From: Paraeggerthella hongkongensis
Lineage (GTDB): Bacteria > Actinomycetota > Coriobacteriia > Coriobacteriales > Eggerthellaceae
Reading direction: 5' to 3'
DNA: 64,000 nucleotides
NCBI RefSeq assembly: GCF_003340345.1
Contig: NZ_PPTQ01000003.1
Span: 124,001 to 188,000, forward strand
The position numbers and the translations under genes are program-made. Below, piece after piece: positions 1-64,000 of this stretch; the stretch's first letter is position 1; the number at the start of each line of letters is the position of its first letter. Below the pieces are notes generated by a model. The model ran no database searches. It saw only the letters and a list, made by a program, of their open reading frames with translations, and was not told where the DNA came from.

Positions 1-1
1 G

Positions 2-831
2 GCCGCGCCTGCCGCTGCTGCGCGTTCCGGTTCGGCGTTTCTCATGCCGGTGGTAAGCGGAAGCGGAGGGGCGGGCAAAAGCAGTATTTCAACGATCGCC
101 GCCTTGCTGTCGCAGGGGCTTGGATTCGATACGCTGCTGCTCGACTTCGATTTGCAGTTCGGCGACGTGTCCGCCTTGCTGGGCGTTCGAAGCCCGTTGC
201 GCATAGAAGATGTTCTGTCCGTTCCCGCCCGTCTTTCCGGCTTGCGCCCGGAGGGCCGCATGCCCGCCTTGCTGGCTGCTCCCGAGCGTCTTGAGGATGC
301 GGAGGCCGTGGTGCAAGCGGCGCCCCAGCTTCTCGACGAGCTTATGAAGCGGTTCGACGTGATCGTCTGCAACACCGGCGCCGCTTGGGCCGAGCAGCAT
401 GCCGTGCTGCTCGAGCGAAGCTCGAAGGCGCTCTTCCTTGTCGATCAGAGGCCATCTTCGCTGCGCGCCTGCCAGCATGCGCTTGATTTGTGCGTACGGT
501 GCGGCATCGCCACCAGCCCGTTTCTCTTCGCGCTGAATCGTTGCGCCAAGAACGCTCCGCTCACGTCCATCGACGTGTCGTGCGCGCTGCAGGGCGCTCA
601 TGTTGCGGAGGTGAAAAACGGCGGGCGGGACGTCGAGGAGCTGCTGGGCGCGGGCATGCCGCTTGACCTGCTCGAATCGAAGAATGACCTGTGTACGAGC
701 CTTGAGCGGCTGCTGCTCGAAGTGCTTCCCAATGCAAGCGCCGCTGCGAGCGAGAGCTTGTTCGGCACGCACGGTTCGGGGCTGCGGCTACTGAAGGGAA
801 GGCGTTCGCGGGGAGGAAAGCGAGGGTCGTC

Positions 832-841
<10 letters not shown>
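2..841 (+). CDS. TadZ/CpaE-like pilus-assembly ATPase (5' end outside window)
   Basis: The reading frame is open to the left edge, so this is the C-terminal part (279 residues) of a larger protein. A deviant Walker A motif, SGSGGAGKSS, stands at residues 19-28 of the visible part, followed by a DFDLQFGD stretch typical of the MinD/CpaE/TadZ ATPases that place Tad pilus machines at the cell pole. Full TadZ proteins usually carry a receiver-like domain before the ATPase, which would be upstream. The stop overlaps the start of the next gene, a TadA ATPase, by 10 bases, which supports a Tad role and translational coupling. Family call is firm; polar localisation is inferred from the family. Confidence 0.85.
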
Positions 842-2154
<1,313 letters not shown>

Positions 2155-3094
2155 GGGCGTTTGCGGCATTCGGGTTCGGGCTTTCCACGGTGCTCGCGGC
2201 CGGCGCCCGCCCGCTTGCTCCAGCCTTCGGATCCGCCTCGGTTGCGCCTCGGGGAAGAACGGGTCGTTTGGCATGGCGGTTGAGAAACGGGGTTCGGTGG
2301 GCGCGTCCCGCTTCCCGGTGGCTGTTACGGCGTCCCGGCTTGGAGGATTTGGCCAAGGAGGCGGTTTGGGTTGCTCGGGCTCGTGGTTTTTCGGCTTCCG
2401 AGGAATCCTTGCTTTCCGTGTTCGTGGTATGGGCGGGCGCGTTTGCGGCGGCTTTGAGCTTGGCGACGTCTTCTTGGGTGTGCGGCGCGGCGGTTTCGGC
2501 GTGTTCGTGCGCAGTTATTGCTGCTCGGTTGAGGGCTGTGCGGGACAAAAGGCGCGAGGCTTTGCGGGAATCCGTTCCCGACGCTTTGCGGTCGATGGGC
2601 ACGTGCTTTCAGTCGGGACTGTCTCTTATGCAGACGTTTCAGCAGGTGGCCAACGAGTCGAAGGGCCCTTTGAAAGAGCTGTTCGAACGTGCGGCCGGTC
2701 GTATGGAGGCGGGGCGCGGGGCTCATGAAGCGCTTGAAACGCTGCGAAGCGGCGCGTCGGTGCCCGAGCTGGCGTTCGTCGCGGTTGCGTTGGATGTGCA
2801 GCACCAGGCGGGCGGCAGCATGCGGCAGGTGCTCGATGCTGCGCGGGACATGGTGGAAGGCGAGCTGGATTTGAAAAGGTCGTTGCGCGTTCAAACGGCG
2901 CAGGCCAAGCTGTCGGCCCGCGTGGTAAGCGTCATGCCTTTTGCCTTGATAGCGGTTTTCTCGCTTGTTAGCGAGGGGTTTCTCGAACCGTTTTTCGAAA
3001 GCCCTCTGGGTGTGGCGCTTTTGGCGCTTGCGCTTGGGATGCAGGCGGCGGGCGTGCTCGCCGTGCGGCGCATGCTGGCTGTGGAGGTGGACTG

Positions 3095-4024
3095 ATGTTG
3101 CTCGCGGAGCTTTCGTTCGCGTTAGCCGCCGGTGCTGCTTTGACGGCCGGAATCGGCGGGTGGTGCTTTGCCGCGACGTGGGCCGATGCGCGAGCCGCAG
3201 CGTGTCGGCGCAGGCGTGCGCGCGCCTCGCTGGAGACGGAGCCAATGCGCGCGGGGCGCGGGGTCGTTGGCTATCTGCAGCGATTGACCCGGCTGCTTGC
3301 CTTGGGCGCCACCAGGCCGCTTTCGGGCGGCATGCGTTCGGCCGGTGCGCAAGCCTGGTGGTCCGAGCATGCGAGGAAGGCGGGTTTGAAGGACGGCGTT
3401 TCCGCGCAGGGGTTCGTCGAGGCGTCCGTGCGCCTTGCAGGTGCGGGCATGTTGGTTGGCGTGGCGGCAGGATTGCTGTTCTCGGTGGAGCTGGCGGCGA
3501 TCGGGGCGCTGGCTGGGGCAACGGCGGGGGCGACGTTGCCCGCGCGGGCGGTTCGCAGGGCCGAGCGACAGCGCGTCGAGGCGCTTGGCAGAAGCCTGTC
3601 GGAAATGCTCGAAGTGGTGTCTTTGGGATTGAGAAGCGGGCTTTCGTTCGACAGGAGCTTTCAGCTGTACGGAACCCATTTCAACACGCCCTTCGCTCGG
3701 GAGTGCGCCGCAGCGCAGAGAGCTTGGACGTCGGGGCTTTCTACCAGGGAGGACGCGCTTCGCAGCTTGGCTGCCTCGTACGATGCGCCCGCGCTTGGGC
3801 GGGTGGTGGAGAACGTGGTCAGGTCGCTGCGCTTCGGGACGTCCCTTGCGGAGATCCTGGAGGCGGCTTCGGTGGAAGCGCGCGCGGAGCATCGCGCTTA
3901 CGTGGAGGAACGCGTGGCGAAAGCGCCCGTGAAGATGATGGTGCCTACGGGGACGCTCATCCTGCCAGCTATGCTGCTGCTGGTTTTGGGCCCCGTGCTG
4001 CTTGAACTGATGGAGGGGTTTTGA
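3095..4024 (+). CDS. tadC: TadC-like secretion platform protein, copy 1
   Basis: A 309-residue partner of TadB. It has N-terminal hydrophobic segments, two more around residues 115-150, the conserved LSEMLEVVSLGLRSGLSFD block of T2SSF domains near 168-186, and two hydrophobic segments at the C-terminus (VPTGTLILPAMLLLVLGPV). Its ATG overlaps the tadB stop by one base. The next gene is the small Flp pilin, which is the expected Tad order. Confidence 0.9.
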   Translation: MLLAELSFALAAGAALTAGIGGWCFAATWADARAAACRRRRARASLETEPMRAGRGVVGYLQRLTRLLALGATRPLSGGMRSAGAQAWWSEHARKAGLKDGVSAQGFVEASVRLAGAGMLVGVAAGLLFSVELAAIGALAGATAGATLPARAVRRAERQRVEALGRSLSEMLEVVSLGLRSGLSFDRSFQLYGTHFNTPFARECAAAQRAWTSGLSTREDALRSLAASYDAPALGRVVENVVRSLRFGTSLAEILEAASVEARAEHRAYVEERVAKAPVKMMVPTGTLILPAMLLLVLGPVLLELMEGF

Positions 4025-4053
4025 AATGGCCCCCGGAGCAAGGAGGAACGCTC

Positions 4054-4254
4054 ATGGACGAATACCGCAGGTTGTTGGCGAAGGCGACGTGTCAAGCGGG
4101 CCGTTTGCGACGTCGGGAGGAGGGGCAGGGAACCACGGAGTATGCGATTTTGGTCGGCGTGCTGGTGGTCATTGCGATTATCGCCATCACGGTGTTCAGG
4201 CCCAAGCTCCAAGAGCTTTGGAACGCCATCGCGGAGGGCATCAACGGGCTGTAG
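4054..4254 (+). CDS. flp: Flp-type pilin, copy 1
   Basis: A 66-residue prepilin. The motif GQGTTEYAILVG near residues 26-37 gives the classical Flp signature: cleavage after glycine, glutamate at +5 and tyrosine at +6, then a single hydrophobic segment of about 18 residues. The mature pilin would be about 40 residues. I chose ATG 4054 because AAGGAGG (4040-4046) sits seven bases before it; an ATG at 4024 in the same frame lacks such a site. It is the best candidate for the major pilin of the first Tad machine. Confidence 0.9.
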   Translation: MDEYRRLLAKATCQAGRLRRREEGQGTTEYAILVGVLVVIAIIAITVFRPKLQELWNAIAEGINGL

Positions 4255-4469
4255 CTTGGCTTGATGGGCGGATTCCCTGGAAATGCGCAGGTCAGAGCAC
4301 GGTGGAGTTCGCCATTGTTGCGGCGGCGTTCATCTCGGTCCTTGTGGTGTTGGGGGCGTTGTGGCGCTCATTGAAGAGCGGCTTGTTCGTGGATCACGCC
4401 TTGGCTTCGGCTTCCCATCATGTTCAAGGGGTGCTGGCGGGCGGTATCGCGGACGTGTTCTTGTACTGA
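4218..4469 (+). CDS. Small TadE-like pseudopilin with unclear start codon
   Basis: The segment encoded from about 4285 to 4469 reads GQSTVEFAIVAAAFISVLVV and then a short tail, so it has the prepilin-type G-xxxx-E signature and a membrane helix like its neighbours. No ATG or GTG lies close before this motif in frame. The nearest in-frame candidates are TTG at 4218, inside flp, and ATT at 4272. An ATG at 4264 is in another frame. Either a non-standard start is used, translation is coupled from flp, or there is a frame error. The protein itself is credible; the start given is a guess. Confidence 0.6.
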   Translation: MERHRGGHQRAVAWLDGRIPWKCAGQSTVEFAIVAAAFISVLVVLGALWRSLKSGLFVDHALASASHHVQGVLAGGIADVFLY

Positions 4470-4502
4470 AGGCCGGAAGGCGCGAAGGAGGTGGCATCGG
4501 GA

Positions 4503-5033
4503 ATGGCAAGAGAGGCGGCTATGGCGCTGCGCGCACGCGAGCCTGTTGGGCAGGCGACGGTGGAGGCGGCTGCTTTGATACCGGTTCTGCTGGTCGGGCT
4601 TCTGCTGCTGATACAGCCGGCGATCGTGCTGTACGACCGCATGGTCATGCACGCGGCCGCTTCCGAGGCGTGCCGTCTTCTGGCAACCAAGACCGATGCC
4701 GCAGGCCCGATGGACGAAAGCTGCGAAGCGTTCGTGAGGCATCGCTTGGGAGCCGTGCCTTCGATCTCGTGCTTTCACGTGCACGAAGGAGGTTGCAGCT
4801 GGGGCATTGTCCTCGAGGGCGACGAGCAATCCGACGCGGTGAGCGCGACCATCTCCAACGAGCTGCGGCCGTTACCGCTGCTAGATGCCGGAGCGGCTTT
4901 GCTGGGCCTCGTGAACGAACGGGGGAATCTTGAAGTGCAGGTGAGCTGCCGGCAGCCCGCGCAGCCCGATTGGGCAAGCCGCATGGAGGCGGGTCGAAGC
5001 CCGAAGGATTGGATAGGGGCGTGGTTGCAATGA
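4503..5033 (+). CDS. TadE-like pseudopilin
   Basis: A 176-residue protein with the N-terminal signature GQATVEAAALIPVLLVGLLLL (glutamate at +5 after the glycine, then a hydrophobic helix) and a 130-residue extracytoplasmic region with four or more cysteines. TadE-like proteins are minor pseudopilins processed by the prepilin peptidase. ATG 4503 is preferred; an AAGGAGG ends at 4491, eleven bases ahead, slightly far. The stop overlaps the next start (ATGA). Confidence 0.8.
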   Translation: MAREAAMALRAREPVGQATVEAAALIPVLLVGLLLLIQPAIVLYDRMVMHAAASEACRLLATKTDAAGPMDESCEAFVRHRLGAVPSISCFHVHEGGCSWGIVLEGDEQSDAVSATISNELRPLPLLDAGAALLGLVNERGNLEVQVSCRQPAQPDWASRMEAGRSPKDWIGAWLQ

Positions 5034-7153
5034 GGTGGCGCGATCCGTTTCGCGACGAAACGGGGCTGACTTCGGCGGGGATGGTCCTGGCGCTGCTGCT
5101 CACCTTGTCCCTCGTGTTCTCGGCTGGGCAGGTGTGCCGGGTGAACGCTGCGGCTTCGGAGGTGCAGAACGTGGCCGACGCCGCCGCTTTGGCAGCTGAA
5201 AACGAAGTGGCCGAGTTCATGGTGGTCGTGCGCGTGTGCGATGCGGTGGTGCTCTCGCTTTCGCTTACGAGCCTTGTGGCGACGGGCTTGGGCGTGGTCG
5301 CCCTGTGCGTGCCGACGATGGCGTCGGCGTCCGAAACGCTGCTCAAGGCGGGCCGCGACGTGTCCCATGCGCGCGATTCGTTTGCTGAGAAAGCGGCTTC
5401 GGGCTTGAACCGCTTGCAGCGCCTTTTGCCGTTCTTCTCAGGGGCGAGCGCCGCTTCGGTGGCTGCGGCGAACAATGCGGGCGCGTCGAATTACGTGGCG
5501 TTGGCGGTTCTGGCTCCTTTCGAAGGGAAGGACATCGCCGTTGGAGCGCATGAGGGTGCGTCGACCGTGCAGGACGAGGTCGACCGCGACGCTTCCGACG
5601 TGAAGCGTGCGGCTGAAGAGGCGGAACGTGCTGCTGAGCAGGCGAGCGAGGCGAAGAGGGCCGCTTTCGAGCGCGATTGCGGCGCGAATCCCGAAGCCTG
5701 CATGTACGAGCGCGCGTCTGCGCTCGCGGGAATGTCGGGGTTGGAGAACCCGTTGTACAAAAGCGTTGACGCATGGTCGTTCTCGGTTGCCCTCAAGCGA
5801 GCCCAGGCCTACTACCCGCGGCGCCTTGCGATGGAGGTTCCCGAGGGGTCGTCCGTCGGGGATCGCGCTCGATCGGCGCTTCGCTCGAGGTTCTACGCGT
5901 TCGCTTCGGAAGAGGTTGCGCGCGGGTACGTGCGGGAGACGGAGGATTCTTTCGATGCGCTGTTCCCGCGCTTGCCGAAAAACACCGCGGAGATGAGGGC
6001 TACCAGCCTGTATACCGAAGCCGTCTACCCATGCACGACGGATTCCGAGGGGCGGACGACGATGCATGCTTGGCCGGGGTGCCCGGGCGCCAGCGGAGCG
6101 GACGGCTTCGGCTCCATTGCGCACATGGAAGCCGGGTCGTACCCGACGTGCGCCCAATGCGAATTCTCGGCTTCCAGCATGGGCAAGGTTGCCGCCGCAT
6201 CAAGCTCGATCGAGAACGGCTTCGAGTACCACTACGAGGCGGTGGCGGTTGCGGCGGAGCGCTACGAGAAGGCACGCGCGGAGCTCGATCCTTTGTCGAG
6301 CGAGGTCAAAAGCCGCGTTTCCGGCCTGCTTGACCGTATTCGCGAAGCGGTGGGCCATGCTGGCGACATGCGCATAAGCGCCGAGCCGCCCGGAAGGTTC
6401 GGCGTGGTGGTCCTTGCGGCGAACACGGGAAGGGAGGCGGCGTCGAGCGGGTTCGCGAGCTCGTTTGTGCAGGGGTCGCAGGCGTTGGGGGCTCGCGCGG
6501 CCGTTTCGGCAGCCACGCTCGGATCCGATCCGTCGGGCGAGGGGGCGAACGTGATCTCGTCGGTGTTGGACGGATTGCCGGACGCGGGCGTTGCCATGGG
6601 CGCTTTGAGCGCGGTGCTCGATTGTCGGTCGGCATTGCTCGAATCGTACGCGCGCGGGCAAGAGGCGCTTGACGACGCCGTTTCGACGGCTCTCGACGGC
6701 ATGCCTTTGGCGGGGAACAGCGGTTTGGGTCCCTGGGCGGCGCGGGCCCTGCGGGATGCCATCGCGGCCGTGGGGCTTCAACCTGCAAACCTCGATGCCT
6801 TGAAGCCCGTGCTTGTGAACTCGGCGCATGTTGCGCGGGCCGACGGGAGCGCTTTCTCCGCGCGCCTGTTGACCTTGAAAGAGCAGGCGATCGCGCATCC
6901 TGCGCAATCGAACGACGTGTTCACGTCGATGGTGGGCGCGGTGGAACAAGGGGCGATCGAGGAGATCGCATCGTTCGACGGGAAGGTGCAGATAGCCGTT
7001 GTGGAGCTGTTGGGCGAGGGAGGCCCGTCCGTTCCGATCGAGATCACCTTGCCGCCCGTTGTGAAAGATGCGGCGATCGACGTGGTCGAGCGCGCAGCCG
7101 ACGAGGTGAGGGCCGTGTACGCGCACGTGACGGGGGTGAGGGTATGGGAGTAA
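5030..7153 (+). CDS. Large TadG-like pilus-associated protein
   Basis: A 707-residue protein with an N-terminal membrane anchor (TSAGMVLALLLTLSLVFSAGQ) followed by the ADAAALAAENE segment seen after the helix in TadE/TadG-like proteins. The remaining roughly 650 residues would lie outside the membrane. They include an Ala/Glu-rich, probably coiled-coil stretch near residues 180-215 (the segment around KRAAEEAERAAEQ) and a Cys-containing region near 330-385. The size and place suggest a tip, base or minor-pilin component; the precise role is not known to me. ATG 5030 overlaps the previous stop; an upstream in-frame TTG at 4970 is judged spurious. Confidence 0.75.
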   Translation: MRWRDPFRDETGLTSAGMVLALLLTLSLVFSAGQVCRVNAAASEVQNVADAAALAAENEVAEFMVVVRVCDAVVLSLSLTSLVATGLGVVALCVPTMASASETLLKAGRDVSHARDSFAEKAASGLNRLQRLLPFFSGASAASVAAANNAGASNYVALAVLAPFEGKDIAVGAHEGASTVQDEVDRDASDVKRAAEEAERAAEQASEAKRAAFERDCGANPEACMYERASALAGMSGLENPLYKSVDAWSFSVALKRAQAYYPRRLAMEVPEGSSVGDRARSALRSRFYAFASEEVARGYVRETEDSFDALFPRLPKNTAEMRATSLYTEAVYPCTTDSEGRTTMHAWPGCPGASGADGFGSIAHMEAGSYPTCAQCEFSASSMGKVAAASSSIENGFEYHYEAVAVAAERYEKARAELDPLSSEVKSRVSGLLDRIREAVGHAGDMRISAEPPGRFGVVVLAANTGREAASSGFASSFVQGSQALGARAAVSAATLGSDPSGEGANVISSVLDGLPDAGVAMGALSAVLDCRSALLESYARGQEALDDAVSTALDGMPLAGNSGLGPWAARALRDAIAAVGLQPANLDALKPVLVNSAHVARADGSAFSARLLTLKEQAIAHPAQSNDVFTSMVGAVEQGAIEEIASFDGKVQIAVVELLGEGGPSVPIEITLPPVVKDAAIDVVERAADEVRAVYAHVTGVRVWE

Positions 7154-7581
7154 GGCGAAAGCTTCGAGAATCGGGCCAGATGACCGTTGAGCTTGCGGTG
7201 GCGTTTCCGGTGCTTATCGTTGTGGCCGTGGTGGCGACGAACGCGCTCCTGTTCTTTTCGGAGTGCGCGGCGTTCGACAATGCGTTTCGCGACGCCGTTC
7301 GGATACATGCGACCTCCCCTGCTTACGGGCAGGGCGTCGAGCAAAGCCGAGCGCAGGTGGCGTCCGACCTTGCTGCATCGTTCGATCGCCCCTTCGAGGC
7401 GACGCAGGTTTCGGTCGAGGGCGCAGCGGCGAGGCATACGCGCTTCACGGCTACGCTTGAGTTTTCGCCCACCTTGTTCGGACTTGGTTTGAAATCGTCG
7501 GTGTTCGGGGTTGCGCTTCCTTCCTTGAACCATACGGCGTCGTTCGTGGTGAGCTGCTACAAGCCGGGGGTGATCGTATGA
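7144..7581 (+). CDS. TadE-family pseudopilin
   Basis: A 145-residue protein with the clean TadE signature SGQMTVELAVAFPVLIVVAV at the N-terminus: glycine, glutamate at +5, then a hydrophobic helix. About 110 residues follow with no second membrane segment. ATG 7144 overlaps the end of the TadG-like gene by ten bases; the stop overlaps the following start (ATGA), so the genes are translationally coupled. Confidence 0.85.
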   Translation: MGVRRKLRESGQMTVELAVAFPVLIVVAVVATNALLFFSECAAFDNAFRDAVRIHATSPAYGQGVEQSRAQVASDLAASFDRPFEATQVSVEGAAARHTRFTATLEFSPTLFGLGLKSSVFGVALPSLNHTASFVVSCYKPGVIV

Positions 7582-8147
7582 GCACGATGAAGGGCAAGGA
7601 TCGGGCGCGAGCGTTTGGCGGGGAGGATGGTTCGCTCCGGAAAACGATGGCGCGCCGTGCGAAGCGAGCGGGTCTGGCGGTGGTTGCGATCATATCCGCA
7701 GCCTCGTTGCTCGACCTGGCTTTTCAGCTTGCACGGCCGGGCCCTCTCCAAGAGGCCGCGGTCGAGGCTTTGCGGGGAGCGGGAATAATCGGGGAGCCTT
7801 TCGATTCGGCTGCTCGCTCGACTGAATCCTTCGGGTTGCAGCGGCTTCCCGAGGGCTTTGAGGACGAGGTCGGCCTGCCCGATGGCGCCGACGACGTGCG
7901 GGTGGACGCTCGCGCGGGCGGCGGGGTGGTGGGGTTCGTGGTTTCCGGGGAATCGGGGCGCGCGTTCGATTCGTTTCGGGACCTGCTGCTGCAAAGGGGC
8001 TGGACCGCAATGGAGGGAGGGCGGATCGACTGCGGGTCGTTCGTGAAGGGCTCGGGGGCGTATCGCTGGCTGTTCGTCGTCTGCACGCGCGTGGGCGATG
8101 CGACGAGCGTGACCGTGCATTACACGATGGAAGGAGGGGCGTCTTGA
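7578..8147 (+). CDS. Membrane-anchored protein of unknown function in the Tad locus
   Basis: A 189-residue protein with one hydrophobic segment at about residues 30-52 (LAVVAIISAASLLDLAFQL) preceded by a run of basic residues, so the N-terminus is probably cytoplasmic and residues 55-189 extracytoplasmic. Two cysteines lie in the exported part. I recognise no family. Overlap with both neighbours ties it to the pilus operon. Confidence 0.7.
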   Translation: MSTMKGKDRARAFGGEDGSLRKTMARRAKRAGLAVVAIISAASLLDLAFQLARPGPLQEAAVEALRGAGIIGEPFDSAARSTESFGLQRLPEGFEDEVGLPDGADDVRVDARAGGGVVGFVVSGESGRAFDSFRDLLLQRGWTAMEGGRIDCGSFVKGSGAYRWLFVVCTRVGDATSVTVHYTMEGGAS

Positions 8148-8572
8148 TGTGCGTGCAAGATGAGGAAGAGGGAAGGGCTGCTTCGGGGGGCGTCGGCGGC
8201 GAGGGTCGGGGCATCGACGCCGATCGCCGCGCCTCGTTGGATTGCGCCTCAGCGAGCGTCGTGCCGTTGGATGTGGCGACCGGGTTCTTGCGCAGGGCTC
8301 GAGGCCTGTTGTTGGCCAAGCCGACGGACAAGGCGTTGCTTTTGCTGCCGTGCAGCGACGTGCACACGGTGGGCATGTGGCATCGCCTGGACATTGCATT
8401 CGTTGATGCGGAAGGGGTTGTGATGCGGTCGTGCCGGGACGTCGGTCCTTTTCGCAGGCTGCGCGAGCGGGGCGCCGCCGCCGTGATCGAGCGGTTCTCG
8501 TCGTGCGCTGCGCCCTGGTTCGAAGAAGGGGACCGCATAGGGTTGGAACGGGTGAAAGGAGAAAGATCGTGA
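8147..8572 (+). CDS. DUF192-family protein
   Basis: A 141-residue protein whose central part matches the DUF192 pattern: RARGLLLAKPTDKALLLLPCSDVHTVGMW, then a hydrophobic strand and a terminal EEGDRIG segment. DUF192 proteins are small beta folds, often periplasmic or exported, of unsettled role. No signal peptide is visible here. ATG 8147 has AAGGAGG at 8131-8137 and overlaps the previous stop. Its place inside a Tad operon is noteworthy. Confidence 0.8.
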   Translation: MCVQDEEEGRAASGGVGGEGRGIDADRRASLDCASASVVPLDVATGFLRRARGLLLAKPTDKALLLLPCSDVHTVGMWHRLDIAFVDAEGVVMRSCRDVGPFRRLRERGAAAVIERFSSCAAPWFEEGDRIGLERVKGERS

Positions 8573-9171
8573 AGACGTGTCCAGTGTGCGGTTCGGGGGC
8601 GTTCGACGACGCCGAGGTTTGCTACGGGTGCTTGCACCGGTACGGAAGCGATTCCGTTCAGGGAGGGCTGTCGTTGCCTCGGCCCGCTGCGCCTGTTGCG
8701 CGGCAGTCCGGCGGTGTGCGCGACGATGCGGTTGGCTCGGGGTTTGCCGCTCAGCCGAAAGGCGGGGCGGTCGCGACGCCGGGTGCGGCGGGCGAATCGG
8801 CTGAAGAAGGGGCAGGGCCCGCTCGGACGGGCGGATTCACCGGCGAGGCTGCCTGCGATGCTGCAAGGGAGCTTGGGGTTGTCGAGGGTGCAAGCTGGAC
8901 GCTTCGCTTCGAGTTTCCCGGCTTCGCCCCGGTTTCCTGCTCGGCTGGCCGGCATGAAGGCGCCGCAGCTGGTTGTGCTGGCGGTTCGTCAGGCGGTGGG
9001 GCTGCGGCGGTATCGTCCGAGCCGAAGAACGATGCGTGCGGGTTTATCGTTCGGTTCCAGCCCGATGCCCCGCGCGACGAGGGCGCTCGCCGCCGTCCTT
9101 CGCACGGCAGCCACGTGCGCGCCTCGATGATCGATTCGCGCATGCTGTCCCCGACGATGGAGAAAGCATGA
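8569..9171 (+). CDS. Zinc-ribbon protein of unknown function
   Basis: A 200-residue protein beginning with a zinc ribbon, CPVC-x12-CYGC (residues 4-22), then a low-complexity Ala/Gly/Pro linker to about residue 95, and a C-terminal part with a beta-rich stretch (WTLRFEFPGF) ending in basic and serine-rich residues. The overall plan, zinc ribbon plus linker plus globular end, resembles small signalling adaptors; a forkhead-associated-like end is possible but not shown. GTG start chosen for the AAAGGAG before it and the overlap with the previous stop. Confidence 0.65.
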   Translation: MKTCPVCGSGAFDDAEVCYGCLHRYGSDSVQGGLSLPRPAAPVARQSGGVRDDAVGSGFAAQPKGGAVATPGAAGESAEEGAGPARTGGFTGEAACDAARELGVVEGASWTLRFEFPGFAPVSCSAGRHEGAAAGCAGGSSGGGAAAVSSEPKNDACGFIVRFQPDAPRDEGARRRPSHGSHVRASMIDSRMLSPTMEKA

Positions 9172-10067
9172 CCGGGCACGCTGCGCTCGGCCTGGTACTT
9201 GCCGCTCTTGTCGGCGCAGCGCTGGGGTGGCGTTCGGTTCCCTGGGGGGCGGATGCGCTGTTGAAGCGGGCGTACGACCGTGCGACAACCTGGTGGTGGC
9301 AATCCCTCGAAGGATACCGGTCGTTCAAGCGGGCTTTTCCCGATCGGCCGTTGTCGGTGTCGGCGCGGGGCGAGGAGGGGGCCGTGGCTTTGTGGCTCGA
9401 AGACGCCCTGAGGGCTGCCCGGTCGGGATGCCTTGCGCAGGAGCGGGTTCAAGCGTTGAAGGAAGCAGGCTTGGAGGTGTCGCCCGCGAGCGCGGCGCGC
9501 ACGGAGCGCGAGCAGGAAAAGCGGTGCTCCTTTCCGGCAACCCCGCGCAAAAGGGCGGCGCTTGCGCTGGCTGGAGCTGCATCGGGCGTCGCGATCGTTC
9601 TTACGGGCTTGCCTGCGGTGCCGTCGGCATGCCTGGCGGTGTGCGCGTTCTTCATGCTGGCGGCCGTTGCGTGCGATCTTCGCGCTCGCATGCTGCCGCT
9701 CGAATGCTGCATTGCGCTGGCTGTTGCGGGGGCGGCGTTTCAGGCGTCGTGGGCGGGCGTTGCAAGCATGGGCGCCGGATGCGCGTTCGGGGCGGTCGTG
9801 GTTGCGGTGTGCTTCGCCGTGAACCGTTGGTGGGGTGCGCGCGGGGCGGCCCCGATCGGGCACGGCGACGTGCGGTGCATGGCGTCGCTTTCCCTGGCTA
9901 CCGGGGCGGCGGCGCCGGTGGGGCTGGCAGCGTGCTACGCAAGCGCCGGCGTGGTTGCGGCAGTGGGCTTGGCAACGCGCAAGCTCTCGCTTCGCGACGG
10001 TATCCCCATGGCACCGTTTTTAGCATTGTGGCTGATCGGCGGCGTATACGTTGCCGTATGCATGTAA
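9168..10067 (+). CDS. Type IV prepilin peptidase (A24 family, TadV/CpaA-like) with long N-terminal extension
   Basis: A 299-residue membrane aspartyl protease expected to process the Flp pilins and TadE/G pseudopilins. The two catalytic aspartates are visible: ACDLRARMLP near residue 167 and GHGDVR near residue 230, set between hydrophobic helices. The peptidase core occupies residues 130-299. The first 125 residues are a mostly hydrophilic domain after one hydrophobic segment; typical TadV/CpaA proteins lack it, and it has no four-cysteine motif like PilD. It is the only prepilin peptidase in the window and must serve both Tad sets unless another exists elsewhere. Confidence 0.85.
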   Translation: MTGHAALGLVLAALVGAALGWRSVPWGADALLKRAYDRATTWWWQSLEGYRSFKRAFPDRPLSVSARGEEGAVALWLEDALRAARSGCLAQERVQALKEAGLEVSPASAARTEREQEKRCSFPATPRKRAALALAGAASGVAIVLTGLPAVPSACLAVCAFFMLAAVACDLRARMLPLECCIALAVAGAAFQASWAGVASMGAGCAFGAVVVAVCFAVNRWWGARGAAPIGHGDVRCMASLSLATGAAAPVGLAACYASAGVVAAVGLATRKLSLRDGIPMAPFLALWLIGGVYVAVCM

Positions 10068-10115
10068 AGGAGCCGGCGCTGTCGGGCGTTGGCGAAGCCG
10101 AATCAAGGAGGAGTT

Positions 10116-10346
10116 ATGGAAAAGCAGGAGAACGTATGGTCGAAGCAGAGCAAGGTCAAGGCGCTTTTGGTTCGCGGGGAGGAAGACGGCGGTTCGGAAA
10201 TCGTTCAAACGGTCATCGTGCTGGGGTTCGCGGTCGGCTTGGGCGCGGCGTTGATTCTGCTGCAGGGCAACATCCAAAGCGCCATCACCAAGGCGGGCAC
10301 GTCGGTGACCGATATGTTCTCGAAGGTCACTTCGGGCGCGGCGTGA
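10116..10346 (+). CDS. Flp-like small pilin, copy 2 (divergent)
   Basis: A 76-residue protein with a basic N-terminus, then DGGSEIVQTVIVLGFAVGLG and a hydrophobic helix, ending in a short amphipathic tail. Size and layout match Flp pilins, but the glutamate and tyrosine at +5 and +6 of classical Flp are not in the usual register; a glutamate stands two or three residues after the glycines. RBS GGAGG lies just before ATG 10116. Probably the main subunit of the second Tad machine, processed in a variant way. Confidence 0.7.
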   Translation: MEKQENVWSKQSKVKALLVRGEEDGGSEIVQTVIVLGFAVGLGAALILLQGNIQSAITKAGTSVTDMFSKVTSGAA

Positions 10347-10888
10347 GGTTTTGCGGCCTGTGCGTTCCGCTGCGCAAAGGGCGCGCGCAGATTTGCGCCG
10401 AACAGGGAGGAAGCGTCGTCGCGTTCGTGGTGTCGCTTCCGATCCTGTTGGTGTTCCTGTGCGGGATTCTCGATGTCGGGCGCGCGGTGTTCTTGCGGGT
10501 TGCAGTGGACGATGCGGCTCATGCGGCATGCGCGGCTGTCTCGACGGCGCCTGCCGGAGGTGCGACGCCGATTGCGTACGATGCGGCGCTCAGGGCCGCG
10601 CCCGCCTTGGGCGCCGAAGGGCTTGCCATGCGCGTTGTCGTGGAATACGAAGCCGAAGAGGTCGTCTCTTACGATCATCACGTTTACGTGGATGCGGGCG
10701 AGTCGTTCAAGACGCGTCCGGTGCGGCTTCTGCGCCAACCCGTCGAGGTTGCCGTGCGCCTTGAAGGGCGGTATCTCACGCCGATAGGAAATGCGTTGGC
10801 TGCGGTAGCGGGCAATGCCGAGGGGCGGTTTTCGTACGAATCCCATTCGGCCGGAGCTGTCGTCGAAGGGCAGGGAAGGGGGTTTTGA
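10343..10888 (+). CDS. TadE-like pseudopilin
   Basis: A 181-residue protein with a helix GGSVVAFVVSLPILLVFLCG at residues 24-43 preceded by a short Cys-containing basic leader, followed by the LDVGRAVFLRVAVDDAAHAA segment frequent in TadE-like proteins. GTG 10343 overlaps the pilin stop; no clear ribosome site is present, so translation is probably coupled. The extracytoplasmic part is about 135 residues. Confidence 0.75.
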   Translation: MRFCGLCVPLRKGRAQICAEQGGSVVAFVVSLPILLVFLCGILDVGRAVFLRVAVDDAAHAACAAVSTAPAGGATPIAYDAALRAAPALGAEGLAMRVVVEYEAEEVVSYDHHVYVDAGESFKTRPVRLLRQPVEVAVRLEGRYLTPIGNALAAVAGNAEGRFSYESHSAGAVVEGQGRGF

Positions 10889-11367
10889 TGGTTCGCTCGG
10901 ATAGAGGGAGCGAGACGGTGCAGTTCGCGATTGCGGCGCCGTTGCTGCTGCTGGTGGTGTTCTCGACCATGCAGGTGGGCGGCATGATGCTTGCGACAAC
11001 CCAGCTGTCGTCCGATATCGTTCGGGCGTGCCGTCAGCTCGACGTGGCCGGGCTGCGGCATGCCGCCGACAAAGAAGCTTTCGTCAAGGCGGGCATCTTG
11101 GGCTCGGCTACGCAGTTGAATCCTGAGAACTTGAGCGTCGATCGGGTCCTATCCCGCTCCGAGGAGGTTGAGGCGGCGGGCTTCTCGGCTTCCGGCGAGC
11201 CTGTCGATCGCCGCTCGAAGGTGACGTCTCTTTCCTATGAGGTGCGCTACGACGTTCCCTCGATCCTGGATGTGCCCGGCTTGAGCGGTCGCTCGTTCGC
11301 TCGCCAAGTCGATTGCCGCTACGTCGAAGGCTGCGCGGTCGAGATCCAACTGGGGAGGGCGTCGTGA
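10888..11367 (+). CDS. TadE-like pseudopilin
   Basis: A 159-residue protein starting MVRSDRGSETVQFAIAAPLL: a short basic leader, glycine, then a hydrophobic helix with a Q in place of the usual glutamate at +5 or with E in an offset register. Two cysteines near the C-terminus (CRYVEGC) could form a disulfide. ATG overlaps the preceding TGA. Confidence 0.75.
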   Translation: MVRSDRGSETVQFAIAAPLLLLVVFSTMQVGGMMLATTQLSSDIVRACRQLDVAGLRHAADKEAFVKAGILGSATQLNPENLSVDRVLSRSEEVEAAGFSASGEPVDRRSKVTSLSYEVRYDVPSILDVPGLSGRSFARQVDCRYVEGCAVEIQLGRAS

Positions 11368-11966
11368 GCCGCCGGTTACGCTGCAACGAGGCGGCGAACA
11401 TGCTGCCCCTTGCGGTGATCGCGCTGTTCTTCCTTTTCTCGGTCTTGTCGTTCGCTATCGACCAGGGGATTGCGTACGCCGCGAAAGCAAGGCAGGAGAA
11501 CGCGCTGGATGCGGTTCGCTCGGCCTGTATGGATCCGACGTTCGCCTTGTACGCGAAAAACGTCGAGAATCCGGGACGGGAGGTTGCCGAGCTTGTTGTT
11601 CGCACGGCCCGGGAGGAAGGGTTCGCCGGTTCTGCAACGGTGTGGTTCTACGAAGCGGCGGAATCTTTGCTGCCGTCGTCCGAGCGGCTTTGGGGGATAG
11701 GGGTTCAGCTTGAAGAGGATACTCCTACGGTGTTCGCGCGCGGCTTCGGGGTGCCGAGCCTGCCCGTCGCCTCGCATAAGGTGATGGTGGCCGTGCCCTA
11801 CGCGAGCGAGCGCGCATGGCGGCCGGATGAACGACAGTGCGGCAGGTACGGGGCGGATGCGGGATCGAACGGCGTTTCGTTCGTTCCCATGGGGTCGTTG
11901 GAGGAGTATCCCGCTCCCTTGGTGGAGGCGTTGCGTTCGGCGCTGCCGGAACGGCAGGCCGCGTAA
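11364..11966 (+). CDS. TadG-like pilus-associated protein
   Basis: A 200-residue protein with a short leader, a hydrophobic helix at residues 12-32 (MLPLAVIALFFLFSVLSFAI) and then DQGIAYAAKARQENALDA, the post-helix segment of TadG/TadE-like proteins. The rest is extracytoplasmic. GTG start overlaps the previous stop (GTGA). Confidence 0.7.
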   Translation: MSRRLRCNEAANMLPLAVIALFFLFSVLSFAIDQGIAYAAKARQENALDAVRSACMDPTFALYAKNVENPGREVAELVVRTAREEGFAGSATVWFYEAAESLLPSSERLWGIGVQLEEDTPTVFARGFGVPSLPVASHKVMVAVPYASERAWRPDERQCGRYGADAGSNGVSFVPMGSLEEYPAPLVEALRSALPERQAA

Positions 11967-11983
11967 AGGGAAGGAGCGTTGAA

Positions 11984-12889
11984 ATGACGATAGACGGTTT
12001 GCGACCCTCGACTCGAAAAGGAGGGTTCGCGCAGCGAGCGTCGAAGGCTGCCGATGCGCAAGCGGACGGCGCGTCTGCACGGACGTCCCGATACGGAGGC
12101 TTCGATCGAGGCGGGCCGGTTGCGCAGGCGCCGGATTCCCTTTCGGTTGAGCCTCGCCCTTCCGGCGCTCAGTTGCCGGATGGTTCGCAGCGAACGTACC
12201 GGCGCGTGCGGATGCTTGCCGCGCTGGTCGCCGTGTCGGTCGCCGTGTCGTTTGCGGCGATCGTCTACGGTTTGTGGGCGCGGGCGGCTTCGGCATCGGC
12301 GGTCGAGGAGGCGACGGCCGGAGCGGCCCCCGTGTTAGTGGCCGCCACTGACATTCACGCGGGCGACGTGCTGACGTCGGAGTCGTTCGTGGAGAAGGAC
12401 ATACCCGCCGCGTATCGCGCGTCCGAGGCTATCGGGCTTGCGCAGATGGGCCAGGAGGGTTTCGAGGGCAGATGCGCACTCGTGGACATGGCTGCTGGAA
12501 CGCAGGTGCTGCCTTCGTTCGTCGCAGGTTCCGCCGATGGCGGTCGCTTGTCGGCTCGCCTTCATGCCGGGATGGAAGCGGTTACCGTGGGGGTGGACGC
12601 GGAAACGGGCCTTGCCGGTCGTATCGGCGTGCATGACACGGTGCGCGTGGTTTCAGCCGAAGGCTCTTCTTCGGGAGCCTCCGTCCTTTCTACGCTGTGC
12701 GCGCAGGCGCGGGTGCTTGCGGTGGGCGAGGGCGCTGTCGCATCCGGCGATGGTTCGTATGCTTCGGTTACGGTGGAAGTGAAGCCCGAGGAGGCCGATG
12801 CGATCCGCGCGGCCCAGTACGCCGGACGGGTGAGCTTGGTCATGGTTTCCTCGGAAGACGCCTTGCTTGGAGGCGATGATCGTGGATAG
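11984..12889 (+). CDS. CpaB/RcpC-like SAF-domain protein
   Basis: A 301-residue protein with a basic, disordered N-terminal tail, one membrane helix at about residues 75-97, and an extracytoplasmic SAF domain from about 110 to 175 (APVLVAATDIHAGDVLT, then FVEKDIP). This is the RcpC/CpaB plan. In diderm bacteria the protein works with the secretin; no secretin gene is seen here, in keeping with a monoderm host where SAF domains may bind cell-wall glycans. RBS AAGGAG at 11971-11976 is seven bases from the ATG. Confidence 0.8.
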   Translation: MTIDGLRPSTRKGGFAQRASKAADAQADGASARTSRYGGFDRGGPVAQAPDSLSVEPRPSGAQLPDGSQRTYRRVRMLAALVAVSVAVSFAAIVYGLWARAASASAVEEATAGAAPVLVAATDIHAGDVLTSESFVEKDIPAAYRASEAIGLAQMGQEGFEGRCALVDMAAGTQVLPSFVAGSADGGRLSARLHAGMEAVTVGVDAETGLAGRIGVHDTVRVVSAEGSSSGASVLSTLCAQARVLAVGEGAVASGDGSYASVTVEVKPEEADAIRAAQYAGRVSLVMVSSEDALLGGDDRG

Positions 12890-14201
12890 GGCGATCGAGC
12901 GTTCGTTGAAGGGTGCCGTGCGCGACGAAGTGGCTCTTCAGCTGCGAGGCGGACAGTTCGACGAGGCGGCGGTCGAATCTCTGATCAGGAGCGCGGTGGG
13001 TGCGGCTGCTCGGGATTGGGGGCTTTTCCTGTCTTCTTTGGAATCCGAGGCGCTTGCGCAGGCCATGATAGACGACTTCCTTCATTACGGGCCGCTGCAG
13101 CCGCTTCTCGAGGACGCTTCCATTACCGAGATCATGGTGAACGGAGGAGGCGTCGACACGTCCGATCCTGCGCTGCCTTTTCGGGATCCCGTGGTGTACG
13201 TCGAGCGGGCTGGGATGATCGAGCGCAGGCCCGACGTGGTGTTCGACGACGCGCAGCACGTTCGGCGCATCATCAACAGGATTGCCGAGCAGGCGGGCAT
13301 GCGTTGCGACGAATCCCATGCCATGGGGTGCGCCATGCTGCCGGGAGGCCGCGCCCGCGCAACCTACGTGGTTCCTCCCGTGGCGCCGGATGGGCCGGCT
13401 CTCAACGTGAGGACGTTTTCAGCCGATGCGTTGGGGATCGGCGATTTGGTCGGCGTCGGGGCCCTTTCGGAGGTCATGGCCGAGTTCTTGTGCTCGGCGG
13501 TGCAGGCGCGCTGCCCCATAGTCATATCAGGGGGAACGGGGTCGGGCAAGACCACTTTGCTCGGCGCGCTTTCGGGGTTCATTCCGCCCGACGAGCGCGT
13601 CATCACCATAGAGGACACTCCGGAGCTGAGGTTGCTGTCGCCTCATGTGGAGCGCATGCAGACGCGCGAGGCGAACGCAGAGGGCGAGGGCGCGGTGAGC
13701 ATGCGTGATTTGGTGACGCTTGCTTTGCGACGCCGTCCCGATCGCATCGTCATCGGCGAATGCCGCGGGGCCGAGGCGTACGACATGCTGCAGGCTATGC
13801 AGACGGACCATCCCGGGTCCATGACCACCGTGCATGCGAACGACCCGGCGAACGCTATCAGCCGCTTGCGAACCATGGTCGGGTACGCCGACGGGGATTT
13901 GAGCCGCGAGGTCATCGTTCAGCAGATCGCCGAATCTTTGCAAGGCGGCTTGATCGTGCATGTCGAGCGCTTGCGCGATGGCAGGAGGAAGGTGACAAGC
14001 ATCGTCGCAGTGGATTCTTTGCCCGAGGGAAGTTCGGTGATACCGCGTTCCGAGCTGTTCTCGTTCGAGGTGGAAGGCGTTGATGCGGCGGGTGCGATTG
14101 CGGGGGCATGGCGTGCGCGGGGCGTGCAGCCGCAGCGCATCAAGGAGCGTATGCGAACGGCGGGGGCGTGGTACGACCCTGCGTGGTTCTTCTCGGCGTG
14201 A
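12882..14201 (+). CDS. tadA: TadA/CpaF-family pilus export ATPase, copy 2
   Basis: A 439-residue secretion ATPase. The family block ASITEIMVNGGG stands near residue 80, the P-loop GGTGSGKTT near 217, Walker B RIVIGECRGAEA near 287, and the HANDPANA histidine segment near 317. It is distinctly diverged from the copy at 832-2154. GTG 12882 is chosen because TGGAGG at 12868-12873 sits eight bases before it; ATG 12876 is too close to that site. It heads the second TadA-TadB-TadC set. Confidence 0.95.
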   Translation: MDRAIERSLKGAVRDEVALQLRGGQFDEAAVESLIRSAVGAAARDWGLFLSSLESEALAQAMIDDFLHYGPLQPLLEDASITEIMVNGGGVDTSDPALPFRDPVVYVERAGMIERRPDVVFDDAQHVRRIINRIAEQAGMRCDESHAMGCAMLPGGRARATYVVPPVAPDGPALNVRTFSADALGIGDLVGVGALSEVMAEFLCSAVQARCPIVISGGTGSGKTTLLGALSGFIPPDERVITIEDTPELRLLSPHVERMQTREANAEGEGAVSMRDLVTLALRRRPDRIVIGECRGAEAYDMLQAMQTDHPGSMTTVHANDPANAISRLRTMVGYADGDLSREVIVQQIAESLQGGLIVHVERLRDGRRKVTSIVAVDSLPEGSSVIPRSELFSFEVEGVDAAGAIAGAWRARGVQPQRIKERMRTAGAWYDPAWFFSA

Positions 14202-14213
14202 CAGGGGGCTTTC

Positions 14214-15134
14214 ATGATTGGTCTCGCACTACCGGCGGTTTTGCTATGCGCTTGCTCTGCCTTGTCGTTGATCGCGTTCTCTTCGTATCGACGGCAACGC
14301 GCCGAGCTGCGATCGCGCAGCTTGGGCGAAACCGAGCTGTACGCAGCCGGGAAGGCTGCTGCGGCTGCACGCGCAAAGGTTTCGCGCAGCCCGCTTGCGA
14401 CGATGCTGCACGAGGCGGGTATCGAAACCGTTCCCTCGATGTGGGTTGCGCAGGCTCTGTGCGCGGTGTTCCTTGCAGGGTGCTTGGCGGCGGCGCTTTC
14501 GGGAAGCTGTCCCGTTGGCTTTTTCGCGGGCGGTGCGGCGGCCGCCGCGGTTTGGCTGCGGGTGGGCGTGCTGCGAGCACGCAGGAGCGCGCTTCTGGAC
14601 AGGCAATTCTGTCGGGCCTTGCCTCAGATTGCGGGCGGCGTTCGCAGCTCGCTAACGCTTGAGCGCGCGATACGCGCGGTTGCGGCGCATGTGGACGACC
14701 CGCTTCGCGAGGAGCTTGCCCGCGTGCTTGCCGACGCTGCATACGGGACGTCATTGAGCGTGTCGCTTGAGGAGATGGCTCGCAGGACGGCCAGCCCTGA
14801 CGTGCAGGCGTTGGCCGCCGCCGTTCGCGTGCAGCAGCGTTTCGGAGGGGCGATCGCTCCTGTGCTCGACATGATCGCTGCGCACGCGAACGCGCGCTTG
14901 AAGATGAGCCGCGAACTGCGTACGGAGCTCGCGGGCACGCGATTGGCGAAGTGGTTCGTTGCGGCGGCCATGCCGGCTATCTTTCTGCTCATGTTCGTCG
15001 CCAATCCTGATTTCGCGCGCTTTTACGCAGAGGAGCCGCTCGGGTGGGCGGTGGCGGGGGTGGCTGCGTTGTGCGAGATCAGCGGCTTGCTGGCGTGTCA
15101 GCGCATAACGAGCGTATCGAATAGTGGTCGGTGA
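14214..15134 (+). CDS. tadB: TadB-like secretion platform protein, copy 2
   Basis: A 306-residue membrane protein with an N-terminal helix, a hydrophobic pair at about residues 75-120, a T2SSF-type domain (RQFCRALPQIAGGVRSSLT near residue 127, then a 110-residue cytoplasmic region) and C-terminal helices beginning AKWFVAAAMPAIFLLM. It follows tadA2 by 12 bases. Confidence 0.9.
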   Translation: MIGLALPAVLLCACSALSLIAFSSYRRQRAELRSRSLGETELYAAGKAAAAARAKVSRSPLATMLHEAGIETVPSMWVAQALCAVFLAGCLAAALSGSCPVGFFAGGAAAAAVWLRVGVLRARRSALLDRQFCRALPQIAGGVRSSLTLERAIRAVAAHVDDPLREELARVLADAAYGTSLSVSLEEMARRTASPDVQALAAAVRVQQRFGGAIAPVLDMIAAHANARLKMSRELRTELAGTRLAKWFVAAAMPAIFLLMFVANPDFARFYAEEPLGWAVAGVAALCEISGLLACQRITSVSNSGR

Positions 15135-15185
15135 CGGGTCCGAGGGCGAATTTTGGGATTCTCATTCGTTTGAAAGGGGGCGATC

Positions 15186-16118
15186 GTGTTGGACGTTGTG
15201 GTTATGGGATCGCTGCTTATGTTGGGGGCGTTGCTCGGGCTTGCATCGTACGAGATCTTGGTTCGTTCATGCGCGCCGCAACCGCGCGGCTTCGCCGTGC
15301 CGGCGCGACGCGTGCGCGCGGTTGAGCCTGCCCGCGCCGAAGGAGCTTTACGTCGCTGCGCGCGCGAGGCGCTGTCCGCTTTGTCCTGCGGCCTTGACCG
15401 CTTGGCTCCGGTTGCCCGCACGGATGTCGACGCGCGTCGCGATCGTTTGGCTCGGGCGGGCGTTCACCTTGAACCGGAAACCTGGCGTAGCCTGCGCGTT
15501 GTCTGTGCTGTTGCGGCGGGTCTTTTGGCGACGCTTGCGGCAGCGTTTGCACCCGGTGCGCACGCTGCCGTGCGGATGCTTGCCTTTTGCATAGGGGTTG
15601 TTGCGGGATGGATGCTCCCCGCTCTGATCGTTTCAAGCAAGGAAAAAAGTCGGCGTCGTGACATCGAGGCCGCCCTGCCCGAAGCCATGGGGCTTTTGAG
15701 CGTGGCGCTTGCCGCCGGATCCCCGGTCGAGCAGTGCTTCAGGGAGGTTGCGGAAAGCCTGAGCGGGCCTATTTCCGAGGAGCTTTTCATTGTTGACCAG
15801 GAGGTGAACTTTCTGGGTCACTCGCGCGAGGCTGCACTTGAGCATCTTGCAGCGCGTTGCCGCAGCCAAGACGTATCCGCGTTCGCGGCGCACGTGACGC
15901 AGGCCATCACCCAAGGGTCGTCCATTGCCGAAGGGCTTGCGTCCCAGGCGGCCGTGGCGCGTGAAACGGCGCAGGCTGACGTGCTCGAGCGCATTCGCAC
16001 GATGCCGACGAAGCTCGACATCGTGCTGTCGATGTGCTTTCTGCCGCCGACGGTTGCGTTGGTGGTGGTGCCAACCGTGGTCAGCTTGCTGGAGTTCTTG
16101 AACGACACGATGGCGTAG
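15186..16118 (+). CDS. tadC: TadC-like secretion platform protein, copy 2
   Basis: A 310-residue T2SSF-family protein. It has an N-terminal helix, hydrophobic segments around residues 100-150, the AALPEAMGLLSVALAAGSPVE block near 162-182, and a C-terminal pair (KLDIVLSMCFLPPTVALVVV). The start is GTG preceded by AAAGGGGG. The 51-base gap from tadB2 contains no promoter I can support. Confidence 0.9.
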   Translation: MLDVVVMGSLLMLGALLGLASYEILVRSCAPQPRGFAVPARRVRAVEPARAEGALRRCAREALSALSCGLDRLAPVARTDVDARRDRLARAGVHLEPETWRSLRVVCAVAAGLLATLAAAFAPGAHAAVRMLAFCIGVVAGWMLPALIVSSKEKSRRRDIEAALPEAMGLLSVALAAGSPVEQCFREVAESLSGPISEELFIVDQEVNFLGHSREAALEHLAARCRSQDVSAFAAHVTQAITQGSSIAEGLASQAAVARETAQADVLERIRTMPTKLDIVLSMCFLPPTVALVVVPTVVSLLEFLNDTMA

Positions 16119-16129
16119 GGAGGGCGGGT

Positions 16130-16738
16130 ATGCAGTATGGGAAATGCGGGTTGCGTTCGTTTGCGAGCAGGGTTCGACGTGCGATCAAGTCGGCTTCGCG
16201 AAGGCCCGTCCCGATTGCCACCGCCGTGCTCGGGGCTGCGGTTGCGGCCTGGGCCGCCTTTGCGCTCGGTGGGTTTGCGGCCGGCTTCGAACGCGAGGGG
16301 CAAGCCGAAGCGCCCGCTCCTCTTCGGCGTCTCGAGGTGACGGTTTCCTGCGAAGGATGGTCGATCGGCAACGTTGCTTTAGGGGCTTTCGTCTCGGGGT
16401 TCTCGGTCGACGGCGAAAAAATCGACAAGCAGATGCTGTTCGAAGGGCCGGGCACGTGCGTCGTCGACGTTCCCGAAGGATTTTACGAGCTGTCGCTGCA
16501 ACTGCCCGTGATTATGGTGGAGGACGGGTCGATGCGCGCTGCGGGGGATCCGGTCCCGATCCGATTCGGTGAGTCGGGTTCGCCTGCTCGGGCGGCCGTT
16601 GCTTACCGGGATATCGAATCAACCGCGTTGCCCGATCAAGATCTGTCCGAAATCGCAAGGTCGAGCTTTCGCGATCAAAACGATGCCGAAAAAGCGCTTG
16701 CGCAGGCAAGAGCGAAGCGCGACGAAGGAAGGGGGTAG
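16130..16738 (+). CDS. Membrane-anchored protein of unknown function
   Basis: A 202-residue protein with a basic leader and one membrane helix at about residues 27-50 (VPIATAVLGAAVAAWAAFAL), then an extracytoplasmic beta-rich region (RRLEVTVSCEGWSIGNVALGA) and a charged C-terminal helix rich in Ala, Arg, Glu and Lys. No family recognised. It starts 12 bases after tadC2 and ends 4 bases before the InlB B-repeat gene, so it belongs with them. Confidence 0.7.
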   Translation: MQYGKCGLRSFASRVRRAIKSASRRPVPIATAVLGAAVAAWAAFALGGFAAGFEREGQAEAPAPLRRLEVTVSCEGWSIGNVALGAFVSGFSVDGEKIDKQMLFEGPGTCVVDVPEGFYELSLQLPVIMVEDGSMRAAGDPVPIRFGESGSPARAAVAYRDIESTALPDQDLSEIARSSFRDQNDAEKALAQARAKRDEGRG

Positions 16739-16741
16739 GGT

Positions 16742-18634
16742 ATGCGCAGAGTTTACGCGAAAGCCGTTTCGCTGCTGCTCTCGGTGCTTTTGCTGGCGGT
16801 TGGGTTCGCAGCGTGCCTCCCGCGCGAGGCGTTCGGATACGAGTACCTGCATTCCGACACGACCAGCATCTACAATCGTGCTTGGATATCCGCGAGCCCT
16901 TCGGGCTATCTTGAGCTGATCGGCTCGGACCCGAACGGCCCCAGGCCGGGCATGCCGAACTGGGAGCTTCCGGGCGGGACGAACGCTTACGTGGTGGCCT
17001 ATCAGTTCGCGATTTGGGGAGACGCCGGCGGGCAGGACGACCTTGTCTGGTACACGGCGGGCAACGGAAGCTGGTCCAGGGGCGGCGCGAACATGGGCAC
17101 GGGGGATTTGACCGGCAGCAAGAACGGCACGGGGTTCGGCTGCATCGCTACGTACGGGTACGGATGGGGCGGCACCGTCCTTTCGAGTCACGGCGGCCTG
17201 GACGAGCTCATGCACAACCATATCTACATTCACAGCACGATTGCCGGGGTGGGCGATACCGAGGGGACGGGCTTGCGCAATTACGGCAGCGTCGACTTCT
17301 GGCCGCGCGTCAGCATCCGCTACGATGCGAACGGCGGCTCGGGCGCGCCCGGCTCCCAGTACAAGTACATCGGCAGCGTTGGCGCGGTGTCTTCGAAGCT
17401 GCCCGTTCGCGTGGGGTACACGTTCGAGGGATGGTCGACTGAAAGACAGGGCCCTGTGAACGTTCGTCCTGGTCAGAAGATTGGCTATCAGGATTGGAAC
17501 CTTCAGGTGGAAAGCCTTGTGCCGCACGGATGGAGCAACGGGCCCTCTGACTTCTGGCGCGATCCGAGCGCGGGGCGTCCTTCGCCGAGCGGTTCGAACA
17601 CCATTACGCTGTATGCCCAGTGGAAGCCTGTATCCTACGTTGTCTCGTACGAAGGAAACGGCGCGACCGGGGGATCGACGAGCGATTCCGTGCACGTGTA
17701 CGACGCTCCCAAAGCCTTGACGATGAACCGGTACGAGCGCTCGTACCGGTTGACGTGCGACGCGCAAGGCGGGTCGATGGGCGTCGCCTCGCTGGCATGC
17801 GTTTGGCCGTGGGCGTCGTGGAACGCGCGTCCTGACGGCTCGGGCGAGTCCTACGGCGACGGCTCCCTGGTCAAGAACATGCGATCCACGAAGGGAAAGG
17901 CAACGCTGTACGCCCAATGGCATCCCGGCACCGTTGTTCTTCCTGATCCCGGGGAAAAGCCCGGGCACGTGTTCGAAGGCTGGTACTCGGCTGCGTCGGG
18001 AGGCGACTTCGTGGGCGACGCCGGCGCGTCGATTTCGATAGCGGCCGATACGACGTGCTACGCGCGTTGGCAAGCGCTCGCCGAGGTGACGTACTATGCG
18101 GATGGACAGGTTCTTTCGGGGTTCGGGGACCTGCTGCCCGCGGGAGTGGCGTACCGAACGAGCGCAGAGGCTGCCGCAGCGGCCGTCAAGCAGGATTGCG
18201 CGGGGTTCGAGGGGTGGTTCGTGGACGCTTCGTGCACGAAGCGCTACGCGGAAGGATCCCCGCTGCCAAGCGAAGGCCTTCGCTTGTACGGCCGCAACAA
18301 GGTTTCCGTGAGCTATGCGCAAACCGATCGCAGTACGGCGCTGTTCGCCGACCGCACGCTCTACGCCGATAAAGATGCAGGCTCGCTGCTTGATCGGGAC
18401 GCGCTTCTGCCGCCGGGCGAAACGCTTTTCTACGGCGATCGGATCACGTTCGACCGCGGGCCTTCCGTGTGGTTCGAAGATCGCGATCGCCTGCGCGAAG
18501 CGTCGTGCGAGCCGGGTGCCTACGCTACGGCCGCAGCCGAAGGGCTGCCTGCGCGCACCGTGGTGCTCACGTGCAACACGATTGCGTACCTCAACTGGCG
18601 CATTCCCCTCTACGACGGCGTAGCCGTGTCGTAG
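16742..18634 (+). CDS. Secreted InlB B-repeat (Listeria-Bacteroides repeat) protein
   Basis: A 630-residue secreted protein. A Sec signal peptide covers residues 1-32 (hydrophobic core LLLSVLLLAVGF, likely cut after FGY or AFG). Residues about 40-195 form a Gly/Trp/Tyr-rich domain with no known match to me. Three or four InlB B-type (Flg_new) repeats follow, marked by YDANGG, YTFEGWS, ITLYAQW, HVFEGWYS, CYARW and FEGWFV. The C-terminal 110 residues are unique. There is no LPxTG motif or C-terminal membrane helix. As the last gene of the pilus run it is a candidate adhesin. Confidence 0.8.
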   Translation: MRRVYAKAVSLLLSVLLLAVGFAACLPREAFGYEYLHSDTTSIYNRAWISASPSGYLELIGSDPNGPRPGMPNWELPGGTNAYVVAYQFAIWGDAGGQDDLVWYTAGNGSWSRGGANMGTGDLTGSKNGTGFGCIATYGYGWGGTVLSSHGGLDELMHNHIYIHSTIAGVGDTEGTGLRNYGSVDFWPRVSIRYDANGGSGAPGSQYKYIGSVGAVSSKLPVRVGYTFEGWSTERQGPVNVRPGQKIGYQDWNLQVESLVPHGWSNGPSDFWRDPSAGRPSPSGSNTITLYAQWKPVSYVVSYEGNGATGGSTSDSVHVYDAPKALTMNRYERSYRLTCDAQGGSMGVASLACVWPWASWNARPDGSGESYGDGSLVKNMRSTKGKATLYAQWHPGTVVLPDPGEKPGHVFEGWYSAASGGDFVGDAGASISIAADTTCYARWQALAEVTYYADGQVLSGFGDLLPAGVAYRTSAEAAAAAVKQDCAGFEGWFVDASCTKRYAEGSPLPSEGLRLYGRNKVSVSYAQTDRSTALFADRTLYADKDAGSLLDRDALLPPGETLFYGDRITFDRGPSVWFEDRDRLREASCEPGAYATAAAEGLPARTVVLTCNTIAYLNWRIPLYDGVAVS

Positions 18635-18675
18635 AGGCCGTGTGGTAGAGGGGCTCCTGCGGGGTTGCTTTTTAG

Positions 18676-18704
18676 AGGGGGCCGACGGCGCTCGTCGACC
18701 CCCT
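18676..18704. terminator. Hairpin between convergent genes
   Basis: A near-perfect 12-bp stem (AGGGGG and CCCCCT outer ends, one mismatch) with a five-base loop lies between the end of the pilus run and the end of the ABC exporter operon on the other strand. There is no T-run on the downstream side for either strand, so efficiency is uncertain. Confidence 0.45.
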
Positions 18705-18716
18705 CGGCGGCTTCCC

Positions 18717-19940
18717 TTACGCTCGCGCGGCCGCCGCGTTGCCGCCGGCCCTCGAACTTGACGCTCGCAGCTTTCCGGCAACCAGGCCGGCCGCGATCAA
18801 AACGGAGGCGAACAGCAGCACGATGCCGATATCGCCCAGAATGGGGCTGATCGCATCCCAGGACACGGCGTCAAGGCGAAGCGCTCGGCTCACGGCGTCG
18901 TTGAACCAGGACGCAGGCGTGAAGTACGCGGCCACCTGCACTTCGGGGGCGAGCAAATCCAGGCTGACCCATGCACCGCCCAAAAACGCCATGAGCAAGC
19001 CCAGCACGTTGCCCGCTGCGTTCGCGATGGGCTCGCTCGTTCCTATCTGTCCGAGTAAGAACCCGATGCCCAACGGAACAAGCGAGAACGCCAGCGAAGC
19101 GCCCAGCATCAAGGCTATTCCAGCGGGCGGCACGCTTCCTAGCGACGATCCGAACACCGCGATGCCCAAGCCGATGCTGAACCCTCCTATCATCAAAGTT
19201 ACGGACAGGCAGCCCAAGGTCATCTGCAGCCCGTACGAAAGCGGGCTTACCGGCGACGAGACGTTGCGCCGGGACACGTCGGTGCGGTTGAACGAGTTCA
19301 TAAGCAGGCTTACGCATACGATGATGGCCACCGTGAGCGTGTACGTGCTCCATTGCAGGTAGAACGCCAGCTGATCGGTAGGGGCTGCGGCGTCTGCCGA
19401 GGTGACGGCGTCCACGCTCGCCGTATGCGCGGCCGCCTCGTTCGCCTGCTTCACCAAGCTGTCTGCTTCGGCTGCTTCGTCAAGAGCGGCAGCGGCGGCC
19501 ACCAGGGAAAGGTACCGATTGACATCTTGATCGAACAGCGATCCTGACATCGACTGGTAGCTGTAAACCGATTCCACAACAGGTGCGTCTCCGCCCGTCC
19601 TGGCTGCGTTCACGTACGCTTCCCCGAAGCCGTCGGGAACAATGAACAAGCATTCGACCAGGCCCGTTGCTACGGCGTCTTGCAAAGCGAGCGTGTTGTC
19701 CTCCACTTCGACCAGCGTCGCCCGTTCGGCAAGGTGATCTTCCAGGCCGCGCGACAGGTCCGACCCGTCCCGGTCGATCACGGCGATATTGGCCGTGTAG
19801 CTTTCGAATTCGTCTTGACCGGTGTCCGCGGCAACGCCGCTGGTGACGAACACGCCCATGGCACTCAGCCATACGGCGTACACTAGCAGGTACACAGGGT
19901 GGCTGAGTGCAACGCGAAGGGCTGCCTTAAAGATGCTCAT
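18717..19940 (-). CDS. ABC-2 type transporter permease
   Basis: A 407-residue permease with one N-terminal helix, a large extracytoplasmic loop (residues about 45-200) and five or six C-terminal helices, the ABC-2/YhgE-like plan of drug or lipid exporters. I start it at the ATG complementary to 19938-19940 because GGAGG lies seven bases upstream; a longer frame to 19997 is less likely. It overlaps the second permease gene by 14 bases and forms an operon with it and the ATPase. Confidence 0.9.
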   Translation of the reverse strand: MSIFKAALRVALSHPVYLLVYAVWLSAMGVFVTSGVAADTGQDEFESYTANIAVIDRDGSDLSRGLEDHLAERATLVEVEDNTLALQDAVATGLVECLFIVPDGFGEAYVNAARTGGDAPVVESVYSYQSMSGSLFDQDVNRYLSLVAAAAALDEAAEADSLVKQANEAAAHTASVDAVTSADAAAPTDQLAFYLQWSTYTLTVAIIVCVSLLMNSFNRTDVSRRNVSSPVSPLSYGLQMTLGCLSVTLMIGGFSIGLGIAVFGSSLGSVPPAGIALMLGASLAFSLVPLGIGFLLGQIGTSEPIANAAGNVLGLLMAFLGGAWVSLDLLAPEVQVAAYFTPASWFNDAVSRALRLDAVSWDAISPILGDIGIVLLFASVLIAAGLVAGKLRASSSRAGGNAAAARA

Positions 19941-21108
19941 AGCGTTGCCTCCTGATGAAAAGAGCGGACAGGGCGAACAGGACCGCGCCGAATGCAAGCA
20001 AAACGAGCGTCTTCTCGAAGAACGGCCCCAGCGCGTCGTAGTAGTACAGGCTGTAGAACAGATCGGTCGTTAGCTTTGCGGGGTTCAACGTGGCGGTTAT
20101 CGGAAATGCGCGGGCGATGCTGTCGGCAAGCTGCATGCACGGTTCGCCGTACAGGCCCGCGAACAGCGACAGGAAGCAGGTCGCGCCCGTCAGGATGCCC
20201 GATTTCGCGGGAAGGCTCATTTTCGGCAGCGCGCCGATAAGGGTGCCGAGCGCCGTGGCCAGCAGCGCGGCGGCCGCCAGTCCCACCATGCACAGCCCTT
20301 CTCTTCCTCCGAAGTCCACCCCTACGACGAAGCGAATGTAGGCGAACGCCGCCAAAAGGCATGCAAGGGCCAGCGACCAGCTTGCCGCCAACGTGGCTGC
20401 CAGTGCTTTCGTGCGGCTGATCGCCCCTACCGTGCGTCGCGCTCCCAAAATCGAGAGATTGGGTTGCATCTGGCATAGGGCGAACATGGAAACCTGGCTG
20501 GTGAACAGGGCCGCCATGCCTAAAAGCGCGTAGTAGAACCGAACGCTTTGGGAAGGCGAGCTGTGCGTGAGCGATACCTGTTCGGTTGCCGCCGGGGCGT
20601 CGAGGGCCTGCCGCACGGCGTCGGCGTCGGCCAGTGCAAGCGGGTTGGTGCGGGCGATCTGCGTCAAAAGCTCCGCGTTCTGCGCGTAGGAATCGGCGAT
20701 GGTCTGCAGGATGGTGGCATTGATGCGGCTCAGGCTGCTGTTAAGGCTTTGCGTTCCCGCTGCCGCGATGAGCACGGGATTGCCCTCGTCGTCGACGGAG
20801 AACCCTCCGGCCACCTCGCCGCTTCGGACCAAGTCGCGCGCAGCGTCCTCGCTTGCCACCTGCCGAACGTCCAGCAGTCGGTCGTTGCCGGTGCTCAGCT
20901 GGTCGATCATCTGCGCAAACGCAGAGCCTTCATACGCGGCGTCCGCAACCACGACGCTCGGCACGGGACTGATCGACTCCTGTGCGTCAAGCCCTGAGAA
21001 CATGAACATGAACAGCGTCGAAAGCAAAATGGGGAAGGCGAAGGCCCAGACGAACAACGACGGCGTTCGCGTGAGCATCTTCGCGGTGTATTTGAACGTG
21101 GTCCACAT
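19927..21108 (-). CDS. ABC-2 type transporter permease
   Basis: A 393-residue permease, paralogous in layout to the next gene: N-terminal helix (FVWAFAFPILLSTLFMFMF), long exported loop with DUF-type repeats to about residue 185, then six hydrophobic segments. The start follows AGGAGG. The two permeases probably form a heterodimer driven by the ATPase eight bases upstream. Confidence 0.9.
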   Translation of the reverse strand: MWTTFKYTAKMLTRTPSLFVWAFAFPILLSTLFMFMFSGLDAQESISPVPSVVVADAAYEGSAFAQMIDQLSTGNDRLLDVRQVASEDAARDLVRSGEVAGGFSVDDEGNPVLIAAAGTQSLNSSLSRINATILQTIADSYAQNAELLTQIARTNPLALADADAVRQALDAPAATEQVSLTHSSPSQSVRFYYALLGMAALFTSQVSMFALCQMQPNLSILGARRTVGAISRTKALAATLAASWSLALACLLAAFAYIRFVVGVDFGGREGLCMVGLAAAALLATALGTLIGALPKMSLPAKSGILTGATCFLSLFAGLYGEPCMQLADSIARAFPITATLNPAKLTTDLFYSLYYYDALGPFFEKTLVLLAFGAVLFALSALFIRRQRYEHL

Positions 21109-21116
21109 GGCCCCTC

Positions 21117-22055
21117 CTAGGAATCCCGCAGTTCGGTTCCGGTGATCTCCAGGAACACATCGTTGAGGGTGGGCGGTTCCGCCCAAATGCGACCGGGGGC
21201 CGCGCCGTGGGATTTCAGCACGTCCAGCACGTCGGCCACGTTGTGCGTGCCGTTGTCGCAAACGGCTTCCAGCGCCTCGCCGTCGAACGATGCGCGCAGT
21301 ACGTGCGGCAGCTCCCGCACGTCGGCCACAAGCGCTTCGGGAGCTTCGTCCAGCTCGATGCGGATGCGTTCTCCGGTTCTTATCATGGCTTTGAGCTCGT
21401 CGTTCGTTCCGGCGGCTATCGTGCGGCCGCGATCCATGATCATGATGCGGCTGCATATATCCTCCACCTCTTCCATGTAGTGGCTCGTGTACACCACGGT
21501 GGAGCCTTCGGCGTTCAGGCGCTTGATGCCTTCCAGAATGGAGTTGCGGCTTTGCGGGTCCACGGCTACGGTGGGTTCGTCGAAGAAGATGAGCTCGGGC
21601 TTGTGCGCGATGCCGCAGGCGATGTTCAGGCGTCGCAAAAGGCCGCCCGACAGCTTGCGGGGGCGGTGCTTGACGAACTCCTCCAGGCCCACGAACGCGA
21701 TCGCTTCGTCTACGAGCGCGCGCCGGCGCAGCCGGTCGGACACGTATAGCGAGCAGAAGTAGTCGATGTTCTCGCGCACCGTCATCTCCTCGAACACCGC
21801 GACGTTTTGCGGAACCACGCCGATGCGCCGCTTCAGGTCGTAGCGCGTCGGCGCCATGGGCTCTCCGAACAGGTTGATGGTTCCCTTGTCGAAGGTGAGC
21901 AGCTGCAAGATGCAGTTGATGGCGGTGGTCTTACCCGATCCGTTCGGACCGAGCAGCCCGAATATCTCGCCGGGTGCGATATGCAGGCTGAAATGGTCGA
22001 GCGCGATGGCGCTGCCGTAACGCTTGACCAGGTTGTCGACGGCTATGATGTCCAT
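21117..22055 (-). CDS. ABC transporter ATP-binding protein
   Basis: A 312-residue ABC ATPase. Walker A is GPNGSGKTT (near residue 38), the signature LSGGLLRRLNIA near 138, Walker B LIFFDEPTVAVD near 157 and the switch histidine in TSHYMEEVE near 193. The C-terminal 90 residues are the extension typical of drug-efflux ABC-2 partners. The signature has GG-L in place of GG-Q. The start (complement of 22053-22055) follows AAAGGAA. It lies divergent from the two-component genes, which likely control it. Confidence 0.95.
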   Translation of the reverse strand: MDIIAVDNLVKRYGSAIALDHFSLHIAPGEIFGLLGPNGSGKTTAINCILQLLTFDKGTINLFGEPMAPTRYDLKRRIGVVPQNVAVFEEMTVRENIDYFCSLYVSDRLRRRALVDEAIAFVGLEEFVKHRPRKLSGGLLRRLNIACGIAHKPELIFFDEPTVAVDPQSRNSILEGIKRLNAEGSTVVYTSHYMEEVEDICSRIMIMDRGRTIAAGTNDELKAMIRTGERIRIELDEAPEALVADVRELPHVLRASFDGEALEAVCDNGTHNVADVLDVLKSHGAAPGRIWAEPPTLNDVFLEITGTELRDS

Positions 22056-22178
22056 GGGGTTCCTTTCTCGGACGCTTCGCGGCGCGTTTTTCCGCAAGCC
22101 CGCAAGCGTTGTCACCATGATCGCCCGTTTGACCGGAGTTCGCCAGTGAGCGCGGTCATCCCCTTGGCCGCGAGGCCA

Positions 22179-22190
22179 TGACATCTGTCA
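22179..22190. promoter_or_regulatory. Short palindrome in the divergent ABC/two-component region
   Basis: TGACATCTGTCA is a perfect inverted repeat with a two-base centre in the 198-bp gap between the ABC operon and the histidine kinase gene. It could be a site for the NarL-type response regulator encoded here. Only its position and symmetry support this. Confidence 0.3.
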
Positions 22191-22241
22191 CGAAAGCGTC
22201 GGCGCGCCCATGCCTTTTCCGCAAAGCTTGCGTTGACCTGC

Positions 22242-22247
22242 TACCAT
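22242..22247 (+). promoter_or_regulatory. -10 element of the histidine kinase gene (leaderless)
   Basis: TACCAT with an upstream TGC (extended -10, TGCTACCAT) lies six bases before ATG 22254. Transcription would start at or beside the A of the start codon, so the mRNA is probably leaderless; no ribosome site is visible. Confidence 0.55.
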
Positions 22248-22253
22248 GGGCGC

Positions 22254-23333
22254 ATGGAGAGAATCGTCGACAAGGTTGCCGTGCTTGCCTGCACGGCGTT
22301 GGGCGTGGCCGTTGTCGCGTGGAGCGGCGCGTACGTGGCCGCGATGCTGATCGCAGTGCTGTTCTCGGCGCTTGCAGAGGTGCTTCCGCGTCGTTGGGCG
22401 CGGTGGCTGCCGTGCTCTTATGCGCTCGCGTGCCTGGTCGATCCGGTGCTCGGCACGTTTCTGCCGCTTGCGGTGTACGATCTGGCGCGCGGCTCCTGCC
22501 GGGTTCTTCGGTTTGGATGGCTGCTTCCCGCGTTCGTGTGCGTTCTGCGCATGGAGCCGCTTGCGGCCGTTGTCATGCTGTTCGGATGCGTGCTCGCCTA
22601 CGCGCTCGCACGTCGCACCGCCGTCAGCTTGCGCGAGAAGGAAGAGGCCCGTCATTTGCGCGATGACCTGCGGGAAGGGACGTTGGCGCTCGAGGAGAAA
22701 AACGCCCAGCTGCGCGAGCGGCAAGACCTCGAGGTCCGTTTGGCCACGCTGGCCGAGCGCGGCCGCATCGCTCGCGAGATACACGACAACGTGGGTCATC
22801 TTCTGACGCGCGCCATCATGCAAACCGAGGCGCTGCAGGTGGTCCATCGAGACGACGAGCGCGTGCGCTCGGAGCTTGCCCAGGTGGGCGAGACGCTGCA
22901 CGAGGCCATGGGCACCGTGCGTGCGAGCGTCCATGACCTGCACGACGACGCGTTCGACCTGGAAACGCAGGTGCGCGCTGCGGCCGAGGCGTGCGCGCTG
23001 CCGGTTCGCGTTGAGTTTCGGGCGGACCACGTGCCTGCGGAGGTCGGCTACGGCTTCATCGCCATTGTGCGCGAGGCGCTTTCCAACGCGGTGCGTCATA
23101 GCAACGCCGGCACGGTAGAGGTTTCGGTGGTGGAGCATCCGGGATTCTATCGGCTTGTCGTGCATGACGACGGCACGCGTCCGCCCGCGATGGGCGAAGA
23201 CGGGCGCGGCATCGGCCTGACCACGATGGAAGATCGGGCCCGTGCGCTGGGCGGCGTGTTCCGCGTGTCGTTCGAAAAGGGATGCAAGGTGTTCGCGTCC
23301 GTGCCGAAAGGCGCGGGGGAGGAGCGGGTATGA
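22254..23333 (+). CDS. NarL-type sensor histidine kinase
   Basis: A 359-residue kinase. The first 125 residues are hydrophobic with about four to six helices and no large sensor domain. A coiled coil follows, then the HisKA_3 box REIHDNVGH with the phosphate-accepting histidine near residue 177, the N box EALSNAVRHS and the G box GRGIGLTTMEDRA. Lack of an extracytoplasmic sensor suits kinases that sense membrane state or a partner transporter. Its stop overlaps the response regulator start. Confidence 0.93.
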   Translation: MERIVDKVAVLACTALGVAVVAWSGAYVAAMLIAVLFSALAEVLPRRWARWLPCSYALACLVDPVLGTFLPLAVYDLARGSCRVLRFGWLLPAFVCVLRMEPLAAVVMLFGCVLAYALARRTAVSLREKEEARHLRDDLREGTLALEEKNAQLRERQDLEVRLATLAERGRIAREIHDNVGHLLTRAIMQTEALQVVHRDDERVRSELAQVGETLHEAMGTVRASVHDLHDDAFDLETQVRAAAEACALPVRVEFRADHVPAEVGYGFIAIVREALSNAVRHSNAGTVEVSVVEHPGFYRLVVHDDGTRPPAMGEDGRGIGLTTMEDRARALGGVFRVSFEKGCKVFASVPKGAGEERV

Positions 23334-23998
23334 TCGACGGTTCCAAGGCAAACGGACGGTCCATTCGCGTGGTCGTCGTGGACGACGATGCGTTCGTTGC
23401 CGCGTCTCTTGCAACTATTCTGTCGGCCGAGCCCGACGTGGACGTGGTCGCCTGCGGCGAAAACGGGGAAGATGCGGTACGGCTCTACGATGCACACGAG
23501 CCCGACGTGCTGCTCATGGATATCCAGATGCCGGGCATGGACGGCTTGGCCGCGGCCGAGCGCATCTTGACCGCTCGTCCCTCTGCGCGCATCGTGTTTC
23601 TGACCACGTTCTCCGATGACGAGTACATCGTTCGCGCACTCCGCCTGGGCGCGCGCGGCTACCTGATCAAGCAGGAGGTTGCCACCATTGCGCCGGCGCT
23701 GCGCAGCGTTATGTCCGGCCAGAACGTGCTGGGGGAGGAGGTGGTGGGCCGCGTGGGCAAGCTCATGGGAAGCCACGCTGCTTCGACGGGCCAACGCGGT
23801 GCTCAAAGCGACGGCCTGCTCACCGAACGCGAGCAGGCCGTCGTGTCGCTGGTGGCCGAAGGCCTCGACAACAAGGAGATCGCCGCGCAGCTGTACTTGA
23901 GCGACGGAACCGTGCGCAATCACATCAGCACGATCCTGCAGAAGCTGGGATGCAAGAACCGCACCCAGCTTGCCGTTTGGTACTATCGGGGCGCATGA
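23330..23998 (+). CDS. NarL/LuxR-family response regulator
   Basis: A 222-residue regulator: receiver domain with acidic pair VVDDD near residue 16, phosphorylation aspartate in LLMDIQMPG (about residue 64), conserved lysine in LIKQE, then a linker and a LuxR-type helix-turn-helix (LTEREQAVVSLVAEGLDNKE onward, residues 160-222). Paired with the kinase by a 4-base overlap. The adjacent divergent ABC exporter is the obvious target. Confidence 0.95.
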   Translation: MIDGSKANGRSIRVVVVDDDAFVAASLATILSAEPDVDVVACGENGEDAVRLYDAHEPDVLLMDIQMPGMDGLAAAERILTARPSARIVFLTTFSDDEYIVRALRLGARGYLIKQEVATIAPALRSVMSGQNVLGEEVVGRVGKLMGSHAASTGQRGAQSDGLLTEREQAVVSLVAEGLDNKEIAAQLYLSDGTVRNHISTILQKLGCKNRTQLAVWYYRGA

Positions 23999-24016
23999 TT
24001 CTTCGCCCCCCCGGCG

Positions 24017-24361
24017 CTACACCAAAATGTCGGCGAACGCTTTCTCGGCTTCTTCTTGAAGCTTCTCCTCGATGGACAGGTACGCGTCAAGCAGCTTGTT
24101 GCACGAATCGGTCAGGCTGCTGCCGTGCGCCCCGTCGCGATGCAGCAGCTGCATGTCCAGCGCCGACTCGGTGTCTTTGATGATGCGCCAAGCCTTGCTG
24201 TACGCCATGCCCATGCTCTTCGCGGCTGCGTTGAGCGATCCCGTTTCTCGCACGCCCAAGCACAGGCTGGCGATGCCCCGCCCGAACAGCGATCCGCTGT
24301 CGGAGTCGGGGTTCATGATGGAAAGTCGAATGGTCGGCTTCAGGTTCGCAAGCTCGCTCAT
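24017..24361 (-). CDS. ModE-type (LysR-like HTH) DNA-binding protein, HTH domain only
   Basis: A 114-residue protein consisting of a winged helix of the ModE N-terminal/LysR type (SLCLGVRETGSLNAAAKSMGM, then AYSKAWRIIKDTE) and a C-terminal helix. It lacks the molybdate-binding MOP domains of full ModE, so it may sense nothing directly or something else. It lies 41 bases downstream of threonine synthase on the same strand and could be its cotranscript. Confidence 0.8.
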   Translation of the reverse strand: MSELANLKPTIRLSIMNPDSDSGSLFGRGIASLCLGVRETGSLNAAAKSMGMAYSKAWRIIKDTESALDMQLLHRDGAHGSSLTDSCNKLLDAYLSIEEKLQEEAEKAFADILV

Positions 24362-24402
24362 GGTCTCGTCCTTTTCTCGTACGGCGCTCGTGGCCGGTTC
24401 GT

Positions 24403-25959
24403 CTATCGTTTGCTCAGGTTGTCGAGGAACCGCAGCGCTGCGGTTTCGATGTCGCCGGTTCCCGCGTCGATCACGTCGGTGAAGCGAATGGGCAGCTCGT
24501 CCAGCTCGGCAAGCCCGCGAGGGATGTCGTGCTTGCCCGTTTCACGCGCGATCAGCTCGTTGAGCGCGCACCCGGTAAGGGCGGCTACGTCGTCCGGCAG
24601 CGGCGCGCCCGGTTCGATGTCGTGCAGGGCGCGGTACACGTTGTCGCCGAATTTCGCCCAATGGGCGGTGCTGGCAATGAGCACCGGGTTCTGCCCGCGC
24701 AGGTTCTCGGCCACCTGGTAGGCTACGGCCGTATGCGGGTCCAGCAGGTAATCGTGCTCGTCCAGCACGGCCTTGATGGTTGCCAGGCACGCGGCGTTGT
24801 CGATGGAGTCGGATGCGAACGTCTCGCGCACGCGGGCGAACGTGCTCTCGTCAATGCGGAAGCGGCCCTGTTCGCGCAGGTCGGCCATCCAGCCGGCGAT
24901 GGCCTCGGCATTGCGGTCGGTCAGCTCGAACAGCTGGCGCTCCAGGTTCGACGATACCAGAATGTCCATGGACGGCGACGGCGTCAGCACGAAGTCGCGA
25001 TTGGAAATATCGTACGTGCCCGTGTTGATGAAGTCCGTCAGCACGCGGTTTTCGTTGCTGGCGCACAGGAGCATGCCAAGGGGCACGCCCATGCGCTTGG
25101 CGTAGTACGCGGCCAGGATGTTGCCGAAGTTACCGGTGGGAACGCATACGTCCAGCTCGTCGCCGGCGCTCAGCTTGCCATCCGCCACCAGCTGCGCGTA
25201 GGCCGATACGTAGTACACCACCTGCGGCAGCAGTCGTCCCCAGTTGATGGAGTTCGCGCTGGAAAGCGCCACGCCCTGCTCGTCAAGCAGCTTCTGCGCG
25301 AACGCGTCGTCGTTGAACACGTTCTTCGCGCCCGTTTGGCAGTCGTCGAAGTTCCCGCGCACGCCCCATACCTGCACGTTGCGGCCCTGCTGCGTGGCCA
25401 TCTGCTTGAACTGGATGTCGCTCACGCCTCCGTCGGGGTACATGACGGCAATGGACACGCCGTCCTGGTCGCGGAACCCTTCGAGCGCCGCTTTGCCCGT
25501 GTCGCCGGAGGTGGCTACCAGAATGAGGAATTCGTGGTCAAGTTTGCCCTGGTCGCGCAGCTGGCTGGCGCTGGCGGAGAAGAACCGCGGCAGGCACTGC
25601 AGCGCCATGTCCTTGAACGCGCTCGTGGGGCCGTGCCACAGCTCCAGCACGTGCGTGTTCGCGTTGAGCGACGAAATAGGGCAGACGGCCTGGCTATCGA
25701 AGTTGTCGCCGTAAGCCTGAGCCATAAGCGCGTCTACGGTTTCGGCCGGCAGGTCAACGTCGAAGGCGCGGTAGACGTAGGATGCGCGCTGCGCGTACGG
25801 CATCTGGGCCAACGCGGTTATGTCCTCAAGGGAAAGCTGCGGAATGCTCTGGGGAACGTACAGCCCGCCGCCTGCGGCCAGACCGTCGACGACGGCTTCC
25901 GTGAACGTAACCGGGCGTTCGGTCCGCCCGCGCGTATCGATATAGAGGTTTTCAGCCAT
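24403..25959 (-). CDS. thrC: Threonine synthase
   Basis: A 518-residue PLP enzyme converting O-phosphohomoserine to threonine. Visible features are YIDTRG near the N-terminus, HGPTSAFKDMALQ with the PLP lysine at about residue 116, LVATSGDTGKAA (phosphate-binding loop) and VPTGNFGN. The length suits the longer bacterial class. ATG 25959 gives a leader of about 40 bases from the TATACT element; ATG 26001, 42 bases further up in frame, lies only four bases from that element and is less likely. Neither has a strong ribosome site. Confidence 0.93.
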   Translation of the reverse strand: MAENLYIDTRGRTERPVTFTEAVVDGLAAGGGLYVPQSIPQLSLEDITALAQMPYAQRASYVYRAFDVDLPAETVDALMAQAYGDNFDSQAVCPISSLNANTHVLELWHGPTSAFKDMALQCLPRFFSASASQLRDQGKLDHEFLILVATSGDTGKAALEGFRDQDGVSIAVMYPDGGVSDIQFKQMATQQGRNVQVWGVRGNFDDCQTGAKNVFNDDAFAQKLLDEQGVALSSANSINWGRLLPQVVYYVSAYAQLVADGKLSAGDELDVCVPTGNFGNILAAYYAKRMGVPLGMLLCASNENRVLTDFINTGTYDISNRDFVLTPSPSMDILVSSNLERQLFELTDRNAEAIAGWMADLREQGRFRIDESTFARVRETFASDSIDNAACLATIKAVLDEHDYLLDPHTAVAYQVAENLRGQNPVLIASTAHWAKFGDNVYRALHDIEPGAPLPDDVAALTGCALNELIARETGKHDIPRGLAELDELPIRFTDVIDAGTGDIETAALRFLDNLSKR

Positions 25960-26005
25960 GTTCTGCGCTTTCTGCCCGAAGTCCTGCAGTTCATTATCCA
26001 TTTTC

Positions 26006-26011
26006 AGTATA
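26006..26011 (-). promoter_or_regulatory. -10 element of thrC
   Basis: The complement of 26006-26011 reads TATACT, upstream of thrC. A TTGCCG about 15 bases further up is a weak -35. It is divergent from feoA1, about 210 bases from its start. Confidence 0.5.
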
Positions 26012-26190
26012 CTATGCGGCCCTCGTCGGCAAGCAGGAGAATCGGCAAGGGAATTACGCTCTTCGCCGAAGGCCGCGCCCATCGTGCGCTCCGAAACCGC
26101 AATCGGCTTGCGGTCCCGCCTTCGCGTCCGTCTGTAGAAAATGTTAACTATGGCTTCCATTTGCAAAATGTTTGCTATAAGATACTTTGT

Positions 26191-26206
26191 GTTATACAAA
26201 GCTAAC
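26191..26206. promoter_or_regulatory. Putative iron-regulator box 1 (feoA1)
   Basis: GTTATACAAAGCTAAC, a palindrome of form GTTA-N8-TAAC, lies 16 bases before the feoA1 start and overlaps a TTATAC that can serve as -10. The same form occurs before feoB and before the DtxR-family gene. Binding by that DtxR-like protein is inferred. Confidence 0.6.
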
Positions 26207-26221
26207 TCGATGGGAGTCGAC

Positions 26222-26512
26222 ATGGACAACGCAGTGGCTGCCAGCACGCAGGGAGCTATTTCTCAAGCCTCGGTGCCGAGCGCGACGGTTCATCAAATGC
26301 CGCTATCGTTTTTGAGAAGCGGGGAGGTGGCCGTGATCGCGAAGGTGCGAGGCAAAGGCGAGCTGCGCCATCATCTGGAAACCCTGGGATTCGTCGAGGG
26401 CGTCCAAGTGCAGGTCGTCGCGCATGCGGCTGGCGACTTGATCGTGGAGATCAAGGGTTCCCAAGTTGCGTTGAGCCAGCAGGTGGCGTCGCGCATCATC
26501 ACTGCAGCTTAA
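26222..26512 (+). CDS. feoA: FeoA-domain protein, copy 1
   Basis: A 96-residue protein made of a 25-residue leader and an SH3-like FeoA domain: LSFLRSGEVAVIAKVRGKGE, LETLGFVEGVQVQVV and IVEIKGSQVALSQQVASRI. FeoA proteins bind the cytosolic part of FeoB and promote ferrous iron uptake. ATG 26222 is chosen over ATG 26210 because GGGAG lies six bases before it. Two feoA genes precede feoB here. Confidence 0.9.
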   Translation: MDNAVAASTQGAISQASVPSATVHQMPLSFLRSGEVAVIAKVRGKGELRHHLETLGFVEGVQVQVVAHAAGDLIVEIKGSQVALSQQVASRIITAA

Positions 26513-26532
26513 AAAGCGGCTTCTGCGCGGAA

Positions 26533-26551
26533 GCACGGTTTTTCACCGTGC
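26533..26551 (+). terminator. Hairpin after feoA1
   Basis: GCACGGT and ACCGTGC form a perfect 7-bp stem around a TTTTC loop, 21 bases after the feoA1 stop. Only a short GCTTT follows, so it may attenuate rather than end transcription into feoA2. Confidence 0.4.
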
Positions 26552-26676
26552 GCTTTCGTGCGTGCTTCGCCCCACGCCGTGCCGAACGGTTTCGCAATCA
26601 GCGACCAAGGTGCCGCGCGCGGGGCGTTTCTGTCGGGCGAGCAAAGCGGAAATAGAGTTAAGGAAGGAGAACGTGC

Positions 26677-26913
26677 ATGACTGAAGGTCAGAACAGAACG
26701 CTGCGCGACGTGGCAATTGGGGAGGTGGCTACCGTCCGCCGTCTAACGGGGGAGGGCGCCCTTAAGCGCCACATCATGGACATGGGCATCACGAAGGGCA
26801 CGGACGTGTTCGTTCGCAAGGTTGCGCCGCTTGGCGATCCGCTTGAGGTCACGGTGCGCGGCTACGAGCTGTCGCTGCGCAAAAGCGAAGCGGAAAGCAT
26901 CCTCGTCGGCTGA
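26677..26913 (+). CDS. feoA: FeoA-domain protein, copy 2
   Basis: A 78-residue stand-alone FeoA: LRDVAIGEVATVRRLTGEGA, HIMDMGITKGTDVFVRKVAP, LEVTVRGYELSLRKSEAESI. RBS GGAAGGAG lies just before ATG. It precedes feoB by 107 bases that hold a weak terminator and iron box 2, so feoB may have its own promoter. Confidence 0.95.
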   Translation: MTEGQNRTLRDVAIGEVATVRRLTGEGALKRHIMDMGITKGTDVFVRKVAPLGDPLEVTVRGYELSLRKSEAESILVG

Positions 26914-26957
26914 CGCTCTCGCGCGTGCGCGAAGCATGCGTCAGATGACGAGGATCG

Positions 26958-26978
26958 GCGCGAAAGCGCTTCTTTTTT
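26958..26978 (+). terminator. Weak intrinsic terminator between feoA2 and feoB
   Basis: GCGC-GAAA-GCGC forms a short stem with a stable tetraloop, followed by TTCTTTTTT. The stem is only four or five pairs, so it probably lets some transcripts through to feoB. Confidence 0.4.
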
Positions 26979-26986
26979 GGGAATGA

Positions 26987-27002
26987 GTTAGCAGAAGTTA
27001 AC
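26987..27002. promoter_or_regulatory. Putative iron-regulator box 2 (feoB)
   Basis: GTTAGCAGAAGTTAAC, form GTTA-N8-TAAC with flanking A and T extending the symmetry (AGTTA to TAACT), ends 18 bases before the feoB start. It matches boxes at 26191 and 29808. Confidence 0.6.
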
Positions 27003-27020
27003 TTGCTGGAAAGGCAGACA

Positions 27021-29375
27021 ATGACAATTCGAATAGCGCTTGCCGGAAACCCTAACTGCGGCAAGACCACGATGTTCAACGACCTGACCGGTGCAAGCCA
27101 ATACGTTGGCAACTGGCCGGGCGTGACCGTCGAAAAGAAAGAGGGCAAGTACACCCGCAACAAAGACATCGTCATCACGGACCTTCCGGGCGTGTACTCG
27201 TTGTCCCCGTACTCTCCTGAAGAGATCGTGACGCGCGACTACCTGCTGAAGGGCGGGCCGGACGCCGTCATCAACTTGGTTGACGCTACGAACCTCGAGC
27301 GCAACCTGTACCTGACCACGCAAATCCTCGATCTGGGCGTGCCGGTGGTCGTTGCGCTCAACATGATGGACCTGGTGAAGAAAAACGGCGACAAGATCGA
27401 CGTCCCCGGCTTGTCCGCACGGCTGGGCTGCCCGGTCATCGAGACTTCGGCGCTCAAGGGCCATGGCATGGAGCAGCTTTTGGACGCCGCCGTGAAAGCG
27501 GCGAAGGAAGGCGCGGCTCCGAAGCCTCGGCTGCCGTTCGATGCGGTCGTCGAAGACGCCGTTGTCAAGATCGAGGGCATTCTGGGCAGGCGCGTTTCTC
27601 CCGCTACGGCGCGCTGGTTCGCCATCAAGCTGTTCGAGGGCGAGGACATGACCGTTGCCAGCTTGGACCTTCCCGCAAAAGATCTCAGTGCCATCGATGC
27701 CTTGCGCAAAGAGGTCGAAGACGCGCTTGACGATGACGCCGAGAGCATTATCACAACCGAACGCTACGATGCCGTTACGCAGGTGGTTGCCGATACGGTG
27801 AAGCGCTCGAGCAAGGGCATGACCTCGACGCAGAAGATCGACCGCGTGGTGACCAACCGCTGGCTGGGCCTGCCCATCTTCGTGGTGATCATGGCGCTTG
27901 TGTACTATCTGGCCATTTCCGTGGGAACGGGCGTCGTTACCGACTGGGCGAACGACGGCATTTCCGGCGACGGATGGCTCTACACCGGCAACGAGCAGTA
28001 CGAAGAAGCCGTCGGCGCCTGGGAAGAGAGCGTGGCCGAGGCCGAGGAGGCCGGGGCCAGCGAAGAGGAAATCGCGTCCCTTAAAGAGGAGGAGCCCGAT
28101 CCCTCCGAGTTCGGCCTGTGGATTCCCGGTTTGGGCACGGTGCTGGGAGACGCCCTTGAATCGGCCGACGTCGCCCCGTGGCTCCAAAGCCTTATCATGG
28201 ACGGCATCGTCGCGGGCGTGGGAGCCGTTATCGGGTTCGTTCCGCAGATGATCATCTTGTTCTTGCTGCTCGCGTTCTTGGAGGGCTGCGGGTATTTGGC
28301 GCGCGTCGCCTTCATCATGGACCGCATCTTCCGCCGGTTCGGCCTGTCGGGCAAGAGCTTTATCCCCATGTTGGTGGCTTCCGGTTGCGGCGTGCCCGCC
28401 GTCATGGCCACGAAGACCATCGAGAACGAGCGGGATCGCCGCATGACCATCATGACGACCACCATGATTCCCTGCGGCGCGAAAATGCCCATCATCGCGC
28501 TGGTGTTCGGCGCCATTGCGGGCGGCAATACCGCGGAAACCTGGTGGGTCGCGCCGTTGTTCTACTTCTTGGGCGTCATCGCCATCATCATTTCCGGCAT
28601 CATGTTGAAAAAGACCCGCATGTTCGCGGGCGAGGTGTCCCCGTTCGTCATGGAACTGCCGTCCTATCACCTGCCTACGGTGAAGTCCATCTTGTTGGCT
28701 ACGTGGGAGCGCATTCGAAGCTACATCGTGAAGGCCGGTACCATCATCTTCCTGTCCACCATCGTCATCTGGTTCCTCATGAACTTCGGCGACACGGGCG
28801 CGGGCTTCGGCTTGCTTGATTCCGAGGCCGAAGGCTACATCCAGCAAAGCCTTATGGCTGGCTTGGGAAATGCGATCGGCTGGGTGTTCGCGCCGCTTGG
28901 CTTCGGCGACTGGCAGGCTACGGTCACGTCCGTCACCGGATTGGTGGCGAAGGAGAACGTCGTGGCCACCGTTGGCATCATCACCAGCTTGGGCGATGCG
29001 GGCGAGGCCGACCCCACCATGTGGGCCGCGTTCGCCGGCATGATGGCGGGTTCCGTTCCGGCGATCTTGGCCTTCTGCGCCTTCAACCTGCTGTGCGCGC
29101 CGTGCTTCGCTGCTATCGGCACTATCCGCCGCCAGATGGAAAGCGCGAAGTGGACATGGTTCGCCATCGGGTACATGACCGTGTTCGCATGGTGCGTGGG
29201 GCTTATGTTCTACCAGTTCGGCGGCTTGTTGTCCGGCGAGGTGGAGTTCAACGTGTGGACGGTTGTGGCCATCGTGATTCTGGGCGGCATGCTGTTCCAG
29301 ATGTTTCGCCCCATGCCGTCGTACAAAAAGAAAAACGCTGTCGAGGGCTTGAAGGCCGAAGGCGGCGCTGCGTAG
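27021..29375 (+). CDS. feoB: Ferrous iron transporter FeoB
   Basis: A 784-residue inner-membrane ferrous iron permease. The N-terminal G domain shows G1 GNPNCGKTT (residues 9-17), G3 DLPGVYSLSPYSPEE and G4 NMMD. A helical regulatory domain follows, then a membrane part with two Gate repeats. Between the first membrane helix and the first Gate repeat is an acidic insert (about residues 315-370, rich in E). RBS GGAAAGG before ATG 27021. Works with FeoA1, FeoA2 and the Cys-rich partner downstream. Confidence 0.97.
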   Translation: MTIRIALAGNPNCGKTTMFNDLTGASQYVGNWPGVTVEKKEGKYTRNKDIVITDLPGVYSLSPYSPEEIVTRDYLLKGGPDAVINLVDATNLERNLYLTTQILDLGVPVVVALNMMDLVKKNGDKIDVPGLSARLGCPVIETSALKGHGMEQLLDAAVKAAKEGAAPKPRLPFDAVVEDAVVKIEGILGRRVSPATARWFAIKLFEGEDMTVASLDLPAKDLSAIDALRKEVEDALDDDAESIITTERYDAVTQVVADTVKRSSKGMTSTQKIDRVVTNRWLGLPIFVVIMALVYYLAISVGTGVVTDWANDGISGDGWLYTGNEQYEEAVGAWEESVAEAEEAGASEEEIASLKEEEPDPSEFGLWIPGLGTVLGDALESADVAPWLQSLIMDGIVAGVGAVIGFVPQMIILFLLLAFLEGCGYLARVAFIMDRIFRRFGLSGKSFIPMLVASGCGVPAVMATKTIENERDRRMTIMTTTMIPCGAKMPIIALVFGAIAGGNTAETWWVAPLFYFLGVIAIIISGIMLKKTRMFAGEVSPFVMELPSYHLPTVKSILLATWERIRSYIVKAGTIIFLSTIVIWFLMNFGDTGAGFGLLDSEAEGYIQQSLMAGLGNAIGWVFAPLGFGDWQATVTSVTGLVAKENVVATVGIITSLGDAGEADPTMWAAFAGMMAGSVPAILAFCAFNLLCAPCFAAIGTIRRQMESAKWTWFAIGYMTVFAWCVGLMFYQFGGLLSGEVEFNVWTVVAIVILGGMLFQMFRPMPSYKKKNAVEGLKAEGGAA

Positions 29376-29483
29376 GCTCGTGAAGCTGGATCGCGAACGA
29401 GAATCTTGCTGAAGGGGTTGGGCGGCGCGCCAAGACGGGGCGCCGCCCGCCCGCATTTGCAGCATATTGGAAAGGAGCTGGAC

Positions 29484-29711
29484 ATGTTCGGTTTGGAATT
29501 CACCCCCGCTACGGTGATCGTGGGACTGCTGGTTGCGGCGTTGGCGTTTCTGGCCGTGCGCCGCATGTGGCGCAACGGCATGTGCGATTGCCACAAGGGC
29601 GACGACGCCCACGGAGGATCGTGCTCGGGAGGTTGCGGAGGCTGCGCCGGCTGCGGAGCCGTCGACCAGATGATGGCCGATATGAAGAAGGCGGCGGACG
29701 CCCGTCGCTGA
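29484..29711 (+). CDS. FeoB-associated Cys-rich membrane protein
   Basis: A 75-residue protein: one membrane helix (residues 8-27), then a basic turn and a cysteine cluster, CDCHKGDD and a Gly/Cys-rich run (CSGGCGGCAGC) with eight cysteines in all. Small Cys-rich membrane proteins of this type regularly follow feoB and may pass on or protect iron. RBS AAAGGAG precedes ATG 29484; the gene lies 108 bases after feoB. Confidence 0.85.
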   Translation: MFGLEFTPATVIVGLLVAALAFLAVRRMWRNGMCDCHKGDDAHGGSCSGGCGGCAGCGAVDQMMADMKKAADARR

Positions 29712-29761
29712 GCGAGCATCGAAGGGGATTGCCCCGGGTTCGCGATATATGGAGGAATTGT

Positions 29762-29794
29762 ATGCCAAAGCAAACTTTCCTCGAAGGTAGTTGA
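29762..29794 (+). CDS. Possible ten-residue leader ORF
   Basis: ATG to TGA encodes MPKQTFLEGS. GGAGG at 29751-29755 sits six bases before the ATG, a better site than many genes here have. The stop overlaps the -35 hexamer of the next promoter. It could be a real microprotein, a remnant, or a chance ORF. Confidence 0.3.
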   Translation: MPKQTFLEGS

Positions 29795-29820
29795 CGTGCA
29801 GATCAAAGTTAACCTATACT
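29791..29820 (+). promoter_or_regulatory. Promoter of the DtxR-family regulator gene
   Basis: TTGACG (29791-29796), an 18-base spacer and TATACT (29815-29820) form the best sigma-70-type promoter in the window. Iron box 3 overlaps the -10, so repressor binding would block it. Transcription would start near 29828, giving a leader of about 220 bases. Confidence 0.65.
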
Positions 29821-29823
29821 AAC
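29808..29823. promoter_or_regulatory. Putative iron-regulator box 3 (dtxR-like gene)
   Basis: GTTAACCTATACTAAC, form GTTA-N8-TAAC, lies over the -10 of the promoter before the DtxR-family gene. This suggests autoregulation through the same operator used at feoA1 and feoB. Confidence 0.6.
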
Positions 29824-29882
29824 AAATGTCAACAGGGACGCGAAAGCAAACCTGAAGGACACCTCCTCTTTTTGCTGACCCG

Positions 29883-29958
29883 GTGGTGGAGACTCCCTCG
29901 TCTGGTCGTCCACCACACAGCAGCCGGCGAGGGATCTTCCCCCTCTTCCCTCGCCGGC
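29883..29958 (+). ncRNA. Structured 5' leader of the DtxR-family gene
   Basis: Two hairpins follow each other in the leader: an 8-bp stem (GTGGTGGA with TCCACCAC, 29883-29890 and 29909-29916) and a perfect 12-bp stem (arms 29923-29934 and 29947-29958, loop 12). No T-run follows, so it is not an ordinary terminator. I recognise no known riboswitch class. The stretch 29712-30049 holds no other clear gene. Confidence 0.4.
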
Positions 29959-30049
29959 ACTCTCCTCGTACTGCTTCCATTCTGTTCGGGCTTCCCCTGC
30001 TCTTGCGATGCCGTGTGGTACCATAGCACGGTGATCGAAGGAGGATTCA

Positions 30050-30430
30050 GTGGAAAAGATGTCCATGTCGCACGAAGACTACCTTGAGGCGATCGTCATG
30101 CTGGGGGGTACGACGGAAGCGTCCGTGAGGTCGGTTGATATTGCGACGAAGCTTGGCGTTTCCAAGGCTTCGGTGAATAAAGCCGTTTCGCTGCTCAAGG
30201 AAAAGGGCCTGGCCGAGCAGCCTTACTACGGGGATATCACGTTGACCGACGAGGGGTACGAATACGGCGTGTCGGTGCTCGATCGGCATCACATGCTGTT
30301 TACGTTCTTGACCAAGGCTCTCGGAGTGCCGGACGAGCAAGCCGAGAAGGAGGCGTGCCTCATGGAGCATGCTATCAGCGACGATTCGTACAAAAAATGG
30401 AGTTCTTATATTAAGAAACTCGATTTGTAA
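30050..30430 (+). CDS. DtxR/MntR-family metal-dependent regulator, short form
   Basis: A 126-residue regulator: winged helix (MSHEDYLEAIVMLG, then RSVDIATKLGVSKASVNKAVSLL) and a metal-binding dimerisation region (DRHHMLFTFLTKALGVP, EACLMEHAISDD with the E, C/H and H ligands typical of the family). It has no SH3/FeoA domain, like MntR or a short IdeR. GTG start with AAGGAGG at 30038-30044. It lies beside feo genes and is the likely reader of the three GTTA-N8-TAAC boxes. Confidence 0.9.
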   Translation: MEKMSMSHEDYLEAIVMLGGTTEASVRSVDIATKLGVSKASVNKAVSLLKEKGLAEQPYYGDITLTDEGYEYGVSVLDRHHMLFTFLTKALGVPDEQAEKEACLMEHAISDDSYKKWSSYIKKLDL

Positions 30431-30438
30431 GGGTGTTC

Positions 30439-30464
30439 GGGCCGCGTTCGCGCGGCCCTTTTTT
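30439..30464 (+). terminator. Intrinsic terminator after the DtxR-family gene
   Basis: GGGCCGCG-TTCG-CGCGGCCC forms a perfect 8-bp stem with a stable tetraloop and is followed by six T, nine bases after the stop codon. Confidence 0.95.
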
Positions 30465-30619
30465 CGCGGCTATCAAGGCGTTCAACAAATTGGAGACAGG
30501 CCGTTTCGAGCCGTTGCCTTCGGTGGCAGCTCGGGTTGCGGTGTGGTATCCTTGCAGCAGCTCTCGCATTAAACAAACCATTCAACGAAACACGATGCAA
30601 AAGGGGCGCAATCCAGGTG

Positions 30620-31654
30620 TCAAGGCAGGCGAATATTCTCTCGTTCGACGAGGCAAAACGCGACGTGGGCGCATACCGCTCATCGAGGGTCGTGCCATCG
30701 ATGCCCCCTCGGTTCTCCGATGATCTTTCCACCTTCGAATCGCCGTTTCGGCAGGCTTCCGCCCGCGGCTCTTCGTCGCGCGCTTCGGCGTCGACGGTGC
30801 GGGCCGTTGCGTCTTCGCGTTTCGAGCAGCCCCGAGCTTCCGCGCGCAGCGGAAGGGATGCCGTGCGCGTCGAGCCGTCTCGCCCGGCATCGGTCGGCCG
30901 TCATGCCCGCTTGTCCGACGATCCGTTCGGCGCTTCGAGCCGTTCGGCAGCGGCGGATCGTCCGGTTTCGCGCCGCGGCGACGAAGCGGATCGAGACGAT
31001 GGCGATCGCGCCGAGAACCGCGGCGGAGAACGCGTGTCCCGGATGGCCGCTTTCAAGAAGAAGCGCGCCAAGGACAAGGCGGGTCGGGCGTTCGCCAAGC
31101 AGTTCGGGGACGCGCGTCAGGGGGCGGACGGGGAAGCATCGGGCTCTCGCGCTGCCGTGTACAAAGGCGAGATGGGCGCGAAGCATCGGCAGGCTGCGCG
31201 CATGCAGAACGAGTCGAGCCCTCGTGCGTCCAAGAAGCGCGGCTTCTCGTTCGGTTCCGTTGCGGCGTTGAAATCGTCTCCGAAGTTCATAGCCACGGCC
31301 GCGGTTGCCGCGTGCTTGGCTCTTTCGTGCGTGTTCCTGTATCCGGCCGCCCAGCAGTACTATCACGCGGTTCGTGAAAACGATCGCTTGCAGGCGGAGT
31401 ATGCTGCCCTCGAAGAGCGCAACGAGGCCCTGCAAAGCGACGTGTCGTCCCTTCAGACCGATTCGGGCGTGGAGGCGCGCGCTCATGAGCAGTTCGGATG
31501 GGTGAAAGACGGCGAAGAAACGGCTACCGTGCGCGGCCTTGAAATCGAGAAAGAGGACGCCAGCACGTTTCGCGCCAACATAACCCCCGGCAGCATCGAG
31601 GCTCCCGATACCTGGTACTCGCCGTTTTTCGATGCGCTGTTCGGTGTCGAGTAG
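30620..31654 (+). CDS. FtsB/DivIC-family septum formation protein with long disordered N-terminus
   Basis: A 344-residue protein. Residues 1-230 are low-complexity, rich in Arg, Ser, Ala and Asp, and probably cytoplasmic and disordered. One membrane helix (about 235-257, FIATAAVAACLALSCVFLYP) is followed by a coiled coil (RENDRLQAEYAALEERNEAL) and a short exported tail, the FtsB/DivIC plan. GTG 30620 is the chosen start; a TATCCT near 30544 may be its -10. The ppx gene follows after 10 bases. Confidence 0.8.
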   Translation, partial: SRQANILSFDEAKRDVGAYRSSRVVPSMPPRFSDDLSTFESPFRQASARGSSSRASASTVRAVASSRFEQPRASARSGRDAVRVEPSRPASVGRHARLSDDPFGASSRSAAADRPVSRRGDEADRDDGDRAENRGGERVSRMAAFKKKRAKDKAGRAFAKQFGDARQGADGEASGSRAAVYKGEMGAKHRQAARMQNESSPRASKKRGFSFGSVAALKSSPKFIATAAVAACLALSCVFLYPAAQQYYHAVRENDRLQAEYAALEERNEALQSDVSSLQTDSGVEARAHEQFGWVKDGEETATVRGLEIEKEDASTFRANITPGSIEAPDTWYSPFFDALFGVE

Positions 31655-31664
31655 GAGGCCTTTC

Positions 31665-32639
31665 GTGGAAAAAGACGTCGACGGCTCGCGCGTGCTGCAT
31701 GCTGGCCGATACGCGGCAATCGATATCGGAACCGTGACGTGCCGCATGTTGGTTGCGGACGTGGACGAGCGAGGACGGCTGCACGAGCTGGATCGCGAAT
31801 ACCAGATCACGAACCTTGGCGAAGGGGTGGATGCTACGGGCGTGCTGAAGCCTGAGGCCATGGAGCGCGTGGCGTCTGCCGTGAAGGGTTATCGCGAGGT
31901 GCTGGATTCCTTCGTCTCGCCCGATCATCCGCAGGTGCACGTGACCGCTATGGCTACGTCGGCTGCGCGCGACGCGCGCAACGGCGCGGAATTCGCAGGC
32001 ATGCTGTCTGCGCTGGGCGTTTCCCTGTCGGTTATTCCGGGGCAGAAGGAAGCGTCGCTCTCGTTCAAAGGGGCTTCGTGCGATTTTCCCGGCGAGCAGC
32101 TTGTGGTCGTCGACATCGGCGGGGGCTCTACCGAGGTCGTAGCAGGTCCTTCCGGCGGCGATCCCGTGAAATCCCATTCGTTCAACATCGGGTGTCGTCG
32201 CGTGACGGAAAAGTTCCTGGCCTCCGATCCTCCAAGCTGCGCCGAGCTGCAGGCCGCTCGTGCGTGGATTTCTTCGGGCATGTCCTTGTTTTTCGAGGAG
32301 TTGAGGGCGTCGGGCTTTCGCGCTGATCGGCTGGTCGCGGTGGCGGGAACGGCTACAACGGTGGTTTCCATCCGCGAGCGCATGAGCGTTTACGACACCG
32401 CTCGCGTCCACAAGGCGCTGGTCGACCGTCCTGCGCTCGATCAGGTGTACGACCAGCTTCGCAGCGTTGCGCTTGCCGATCGCGAGCAGATCGTGGGGCT
32501 GGATCCTGGACGCGCTCCCGTGATCGTGGCGGGGATGATCATCCTGCAAAGCGTGCTTGATTCGGCGGGCATGGATTCTTTCACGGTAAGCGAGTCGGAT
32601 ATCTTGCACGGCATTATTCTGGATGCGGCAACGCGCTAG
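31665..32639 (+). CDS. ppx: Ppx/GppA-family exopolyphosphatase
   Basis: A 324-residue sugar-kinase-fold phosphatase acting on polyphosphate or pppGpp. Seen: phosphate-1 loop AAIDIGTVTCRMLVADV, TSAARDARNG, phosphate-2 loop VVVDIGGGSTEVV, and the VAGTATTVVSI segment. Length fits the short (two-domain) class. GTG start with TAGGAGG at 31652-31658. Confidence 0.93.
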   Translation: MEKDVDGSRVLHAGRYAAIDIGTVTCRMLVADVDERGRLHELDREYQITNLGEGVDATGVLKPEAMERVASAVKGYREVLDSFVSPDHPQVHVTAMATSAARDARNGAEFAGMLSALGVSLSVIPGQKEASLSFKGASCDFPGEQLVVVDIGGGSTEVVAGPSGGDPVKSHSFNIGCRRVTEKFLASDPPSCAELQAARAWISSGMSLFFEELRASGFRADRLVAVAGTATTVVSIRERMSVYDTARVHKALVDRPALDQVYDQLRSVALADREQIVGLDPGRAPVIVAGMIILQSVLDSAGMDSFTVSESDILHGIILDAATR

Positions 32640-32732
32640 TTCATCCGGTCATACGGCTCAAAATTTGCTACCATATATCGCGTCGAAAAAAGCCTTGCGC
32701 GTTTGGGGTTGATCGACGATGCGCGGCAACGG

Positions 32733-32817
32733 GGGAGCGTGGCGGAATTGGCATACGCAGCGGACTTAAAATCCGCCGGCTTCGGTCTTGTGGGTTCGAG
32801 TCCCACCGCTCCTACCA
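32733..32817 (+). tRNA. tRNA-Leu(UAA)
   Basis: A cloverleaf of 85 bases with encoded CCA. The acceptor arm is GGGAGCG with CGCTCCT, the anticodon loop CTTAAAA in stem GCGGA/TCCGC puts UAA at 32767-32769, a long variable arm follows, and the T arm is TGGG-TTCGAGT-CCCA. Confidence 0.95.
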
Positions 32818-33018
32818 TACTATGCGCGCGTGCGGCAGCTGCGTGAGGGCTGCGGCCGTTCGGTCGTTCCGCGTTCCTCGTGCATGGTGCTGCCCCGTTC
32901 AGCGAGGTTTCGCGCTTTCGATTATGTTCCATTTCGCATAATCTTTGGCGGATATGCGGAGAAAGCGAAAAAATGAACCGCTGGGGAACCGTCGAGAAAC
33001 CATATTCAATTCTTGTGA

Positions 33019-33024
33019 TACCAT
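33019..33024 (+). promoter_or_regulatory. -10 element of the polyprenyl synthase gene
   Basis: TACCAT, preceded by TGA, stands 40 bases before the chosen start ATG 33065. It overlaps an upstream in-frame ATG at 33023, which argues against that codon being the start. The region 32818-33018 shows nothing else. Confidence 0.5.
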
Positions 33025-33064
33025 GAGGTTTCCGGAATTTGTCAAAGCTTACAGAGAAAGCGCT

Positions 33065-34114
33065 ATGGACAACATCAACGAGATCATCGCCGCAGTGGAA
33101 GAGCCCCCCGAGTCGTTCGAAGAGTATTTGACGGTGTACGCCGACCGCGTCGGCGGCTTAGTCAATGCGTATATTCCGAAGGGCTCGCATGCCGATATGG
33201 ATCGCTACCTGTACGATCCTCTTATCGAGTACAGCAAAAACGGGGGAAAGCGCCACCGTCCGCTCATTTGCTTCGCCGCATGTCGCGCCGTTGGCGGGGA
33301 CATGTCGCGCGCTACGAGCGCTGCGGCCGCCATCGAGCATTTCCATACAGCTGCGCTTATTCACGACGACATCGCCGACGAGGCCGAGCTTCGTCGTGGT
33401 GAGCCGTGCATGCATCTGACGGAAGGGTACGGCCTTGCCATTAATGCCGGTGACCTGGCTCTTTCCCTGGTGAACGGGACCGTGATCTCCGACCCGAACC
33501 TGGATGACTCCATGAAGGTTCGCGTGATCTCCGAGCTTATCGAGATGACGCGTCGAACCATCGAGGGCCAGGCGCTTGACATTGGCTGGGCGCGCGACGG
33601 TCGCTACGACATCACGCCCGAGGACTACTTGGTCATGGCCACGCACAAGACCGCGCATTACTCGGGTGCGGTGCCCCTGGCAATCGGCGCCATCATCGGC
33701 GGCGGTACCGAGGTTGAAATCGAGGCCCTGCGCAATTACGGTTTGGACACGGGTCTTGCATTCCAGATCCAGGACGACCTTTTGAACCTTGTGGGGTCCG
33801 AGGAAAGCACGAAGAAGGACTTCCGCAACGATATTACCGAGGGCAAACGCACGCTCGTGGTGGTTCACGCGTTGCAGAATTCCCCGAAGCGTGATCGCTT
33901 GATCGAGATTCTTTCGTCGAAGGAGAAAGATCCGGAGGTGTTGGCCGAGGCTGTGGCCATCATGGAGGAGTCCGGCAGCATAGATTATGCGCGCAACTAC
34001 GCCGAAAACCTGACCGACATCGCCAAGAATCGCCTGATCGATTTAGTGAGGCCGTCGACGGCGCTCGACTTGCTGGTCGGTATGGCGGACTGGTTCGTCA
34101 ACCGCCTGAAATAA
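33065..34114 (+). CDS. Polyprenyl (geranylgeranyl-type) diphosphate synthase
   Basis: A 349-residue trans-prenyltransferase chain-lengthening enzyme. The first aspartate-rich motif HDDIADEAELRRG and the second region FQIQDDLLNLVG (with N where a third D is usual) are visible, as are GGKRHRP and the THKTAHYSG lysine segment. It supplies prenyl chains for menaquinone or lipid carriers. Start set by the -10 position at 33019 and the GAGAAAG before ATG. Confidence 0.9.
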   Translation: MDNINEIIAAVEEPPESFEEYLTVYADRVGGLVNAYIPKGSHADMDRYLYDPLIEYSKNGGKRHRPLICFAACRAVGGDMSRATSAAAAIEHFHTAALIHDDIADEAELRRGEPCMHLTEGYGLAINAGDLALSLVNGTVISDPNLDDSMKVRVISELIEMTRRTIEGQALDIGWARDGRYDITPEDYLVMATHKTAHYSGAVPLAIGAIIGGGTEVEIEALRNYGLDTGLAFQIQDDLLNLVGSEESTKKDFRNDITEGKRTLVVVHALQNSPKRDRLIEILSSKEKDPEVLAEAVAIMEESGSIDYARNYAENLTDIAKNRLIDLVRPSTALDLLVGMADWFVNRLK

Positions 34115-34166
34115 AGCAAGGAAACGGAACGGGGCCGGTGCCTCGCTTCGATAGATGAAGCAAGCG

Positions 34167-34191
34167 GGGCGGCCATACGGCCGCCCTTTTT
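34167..34191 (+). terminator. Intrinsic terminator after the prenyl synthase gene
   Basis: GGGCGGCC-ATAC-GGCCGCCC, a perfect 8-bp stem, followed by five T. Confidence 0.95.
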
Positions 34192-34329
34192 GGATGGATT
34201 GAGGCGAATCTGCTAGCTGCGTAAGCGACCGGCGAAGCGAAGGGCCGGCCTTCTTCGCCCTGCAGGGCTCTTGCTCTGTTCCTCTTGTGGAACCTCGCTT
34301 GGATCCGAGGCTGGCTCAGCGGGGTACGC

Positions 34330-34335
34330 TACCAT
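34330..34335 (+). promoter_or_regulatory. -10 element of the peptidoglycan-binding gene (leaderless)
   Basis: TACCAT lies seven bases before ATG 34343, so transcription would start at the initiation codon. No ribosome site is seen. Confidence 0.55.
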
Positions 34336-34342
34336 GGCAGGC

Positions 34343-35236
34343 ATGGATACCATTAAGCGACATGACACCGGTCCGGCCGTCGAAGACGTGCAGCAGCGTT
34401 TGGCGACGATCGGCTTGCTGGCTCCTGCGGGCGTTGACGGAACGTTCGGCGAGGCGACCGCCGCCGCCGTTCGCGCGTTCTGCGGGCAGCGAAACATTCC
34501 CGTGACCGACGAGGTCGATGATCGCGTGTGGGCGGCTTTGGTTGACGCCTCGTTCACGCTGGGCGATCGTACGCTGTATCTGCGCATGCCTCATTTTCAC
34601 GGGCATGACGTTTTGGAGCTTCAGCGGGCGCTGGGTGCGCTCGGGTTCGCCTGCGGCGCGACCGACGGGATTTTCGGCGCGTTCACGGAGCTGGCCCTTC
34701 GCAAGTTCCAGCTGAACATGGGGTTGCCTTCCGATGGAATCGCCGGGGCGTACACGTACGCCGCCATTCGCAACCTCCATCACTCGTGGGAGGGCAAGGA
34801 AGCGGTTCACGGCTCCAATCATCTGGGCTTCGCGCGCGCTGCCGACGTGCTGGAGCACAACGCGCTTTGCCTGTTCGGAACGCAGGAGTTCACGCGCAGC
34901 GTGGCTTCGCGCATGTCGAACTTGGCGTTGGCGACCAATCCTGCGTCCAAGATCATGAGCGCTGATTCGCTGCTGGTTGCCCCTGATGGCAACATGCTGC
35001 TCGTTCATATTGTTTTGCCTGATGAGGCTACCGAGAACGTTCCTCGCGTGAGCTTTGACGACGAAGGCACTTTGTCGCTTCGTTTGGAGACGGCTATCGG
35101 GGTTGCCGACTCGTCCGCTCCTTCGCGCATCGCCATTGAGCTGCCCGGCACCATGTGGGAGGATGCCGGCGTTGGCCGTTCCGCCCAGCATTTCGCCATC
35201 GCCTTGCTTGACGCGCTGTGCACGGCGCTTTCGTAA
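34343..35236 (+). CDS. Protein with two peptidoglycan-binding (PGB_1) domains
   Basis: A 297-residue protein. Two PG_binding_1 repeats occupy residues about 5-65 (GPAVEDVQQRLATIGL, VDGTFGEATAAAVRAF) and 82-145 (HDVLELQRALGALGF, TDGIFGAFTELALRKFQ). The remaining 145 residues are a globular region without a motif I know. There is no signal peptide, which is odd for a wall binder; some spore-like or amidase regulators share this plan. The start is taken from the leaderless promoter. Confidence 0.85.
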   Translation: MDTIKRHDTGPAVEDVQQRLATIGLLAPAGVDGTFGEATAAAVRAFCGQRNIPVTDEVDDRVWAALVDASFTLGDRTLYLRMPHFHGHDVLELQRALGALGFACGATDGIFGAFTELALRKFQLNMGLPSDGIAGAYTYAAIRNLHHSWEGKEAVHGSNHLGFARAADVLEHNALCLFGTQEFTRSVASRMSNLALATNPASKIMSADSLLVAPDGNMLLVHIVLPDEATENVPRVSFDDEGTLSLRLETAIGVADSSAPSRIAIELPGTMWEDAGVGRSAQHFAIALLDALCTALS

Positions 35237-35280
35237 ACGCGATTGCTTCCTGGGCTTTCCTTGCTTTCGAAAAGCTCTCA

Positions 35281-35304
35281 AAGACCCTCGGCGGAGGGTC
35301 TTTT
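35281..35304 (+). terminator. Intrinsic terminator after the PGB_1 protein gene
   Basis: AAGACCCTC-GGCG-GAGGGTCTT, a perfect 9-bp stem, followed by TT and a GCTT. Confidence 0.85.
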
Positions 35305-35530
35305 GCTTGCGTGCGGAGTATGGAGCGCCCGCTCCGTCTGCTTCTTTCAGGCTACACCATCCGATGTATTTGGGTTTCGATTCGTTGACGGTGCTCCTTT
35401 GCGGTGCGCGCGCCCTTTATACTGGGGACAGGCGGTATTGACGTGCCGCGCGTTTCGTCCATGCGAGACGCCTGAGAAAGCCGCATCGCATGGACGAAAA
35501 CGAAGTATACCGATGGAAAGCAGGTTCATT

Positions 35531-35989
35531 ATGAGCGAAGAGAACAAGAACGATCAGGTTGCTCCCGAGGCCCCGCAGGCTTCCGAGCAGCAGGCGGCTC
35601 CTCAGCCTCCGACGACAGCTCCGGTCCCTCCGCAGCAGCCTCCGATGGGCCAGCCCCAGCCTCAGCCTCAGGCTCAGCCCCCTTACGTCCCGCAGCCCGT
35701 CTATCCGCCCGCGCCGCTCATGCAGCTGACCGGCGGCATGAAGTTTGGCTGGCTGGTAGTGGGCGCTCTCCTGGGCATTCCGGGCATCATCATCGCCTGG
35801 CTGGCGAACGCCGACAAGGTCGCGCAGGTGAAAAGCGATGCGCTCAAGTTCTCGATCATCGGCTTCGTCATCTGGATCGTGCTCGGCCTCCTGTTGAGCT
35901 TGATGATCGGCGGCATGGTTACGGCGCTTGTCGCGGGAGCGATGGGTTCTGCTGGCTACTATGGTTACGACTACCACGGATCTTGGTAG
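35531..35989 (+). CDS. Pro/Gln-rich membrane protein of unknown function
   Basis: A 152-residue protein. Residues 1-65 are a disordered, acidic then Pro/Gln-rich tail; two membrane segments follow (about 72-92, GWLVVGALLGIPGIIIAWL, and 108-138). The end is Gly/Tyr-rich. It resembles small membrane proteins with Pro-rich cytosolic tails common in actinobacteria. TATACC at 35506-35511 is a likely -10, which favours ATG 35531 over ATG 35513. Confidence 0.7.
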   Translation: MSEENKNDQVAPEAPQASEQQAAPQPPTTAPVPPQQPPMGQPQPQPQAQPPYVPQPVYPPAPLMQLTGGMKFGWLVVGALLGIPGIIIAWLANADKVAQVKSDALKFSIIGFVIWIVLGLLLSLMIGGMVTALVAGAMGSAGYYGYDYHGSW

Positions 35990-36022
35990 TTGGCCGGTTT
36001 TATCTGGAAATCGCTTCACATC

Positions 36023-36050
36023 GAAGGGCCCTTCGGGGCTCTTCTTTTTT
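36023..36050 (+). terminator. Intrinsic terminator before the leu genes
   Basis: GAAGGGCCC-TTCG-GGGCTCTTC pairs fully with one G-U and is followed by six T, 34 bases after the previous stop. Confidence 0.95.
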
Positions 36051-36068
36051 ACCGGTAAATCCCAGTGG

Positions 36069-36074
36069 TACAAT
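36069..36074 (+). promoter_or_regulatory. -10 element of the leuCDB operon
   Basis: TACAAT with an upstream TGG (extended form) lies about 75 bases before leuC. TTTACC some 16 bases further up is a possible -35. The leader shows no leucine-rich leader peptide. Confidence 0.55.
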
Positions 36075-36148
36075 GGGCGACGATTTCCTATCTGCTCGCG
36101 GCTCGAACGCGAGTCCAGACGAGACCACCGCATACAAAGGAGTGAAAC

Positions 36149-37417
36149 ATGGCACGTCCCATGACCATGGCGGAGAAAATTCTTGCCGCCCATGCGGGGC
36201 TCGACGAAGTGGAGCCAGGTCAACTGATCGAATGCGATCTCGACCTCGTGCTATCTAACGACGTTACAGCCCCCATCGCTGTCAAGGAATTCCGCAAAAT
36301 CGGCGTCGAGAAGGTGTTCGATCCTACGAAGATCGCCCTGGTGCCCGACCACTATGTTCCCAACAAGGACATCAAAAGCGCCGAACAGGCCAAGATCGTT
36401 CGCGACTTTGCGCGCGAGCAGGGCATTACCCATTACTACGAAGTGGGCTGCATGGGCGTCGAGCATGCGCTGCTGCCCGAGCAGGGCGTTGTGGGCGCGG
36501 GCGATCTCATCATCGGCGCGGACAGCCATACCTGCACGTACGGTGCGCTCGGCGCGTTCGCTACGGGCGTAGGCTCAACCGACGCGGGCGTGGGCTACGC
36601 CACCGGCAAGGCATGGTTCAAGGTGCCCGAAAGCCTGCTGTTCAGGATCGACGGCGAGCTTGCTCCTGGCGTGACCGGCAAGGACGTCATCCTGCATATC
36701 ATCGGCATGATCGGCGTAGACGGAGCCTTGTACCAAGCTATGGAGTTCACGGGCAGCGCCATTTCCAACATGGGCATGGACGAGCGCATGTCCATTTCCA
36801 ACATGGCTATCGAAGCGGGCGGCAAAGCGGGCCTCATCGAGGTTGACGACGTGACGCGCGCCTACATGGACGGCCGCGTGGAGCGTCCTTACACTGAATA
36901 CCATCCCGACCCGGATGCGCAGTACGCGAAGATCTACCAGATTGACGCAGCGTCCATTCAGCCGACGGTCGCGTTCCCGCATTTGCCGTCGAATACGCGC
37001 CCGGTTGCCGAAGCGCGCGACGTGCGCATCGACCAGGCTGTTATTGGAAGCTGCACGAACGGTCGCATCGTGGACATGCGCCAAGCTGCCGACGTGCTGC
37101 GCGGTCGGAAGGTTCATCCCAACGTGCGTTGCATCGTGATCCCGGCCACGCAAGCGGTGTACCGTCAGTGCATGGAAGAGGGCCTGATGGACGTGTTCCT
37201 CGACGCGAACTGCGCCGTGTCCACTCCTACGTGCGGTCCGTGCCTGGGCGGTTACATGGGCATTCTTGCCGCTGGTGAGCGCGCTATCGCCACCACCAAC
37301 CGCAACTTCGTCGGCCGCATGGGCGACCCCACCAGCGAGGTGTACCTGTCCTCGCCGGCCGTTGCCGCGGCAAGCGCCGTGCTGGGTCGTATCGGCCTGC
37401 CGGAAGACCTGGACTAG
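36149..37417 (+). CDS. leuC: 3-isopropylmalate dehydratase, large subunit
   Basis: A 422-residue aconitase-fold subunit for leucine synthesis. The iron-sulfur ligands are visible in [11 protein letters not shown] and in [10 protein letters not shown]; the [18 protein letters not shown] block is also present. Length matches the archaeal/short bacterial LeuC type rather than the 466-residue E. coli type. RBS AAAGGAG. Partner LeuD follows after 15 bases. Confidence 0.97.
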
Positions 37418-37432
37418 GAAAGGGAAGCTGCC

Positions 37433-37927
37433 ATGCATTTCAAGGGAACCGCGCACCGTTACGGGCGCGATATCGATACCGACGTTATCATTCCGGCTCG
37501 CCATCTGACCACGTCTGACCCGGCTGAGCTGGCGAAACATTGCCTGGAGGATCTGGACGCCTCGTTCGTCGAGCGCGTGCAGCCGGGCGACATCATCGTG
37601 GCCGACGAGAACTTCGGTTGCGGAAGCTCGCGCGAGCATGCGCCCATCGCCATCAAGGCGGCGGGCGTCGACGTGGTCATCGCCAAGAGCTTCGCACGCA
37701 TCTTCTACCGCAATTCCATCAACACGGGGCTGGCCATCATGGAGTGCCCCGAAGCGGTGGATGCCATTTCCCAGGGCGACATGGTGAACGTGGACGCCGA
37801 TGCGGGCATCATCACGAACGAGACGACGGGCGACGTGTTCCAGGCTCAGCCGTTCCCGCCGTTCATTCGCGAGATCATCGAAGCGGGCGGCCTGATCAAC
37901 CGGACTAAGTCGAAACTGGGAAAGTAA
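37433..37927 (+). CDS. leuD: 3-isopropylmalate dehydratase, small subunit
   Basis: A 164-residue swivel-domain subunit with YGRDIDTDVIIPARHL, NFGCGSSREHAP and SFARIFYRNSINTGL. It pairs with LeuC. The short length fits the LeuC type seen upstream. Confidence 0.97.
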   Translation: MHFKGTAHRYGRDIDTDVIIPARHLTTSDPAELAKHCLEDLDASFVERVQPGDIIVADENFGCGSSREHAPIAIKAAGVDVVIAKSFARIFYRNSINTGLAIMECPEAVDAISQGDMVNVDADAGIITNETTGDVFQAQPFPPFIREIIEAGGLINRTKSKLGK

Positions 37928-38018
37928 GCCGTTCCGCCGTTTTGCGAACGGCGGAGCAGTTCGGCGCTGCCGCAGAAAGCCTCGTTGACTCTATCGGACC
38001 CGCAACGTAAGGAAACCC

Positions 38019-39128
38019 ATGACCAAAACCTATAATATCTGCCTGCTTCCGGGCGACGGCATCGGTCCGGAGATCATCGCCGAGGGCGTCAAGGTGCTCG
38101 ATGCCGTGGGCGCGAAGTACGGCACGACGTTCTCCTATACCGAAGCGCTTATCGGAGGCTGTGCTATCGATGCGTGCGGCACTGCGCTTCCCGACGAGAC
38201 GCTGCGTGCGGCCGAAGCTTCCGACGCCGTGTTGCTGGCGGCTGTCGGCGGCCCGAAGTGGGATACGACCGATCCCCAGAAACCGCGTCCCGAACAGGGT
38301 CTTTTGGGTATTCGCAAGGCGCTTGGCCTGTATACGAACCTGCGTCCCGTACAGATTTTCGACGCGCTTTCCGAGGCGTCCACGCTCAAACCGGAAATCG
38401 TAGAGGGCGTGGACATGATGATCGTGCGCGAATTGACGGGTGGTTTGTACTTTGGCAAGCGCGAGCGATTCTACAACGAGGAAGGCTGCGGAGCACAGGG
38501 CGCTCCCGGCCAGCGCGCCTACGATACGCTGGAGTACCGCGAGTACGAAGTGGAGCGCATCGCTCGCCAGGCGTTCGAAGCTGCGCGAAGGCGCCGCAAC
38601 AAGGTGACGAGCGTCGACAAGGCGAACGTGCTGGAAACGAGCCGCATGTGGCGCGAAATCGTGCATCGCATCGGCGCCGACGAGTACCCGGACGTGGAGC
38701 TCGAGGACCTGCTGGTGGACAATACGGCCATGCAGCTGATCAGCCGCCCGGTTGATTTCGACGTAGTGGTGACCGAGAACATGTTCGGCGACATCCTGTC
38801 CGACGAGGCGGCGCAGATTACGGGTTCTTTGGGGATGCTTGCCAGCGCAAGCCTTGGCGACGGTACGGCGCTCTACGAGCCCAGCCACGGCAGCGCGCCG
38901 GATATCGCAGGTCGGGGTGTTGCGAACCCGCTTGCGCAGATCCTTTCGGTGGAAATGATGCTGCGCTACAGCTTCGGCATGCAGGAAGCAGCCGACGATA
39001 TCCATCGTGGCGTGACATCCGTTCTTGACGAGGGGTGGCGCACGGGCGATATCAGGCAGCTTGACACGCCTGCCAACAAGGTTGTCGGCACGGGTGCGAT
39101 GGGCGATCTGGTGGTTGCTCGCATGTGA
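38019..39128 (+). CDS. leuB: 3-isopropylmalate dehydrogenase
   Basis: A 369-residue NAD-dependent decarboxylating dehydrogenase. Seen: [60 protein letters not shown] and [24 protein letters not shown]. It is 91 bases after leuD in the same operon; leuA is not in the window. Confidence 0.97.
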
Positions 39129-39224
39129 ATCGGCCCTTTTGCGCGGCGGTCTTGACGGCTGCATCTGTAATTGCGGCCGCAGCGAGGGCTGCGTGCGTTG
39201 CCGGATTCGGGCATGCCGGGGAAC

Positions 39225-39263
39225 AAGAGGTTGCGGGGATGCGCAGACCCCGCAACCTCTTTT
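39225..39263 (+). terminator. Intrinsic terminator after leuB
   Basis: A perfect 14-bp stem (arms 39225-39238 and 39248-39261, beginning AAGAGGTTGC) with a nine-base loop and a TTTGCGTTTTT tail. The rest of 39129-39432 shows no gene. Confidence 0.95.
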
Positions 39264-39432
39264 GCGTTTTTGAGGTTCGAAGAGCTCCTTTCGCACGTTT
39301 CCCTTGGCTTCTCTACGAACTTCCGACGAATACGCAACAAGTGCCAATCGCTTGACTGAGAGCGGGCATCGCGCGTGGCTTTGTGCCATGGTGAAGGGGC
39401 CGGCCGTTCTCCGAACGGAAAGGAGACCAGTT

Positions 39433-40035
39433 GTGGTGATGTACGGGTATGCAAGAGTTTCCAGCAAGGATCAGAATTTGGATAGGCAACTTGACGCGTT
39501 GGCGGAGTTCTCCGTTCCCATCGCCAACGTGTATACCGATCGCATGAGCGGCAAGAACTTCGATCGGCCTGGTTATCAGGCTTTGACGGGCGTTCTTGCG
39601 CCGGGCGATACGCTGGTGATCAAGAGCATCGATCGCCTGGGTCGAAACTATGACGAGATCATCGAGCAATGGCGATTTTTGACCAAGCAGCTGAACGTGG
39701 ACGTTGTGGTGATGGACATGCCGCTGCTCGATACGCGAACGAGCGAGCGAAACGTCACGGGCACGTTTATCGCGGACATCGTTTTGCAGATCCTTTCGTA
39801 CGTGGCGCAAGTCGAACGCGAGAATATCAGGCAGCGCCAAGCGGAAGGGATAGCGTCGGCTCGCGCTCGCGGCGTGCGCTTCGGCAGGCCGCCGAAGCAA
39901 CTGCCCTGCGATTTCGGGTACGTGTACTCGATGTGGAGGGAGGGCGCGATTGGAAGCAAAGAGGCGGCGAGTCGGCTCGGAGTTGCTCGGAGCACGTTTT
40001 TCAAATGGACGCGCGAGTACGATGCCACGCGGTGA
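39433..40035 (+). CDS. Serine recombinase (resolvase/invertase family)
   Basis: A 200-residue small serine recombinase. The N-terminal catalytic domain has YGYARVSSKDQNLDRQ (active-site serine in the RVSS motif), TDRMSGKNFDRPG, SIDRLGRNYDEI and VERENIRQRQAEGI; the C-terminus is an HTH (GSKEAASRLGVARSTFFKW). Size and order match Hin/Tn3-resolvase types. GTG 39433 is chosen because AAAGGAGA lies seven bases upstream. It stands alone, with no transposase beside it; a role in inversion or resolution elsewhere is inferred. Confidence 0.9.
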   Translation: MVMYGYARVSSKDQNLDRQLDALAEFSVPIANVYTDRMSGKNFDRPGYQALTGVLAPGDTLVIKSIDRLGRNYDEIIEQWRFLTKQLNVDVVVMDMPLLDTRTSERNVTGTFIADIVLQILSYVAQVERENIRQRQAEGIASARARGVRFGRPPKQLPCDFGYVYSMWREGAIGSKEAASRLGVARSTFFKWTREYDATR

Positions 40036-40245
40036 AGGTATATTTAAGTTCAACAGTAGGATTTCGGGTCTGAAAAAGTAGACGTTATTAGACCGTGTGG
40101 CAAGGCGCGTCGTACCGTCGAATACGCATGCCCTTCCTGAGTGCGTTTCTCGATCTTTAATAAAATACGATAATAGCCGACCGTTTCGAAAAAGTCTGCT
40201 ATTTCAGCCGGAAGATGGGCAAGGGCAGAGGGAGGAACGCTTGTT

Positions 40246-40485
40246 GTGATCATGTCCCTGCTCGATTATCTGGTTTTGAATACATCTGCCGCTTACCTGT
40301 CTGATCTGCGCTTTAGGCTGGGGGAATGTGCCCATGCTTTGCGGGAGCTCGACAATCCGGAGGCATTCGCCCTTGATGAATGGAACCGGGCGGGCGTCTA
40401 TCTGGTTTCCGCATACAAGCCCCAATCTTCATGCCGTGCCGCTCAAGACGCGATCGTGCGCTCTTTGGACGCGGTTTCGTCGTAG
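40246..40485 (+). CDS. Small protein of unknown function
   Basis: A 79-residue protein, mildly acidic, with no membrane segment and no motif I recognise. GGAGG at 40231-40235 lies ten bases before GTG 40246. The 210 bases upstream are unusually AT-rich for this window and contain no other gene. Downstream 40486-40729 is also empty. Confidence 0.55.
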   Translation: MIMSLLDYLVLNTSAAYLSDLRFRLGECAHALRELDNPEAFALDEWNRAGVYLVSAYKPQSSCRAAQDAIVRSLDAVSS

Positions 40486-40729
40486 CCTTTCGTCGTGATC
40501 GGGGCTTGTCGCATTGCGAGGCCGGTGCGTCGACGAATCTTCCTGCTTGCTGAAAACCGCCACCGCCGTGAAATCGCGTGCCGTTTCGTTGCGAGCCGAA
40601 CCCTCGAAAACAGCCGTTCTTGAATTCGTCGTTCTCCAATGAGCGGGTGGGGAACGGGCGAAACGAGCGCATTGTCGCGCTACGTTCCGTTTTGTCGTTC
40701 GTAGAAAGACTCCTTTCGACATCTATATG

Positions 40730-40759
40730 TTGACAGCATGCATGTTGAAGGAGTATATA
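40730..40759 (+). promoter_or_regulatory. Promoter of the PadR-nifX-like pair
   Basis: TTGACA (40730-40735), then an 18-base spacer and TATATA (40754-40759). It is close to consensus and overlaps the operator palindrome that starts at 40756. Confidence 0.6.
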
Positions 40760-40774
40760 TGTTCATGTCATATA
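40756..40774. promoter_or_regulatory. Putative PadR operator
   Basis: TATATG-N7-CATATA is a palindrome over the -10 and start region, 24 bases before the PadR gene. PadR proteins bind ATAT-containing palindromes and repress themselves, so this is a fitting site. Confidence 0.55.
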
Positions 40775-40797
40775 GTACCCTGCATGAAGGAGGCGCT

Positions 40798-41307
40798 ATG
40801 CCGCAAGGCGATTGCGAAACGTCGGGCACCCGAAACGGCGCTTCTTGCGGCGAGTCCGGTTTGGGAGCGGGCCGCAAGCCTTGTTGCCGTAGGCGAGGCG
40901 GCGGCGGTGGCGCGCTGGTGGAGCCGGCGGCGTTGGCTGCTCTTTTGCATGCGGGCGGATACGGGTACGACATGCGCAAGATCATTCTCGAGAAAACCGA
41001 CGGTCACGTAGACGTTGACGTGGGCGGCCTGTACCGCAGCTTGCGTCGATTGGAAGAGGCTGGCGCGGTGGTGTCTCGCTGGTGCGACGAGGAGTCGGGC
41101 CCGCGAAGGCGGGAGTACGAGCTGACGCGCATCGGCGTGGAGATGGCCGAGCGGTGGCTCGAGGCGCTTCGCGATCGGCAGCGGCTTGACGAGTTGCTGG
41201 TCGGGTTGTTGGAGAGCGGTTTGGAAGAAGCCGACCGGAGCGTTTCCGCGTCGGATGATGCGGATCGAAGCAGCATCGCTTCGAAGAAAGAAGGAACAGA
41301 TGAGTGA
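40798..41307 (+). CDS. PadR-family transcriptional regulator
   Basis: A 169-residue regulator. A 40-residue leader with six or so cysteines (GRKPCCRRRGGGGG included) precedes the PadR winged helix: LAALLHAGGYGYDMRKIIL, VDVGGLYRSLRRLEEAGAV, RREYELTRIGVEMAERW. The Cys-rich leader is unusual for PadR and may bind metal or a cluster. ATG 40798 has AAGGAGG at 40787-40793. Overlaps the NifX-like gene by 8 bases. Confidence 0.88.
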   Translation: MPQGDCETSGTRNGASCGESGLGAGRKPCCRRRGGGGGALVEPAALAALLHAGGYGYDMRKIILEKTDGHVDVDVGGLYRSLRRLEEAGAVVSRWCDEESGPRRREYELTRIGVEMAERWLEALRDRQRLDELLVGLLESGLEEADRSVSASDDADRSSIASKKEGTDE

Positions 41308-41680
41308 AACCATGAAGCTGGCCGTGCCCACGATGGGCCAAGCGGGGCTCGAGTCTCAGCGAGCGGGTCACTTCGGCCATTGCGATTGCTTTACGGTGGT
41401 CGAGATCGTCGACGGAGAGATTGCCGGAACGACCGAGGTTGCGAATCCGCCGCATGAGGAAGGCGGGTGCTTGCGCCCGGTGGGCCTTCTTGCCGACGCC
41501 GGCGTGAACGCGATCGTGGCCGCCGGCATGGGGATGCGCCCGCTCATGGGCTTCAACCAGGCGGGCATCACGGTCTACTTCGACAATCAGCATCCTCTGG
41601 TAGGCGATGCCGCCAAGTTGGTTGCAGCTGGCGACGCTCCGGTGATGTCCGCCGATCAGGCTTGCAGCCACCATCACTAG
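41300..41680 (+). CDS. NifX/NifB-type FeMo-cofactor-binding-domain protein
   Basis: A 126-residue protein of the dinitrogenase iron-molybdenum cofactor fold: MKLAVPTMGQAGLESQRAGH, HFGHCDCFTVVEIVDGE, and GVNAIVAAGMGMRPLMGF, ending in ACSHHH. Stand-alone members occur in non-fixing anaerobes and are thought to hold iron-sulfur or molybdenum clusters; no nif genes are seen here. It is the likely target or partner of the PadR protein with which it overlaps. Confidence 0.85.
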   Translation: MSETMKLAVPTMGQAGLESQRAGHFGHCDCFTVVEIVDGEIAGTTEVANPPHEEGGCLRPVGLLADAGVNAIVAAGMGMRPLMGFNQAGITVYFDNQHPLVGDAAKLVAAGDAPVMSADQACSHHH

Positions 41681-41735
41681 GATTCCTCCCGCCCGGCGGC
41701 ACCCTTGCCGCCAACGGCGACGCTCTTCTTCTAGA

Positions 41736-41771
41736 AGCGCCCCCGGAAAGCATGTGCGATCCGGGGGCGCT
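41736..41771. terminator. Hairpin between the NifX-like and TPR genes
   Basis: A perfect 12-bp stem (arms 41736-41747 and 41760-41771, AGCGCCCCCGGA outward) with a 12-base loop. It has no T-run, so it may be a Rho-type or processing structure. Confidence 0.5.
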
Positions 41772-41798
41772 CGATGTTGTGCGGTGCTTCTGTCGTGC

Positions 41799-41804
41799 TA
41801 TGCT
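41799..41804 (+). promoter_or_regulatory. -10 element of the TPR gene
   Basis: TATGCT preceded by TGC (extended -10) lies 28 bases before GTG 41833. It supports that start over the ATG inside the element. Confidence 0.45.
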
Positions 41805-41832
41805 GCTCGGATACGACCAGGAAGGAACATCC

Positions 41833-44550
41833 GTGCAGCAGGTAGCAGGGCAGGACGGTCTGTATCGCATGAATGCGGGCGACAGACTCTTTAACAAGGT
41901 GCATGTGCTTGAGGCCGGGATGCCTCCCATTCCGGGTGCGTTGGACGAGCCAGGTTCGTACGGGTTCGTCTCTCGGGGGCTGCCGACGCCCGGCACGGGC
42001 GGATCGTACGTTGTTGCGCTTCCCGACAAGCTTACGGTGCGCGTTCTGGCTTACATCGATCCGTACGGACGCGTGTTTTCGACGTCCGAAGCGCTGAGCG
42101 CGCCGCCCGCGCGCCAGCCCGATCTCTCGTTCGCTCGCTACTCCGACCAGGCTTCTTCGTCGCGCGAGGAACGTGGTTGCGTGTACGTGCACGAAAAGGA
42201 TGCCAAGCGCGAGGTCGCGCAGTACCTCAGCGCCCAGGGGAGGTACGCGCTGTTCGGCTCCTGGTACGATTTCGGGCCTTATGCCGGAGGGCTTCGCTAC
42301 GATCATGCGATGGCTCGCGCCTACCTGGCTTTCGTGCATCGGCCGTCTTTGGGCGCGCCGGTGGTACCCGAGCGTGGCCTCGAGAGCGTGTTCGAGCGCT
42401 TGCGCGGCGACAAGCCTTTGGCTGCCATGCGCTCTATTGTTCTCGACGCGCGCAAAGCCGAGAGCGATCCTGCGTTCCGTCCTCCCGCGCTTGTGCGGTG
42501 CTTGGCGCAGTGGCTGGAGGACGCGGGGCTGGACGACCTCAAAGGCCGCGGTATGGAGGACGAGCCGGTGCGTCTTGTGCGGACTTCTCGCTACGCTGAT
42601 ACGTATTATGTGGCGGTCGATGACGAAGAAGCGCGGATACCTGCGCCTACGATATGGGCGCTTGAAGCCGCCCTCAATAGGTTCTTGCTGGTCAAAGAGG
42701 CGTTTGGGGATCGTGCGGCGTTTGCTACCGACGTTGATTGCGCGCGATGGGACGCGTACCTCATCGAGGCGGCCGCCGTGCAGCGCCCGCAGCTTGACCG
42801 GGCGGTTGACGCGCCCGAAGGCAACGAGGGCGGCGAATGGGATGCTCGCTGCAGGATTGCCGCTGCGATCGAGCGCCTGCGCTTGCCGTTTCGGATCGAC
42901 GCGTCCTTTCGATTGGACGTTGCAGCAGGCGCGGTTGCCTTTGACGTGACGGTTCCTGACGCCTTGCTTATGCCGACGTGGGTTTGGAGCGAGGGCGTCG
43001 ATCAGGATGCGTCGGGAAGCTGGCTCGAGGCTGATTGGGAGTTTCGCGATGCGCAGGCGCGCCGGTACGCTTTGCACCTTGGCTTGGTCTTGGTTTCGAT
43101 CGCGTTCGAGGCGGTGGCGTCGGCGATCAGGGTGGATGTGGCGGTGCGTCCTCTTTCCCGGAAGCAGGGCGACCAGGCATCGGAAGGGGGAGAGTTTCCG
43201 CAGGAAGATCGGGCTCCCGCGTATGTTCAGGCTGCGTTCGACCGTGCGACGTACGAGCGCTTCGACGGTTTCGAGCAGGCTCGTGCGTTCGATCCCCTGC
43301 CTGCGTATCAGGCGTGTGCCGCCTGCTTCGATGGCGACGATGCTCAGGCGTTCGCGTACCTTGAAGGACTCGCCTCCAGTTCCGTGCGCGCCGATCTTCC
43401 TGAAACGTGCGACAAAGAGCTTTCCGACAGCGTCCGTTCCGTGTTGGGGGCGGATAGCAGCCGCGACATGCGCATCAGCTACGATGCGGCGTACCGTCGG
43501 TTGGCGGAAGGGCTGGCCGATCGCATCGTGCAGGCCGAAAGCGCTTCCGATGCCATTCGCATCGTTCGCGTTGCGCAGGAGGAGGCGGCCGCGGCTTCTG
43601 ACGATCGGGCCGTTTCTTCGTGCACGCGTTTGATGGCGGCGCTTGCCGCCGGCAGCTTGGACGCACGCGACCAAAACGTCGTGGTTGGCCGGTACTTGGG
43701 GGAAGATCGCTGCCTGGTTGCGCTTGGCCGTGCGAAAGCGCTTGCCGAGCATGATCTGGGCCAGGCGGTCGACGTGCTGATCGATGCGGTGGCCGAGGCC
43801 GCCGCGCTTGACGGGTTCGTCGACGGATCGTCAACGGCGTACCGAGCGTTCGACTCGTACGTTGCCCGCGTTCTGTACAACCGAGCGCGATATGCGGGCG
43901 CGGGCTATCCGTCGCGCGCCGTACGCGATGCGGGCAAACGCGTACGGCTTGCCACGGATACGTTCTACCTCTGCCATCTGGAAATCGTGCGTCTGCTGGA
44001 GCATTCGTTCGAGCGTGCCGACGAGGCGCAGCGATACGGGCGTCGCGCCGTTGAGATAGCGCCCGCGACGGCTGCGGGCTATCGTCAGCTGGGTCGCGCG
44101 TACATGTTGGTAGGGGATATGGAGAACGCTTCCGCAACCCTTCTGGAGGGCCTGCGCATAGCTTTTCAGCCAAGCGATATAGCTATGGCTTACTATCAGT
44201 TGGCGTACGTGCTGTGGAAGATGGGGCGGGCGCGCGATGGCGCGGCTTGCTATTTGAAATCGCTCGCAACGTCGTCTATGGTGGCTGTTCAGGCTACGGC
44301 CGAGCTGCAGGAGCTTGTCGGGGAAACGGGCATCGATCTTCCCGCGCGCGACCAGGTGGATCTTGAATTGACGCGTGCGGGGATTCCCGTGGCGCCAACG
44401 TCGGACGTGCTAGACGCCTTGGACGAGGCGGCGGTTGCGGCCACCGACGAGGGGATGTTTCGCGTGGCTCGCAGCCTGATGGCCGCGCGGTCGCGCTACC
44501 GGCCGGACGATGCGCTCGTGAACGTGCTTCGTTCTTTGGAAAGCTCGTAG
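41833..44550 (+). CDS. Large TPR-containing protein of unknown function
   Basis: A 905-residue protein without signal peptide or membrane helices. The first 700 residues contain many Asp/Glu, Trp and Tyr residues and no motif I know. Residues about 735-840 form tetratricopeptide repeats (AAGYRQLGRAYMLVGDMENA, then MAYYQLAYVLWKMGRARDGA). GTG 41833 has AAGGAA just before it and agrees with the -10 at 41799. It lies directly before hisS. It may be a scaffold; nothing here identifies its partner. Confidence 0.8.
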   Translation: MQQVAGQDGLYRMNAGDRLFNKVHVLEAGMPPIPGALDEPGSYGFVSRGLPTPGTGGSYVVALPDKLTVRVLAYIDPYGRVFSTSEALSAPPARQPDLSFARYSDQASSSREERGCVYVHEKDAKREVAQYLSAQGRYALFGSWYDFGPYAGGLRYDHAMARAYLAFVHRPSLGAPVVPERGLESVFERLRGDKPLAAMRSIVLDARKAESDPAFRPPALVRCLAQWLEDAGLDDLKGRGMEDEPVRLVRTSRYADTYYVAVDDEEARIPAPTIWALEAALNRFLLVKEAFGDRAAFATDVDCARWDAYLIEAAAVQRPQLDRAVDAPEGNEGGEWDARCRIAAAIERLRLPFRIDASFRLDVAAGAVAFDVTVPDALLMPTWVWSEGVDQDASGSWLEADWEFRDAQARRYALHLGLVLVSIAFEAVASAIRVDVAVRPLSRKQGDQASEGGEFPQEDRAPAYVQAAFDRATYERFDGFEQARAFDPLPAYQACAACFDGDDAQAFAYLEGLASSSVRADLPETCDKELSDSVRSVLGADSSRDMRISYDAAYRRLAEGLADRIVQAESASDAIRIVRVAQEEAAAASDDRAVSSCTRLMAALAAGSLDARDQNVVVGRYLGEDRCLVALGRAKALAEHDLGQAVDVLIDAVAEAAALDGFVDGSSTAYRAFDSYVARVLYNRARYAGAGYPSRAVRDAGKRVRLATDTFYLCHLEIVRLLEHSFERADEAQRYGRRAVEIAPATAAGYRQLGRAYMLVGDMENASATLLEGLRIAFQPSDIAMAYYQLAYVLWKMGRARDGAACYLKSLATSSMVAVQATAELQELVGETGIDLPARDQVDLELTRAGIPVAPTSDVLDALDEAAVAATDEGMFRVARSLMAARSRYRPDDALVNVLRSLESS

Positions 44551-44561
44551 GTCTTTTACGT

Positions 44562-44567
44562 TACAAT
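44562..44567 (+). promoter_or_regulatory. -10 element of hisS
   Basis: TACAAT lies 37 bases before ATG 44605. No T-box leader is present in the short gap. Confidence 0.5.
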
Positions 44568-44604
44568 AGCAAGATTCCGAACAATAGAAACGAAGGGTCG
44601 ACCC

Positions 44605-45981
44605 ATGGCAATTCAATCTCCCGAGGGAACGCGCGATCTTCTGCCGGACGAGGCGAAGTTCTGGACGCATTTCAAGGCGACGGCGGCGGAGATTTTCGGT
44701 CGCTACGGTTACCTGCCGATCGAAACGCCCATCTTCGAGCAGACGGAGCTGTTCGTGCGCGGCATTGGCGAGGCTACCGACGTGGTGTCCAAGGAGATGT
44801 TCACCGCGATATCCGGCGAGAACCTGAAAAAGCTTCTGGAGGGCGGCAGCGTGAAGGCGAAGAGCCGCTTGTCCATGCGCCCTGAAGGAACCGCCGGCAC
44901 GGTGCGAGCCGTGGTGCAGCACGACTTGGTCCCCCAGGGAGCCGCTCCTGCAAAGCTCATGTACGCCGGTCCGATGTTTCGCGCCGAGCGTCCCCAGAAG
45001 GGACGTCAGCGCCAGTTCAACCAGGTGGGCATCGAGTGCTTGGGCGCCGAGGATCCCAGCGTTGACGCCGAGGGCATCATCATGCTCATGCGGTTCTACG
45101 CCGCGATCGGCATTCCCGTGCGGGCTACTCGCCTGCTGGTGAACTCCATGGGGTGCGAGACGTGCCGTCCGGCGTACCGCGAAGTCGTGAAGGCGTACAT
45201 GGACGCGCATGCCGACGAGCTGTGCGACGAATGCAAGCGCCGTGCGGAAATCAACCCGCTGCGTGCTTTCGATTGCAAAAACCCTGGCTGCGCCGCCGTT
45301 ATGGAGGGTGCTCCGAAGATAACCGAGCATTTGTGCGACGATTGCCGCGAGCACTACCTGTCGGTGAAGACGTACCTCGACGGCGCGGGCTTGTCGTACG
45401 TCGAGGACCCGACACTTGTGCGCGGCTTGGACTACTACACGCGCACGGTGTTCGAGGTTCAGGTGACCGAGGGAATGGGAAGCCAGAACGCCATCGGCGG
45501 AGGCGGCCGTTACGACAAGCTGACCGAGGAAGTCGGCGGCCGTCCGACGCCGGGATTCGGCTGGGCTCTGGGTTACGAGCGGTGCGTGCTGGCGCTCGAG
45601 GCGGCCGGGCATACGTTCCCCAAGGCGCAGCGCTGTGATTTCTTCGTTGCGTGCGTTGATGCGAGCGTACGAGCCGAGGCGTTCTCTTTGGTGCAGGCGT
45701 GCCGCGATGCGGGGCTTGTGGGCGAGATGGACCACCAGCGTCGCAGCCTGAAAAGCCAGTTCAAGCTTGCCGACAAGCTGGGGGCTTCCATGGTTGCCGT
45801 GTTGGGACCCGACGAACTGGCCCGGGGCGAAGTGACGGTTCGCAACATGCAGACGCATCGCGAGCGCGCGATAGAACTGTCCAAGATCAAGGCTCTGCTG
45901 GCTCATTTCGGCGGCGAGCCGTTCGATGGGCGCGCGCCTTCGGTCGATGAGGTGTTCGGCGGTTTGGACGACGCGGAATAG
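44605..45981 (+). CDS. hisS: Histidine--tRNA ligase
   Basis: A 458-residue class II synthetase. Seen: PEGTRDLLPDE (motif 1 side), MFRAERPQKGRQRQFNQ (motif 2), LVRGLDYYTRTVFEV (histidine-A region), GGGGRYDKL and GFGWALGYER (motif 3). The anticodon-binding domain fills the last 95 residues. The insertion domain has five or six cysteines (CETC, CDEC, CDDC), possibly a zinc site, longer than in E. coli HisRS (424 residues). Confidence 0.97.
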   Translation: MAIQSPEGTRDLLPDEAKFWTHFKATAAEIFGRYGYLPIETPIFEQTELFVRGIGEATDVVSKEMFTAISGENLKKLLEGGSVKAKSRLSMRPEGTAGTVRAVVQHDLVPQGAAPAKLMYAGPMFRAERPQKGRQRQFNQVGIECLGAEDPSVDAEGIIMLMRFYAAIGIPVRATRLLVNSMGCETCRPAYREVVKAYMDAHADELCDECKRRAEINPLRAFDCKNPGCAAVMEGAPKITEHLCDDCREHYLSVKTYLDGAGLSYVEDPTLVRGLDYYTRTVFEVQVTEGMGSQNAIGGGGRYDKLTEEVGGRPTPGFGWALGYERCVLALEAAGHTFPKAQRCDFFVACVDASVRAEAFSLVQACRDAGLVGEMDHQRRSLKSQFKLADKLGASMVAVLGPDELARGEVTVRNMQTHRERAIELSKIKALLAHFGGEPFDGRAPSVDEVFGGLDDAE

Positions 45982-46032
45982 ACGCGCTTGCGCGTTCGGG
46001 ACGTTCGGGCGCGCTGTCTGAGGAGGCTTGGA

Positions 46033-46704
46033 ATGGCTGCTGGCAAATGGAGCGGTGTTGCGAAGGGCGCGGGCGCTGCGGCGAAGTTCGTGGCGACCCA
46101 TCGAAGCGAGATCAAGGCGGCAGCTGAAGTTGCCGCAGGGGTAGCTGCCGAGGTGGCGCCCAAGGTTGCTCCGGTTGCCAAGTCGGCTGCGGACAAGGCG
46201 GCCGCAGCAGCCAGGCAGGCCCGGGCAAGCGTCGAGCAGGCTGCGCAGGGAGTTTCCGATGCGCGGACGGAGGCCAAAGGGCAGAAGGAAGAGCAGCGGG
46301 TTCGACGCTCGGCAGTGAAAGACGTGCTCCAGGCGGCTGCGGTAAAGCTGTCGTCGCGAGAGTTTTTGGAATCTTGGGACAAGATGGCGGGCTTCGATCC
46401 GGAAGGCGTGGCCCATTACCTGGAGATTCCGGGGTGCTACGTGATCCTTCGTTGCAAGCACGCCGTGAGGGACGACGACTACTCCTCGTACCACGGCGTG
46501 TACGTAGGGAGCTCGGTCAATCTGGGAGCAAGCATTCGCGAGCACTTGATCGGGTTGGGTAATCCGGACGTGTACGCAGACGTAAAGTATCGTCAGCCCG
46601 TTTACATTTTGGCGTTTACCCAGGCCGAAGGGATCGAGGAGAACCGAAAAGGCCTGGTCGACTTGCTGGGCGCGGACGAGTCGTACAACAAGCCGAAAGC
46701 GTGA
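46033..46704 (+). CDS. GIY-YIG-like domain protein with Ala-rich coiled-coil N-terminus
   Basis: A 223-residue protein. Residues 1-85 are Ala/Val/Lys/Glu-rich and helical, followed by a charged helix. Residues 128-215 look like a GIY-YIG nuclease fold: PGCYVILRCKH, YHGVYVGSSVNLGASIREHL, VYILAFTQAEGIEENRKGLVD. The first two core motifs appear as GCYVI and GVYVGSS. The typical catalytic Arg may be the one in SIREH; the terminal Glu is in IEEN. AGGAGG precedes the ATG. Function unknown. Confidence 0.7.
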   Translation: MAAGKWSGVAKGAGAAAKFVATHRSEIKAAAEVAAGVAAEVAPKVAPVAKSAADKAAAAARQARASVEQAAQGVSDARTEAKGQKEEQRVRRSAVKDVLQAAAVKLSSREFLESWDKMAGFDPEGVAHYLEIPGCYVILRCKHAVRDDDYSSYHGVYVGSSVNLGASIREHLIGLGNPDVYADVKYRQPVYILAFTQAEGIEENRKGLVDLLGADESYNKPKA

Positions 46705-46752
46705 CGGCGCGGTAGCGTCCCGCATGCGCCGCGAGTGCCTTGCGCTCGCGGC

Positions 46753-46844
46753 TGGCCCCTTGCGCTCGCGATGTTGCGTCCCGCGCATGGCTGGCCCTGC
46801 ACATGGCGGGCTCTTGCGCGCGGTTGGCCCCTTGCGCTCGCGAT
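46753..46844. repeat. Direct repeat pair in a gene-poor region
   Basis: TGGCCCCTTGCGCTCGCGAT occurs at 46753-46772 and again at 46825-46844; TTGCGCTCGCG occurs a third time just before, around 46740-46750. The 46705-47431 stretch holds no convincing gene; base composition is uneven and several short frames are open by chance. Confidence 0.6.
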
Positions 46845-47431
46845 TCCGGCGTTCTTGGCAGGTTTTGACGGTTTGAGGTCGTCCGAGACGCCCCTTCCCG
46901 AACACGCGAAAAATCGAGCTACGTTTCCCCAGGTGAAATGCCATCTCCGATGAGAACAACATGCAAAGCGACATCAAGAGCCCGTCGCTACGACATCAAA
47001 CCGCAAGAAACTGCCATGCAAAGCGGTTTTTCGCGCGCAACCCCTTGTCTGCAGGGGCACGAGCAGGGTGTCGGGCCTGTGGGCGCGTGGCGCCAATGCG
47101 GCGATCGTCGGCGATGCGCGGAAGGCGGCCGGAGCGTGACGGCCCTCGTTGATGGCGCAGCGTCGTTGACGCGGTTCGTCCGATAGGGGACTGCCGGGTT
47201 GAAGCTTTCGGCGAGGCTGCCCGCTTGCGGCGTTCCTTGCACGGCCTGATTCGTCTCGCGTTCGCGCGATGCAGTGCGGCCGCGACGTTCGCGTTCGACC
47301 GCAGGTTGCGGCAGCTGCGCCTGGGCAGCGGGATGAACCGCATGTTGGCGGATGCGGCGTCCTGGCGGGTTGTTCGCGCGCATTTTGCATGAAAAGACGC
47401 GATCAGGGGTTTGTTTTCCCTCGTTTGCCAG

Positions 47432-47437
47432 TACAAT
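47432..47437 (+). promoter_or_regulatory. -10 element of aspS
   Basis: TACAAT, 79 bases before ATG 47517. A TTTGTT about 17 bases up is a weak -35. Confidence 0.5.
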
Positions 47438-47516
47438 GACTAGGTTTGAGTAACGTCTGCTGTAACTACGAACGGCAGATGCAGATAGCAGTGCCAAGGA
47501 GCAAGGAACCATCATC

Positions 47517-49295
<1,779 letters not shown>

Positions 49296-49364
49296 GGGCG
49301 CGTAATCTCTCATCTTGTCGGGAGCTCGCTGCGCAAAGGCGAGCTTTCGATTGGCGGGAGCAAG

Positions 49365-49407
49365 GCGGGGGAGCGGGGTCATCGACTCTGCTCCCCCGCT
49401 TCATTTA
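49365..49407 (+). terminator. Terminator after aspS
   Basis: GCGGGGGAGC (49365-49374) and GCTCCCCCGC (49390-49399) form a perfect 10-bp stem with a 15-base loop, followed by TTCATTT. Confidence 0.75.
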
Positions 49408-49478
49408 AGCTTGCAACGGGTCTGTGTGCTTTTGGTTGCTTCAAATAAGTCGGTTGGCTTGGATTTTGCGAGATCGTA

Positions 49479-49484
49479 TATACT
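49479..49484 (+). promoter_or_regulatory. -10 element of the SRP RNA gene
   Basis: TATACT about 30 bases before the SRP RNA outer stem. TTGGCT at 49454-49459 is a possible -35, with a slightly long spacer. Confidence 0.5.
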
Positions 49485-49513
49485 AATGCCTCGCATGCGC
49501 GAGCATGTTCGAG

Positions 49514-49621
49514 AATATCTCGGATGGGCCGGGGCGGCGCCATGTTCCGAACCTGGTCAGGTCCGGGAGGAAGCAGCCATAAGGGACCGCTGACGAGCGC
49601 CCCTGCCTATCCGGGATATTC
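49514..49621 (+). ncRNA. ffs: Signal recognition particle RNA, small bacterial type
   Basis: The conserved domain IV is plain: GTTCCGAACCTGGTCAGG, then the GGAGG asymmetric loop and AAGCAGCC. The outer ends pair (49516-49525 with 49609-49618) to close a hairpin of about 105 bases. It binds Ffh to target membrane proteins. Exact ends are estimated from the pairing; a T-rich stretch follows. Confidence 0.9.
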
Positions 49622-49713
49622 TTTTATCTTGACGGCTTGCGGCCGACGGGTTGGCCTGCCTTTCCAGCCGACCGGGCGCGACTGCAGTTTCGAGTGCGCT
49701 TCGAGGAAACCCC

Positions 49714-50376
49714 ATGGAAATCATCCAGTTCTTCATTGACTTGCTGCAAGACCCTCGCGGCTTCATTGCCGAATGGATTGCCGCGTTCGGCATGGGCGCG
49801 TACATCCCCATCTTCTTGATCATCTTCATCGAGACCGGCGTGGTTATCATGCCGTTTCTGCCCGGTGATTCGCTCCTGTTCACGGCGGGTTTGTTCGCGG
49901 CCGACGGCGGCGGCTTGAACTTGGCGCTGCTGCTTCCGGTGGTGTGGGTGGCGGCGATCTTGGGCGATTCGTGCAACTATTGGATCGGTCGCGAATTCGG
50001 CAAGCACATCATCGATTCCGGGCGCGTCAAGTCGATGACGCCCGAGCGCATCGAGAAAACCGAAGGCCTTATTAACAAGTACGGCCCGCTGGCGATCTTC
50101 CTGGGTCGTTTCTTCCCGTTCATCCGCACGTTCGTGCCGTTCTTTGCAGGTTTCGGGCACATGCACTACCGCAAATTCTTGCTGTTCAACATCATCGGCG
50201 GTATTACGTGGTCCACCGTCTTCGTGCTGCTGGGCTACTTCTTCGGCGGCATCCCGGTGGTGCAGGAGCATTTCGAGCTGGTGATCGTTGGAATTGTGGC
50301 CATTTCCCTTATACCGGCCGTAGCGGGCGCGATCAAGGCGAAACTGAGCTCCTCCAAGGCGAAGGCTGGGAAATAG
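49714..50376 (+). CDS. DedA-family membrane protein
   Basis: A 220-residue protein with the VTT/DedA fold: IETGVVIMPFLPGDSLLF, GDSCNYWIGREFGK and FLGRFFPFIRTFVPFFAGFG. DedA proteins are undecaprenyl phosphate or lipid flippases and help maintain membrane potential. ATG 49714 is 93 bases after the SRP RNA with GAGGAAA in front. Confidence 0.93.
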   Translation: MEIIQFFIDLLQDPRGFIAEWIAAFGMGAYIPIFLIIFIETGVVIMPFLPGDSLLFTAGLFAADGGGLNLALLLPVVWVAAILGDSCNYWIGREFGKHIIDSGRVKSMTPERIEKTEGLINKYGPLAIFLGRFFPFIRTFVPFFAGFGHMHYRKFLLFNIIGGITWSTVFVLLGYFFGGIPVVQEHFELVIVGIVAISLIPAVAGAIKAKLSSSKAKAGK

Positions 50377-50457
50377 CCCGATCGTAGCATTGTGACGCTG
50401 CCCCTGCTGATGCTGTGGTGGCGCGCTGCGGCGGCTGCGCGGAAAGCGCGCTTCTTC

Positions 50458-50463
50458 TATAAT
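50458..50463 (+). promoter_or_regulatory. -10 element of dnaX
   Basis: A consensus TATAAT lies 94 bases before ATG 50558. Confidence 0.55.
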
Positions 50464-50557
50464 GGGCAAGAACGCAGAAAACGCGGGTGCATGCCAGTGC
50501 AGGGCGCCCGCGTTCGCATAACCACGGATGCATACGGGAAAGCGGGAGCCGCGCGCT

Positions 50558-52744
50558 ATGGCAGAGGCATTGTACAGAAAATACCGGCCGCAGATATTCG
50601 AAGACGTCGTTGGCCAGGAGCATATCGAACGCACTATCAAAAACGCGATCGAGCAGGATAAGGTAAGTCACGCGTACCTGTTCACCGGCCCGCGCGGCAC
50701 CGGCAAAACCACTACGGCGCGCTTGCTTGCCAAGGCGCTTCTGTGCGAGCACGGCCCTACGTCCGAGCCTGACGGAACGTGCGATGATTGCGTGATGATT
50801 GCCAACGGCGAGCATCCCGACGTGTACGAATTGGACGCCGCAAGTCGCACGGGCGTGGAGAATGTGCGCGAGGAGATCATCGGTCGCGTTCAGTTCGCTC
50901 CTACGCGCGGTCGGTACAAGATCTACATCATCGACGAGGTTCACATGCTGTCGACGGCGGCGTTCAACGCGCTGCTCAAGACGCTTGAAGAGCCGCCGAG
51001 CCACGTGGTGTTCGTGCTGGCTACCACCGATCCCCAGAAGGTTCCCGAAACCATCCACTCGCGCTGCCAGCGTTTCGATTTCCGCCGCATTTCGGCTGAG
51101 TCCATCGTGTCGCGACTGGGCGCCATCTGCGTGTCCGAGGACGTGGAGTTCGAGGGCGAGGCGCTTGACCTGATCGCCCATCGCGCTGAAGGCGGCATGC
51201 GCAACGCGCTGACCTCGCTTGAGCAGCTTATCGCGTTCGGCGAGGGCAAGGTTACGCTCGAGGTGGCCGAGCGCATGCTGGGCGGGGTGGATACGAACGA
51301 TCTGGCCGAGATCATGCAGGCCATTGGCAAGCGCGATGTGGCCACGTGCTTTCGCTGGACGGCGGAGTTCGTGGAAACGGGAGCCGATCTGGCTCAGTTC
51401 ACGCGCGATTTGGCCGAGCACGTCCGCAATCTGTACGTCATGTCGCTGACCGATGCCGACGTTGCCTTGGAAGTGGGCGATACCGAGCGGCGCGAACTGG
51501 TGAGCGAACTGCCGCTGTTCGGGGCGGATCGTCTGTCGCGTCTGCTCGGCGTGCTGGGCGACTTGTCTGCCGAATTGAAAACGTCGACGAATCCGCGCTT
51601 GTCGTTCGAGATTGCGCTCACGCGCATGGTTCGTCCCGATTCGGATTTGACGCTCGAGGCGCTTGCCGAGCGCATCGAAGCGCTGGAAAGCGGGCATTCG
51701 GCCGTTGCCCACGTGACGTCGGCGGCGGCTCCGGCGGCCGTTCCTGCGGCGGCCCCGGGATCTGCGCCTGTCGCCCAGCCTGCCCAGCCCGTTCAGCCTG
51801 TTCAGGTTTCGCAACCTGCCCAGCCCGTTGCGGCTGTTCACGCTGCGCCCCAGCCTGCACCCGCTGCCCAGCCTGCGCCTGTGTCGCAGAGCCCGGCGCC
51901 CGCGGCCGCTCCGTCCGCGACCGCCTCTCCGGCTTCTGCTGCTCCTGCGGCTTCCGCTTCCGCCGCGGTTGTCCAGGCGGATCCTGGCGCACTGGCGGCG
52001 GCTTCGGGCCAAGTTGCCGACAGTCTGCAAAACCCTGCGGCTCTCCAGCGCGTTTGGCAGGCTGTTCTTGCTACGCTCAAGAAGAACAAGGCCGCTTACG
52101 GCGTTTTGTTCCTTAACACGAAGGCCGTGTACGATGCGGGCAAGCGCATCCTCTTGATCGAATTCCCTGCGGAAAACGCCTTCGCGTTCAAGGCTGTGCA
52201 GAAGCAAGATGTCCAAGATGCCGTGTCCGCCGCATTGGCTCAGGCGTGCGGTTCCGCGGTGCCGTTCGCGTATTCGCAGGCCGGTGCAAGCGCCCCCGCG
52301 TCTCCGGCTGCTGCTTCCGCTGCTCGACCCGCTTCGGCGGTCTCCGCATCTCCTGCGGCCTCTGCCGCGCCTCGTGCGCAGGCGGCCGCATCCCACGCGC
52401 AGGCTCCGGTCGCTTCGACGTCTCGTCCGCAGCCCCAGCCCCAGCCCCAGCCGCAGCCGTCTGCGGCGATGCCGGCCTACGATGTTCCTCCGTACGAGGA
52501 CGAGCAGGTGCCCTACGACGACTTCGACGTTCCTGCGCCTGCGATGCCCGATGCTTCGCCGGTGCCTGCCGCGCAGCCGGCTCGGATGCCGCAGCCTCAG
52601 AGCGCGCCCGCTTCCATCCCGGCTTCGGCACCTGCTTCAACCCCTGCGACCGTGCAGAGCTCTCCCGCCGACCCCAGCGACCTGCAAGCCATTCTTGCCG
52701 CCGGTTTTGGAGCTGGCGTGGTTGTGGAAGAAGTGAAAGAATAG
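50558..52744 (+). CDS. dnaX: DNA polymerase III subunit gamma/tau
   Basis: A 728-residue clamp-loader subunit. AAA+ core: YRKYRPQIFEDVVGQEHI, Walker A GPRGTGKTTTARLL (near residue 45), zinc site (CDDC and neighbours), Walker B YIIDEVHMLS and sensor LATTDPQKVPETI. Residues about 370-500 and 580-690 are Ala/Pro/Gln-rich linkers around a tau-like domain (500-575, LQRVWQAVLATLKKNKAAYG). No clear slippery site for frameshifting is seen. The low-complexity DNA explains the many open frames here. Confidence 0.96.
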   Translation: MAEALYRKYRPQIFEDVVGQEHIERTIKNAIEQDKVSHAYLFTGPRGTGKTTTARLLAKALLCEHGPTSEPDGTCDDCVMIANGEHPDVYELDAASRTGVENVREEIIGRVQFAPTRGRYKIYIIDEVHMLSTAAFNALLKTLEEPPSHVVFVLATTDPQKVPETIHSRCQRFDFRRISAESIVSRLGAICVSEDVEFEGEALDLIAHRAEGGMRNALTSLEQLIAFGEGKVTLEVAERMLGGVDTNDLAEIMQAIGKRDVATCFRWTAEFVETGADLAQFTRDLAEHVRNLYVMSLTDADVALEVGDTERRELVSELPLFGADRLSRLLGVLGDLSAELKTSTNPRLSFEIALTRMVRPDSDLTLEALAERIEALESGHSAVAHVTSAAAPAAVPAAAPGSAPVAQPAQPVQPVQVSQPAQPVAAVHAAPQPAPAAQPAPVSQSPAPAAAPSATASPASAAPAASASAAVVQADPGALAAASGQVADSLQNPAALQRVWQAVLATLKKNKAAYGVLFLNTKAVYDAGKRILLIEFPAENAFAFKAVQKQDVQDAVSAALAQACGSAVPFAYSQAGASAPASPAAASAARPASAVSASPAASAAPRAQAAASHAQAPVASTSRPQPQPQPQPQPSAAMPAYDVPPYEDEQVPYDDFDVPAPAMPDASPVPAAQPARMPQPQSAPASIPASAPASTPATVQSSPADPSDLQAILAAGFGAGVVVEEVKE

Positions 52745-52823
52745 GAATCCGCGCCGTTCGAGGTTCGGTTGATGTGCCGGACCGGTCGATCGCGTGCTAA
52801 CGAACCTGAAAGGAAACCGTACT

Positions 52824-53132
52824 ATGGATATGAAGAAGATGATGAAGCAGGCTCAGAAAATGCAGATGGAGCTTGCTCGCGCGCAGGAAGAAATCAAGGA
52901 CATGACGTTCGAGGCTACGGCTGGCGGCGGCATGGTCAAGGTTGTTGCGACGGGCGACATGGCCATCAGCAGCATCACGATCGATCCCGAGGCCGTTGAC
53001 CCCGAGGACGTGGAAATGCTTCAGGATATGGTGACGGCTGCTGTCAACGAGGCGCTTCGCGGCGTGTCCGACATGAGCGCCACGCGTCTGAACGCCGCGA
53101 CGGGCGGCATGAGCATCCCGGGCCTCATGTAG
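52824..53132 (+). CDS. YbaB/EbfC-family nucleoid-associated protein
   Basis: A 102-residue protein with the family plan: Met/Gln-rich N-terminal helix ([20 protein letters not shown]), then [16 protein letters not shown] and the [20 protein letters not shown] helix. It usually lies between dnaX and recR, as here. RBS AAAGGAAA. Confidence 0.95.
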
Positions 53133-53154
53133 ATCAGGCGAAGGGGAATTTGTC

Positions 53155-53751
53155 ATGCACGCAGCGCCGTCTATCCAGAAACTGCTCGATGAGCTGGAGC
53201 GCTTGCCTGGAGTTGGTCCGAAATCCGCCCAGCGCATAGCGTACTGGATACTAAATGCCGACAAGGCGACGGCGCTGCGTCTTTCCGAAGCTATTGCCGA
53301 GGTGAAAGACCAGGTTTGCTTCTGCAAACGCTGTTTCAACTACGCCGAGGACGATCTGTGCGAGATATGCCGCTCGTCCAAGCGCGATGCGAGCACGATC
53401 TGCGTGGTAAGCGAGCCGCGCGATATTCCTCCCATCGAACGAACGACCGTCTATTCCGGGGTCTACCACGTGCTGGGGGGCGCGCTTTCTCCTATGGAGG
53501 GCATCGGGCCGGATAATCTGCGCATCGCCGAGCTTATGAAGCGCTTGGCAAGCGACGAGGTCCAAGAGGTTGTGTTGGCGACGAATCCCAACGTGGAAGG
53601 CGAGACCACGGCTGCGTACCTCGCGCGCCTTATCAAGCCGCTGGGAATTCGCGTTACGCGCCCTGCAAGCGGCTTGCCCGTAGGCGGCGATTTGGAGTTT
53701 GCCGACGAAGTTACGCTTGGTCGCGCCATCGAGGCTCGCAGGCCGTTGTAG
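53155..53751 (+). CDS. recR: Recombination protein RecR
   Basis: A 198-residue RecF-pathway clamp: helix-hairpin-helix ([19 protein letters not shown]), zinc finger CKRC-x8-CEIC, Toprim domain ([29 protein letters not shown]) and C-terminal Walker-B-like region. It is 23 bases after ybaB. Confidence 0.97.
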
Positions 53752-53809
53752 CAGGCGCAGCGAGCGTCCGTGCGTGACGGCCGATGCCCGCGGGGGCGTT
53801 TTCGGGCAT

Positions 53810-53832
53810 AAAAAAGGGGACGTCTCCGTCCC
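53810..53832 (-). terminator. Terminator for the minus-strand LuxR gene
   Basis: GGGACG-TCTC-CGTCCC (53817-53832) with six A on its left side. Read on the minus strand this is a 6-bp stem followed by a T-run, facing the gene that ends at 54093. Confidence 0.6.
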
Positions 53833-53844
53833 AAAGATAAGAAG

Positions 53845-53884
53845 AAGGGTTCTGCCCCCTCCAAAAAACAGAACCCTTTTCTTT
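53845..53884 (+). terminator. Terminator after recR
   Basis: AAGGGTTCTG (53845-53854) and CAGAACCCTT (53869-53878) pair perfectly, with a TTCTTT tail on the plus strand. Together with the hairpin at 53810 it separates convergent genes. The rest of 53885-54092 is empty apart from AT-rich DNA. Confidence 0.85.
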
Positions 53885-54092
53885 ATCGAAGCATCAAGCT
53901 TCTGTAAAGCAGGTTGTAGTATACCACCGATCTCCACGAAATCACAACATGTTTTTTCGGCGAATAGCAAAGGGCTATATTGACCTGGGGAAATACTTGC
54001 TCAGAAAAGCTTAATATTCCAAAGCGTTTCCTTCTTGAAGCGGTCTCTGGAGCGTTTTCGCGGCCTTCGCGCGTTACGTTGCAAAGCGGTTT

Positions 54093-55553
54093 TTAGGCGC
54101 GATCCTTTGTGAGCTTCAGTATGTCTTCGCGAGACGACACCTCTAACTTACGGTAAATATTATGAATGTGCGTTCGGGCGGTGTTGGGAGAGACGAACAG
54201 CACGTCTGCGATATAAGCCCCGCTGTGTCCTTCGGCAAGATACGAAAGGATCTCTTGCTCGCGGGCTGTCAGATTGTACGTTTCGGCCAGTTGGGCGCAG
54301 CGCACGGATGCGGGAGTGGGGCCGGCGTTCGATTGTCCTGTAGGTTCGACGCGGTCGTTTTCGTCGCTTGAGGTCCATTGCGTTTCGCGCTGGTATCGAA
54401 TATGCGACGAGAAGACCATCGCGAATGCGTACAGCGTAGTAATTATCGTCACTACGATAGGGGTTACGTGGTCGCCCATCACGGTGGCAAACGCTTGGCC
54501 CGTGAACGACGCGGCTGCAAAGAGGAAAACCGCAAGCGAGAAGACCGCGTCAGATGGGAATTCGCCCGCATTGGCTATGGCGCACAGTGTTGCAAGGGTG
54601 AGTATGGCCGCTAATGCGTAGAGGGCATACGTGAGGTACGTTGCCAGCTGTTCTCCCTGGCCTACGGTAGCCGTGATGCTGGTGACGGCTAAGAGCAGCA
54701 TGGCCATAAGCGGAAGAAACGTTTGATGCATACCGCCGCGCAGCGATAGCCGCCTTTTTCTTAGCAATGCATATGCCAGAAGAATTGTTGCATCGAGTGC
54801 AAGCATGGCTAGGTAGGCGTCCTGGCTTTGGTTGAACGACGTGCGCATTACCGCCATAACGAAAGCGAATACGATCAGGCCAAGGCCTGGAGCTGCAAGG
54901 ACATCAACAAGGGATGCGGCGATTGCGCGCGGTTCGCCAGTCGACCGGCGTTTCGCCTTTTTGCAAGAGGGGACGGTTGCGCCAAGCGCCAACGGTACGA
55001 TGACTGCTGTTATTGAAGCCAGTACGAACAGCGCGGTTACGCCAGCCAGCGGTAGAATGCTGTAAAGGTGGCATAAGAGCGCCGAGAGGATGCTAGCGAG
55101 AGAAACTATTTCGAGGGCGCGTTTGATCTTGAATCGAGTACACACGCGGCCCCAGGCAAGCACTAAGCACGTGTCTGCTAGTGCCGTGGTGAAAGCGAGT
55201 GCCACCACCGAGGTTGTTCCGAAGCTGCCGGACCAGGCGAAAAGAGCATACGTAAGCGAGCAGCAGAGGTAGATTGCCCCTCCGAACGAACTGAGCATCA
55301 CGTAGGGAACGCGTTTTCCGGCAAGGGTGAGCCCAAGGAACAGGGCCCCTAAAACGGTCGCGCACAGAAGCGTGGTCTCGGCGAAGGTTCCTATGAAGGA
55401 CCCGGCGTGCTCGAACCTCAAAAACGATATGACGGCACCTGAGTAGATTAGAAGCGTTGAAAACAAGCAGCCTAATCCTACGACCAAGGCGATTGCGGTC
55501 ATTGGCGACTCGTTGGAAGTTCTTGGTTTCTGGTTGTCGCATGCCTTGGCCAT
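54093..55553 (-). CDS. LuxR-family regulator with a 12-helix membrane domain
   Basis: A 486-residue protein. Residues 15-395 contain about twelve hydrophobic helices. A Ser/Asp-rich linker and a C-terminal LuxR helix-turn-helix follow (YNLTAREQEILSYLAEGHSG, residues 415-480, with SPNTARTHIHNIYRKLEV). Regulators of this build are expanded in Eggerthellaceae and are often divergent from reductase genes, as here. The membrane part likely senses a small molecule. Start follows AGGAGG. Confidence 0.92.
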   Translation of the reverse strand: MAKACDNQKPRTSNESPMTAIALVVGLGCLFSTLLIYSGAVISFLRFEHAGSFIGTFAETTLLCATVLGALFLGLTLAGKRVPYVMLSSFGGAIYLCCSLTYALFAWSGSFGTTSVVALAFTTALADTCLVLAWGRVCTRFKIKRALEIVSLASILSALLCHLYSILPLAGVTALFVLASITAVIVPLALGATVPSCKKAKRRSTGEPRAIAASLVDVLAAPGLGLIVFAFVMAVMRTSFNQSQDAYLAMLALDATILLAYALLRKRRLSLRGGMHQTFLPLMAMLLLAVTSITATVGQGEQLATYLTYALYALAAILTLATLCAIANAGEFPSDAVFSLAVFLFAAASFTGQAFATVMGDHVTPIVVTIITTLYAFAMVFSSHIRYQRETQWTSSDENDRVEPTGQSNAGPTPASVRCAQLAETYNLTAREQEILSYLAEGHSGAYIADVLFVSPNTARTHIHNIYRKLEVSSREDILKLTKDRA

Positions 55554-55585
55554 GCGGTTCCTCCTGGCTGCTTGGGGCAGGCTGT

Positions 55586-55614
55586 ATTATAGCATCGCTA
55601 TGTCTCTTCGTTAA
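55586..55614 (-). promoter_or_regulatory. Promoter of the LuxR regulator gene
   Basis: On the minus strand TTAACG, a 17-base spacer and TATAAT (complement of 55586-55591) stand about 33 bases before the start codon. It faces away from the flavoprotein gene. Confidence 0.6.
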
Positions 55615-55811
55615 TCAAAATGCTTGTTTGATCTGCTGAAACGCATGAGATTGAGAACATCTACGTAAAAACGTTGAGCGCCTTTGCCTTCGCTGAAGGC
55701 GAAATCAACGGTTCGTCGGATAGCGCCAAACCGGTCTTCTGGTCAGGATGGAGCATGTTGAAGCCAACGCAGTGCACGTTGGGAGTTGGAGTGCGAAGGA
55801 GAGGGAGAGCG

Positions 55812-57662
55812 ATGGAGCTTTCACGAAGGAATTTCCTGGCAGGAGCGGCGAGTGCTGGCGTCCTGGGCGTCATGGGGCTAGCCGGCTGCGCTCCGCAGCC
55901 GGCTAAGGAGCCGGACAAGGGAAGCGCGGCTGCGGGCGAGGCCGCTTCGGCCCGCCCTGCATACTATATGTGCGACGAGAATTGGCTGGGCTCCGCGCCC
56001 GAGATTGCCGATGGCGACATTGCGGAGACGAAGTCTTTCGACGTCGTGGTGGTGGGCGGCGGTCATGCTGGCACGCAAGCGGCGTTGGCCGCTGCGCAAG
56101 AGGGTGCGAGCGTGGCCGTGATCGAGAAGCACAACGACGGCGAAATCGTGTATCGGGGCGACGACATCTGCTCGTACAATTCGAAGCTGCTGGAAAGCTG
56201 GGGTTTCGGTCCGTACGATCTGAATGAAATCGTGAACGAGTACGTACGTCGCGCCAATGGACGGTGCAGCACCGATGTCATTCGTTCGTTCGTGTACAAC
56301 TCGGGCGAAATGATGGACAATCTGGCTTCGCTCGTTCCCGATACGTCGAACGTGTTCGATTTCGAAGGCGGCGAGTGCATCGTTCAGATCGCTTACGACA
56401 AGCCGAACGGAAGCGATTATCCGGTGGAGGTGTCCGGTTACAAGATGTGGGCATCCACCGTGCAGACCGTTGGTACGAAAAACGCTAATCCGGTGGGCAA
56501 GAATGGCTTGACGGACGTTTCCCGCTTGGCCGAGCTCGAGACGTATTGCCGCGATGCCGCCGAGGATTTGGGCGCGAAATGGTTTTGCGGCCATGCGGCG
56601 GTGCGTTGCGTGCAGAGTGACGAGGGCGCAGTCCTTGGCGTTATCGCTCAAGATGCCGACGGATCCTATGTGCGCTTCGACGCATCCAAGGGCGTTATCC
56701 TGGCCACGGGCGACTTCGGTGCCAATACCGACATGGTGTGGGAGCTTTGCTCGGAATGCGCTGAAAACGCCGAGCGACATGGCGTGGATCGGGAGACGTT
56801 GACGGGTATGACCGACTGCGATGGCTCCGGTCATAAAATGGGCTGCTGGGCGGGCGGTGCCATCGAGAGCCATCCGCGCCCCGTGGCCGGCGACGCGCCT
56901 TCCATTTCGTTCGGTCCCTGGGGTTCGGCTCCAAGCTTGTGGATGAACTGCAAGGGCGAGCGCTTCATGAACGAGTCGTATGCGGGGTTGGTGCTGGCTC
57001 AGTCGTGCCGTCAGCCTATTGATCTCGAAGCGGCCATGGTGGGCAACTTCGCCATCATGGATAAAAAGCACATGCAGTATATTCAGGCGGGCGGCCTTGA
57101 TCACGGTGCTCCTAACTGGGGATTTCCTGAGGGCATCGAAGAATATCGGGCGCAGATGGACGGCGCAGACCCCTCTGCTGGCACCATTGAGGTTCGCGGT
57201 CTGGAAATTGCGAACCGCACGAGGCCGTTTGTGAACGAGGTGTTCGTTGGGGCTACCGTGGAGGAAGCGCTGAAAAATGCCGGGCTTTCCGGGGAGGCTC
57301 TCGAAACCGCAAAGGCCACGGTCGAGCGTTACAACGAACTGTGCGCTGCTGGAGTGGATGCAGATTACGGCAAGCCGGAGAATCTGCTCATTCCGATCGA
57401 CGAGGCCCCGTTCTATATTGCCAAGCAGGGCACCGAGCGCTTGTACGGTCCTGGCCTGAACACGCTTGCGGGCTTGTGCGTCAACGGAAGCTACCAGGTG
57501 CTTACGGCTTCGAAAAACGATGTCGTCAAGGGCCTGTATGCGGTGGGCAACACGATGGGCGAGCGCTACGGAAACGCTTACAACTGTCCCTCTGCGGGCA
57601 ACAACATGGGCAACGCCATGACGAGCGGCCGCGTGGCTGGCAAGCATGCTGCTCGAGGCTAA
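55812..57662 (+). CDS. Tat-exported FAD-dependent reductase (fumarate reductase/flavocytochrome c flavoprotein family)
   Basis: A 616-residue flavoprotein. The N-terminus MELSRRNFLAGAASAGVLGV is a Tat signal, and LAGC at about 22-25 is a lipobox. The FAD-binding Rossmann motif VVVGGGHAGTQAALAAAQEG follows at about 77-96, then GVILATGDFG and a C-terminal NTMGERYGN segment. Relatives reduce fumarate, urocanate, or host and drug molecules outside the membrane, usually with a partner cytochrome c, which is not encoded here. The substrate is unknown; the divergent LuxR protein is the likely controller. ATG 55812 follows AGGAG. Confidence 0.92.
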   Translation: MELSRRNFLAGAASAGVLGVMGLAGCAPQPAKEPDKGSAAAGEAASARPAYYMCDENWLGSAPEIADGDIAETKSFDVVVVGGGHAGTQAALAAAQEGASVAVIEKHNDGEIVYRGDDICSYNSKLLESWGFGPYDLNEIVNEYVRRANGRCSTDVIRSFVYNSGEMMDNLASLVPDTSNVFDFEGGECIVQIAYDKPNGSDYPVEVSGYKMWASTVQTVGTKNANPVGKNGLTDVSRLAELETYCRDAAEDLGAKWFCGHAAVRCVQSDEGAVLGVIAQDADGSYVRFDASKGVILATGDFGANTDMVWELCSECAENAERHGVDRETLTGMTDCDGSGHKMGCWAGGAIESHPRPVAGDAPSISFGPWGSAPSLWMNCKGERFMNESYAGLVLAQSCRQPIDLEAAMVGNFAIMDKKHMQYIQAGGLDHGAPNWGFPEGIEEYRAQMDGADPSAGTIEVRGLEIANRTRPFVNEVFVGATVEEALKNAGLSGEALETAKATVERYNELCAAGVDADYGKPENLLIPIDEAPFYIAKQGTERLYGPGLNTLAGLCVNGSYQVLTASKNDVVKGLYAVGNTMGERYGNAYNCPSAGNNMGNAMTSGRVAGKHAARG

Positions 57663-57897
57663 ACGACTCGCGACGATGCTGGGAACGGCGAGCGAGCGGT
57701 GATGCAGCGCACCGTCCGTCCGCGCATGTCGGCATCGTCTTTTCCTCCCTCCTGCGAAGGCCGCGCTCGAGCGCGGCCTTCGTGCGTTCGGGCGCGGCCG
57801 GCATGATCGGTTGCTGGAGGTGGACTCCGATGCGCCGGTGCCGCCCGCGTTCGCGTTTGCGCTCGCTTCCTGTCAAGCTCCCTTCCGTGCGTCGTGC

Positions 57898-57903
57898 TAT
57901 ACT
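57898..57903 (+). promoter_or_regulatory. -10 element of the mobBA gene
   Basis: TATACT with TGC upstream lies 27 bases before ATG 57931. No clear -35. Confidence 0.55.
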
Positions 57904-57930
57904 GAGCGCCGAATGAACAGGGGGAAGCGC

Positions 57931-59268
57931 ATGGTGAACATTCCTAGTCCGGCGGTGTCCATAGTTGGACGCCATAATTCGGGCAAGACCACGCTGATCG
58001 AAAAGCTTATCGCTGAACTGGTGTCTCGAGGCCTCGACGTGGGTAGCGTGAAGCATCACAGCCACGTGGGCTTCGATATCGATATTCCCGGAAAGGACTC
58101 GTATCGCCATCGCGCCGCCGGTGCAAGCGAGACGGTGATTGCAGCTCCGGGCCAGATGGCGCGCGTGAAAACCGTCAAAGGCGAAATCGAGTGCGCTGAA
58201 ATCGTGCGCAGCATGCCCGGTCACGACATCGTGGTGGTGGAAGGCTATCGCAAAAGCGGGCTTCCTACCATCGAGATCATGCGCTCGGGCAACGAAGCCG
58301 ACGCACGCGTAGCCGACGTGTTCGCCGAAGGCGCGCGTTGCGGTTGGCCGCTCGGCACCGACTTCACGCAGTTCACGCGCGGTACGGTTCCTCCTGCTGA
58401 CGACCCGGCCGCTCACGAGATGCTCGAACGTTCCCAGCAAGCGCCTGCTTCGGCAACGGGCAGTCACTTCGCCGTGCAGCATCCCGATCATGCCGATATC
58501 TCCAACAAGCTTCCCACGGCGCAGACTGTTGCCGTGGTGACCGATATCGCCGATGCGCATCGCGCTGCCGAGACGTACGGCATTCCCTCGTTCGATTTGA
58601 ACGACGTTTCCGGATTGGCGGATTTCGTCGCGCAGCGCTACGCTCGGCCGCGTGTGACCGTGGTGATCCAGGCAGGCGGGGAGAGCCGTCGCATGGGTCA
58701 GAGCAAGGCGACGGTTCCGTTCGCGGGCCGCCCCCTTATCGCCCGTATGGTCGAGCGACTTGCTCCCGCTTCGGATGACTTGATCATCACGACGAACGAG
58801 CCGGAAAACCTGACGTTTCTGTACGACATGTTCCCGCAGTACCGCATCCAGTTCGTGCGGGATGCGTGCGAATGCCGCGGTGCGCTGCCGGGGTTGTACA
58901 CGGCTCTGCAGGCGGCCGGCAACCCGTACGTTGCCGTAGTGGCGTGCGACATGGTGTTCGCATCGCCGTCGCTTGTTGTTGCCGAAGCCCTGGCCATGAA
59001 CGAGTCGGGCGCCGACGTGGTGGTTCCCATCAACAAGCACGGCTACGAGCCGTTCCACGCAATGTATCGTCGCTCGGGCTGCCTGCCTGCCGTGACCGCG
59101 GCGCTCGACCGGGGAGAAAAGCGCGCCCAGGCGTTCTTCGCCGACGTGAACGTGCTCGAATTCCCGCAAGCGCGCGTCTTGGAGGCCGAGCCCATGGGCG
59201 GCTGTTTTATTAACGCGAACACGCCCGAAGAGCTTCGCTCGTTGGAAGAATCTTTCTTGGAGGGGTAG
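57931..59268 (+). CDS. MobB-MobA fusion, molybdopterin guanine dinucleotide synthesis
   Basis: A 445-residue fusion. Residues 1-160 are MobB, with P-loop GRHNSGKTTLIEKL and VVEGYRKSGLP. A linker of about 85 residues follows. Residues 245-445 are MobA, with the nucleotide signature QAGGESRRMGQSKA and VACDMVFASPSLV. MobA joins GMP to molybdopterin for DMSO-reductase-type enzymes, which Eggerthellaceae have in large numbers. ATG 57931 is preferred because AGGGGGAAG lies before it; ATG 57913 is an alternative. Confidence 0.93.
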   Translation: MVNIPSPAVSIVGRHNSGKTTLIEKLIAELVSRGLDVGSVKHHSHVGFDIDIPGKDSYRHRAAGASETVIAAPGQMARVKTVKGEIECAEIVRSMPGHDIVVVEGYRKSGLPTIEIMRSGNEADARVADVFAEGARCGWPLGTDFTQFTRGTVPPADDPAAHEMLERSQQAPASATGSHFAVQHPDHADISNKLPTAQTVAVVTDIADAHRAAETYGIPSFDLNDVSGLADFVAQRYARPRVTVVIQAGGESRRMGQSKATVPFAGRPLIARMVERLAPASDDLIITTNEPENLTFLYDMFPQYRIQFVRDACECRGALPGLYTALQAAGNPYVAVVACDMVFASPSLVVAEALAMNESGADVVVPINKHGYEPFHAMYRRSGCLPAVTAALDRGEKRAQAFFADVNVLEFPQARVLEAEPMGGCFINANTPEELRSLEESFLEG

Positions 59269-59269
59269 C

Positions 59270-60418
59270 ATGCCCAACCTTATCGACATAGTCGAAGTGG
59301 CGGAAGCGCTTGAGAGCAAGGCCGTTTACTTGGCCTCCGATCGCTGCACGGTGGTGCGAAACCGCCATTCCTCGTGCACGAAGTGCTCGGACGCGTGCCC
59401 GACCGGCGCAGTTGAGGCGGTCGACAACGTGCTGTCGCTTGACAGCGATGCCTGCGTGGCATGCGGGGCCTGCACGACGGTCTGTCCCACCGAAGCGCTC
59501 ATTCCGTTGCAGCCGCTTGACGAGGACCTTGCTTCAAGCGTGGCGGAAGGCGTGGTGAATACCGAAGGGATGGCCGTATTCGCGTGCGCTCGCATAGCGT
59601 CGAAGCGCGTGGGCGATCCCCGACGTTACGCGGAGGTTCCGTGCTTGGCTCGCATGGAAGAAAGCGTGCTTCTGGGGCTTGCCGCGCGCGGCGTGGAGGA
59701 CATCGTGCTGGTCGACGGCACGTGCTCGACGTGCAAATTCAGGGCGAATGTGCCGGGGATCGACGCCACCGTTCGTTCGGCGAACGATCTGATTGCCGCG
59801 CAAGGTTCCGAGATCCGCGTGAGGCGGGCGTCGGCGTTTCCCGAGGAAGTGTTGCTGCAGGACAAGCGCAGCTTGCTGGGTGAATCGCGCCGGGGATTTT
59901 TTACCAGCGCTCGTTCGCGTGCGGTGGATGCGGCCGGGAAAACCGCCGAAGTGATGGTGTTCAAAAACGATGGCGCCGCTGGTCCGTCGCTACGCGATCG
60001 CCTGCGCATGTCCGACGCGGGAACGCTTCCGCAGTTCAACCCCGAGCGCCGTATGCGCGTGCTCGACGCCATGGATGGGCTGGGCGCTTCGACGGTGCCT
60101 GAAATCGATACGCGGCTGTTCGGGTCGGTGTCGATCGACGAAGAAGCATGCAGTTCATGCGGCATGTGCACGGTATTCTGTCCCACGGGAGCGCTCAAGA
60201 AGAGCGAGATGAAGCCCGCGGACGGCGAAGGCAGCTTCCTTGAATTCTCCGCGGCCGATTGCGTGCAGTGCCGCCTGTGCTCCGATGCATGCTTGAAGAG
60301 TTGCTTGACCGTAAGCTCTACGGTGAGCACCGATGAGCTGTTCGACTTCGAGCCGCGCCTCATCCATCTGCCGAACCCTCCGAAGCGCACCGGTATTCTG
60401 GGAAGCTTGAAGCGCTAG
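59270..60418 (+). CDS. Multi-[4Fe-4S] protein with a hydrogenase-like Cys domain
   Basis: A 382-residue iron-sulfur protein. Four ferredoxin-type clusters are suggested by CTKCSDACPTG (36-46), CVACGACTTVCPTEA (62-76), CSSCGMCTVFCPTGA (near 293) and CVQCRLCSDACLKSC (near 333). Between the pairs, residues about 100-170 (VFACARIAS, CLARMEESVLLGLAARGVED, GTCSTCKF) resemble the MvhD/FrhD-type hydrogenase iron-sulfur subunit. It starts one base after mobBA ends, so both are one unit. A role in supplying electrons or in molybdoenzyme maturation is inferred. Confidence 0.85.
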   Translation: MPNLIDIVEVAEALESKAVYLASDRCTVVRNRHSSCTKCSDACPTGAVEAVDNVLSLDSDACVACGACTTVCPTEALIPLQPLDEDLASSVAEGVVNTEGMAVFACARIASKRVGDPRRYAEVPCLARMEESVLLGLAARGVEDIVLVDGTCSTCKFRANVPGIDATVRSANDLIAAQGSEIRVRRASAFPEEVLLQDKRSLLGESRRGFFTSARSRAVDAAGKTAEVMVFKNDGAAGPSLRDRLRMSDAGTLPQFNPERRMRVLDAMDGLGASTVPEIDTRLFGSVSIDEEACSSCGMCTVFCPTGALKKSEMKPADGEGSFLEFSAADCVQCRLCSDACLKSCLTVSSTVSTDELFDFEPRLIHLPNPPKRTGILGSLKR

Positions 60419-60423
60419 TCCGG

Positions 60424-60464
60424 CATGCGGATGCGGGCGGAAGGGCGATGCTCGCATCCGCATG
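60424..60464. terminator. Hairpin after the iron-sulfur gene
   Basis: CATGCGGATGCG (60424-60435) and CGCATCCGCATG (60453-60464) form a perfect 12-bp stem with a 17-base loop, six bases after the stop codon. No T-run. Confidence 0.55.
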
Positions 60465-60598
60465 TTCTGCTGTCGGTCGGCGGACGCTTGCCCGATGCGC
60501 CGAATTGCGGGAAGCGCCGTTTCTCTTGAAGGATCCGCCAGCGACGATCCTTTTGGCGATGCTGTGCAGTTGCGCGCCCTCGATTTTGGCTTTACGAT

Positions 60599-60630
60599 CG
60601 CCTTCCCGCCTTCCCGCCTTCCCGCCTTCG
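60599..60630. repeat. Four tandem 8-bp repeats
   Basis: CGCCTTCC repeats three times in full and a fourth time with one change (CGCCTTCG), about 45 bases before the DUF975 gene and just before its likely -10 (TGCTAGGCT). Confidence 0.8.
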
Positions 60631-60674
60631 GGGGTGTGCTAGGCTTTAAGCCTGCCGGATAAAAGGAGGCCACC

Positions 60675-61442
60675 ATGCATGCAAGCCAGATTCGCGCCCT
60701 TGCTCGGAGTGTTCTGCGGGGCATGTGGGGCGTTGCGCTCGTCGTCACGCTGGTAGCCGTGATCATGGGCGACGTGAATGTTGCCGTATTGCCGTCTTTC
60801 ACCGTTCAAGTGGGCGAGGCTTTCTATACTGTCGGCAGTTCTGACGGATTCCAATACTTGGCGCGTATTCCTTTCGCGTTCGAGCCCGCTCCCTTCGCGT
60901 TCGAGCTTGCTTTTGCGGAGCCGTCCGGCTTTCTGAGCGTTGTCGTCGGCATCTACGGCGTTGTTGTTCTGATAATCGGCGGGGCGGTGCGTCAAGGGCT
61001 TTGCCAGTTCAATATCAACCTGATCAAGAAAGACGCCCCTGCGGAATTCAACGTCTTGTTCTCGAAATTTTCGAATCTGGGCAAATGCCTTTTGCTGAAT
61101 CTTGCCATGTGGCTTCTCATTTTTGCATGGTCGCTGCTGCTTATCATCCCGGGCATCATCGCCGCCTACCGCTACGCTATGGCTCCCTACATCATGGCGC
61201 AAAATCCGGATATTGGCGTGATGGACGCCATCGGCCAGTCCAAGGAGCTTATGAGGGGGCACAAAGGCCGGCTGTTCTGGTTGAGCCTGACCTTCATTGG
61301 GTGGGTGCTCCTGTCGGTTTTGACCTTTGGGATAGGCTTTCTCTGGCTGAATCCTTACATGGAAGCGGCGCAGGCGGCTTTCTATCTGGAGCGAACCGAT
61401 CAGCTTCCAGGCACGCACAAAAACAGCCCCACCTCCATCTAG
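60675..61442 (+). CDS. DUF975-family membrane protein
   Basis: A 255-residue protein with five or six hydrophobic segments. The DUF975 pattern is visible in IRALARSVLRGMWG at the start, INLIKKDAPAEFNVLFSKF, LLLIIPGIIAAYRYAMAPYI and NPDIGVMDAIGQSKELMRGHK near the end. Function unknown. AAAAGGAGG precedes the ATG. Confidence 0.9.
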   Translation: MHASQIRALARSVLRGMWGVALVVTLVAVIMGDVNVAVLPSFTVQVGEAFYTVGSSDGFQYLARIPFAFEPAPFAFELAFAEPSGFLSVVVGIYGVVVLIIGGAVRQGLCQFNINLIKKDAPAEFNVLFSKFSNLGKCLLLNLAMWLLIFAWSLLLIIPGIIAAYRYAMAPYIMAQNPDIGVMDAIGQSKELMRGHKGRLFWLSLTFIGWVLLSVLTFGIGFLWLNPYMEAAQAAFYLERTDQLPGTHKNSPTSI

Positions 61443-61529
61443 ACCGAGGGGCAAAGCGAGCATAGGCGTTTGCACTCGAAGTCATTGGAACGAGTCTTCG
61501 ACGAGTCTGTTCATGTGTCGATTTGTAAA

Positions 61530-61550
61530 CTGTATTGAAAACAAGTACAG
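61530..61550. promoter_or_regulatory. Putative Rrf2 operator
   Basis: CTGTA-N11-TACAG is a palindrome over the -35 of the rrf2 promoter (TTGAAA at 61535). Autoregulation by the Rrf2 protein is inferred. Confidence 0.4.
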
Positions 61551-61564
61551 AACTGCTGTATAAG
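61535..61564 (+). promoter_or_regulatory. Promoter of the rrf2-ccdA unit
   Basis: TTGAAA, an 18-base spacer and TATAAG. Downstream, GGGCCGGTCG and CGATCGGCCC (61581-61604) make a hairpin in the leader, which may attenuate. Confidence 0.55.
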
Positions 61565-61624
61565 TAGGTGCAGCAAACAAGGGCCGGTCGTCCTCGATCG
61601 GCCCGTTCGATTTTCGGAGTGGGT

Positions 61625-62101
61625 ATGAACAGCGATTTCATGGTGGCGGTGCACGCGCTTGTATATTTGAACCATAAGGCGGACACCGTTTCGAGCGAGG
61701 CGCTTGCCGAGAATATTTGCACGAATGCGGCGCGCGTGCGCAAAGTGATGGTGCCGCTCAAGCGTGCGGGCCTGGTGTCTACGCGCGAAGGGAGCGTGGG
61801 CGGATATCGATTTGCGGTCGATGCTGCTGAAGTGAGCCTACGAGCGGTGGCTGACGCTTTGAGCACGCATTTCGTCGAATCGACCTGGCATAGCGGTAGC
61901 CATGATATGGATTGCCTTATCGCGTGCGGGATGGCCGACGTCATGGACGGTATTTTCGCCGACTTGAACAAGCGCTGCCTCGAGGAGCTCGCTCGAATAA
62001 GCATAGCCGATATCGATGCGCGCATATTCGAGCCGAGCGTTCAAGACGGCGACCGTGCGACGCATCCTCATTCGTTGACCCCAAGCAATTCGACCGACTA
62101 G
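61625..62101 (+). CDS. Rrf2-family transcriptional regulator
   Basis: A 158-residue regulator with a winged helix (MNSDFMVAVHALVYLNHK, SSEALAENICTNAARVRKVM, GGYRFAVDAAEVSLRAVADAL) and a C-terminal helix. Cysteines at about 36 and in MDCLIACGM (near 99-104) could bind an iron-sulfur cluster or be redox-active, as in other Rrf2 proteins. The next gene, a thiol-transfer fusion, starts 10 bases on and is likely under its control. Confidence 0.9.
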   Translation: MNSDFMVAVHALVYLNHKADTVSSEALAENICTNAARVRKVMVPLKRAGLVSTREGSVGGYRFAVDAAEVSLRAVADALSTHFVESTWHSGSHDMDCLIACGMADVMDGIFADLNKRCLEELARISIADIDARIFEPSVQDGDRATHPHSLTPSNSTD

Positions 62102-62111
62102 GAGACGTTCC

Positions 62112-63440
62112 ATGGGCTTTTCTCTGGAAACGAGCATTCCTGCTTTGGCGGTGTTCGTACAAGGACTTCTGAGTTTCTTCTCTCCCTGCGTGCTGCCGCT
62201 GATTCCGCTGTACGTGGGCTACCTTGCCGGCGGCGCAGGCAAGGTGGGCGAGGACGGGCTTGTCGAGTATCCCCGCAAAAAAGTGTTCGTGAACACGCTG
62301 TTCTTCGTTGTTGGCGTGAGTTTCGCGTTTTTCTTGCTGGGCTTTGGGTTTACGGCGCTCGGGCAGTTCTTCACGGGCAACCAGCGCATGTTCTCGATGG
62401 TTGCAGGCATCATCATGGTGGTGTTCGGCCTGTACATGCTGGGCGCATTCGGCAAAACGCGCCTGATCGAATCCGAGCGTCGTTTGCCGTTCAATCTGAG
62501 TTCGTTCGCCATGAATCCCCTGGTCGCTTTGGTGCTGGGCTTTACGTTCAGCTTCGCGTGGACGCCTTGCGTGGGTCCGGTGCTGGCAAGCGTTTTGCTT
62601 ATGGCGTCGTCAAGCGCGTCGGCGGCGTGGGGCTATGCGCTGGTGGGCGTGTACACCCTGGGCTTCGTGCTGCCGTTTTTGGTGGTGGGCTTGTTCACTG
62701 GCGAGGTGCTGCGCTTTTTCCGGACGCACGGAAACGTGGTCAAATACACGGTGAAGGTGGGAGGAGCGCTGCTCATCGTCATGGGCTTGATGACGGTGAC
62801 GGGATGGATGAACGGCGTGACCAGCTACCTGTCTTCGTTCGGCGCCGCCCCCGCTGCGCAGGAGCAGTCGGTTGACGGCGCGGACGATGCGGGCAAGGCG
62901 AACTCGGACAAGCAGTCCTCGTCGTCCGCCTCGTCGTCCGACGGGAATGCTTCGGGGAAGAATTCGTCGGATCAAGCCATCGTGGCCCCGATGGCCGATA
63001 TTGTTTTGACGGATCAAAACGGGGTGGAGCGCAGGCTGTCCGATTATCGGGGCAAAACCGTGTTCCTGAACTTCTTCGCCACGTGGTGCGGCCCCTGCCA
63101 GCGTGAGATTCCCGATATTGAGGCGCTGTATAAATCGCGCGGCGAAAACCAGGATGATCTGGTGGTGCTGGCGGTGGCGAATCCTAAAACCGCCGACGAT
63201 CCGAAGAACAGCGATGTGTCCGAGGCCGAAGTGAAGTCGTTCATCAAGGAGCGGGGGATCACGTATCCGGTGCTGATGGATACGAAAAGCCAGCTGTTCA
63301 GGGCTTACGGCATTCGATCGTTCCCAACAACGTTCATGATCGACAAGGACGGCAACGTGTTCGGATACGTCACCGGCATGCTTACTCCCGACGTCATGAA
63401 CAGCATCGTCGAGCAAACGATGACCGGCGTGCGGAAGTAG
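62112..63440 (+). CDS. CcdA-TlpA fusion: transmembrane thiol transporter with thioredoxin domain
   Basis: A 442-residue fusion. Residues 1-235 are a six-helix CcdA/DsbD-type domain with the reactive cysteines in FSPCVLPLIPLYVG and SFAWTPCVGPVLAS. A Ser/Asp/Gly-rich linker follows (about 243-295). Residues 298-440 form an exported thioredoxin domain with FFATWCGPCQREIP (near 321) and the cis-proline region SFPTTFMIDKDG. Together they carry reducing power across the membrane to exported cysteines or cytochromes. Confidence 0.95.
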   Translation: MGFSLETSIPALAVFVQGLLSFFSPCVLPLIPLYVGYLAGGAGKVGEDGLVEYPRKKVFVNTLFFVVGVSFAFFLLGFGFTALGQFFTGNQRMFSMVAGIIMVVFGLYMLGAFGKTRLIESERRLPFNLSSFAMNPLVALVLGFTFSFAWTPCVGPVLASVLLMASSSASAAWGYALVGVYTLGFVLPFLVVGLFTGEVLRFFRTHGNVVKYTVKVGGALLIVMGLMTVTGWMNGVTSYLSSFGAAPAAQEQSVDGADDAGKANSDKQSSSSASSSDGNASGKNSSDQAIVAPMADIVLTDQNGVERRLSDYRGKTVFLNFFATWCGPCQREIPDIEALYKSRGENQDDLVVLAVANPKTADDPKNSDVSEAEVKSFIKERGITYPVLMDTKSQLFRAYGIRSFPTTFMIDKDGNVFGYVTGMLTPDVMNSIVEQTMTGVRK

Positions 63441-63459
63441 TTGCTGTTGGGTTTTTTTG

Positions 63460-63492
63460 ACCGCTCGCCCCGGTCGGGGCGAGCGGTTTTTT
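63460..63492 (+). terminator. Intrinsic terminator after the CcdA-TlpA gene
   Basis: ACCGCTCGCCCC-GGTC-GGGGCGAGCGGT, a perfect 12-bp stem, followed by a run of T. Confidence 0.97.
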
Positions 63493-63731
63493 CAGGATGC
63501 ATGTCCGGTGCTTCGAGTCGCGCGCGGGCGCGGCTCGCGCGGTCGTTCAGTGTTTTGCGTTGTTTGGAATGACCGTCGATGCCAATGCTGGCGAACGGCG
63601 CGTGGGTTCCTTTGTGCTTGTGGTGGGACGCTGTTTTTATTGGCGAGCGCAATGTCGTCTAGTCGCGATTTGCATGAGGGGGCTCTGCCGATTTCCGCCA
63701 GTTCATCTTCTAGCGCGAAGGCGACCCTCGC

Positions 63732-63893
63732 TGCACGATTCTTTCCCCAATGTTGCGTACGGTTGCCTGTTGTTCCGCCTTCCTGAAAGCCGTGCTCTTC
63801 CGACCTGGGCAAACGAAGCAATGTGCTTAAAGGGAAGGACTTGGAAGGGGGTCTATGGTTCAGGAAACGCAACATTGGGGAAAGAATCGTGCA
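63732..63893. repeat. Perfect 27-bp inverted repeats flanking 108 bp
   Basis: The left arm (63732-63758, starting TGCACGATTC) and right arm (63867-63893, ending GAATCGTGCA) are exact reverse complements over 27 bases. A second, 8-bp inverted pair (TTCCTGAA at 63780-63787, TTCAGGAA at 63859-63866) lies inside. No T-run or target duplication is seen. The stretch 63493-64000 has no gene I can support. Confidence 0.9.
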
Positions 63894-64000
63894 AGATGCC
63901 GGGTTTTTGATACGTTGTGAGTCGGGATGCGCTCCTGCGTAGACTGCAGATGCGCATGCGAAACGCCCACCGAGATGGATGGGCGCTTCGTGCTGGAAGG

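Follow-up and report, generated by a model that had tools for sequence, protein, structure and literature searches.

The 162-bp palindromic element close to the end of the window (the whole stretch of 64,000 nucleotides that was analysed, contig C23:124001-188000 of the host genome, a Paraeggerthella draft of 2.86 Mb in 53 contigs) is a solo member of a dispersed family of palindromic elements resembling REPINs and MITEs. That such a dispersed family exists, and that its parts are spaced in helical register, is well supported. As to what the family does, the reading to which we would give about half of our belief is that the arms would be bound by protein dimers and held, together with a conserved core, in a looped complex, while a protein whose gene is bracketed by such elements would spread or maintain its own class of arms.

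The original prediction had described a perfect 27-bp inverted repeat around a 108-bp segment, with arms matching far beyond chance and no obvious promoter between them, and this description was borne out. Positions 63732–63758 and 63867–63893 are complementary at 27 of 27 bases across a spacer of 108 nt, an arm of this kind arose 0 times in 100 dinucleotide-preserving shuffles, and the stretch 63600–64000 holds neither a sigma-70-type promoter-like site nor a terminator-like site, the copy having no terminator-like tail. At up to three mismatches, the only arm sites within the window are the two belonging to this copy. Its 27th arm pair is peculiar to it, the family arm being 26 bp long, and the copy is one helical turn longer than the common 151-bp form (Table 1). 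The neighbouring genes converge on the element: the CcdA/thioredoxin-like gene on the plus strand stops 291 bp before it, and the next gene, just past the window end, lies on the minus strand. At the corresponding locus P. hongkongensis (G076) carries a module of approximately 3 kb without the element, consisting of FAD-reductase-like, small cytochrome-like and TetR-like genes (named by eye). The window copy probably has no gene-specific role. Just 3' of the CcdA/thioredoxin-like gene there is also a perfect 13-bp GC-rich hairpin followed by T's (63460–63487), an ordinary terminator candidate.

Table 1. Parts of the window copy, its neighbour gene and the second family element, in window positions.
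Feature	Position	Strand	Basis or remark
Left arm, 26 bp (27 in the window copy, to 63758)	63732..63757	+	Pairing statistics; imperfect dyad GCAnnATT-N8-AATnnTGC by eye
Left linker, 42 bp, sequence unconserved, length in helical register	63758..63799	.	Core begins 68 bp from the arm start
Asymmetric core, family consensus GCGACCTGGGGAAACGC	63800..63816	+	Alignment of copies
Right linker, 51 bp	63817..63867	.	Right arm's outer end lies 77 bp past the core
Right arm, 26 bp (27 in the window copy, from 63867)	63868..63893	-	Pairing statistics
Neighbour gene, CcdA-like membrane part fused to thioredoxin-like part	62112..63440	+	Named by eye; outside the element
Second family element, class 2 (arms GGCAGGTTTTGACGGTTTGAGG), one arm decayed	46835..47037 (about)	-	Outer limits from family alignment

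Using the 226-bp region as a query, more arm pairs were found on other contigs of the host genome, and a 19-base arm pattern matched at 17 sites compared with 0 control sites. A covariance model (R1) was built from 25 aligned copies and identified 16 distinct loci in the host genome (32 rows, both strands matching), so that the search for further copies of the repeat in the genome, proposed with the original prediction, proved positive. As far as a simple ORF pick shows, all 16 host copies are intergenic. At least 19 copies are present in P. hongkongensis (G076), with further copies in Gordonibacter and Eggerthella; among named records, copies occur in those of Paraeggerthella hongkongensis DSM 16106 and of Gordonibacter. 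When 138 genomes of the bacterial family were scanned with model R1 at E ≤ 1e-4, 27 genomes representing 14 of 48 genera gave a match. Since only Paraeggerthella and Gordonibacter copies went into the model, the true number is at least this high. From a set of 31 genome-contig stretches, 14 were dropped as chance matches, having little similarity beyond the 9-mers searched for, and the other 17 belonged to Paraeggerthella or Gordonibacter. In viral contigs, three matches to the class-1 pattern were obtained, which may be chance, and none to the class-2 arm described below. The elements have terminal inverted repeats, are short, occur in several copies and lack coding capacity, as MITEs do, and they form inverted repeat doublets in many extragenic copies (16 in the host genome), as REPINs do. 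The suggestion that the repeat is a transposase-free mini mobile element with terminal repeats therefore stands as far as a dispersed non-coding family is concerned, movement itself being unobserved. No description of repeats of this type in Eggerthellaceae was found among open-licence PMC papers.

The anatomy of the family was derived from 77 copies in ten genomes (16 from the host, 19 from G076 and 42 from eight others). Weaker model matches, most of them in further genomes but a few within these ten, were left out. In the family an asymmetric core stands between two inverted arms of 26 bp, both of them imperfect dyads, and the rest of the interior is unconserved. Watson-Crick pairing between the arms, for which 76 of the 77 copies were usable, is 0.61–1.00 at positions 0–25, 0.42 at position 26 and approximately 0.3 outside. 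The core is retained despite quite different arms in G052 and in G055 (L142), and further arm types with the same core were found in other genera (L147 of G052, L070, L074, L080–L082 and L085). In G052, arm type TAGGCAATTTTTGCGTTTTGCGTACG flanks hydrogenase-maturation-like genes on both sides (named by eye).

From the start of the left arm to the start of the core the distance is 57–58, 67–69 or 79 bp, and the right arm's outer end lies 65–67, 74–77 or 87 bp past the end of the core, with two odd copies, their core scored on the other strand, at 78/56 and 100/66. One turn of B-DNA takes 10.5 bp, and the best period was 10.5 bp for the first distance (R = 0.97) and 10.4 bp for the second (R = 0.95), as computed on 72 of the 77 copies, leaving out five low-scoring cores. 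When each combination of genus and spacing was counted once (29 in all), R for a period of 10.5 bp came to 0.96 and 0.91, respectively; p-values for the phasing overstate independence because the copies share descent. The linkers vary in sequence while the arm-core distances step by 10.5 bp. Model bias is possible in this phasing, model R1 holding columns for two spacings. A second class of elements, found by comparing flanks without the model, falls on the same spacing lattice, with 20 of 23 copies at 100 and 87 bp (computed offsets plus the 22-bp outer part).

This second class has different arms, with the same core in the same phasing, and is present in approximately 40 copies in the host genome and few in G076. 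At up to three mismatches its arms were found at 41 forward and 39 reverse sites in the host, compared with 3 of each in P. hongkongensis (G076), and at up to two mismatches the other 136 family genomes yielded one site. The class-2 copy in the window has its core on the minus strand at approximately 46921–46937; a simple core-plus-arms scan of the window returned the given element only and missed this decayed copy. It has a small gene of the plus strand on one side and an aspartyl-tRNA synthetase-like gene on the other (named by eye). There are seven loci with a class-1 element in G076 and none in the host, at least six of which carry a class-2 element in the host (..GGCAGGTTTTGACGGTTTGAGGTCG..), L127 being the locus left out of that count. 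When 14 class-2 host loci were queried, 13 could be located in P. hongkongensis (G076). Class 2 was clearly absent there at four loci (L195, L197, L205, L218) and apparently common to both genomes at three (L204, L211, L212). At the loci where it is absent the host has approximately 385–600 bp extra and not just about 204 bp, so that the insertion is not clean. Every empty site seen was imprecise, and no duplication of a target site was noticed. Short local tandem repeats of unrelated units were present in 9 of 42 class-2 flanks of approximately 300 bp (L177, L178, L183, L197, L204 and L214 among them); the corresponding figures were 1 in 39 for distal segments (p = 0.015) and 2 in 213 for tiles of the window. 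This excess is only a hint of fragility at the elements because the controls are mostly coding.

A candidate partner for the elements is a protein family of approximately 324–346 aa, found at eight loci. An element lies 7–131 bp past the 3' end of its gene at seven of these, and at five there are elements on either side of the gene. In four genomes (the host, P. hongkongensis, E. lenta and G085, the second element of the last being read by eye) the second element is located approximately 150–154 bp before the start of the gene. Two class-2 elements enclose a paralogue on host contig C15 that is about one-third identical, and the relatives in G055 and G062 are each followed by a single element, at 25 and 41 bp respectively, whose arms are of a third type (TGGCCGGATNCGACGG). 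The eighth homologue (L176, P. hongkongensis) has no recognisable element alongside. The link between partner and element is good as judged from element-centred loci, the partner having been seen only in DNA fetched for its elements or their flanks, which is not an unbiased genome-wide test. No homologue was found within the window at E 1e-4, nor were relatives found in viral contigs.

Assignment of the partner as a nuclease-like protein is weak and is made from sequence. Residues E189, D234, E245, H252, D261 and R264 are invariant in all eight aligned partners and may form a PD-(D/E)xK site, for which a conserved catalytic D and E in a Vsr/DUF559-like fold would be expected. MTES_1575 matches all eight partners (best 1.3e-4) and DUF559 matches six (E about 1e-3), in both cases weakly and below cut-off, and the sole PDB match was 3hrl, an endonuclease-like protein (E 0.29). 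PADLOC gave no match for the partner, and its AlphaFold model (two sequences) was unusable with a pLDDT of 35. Nothing was found in open-licence PMC papers on DUF559 or MTES_1575 in connection with repeats or transposons.

In the looped-complex reading, the arms would be the dimer-binding sites of the bracketed protein and the core would be a third contact, with the three sites all facing the same side of the duplex. Either the protein itself or a complex including it would spread or maintain its own arm class at intergenic sites, and it is by this nuclease-like protein that the elements would be mobilised. Rare inversion and homogenisation of the arms would be by-products of a long inverted repeat, arising for example from template switching at replication forks. 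It is also possible, and we put this more tentatively, that the whole represents a within-genome repeat system, in which a domesticated PD-(D/E)xK-type nuclease is bracketed by, and spreads, class-specific and helically locked palindromes, new arm classes with new paralogues replacing older ones at the same sites.

Alternatively, the elements could be ordinary MITEs, that is, internally deleted insertion sequences moved by a conventional transposase recognising the terminal repeats. Their length of approximately 150–204 bp, terminal inverted repeats, intergenic spread and lineage-specific class-2 burst would fit such an origin, as would their occasional inversion, since the Correia elements of Neisseria, at 204 bp similar in size, are reported to invert in a review of bacterial MITEs (PMC10969869). 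However, no arm pair was seen around a conventional transposase in the copies read, and neither a target-site duplication nor a matching transposase was seen. A parent insertion sequence with the same ends was likewise not found in the loci read; across the host genome the class-1 arms occur as close pairs, and some of the unpaired class-2 arms were checked. A conserved asymmetric core and a helically quantised interior would moreover be unexpected in a deleted insertion sequence, and here the core is kept while the arms change from class to class. On balance we regard this origin as unlikely, although a serious contender.

Equally concerned with protein binding is the proposal that the elements are architectural or regulatory sites, at which a looping repressor or a chromosome-organising protein binds arms and core and the copies are kept by selection. 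The helical phasing and the dyad arms agree with it, as do some positions common to Paraeggerthella and E. lenta, but no common neighbour or gene orientation is apparent at the 16 host loci (ORFs and names judged by eye), and both copy number and arm class shift fast between two sister species, which makes it a rather improbable account.

Invertons have inverted arms of 20–30 bp around 100–200 bp, and the window copy, with perfect, dyad-like arms around a segment of similar size, resembles such a DNA switch flipped by a site-specific recombinase. The original prediction had considered an invertible switch and had proposed comparing its orientation in related strains; as a function this was not borne out. 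Between the host and G076 there are 12 orthologous copies, of which 11 have the same orientation and one is inverted, and orientation is kept in three Gordonibacter pairs and one Eggerthella pair. One of 16 pairs is therefore inverted, where a fast switch would be expected to give about half (binomial p = 0.0005), the count leaving out pairs without clear similarity in either orientation. In the inverted pair (host C1:162527 and G076 C2:241090) the interior identity is 0.87 inverted compared with 0.47–0.49 direct, while in the L096 pair it is 0.80 direct compared with 0.49 inverted. Inversion therefore occurs, on an evolutionary time scale, while the other 15 pairs retain their orientation. 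The placing of both ends and the centre on one helical face, and the bracketing of a nuclease-like gene by other copies, speak for a system of mobile repeats and not for an on/off switch. The promoterless window copy with its convergent neighbours, the sharing of arms among many copies, and the position of the worst-matched part in the middle of the arm, whereas crossover regions should match, also make an inverton very unlikely. A serine recombinase of resolvase/invertase type (by eye) is encoded in the window at 39304–40035, 24 kb off, with no link to the element seen.

The two arms of a copy are coupled in sequence. Within-copy arm identity exceeded between-copy identity (same genus) in Paraeggerthella (35 copies; 0.83 vs 0.78), Gordonibacter (17; 0.91 vs 0.75) and Eggerthella (22; 0.83 vs 0.59), and over the whole arm 0 of 1000 shuffles reached this coupling in each of the three genera. 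The variable block of class 2 shows a within-copy arm excess too (0 of 2000 shuffles). In the Paraeggerthella arm, exceptionally, the inner nine bases hardly vary and lack this coupling, in part because the search used them as its motif. The coupling would be accounted for by repair or template switching from one arm to the other, or by a requirement that the arms be equal.

Paired (compensatory) changes in the arms, together with a very stable hairpin on either strand (z about -6), could also indicate a structured RNA, namely an sRNA, a terminator or an attenuator. Against this, mispaired arm cells on the core strand comprise 75 G-U and 111 A-C, no Rfam family reaches its gathering score, a terminator-like tail is absent, and helical quantisation is seen in linkers that are unpaired; we accord a structured RNA only a slender probability. 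The A-C cells, which are G-U on the opposite strand, are only moderately commoner, so that the other strand has at most a moderate wobble excess. Absence of a G-U strand bias points to protein-bound double-stranded DNA as the probable, though putative, functional form. Two Rfam candidates, GlmZ and ar7, were rejected with scores far under their gathering thresholds.

REPINs consist of REP sequences in inverted doublets, lie outside genes and are tied to RAYT genes (PMC3116915). Movement of such elements by a RAYT (Y1 tyrosine transposase) would share the layout seen here of an inverted doublet, solo copies and a partner gene flanked by copies, but the bracketed gene is DUF559/MTES_1575-like and not a Y1 transposase, and Y1_Tnp (PF01797) is absent from the host genome (0 matches from 2 scored candidates, at a completeness of 99.89%), which leaves this explanation with next to no probability. 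Y1_Tnp is present in 71 of the 138 family genomes. The likeness to REPIN/RAYT systems as they are described in PMC3116915 extends to intergenic short-repeat doublets in tens of copies, several classes per genome and copies near a partner gene. In contrast, the present elements have a partner of another, nuclease-like family, flank no Y1 transposase gene, and have arms of 26–48 bp, an asymmetric conserved core and spacing steps of 10.5 bp.

Among known systems, it is REPIN/RAYT in which a single-copy, host-like gene maintains a population of palindromic repeats. If the looped-complex reading were true, a second, unrelated enzyme family would be doing likewise, and evolution would have arrived at the arrangement repeatedly. 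Because of the helical quantisation the mechanism lends itself to simple tests, and genetic tools are reported for Eggerthella lenta (PMC9734109). At one site in G076 (L173, approximately 1402–1501, contig C25) a long perfect palindrome that differs from the family, possibly of a separate repeat type, is found where the host has the class-1 element of contig C3. In gut bacteria common in humans, the elements are thus also markers of intergenic sites that change fast.
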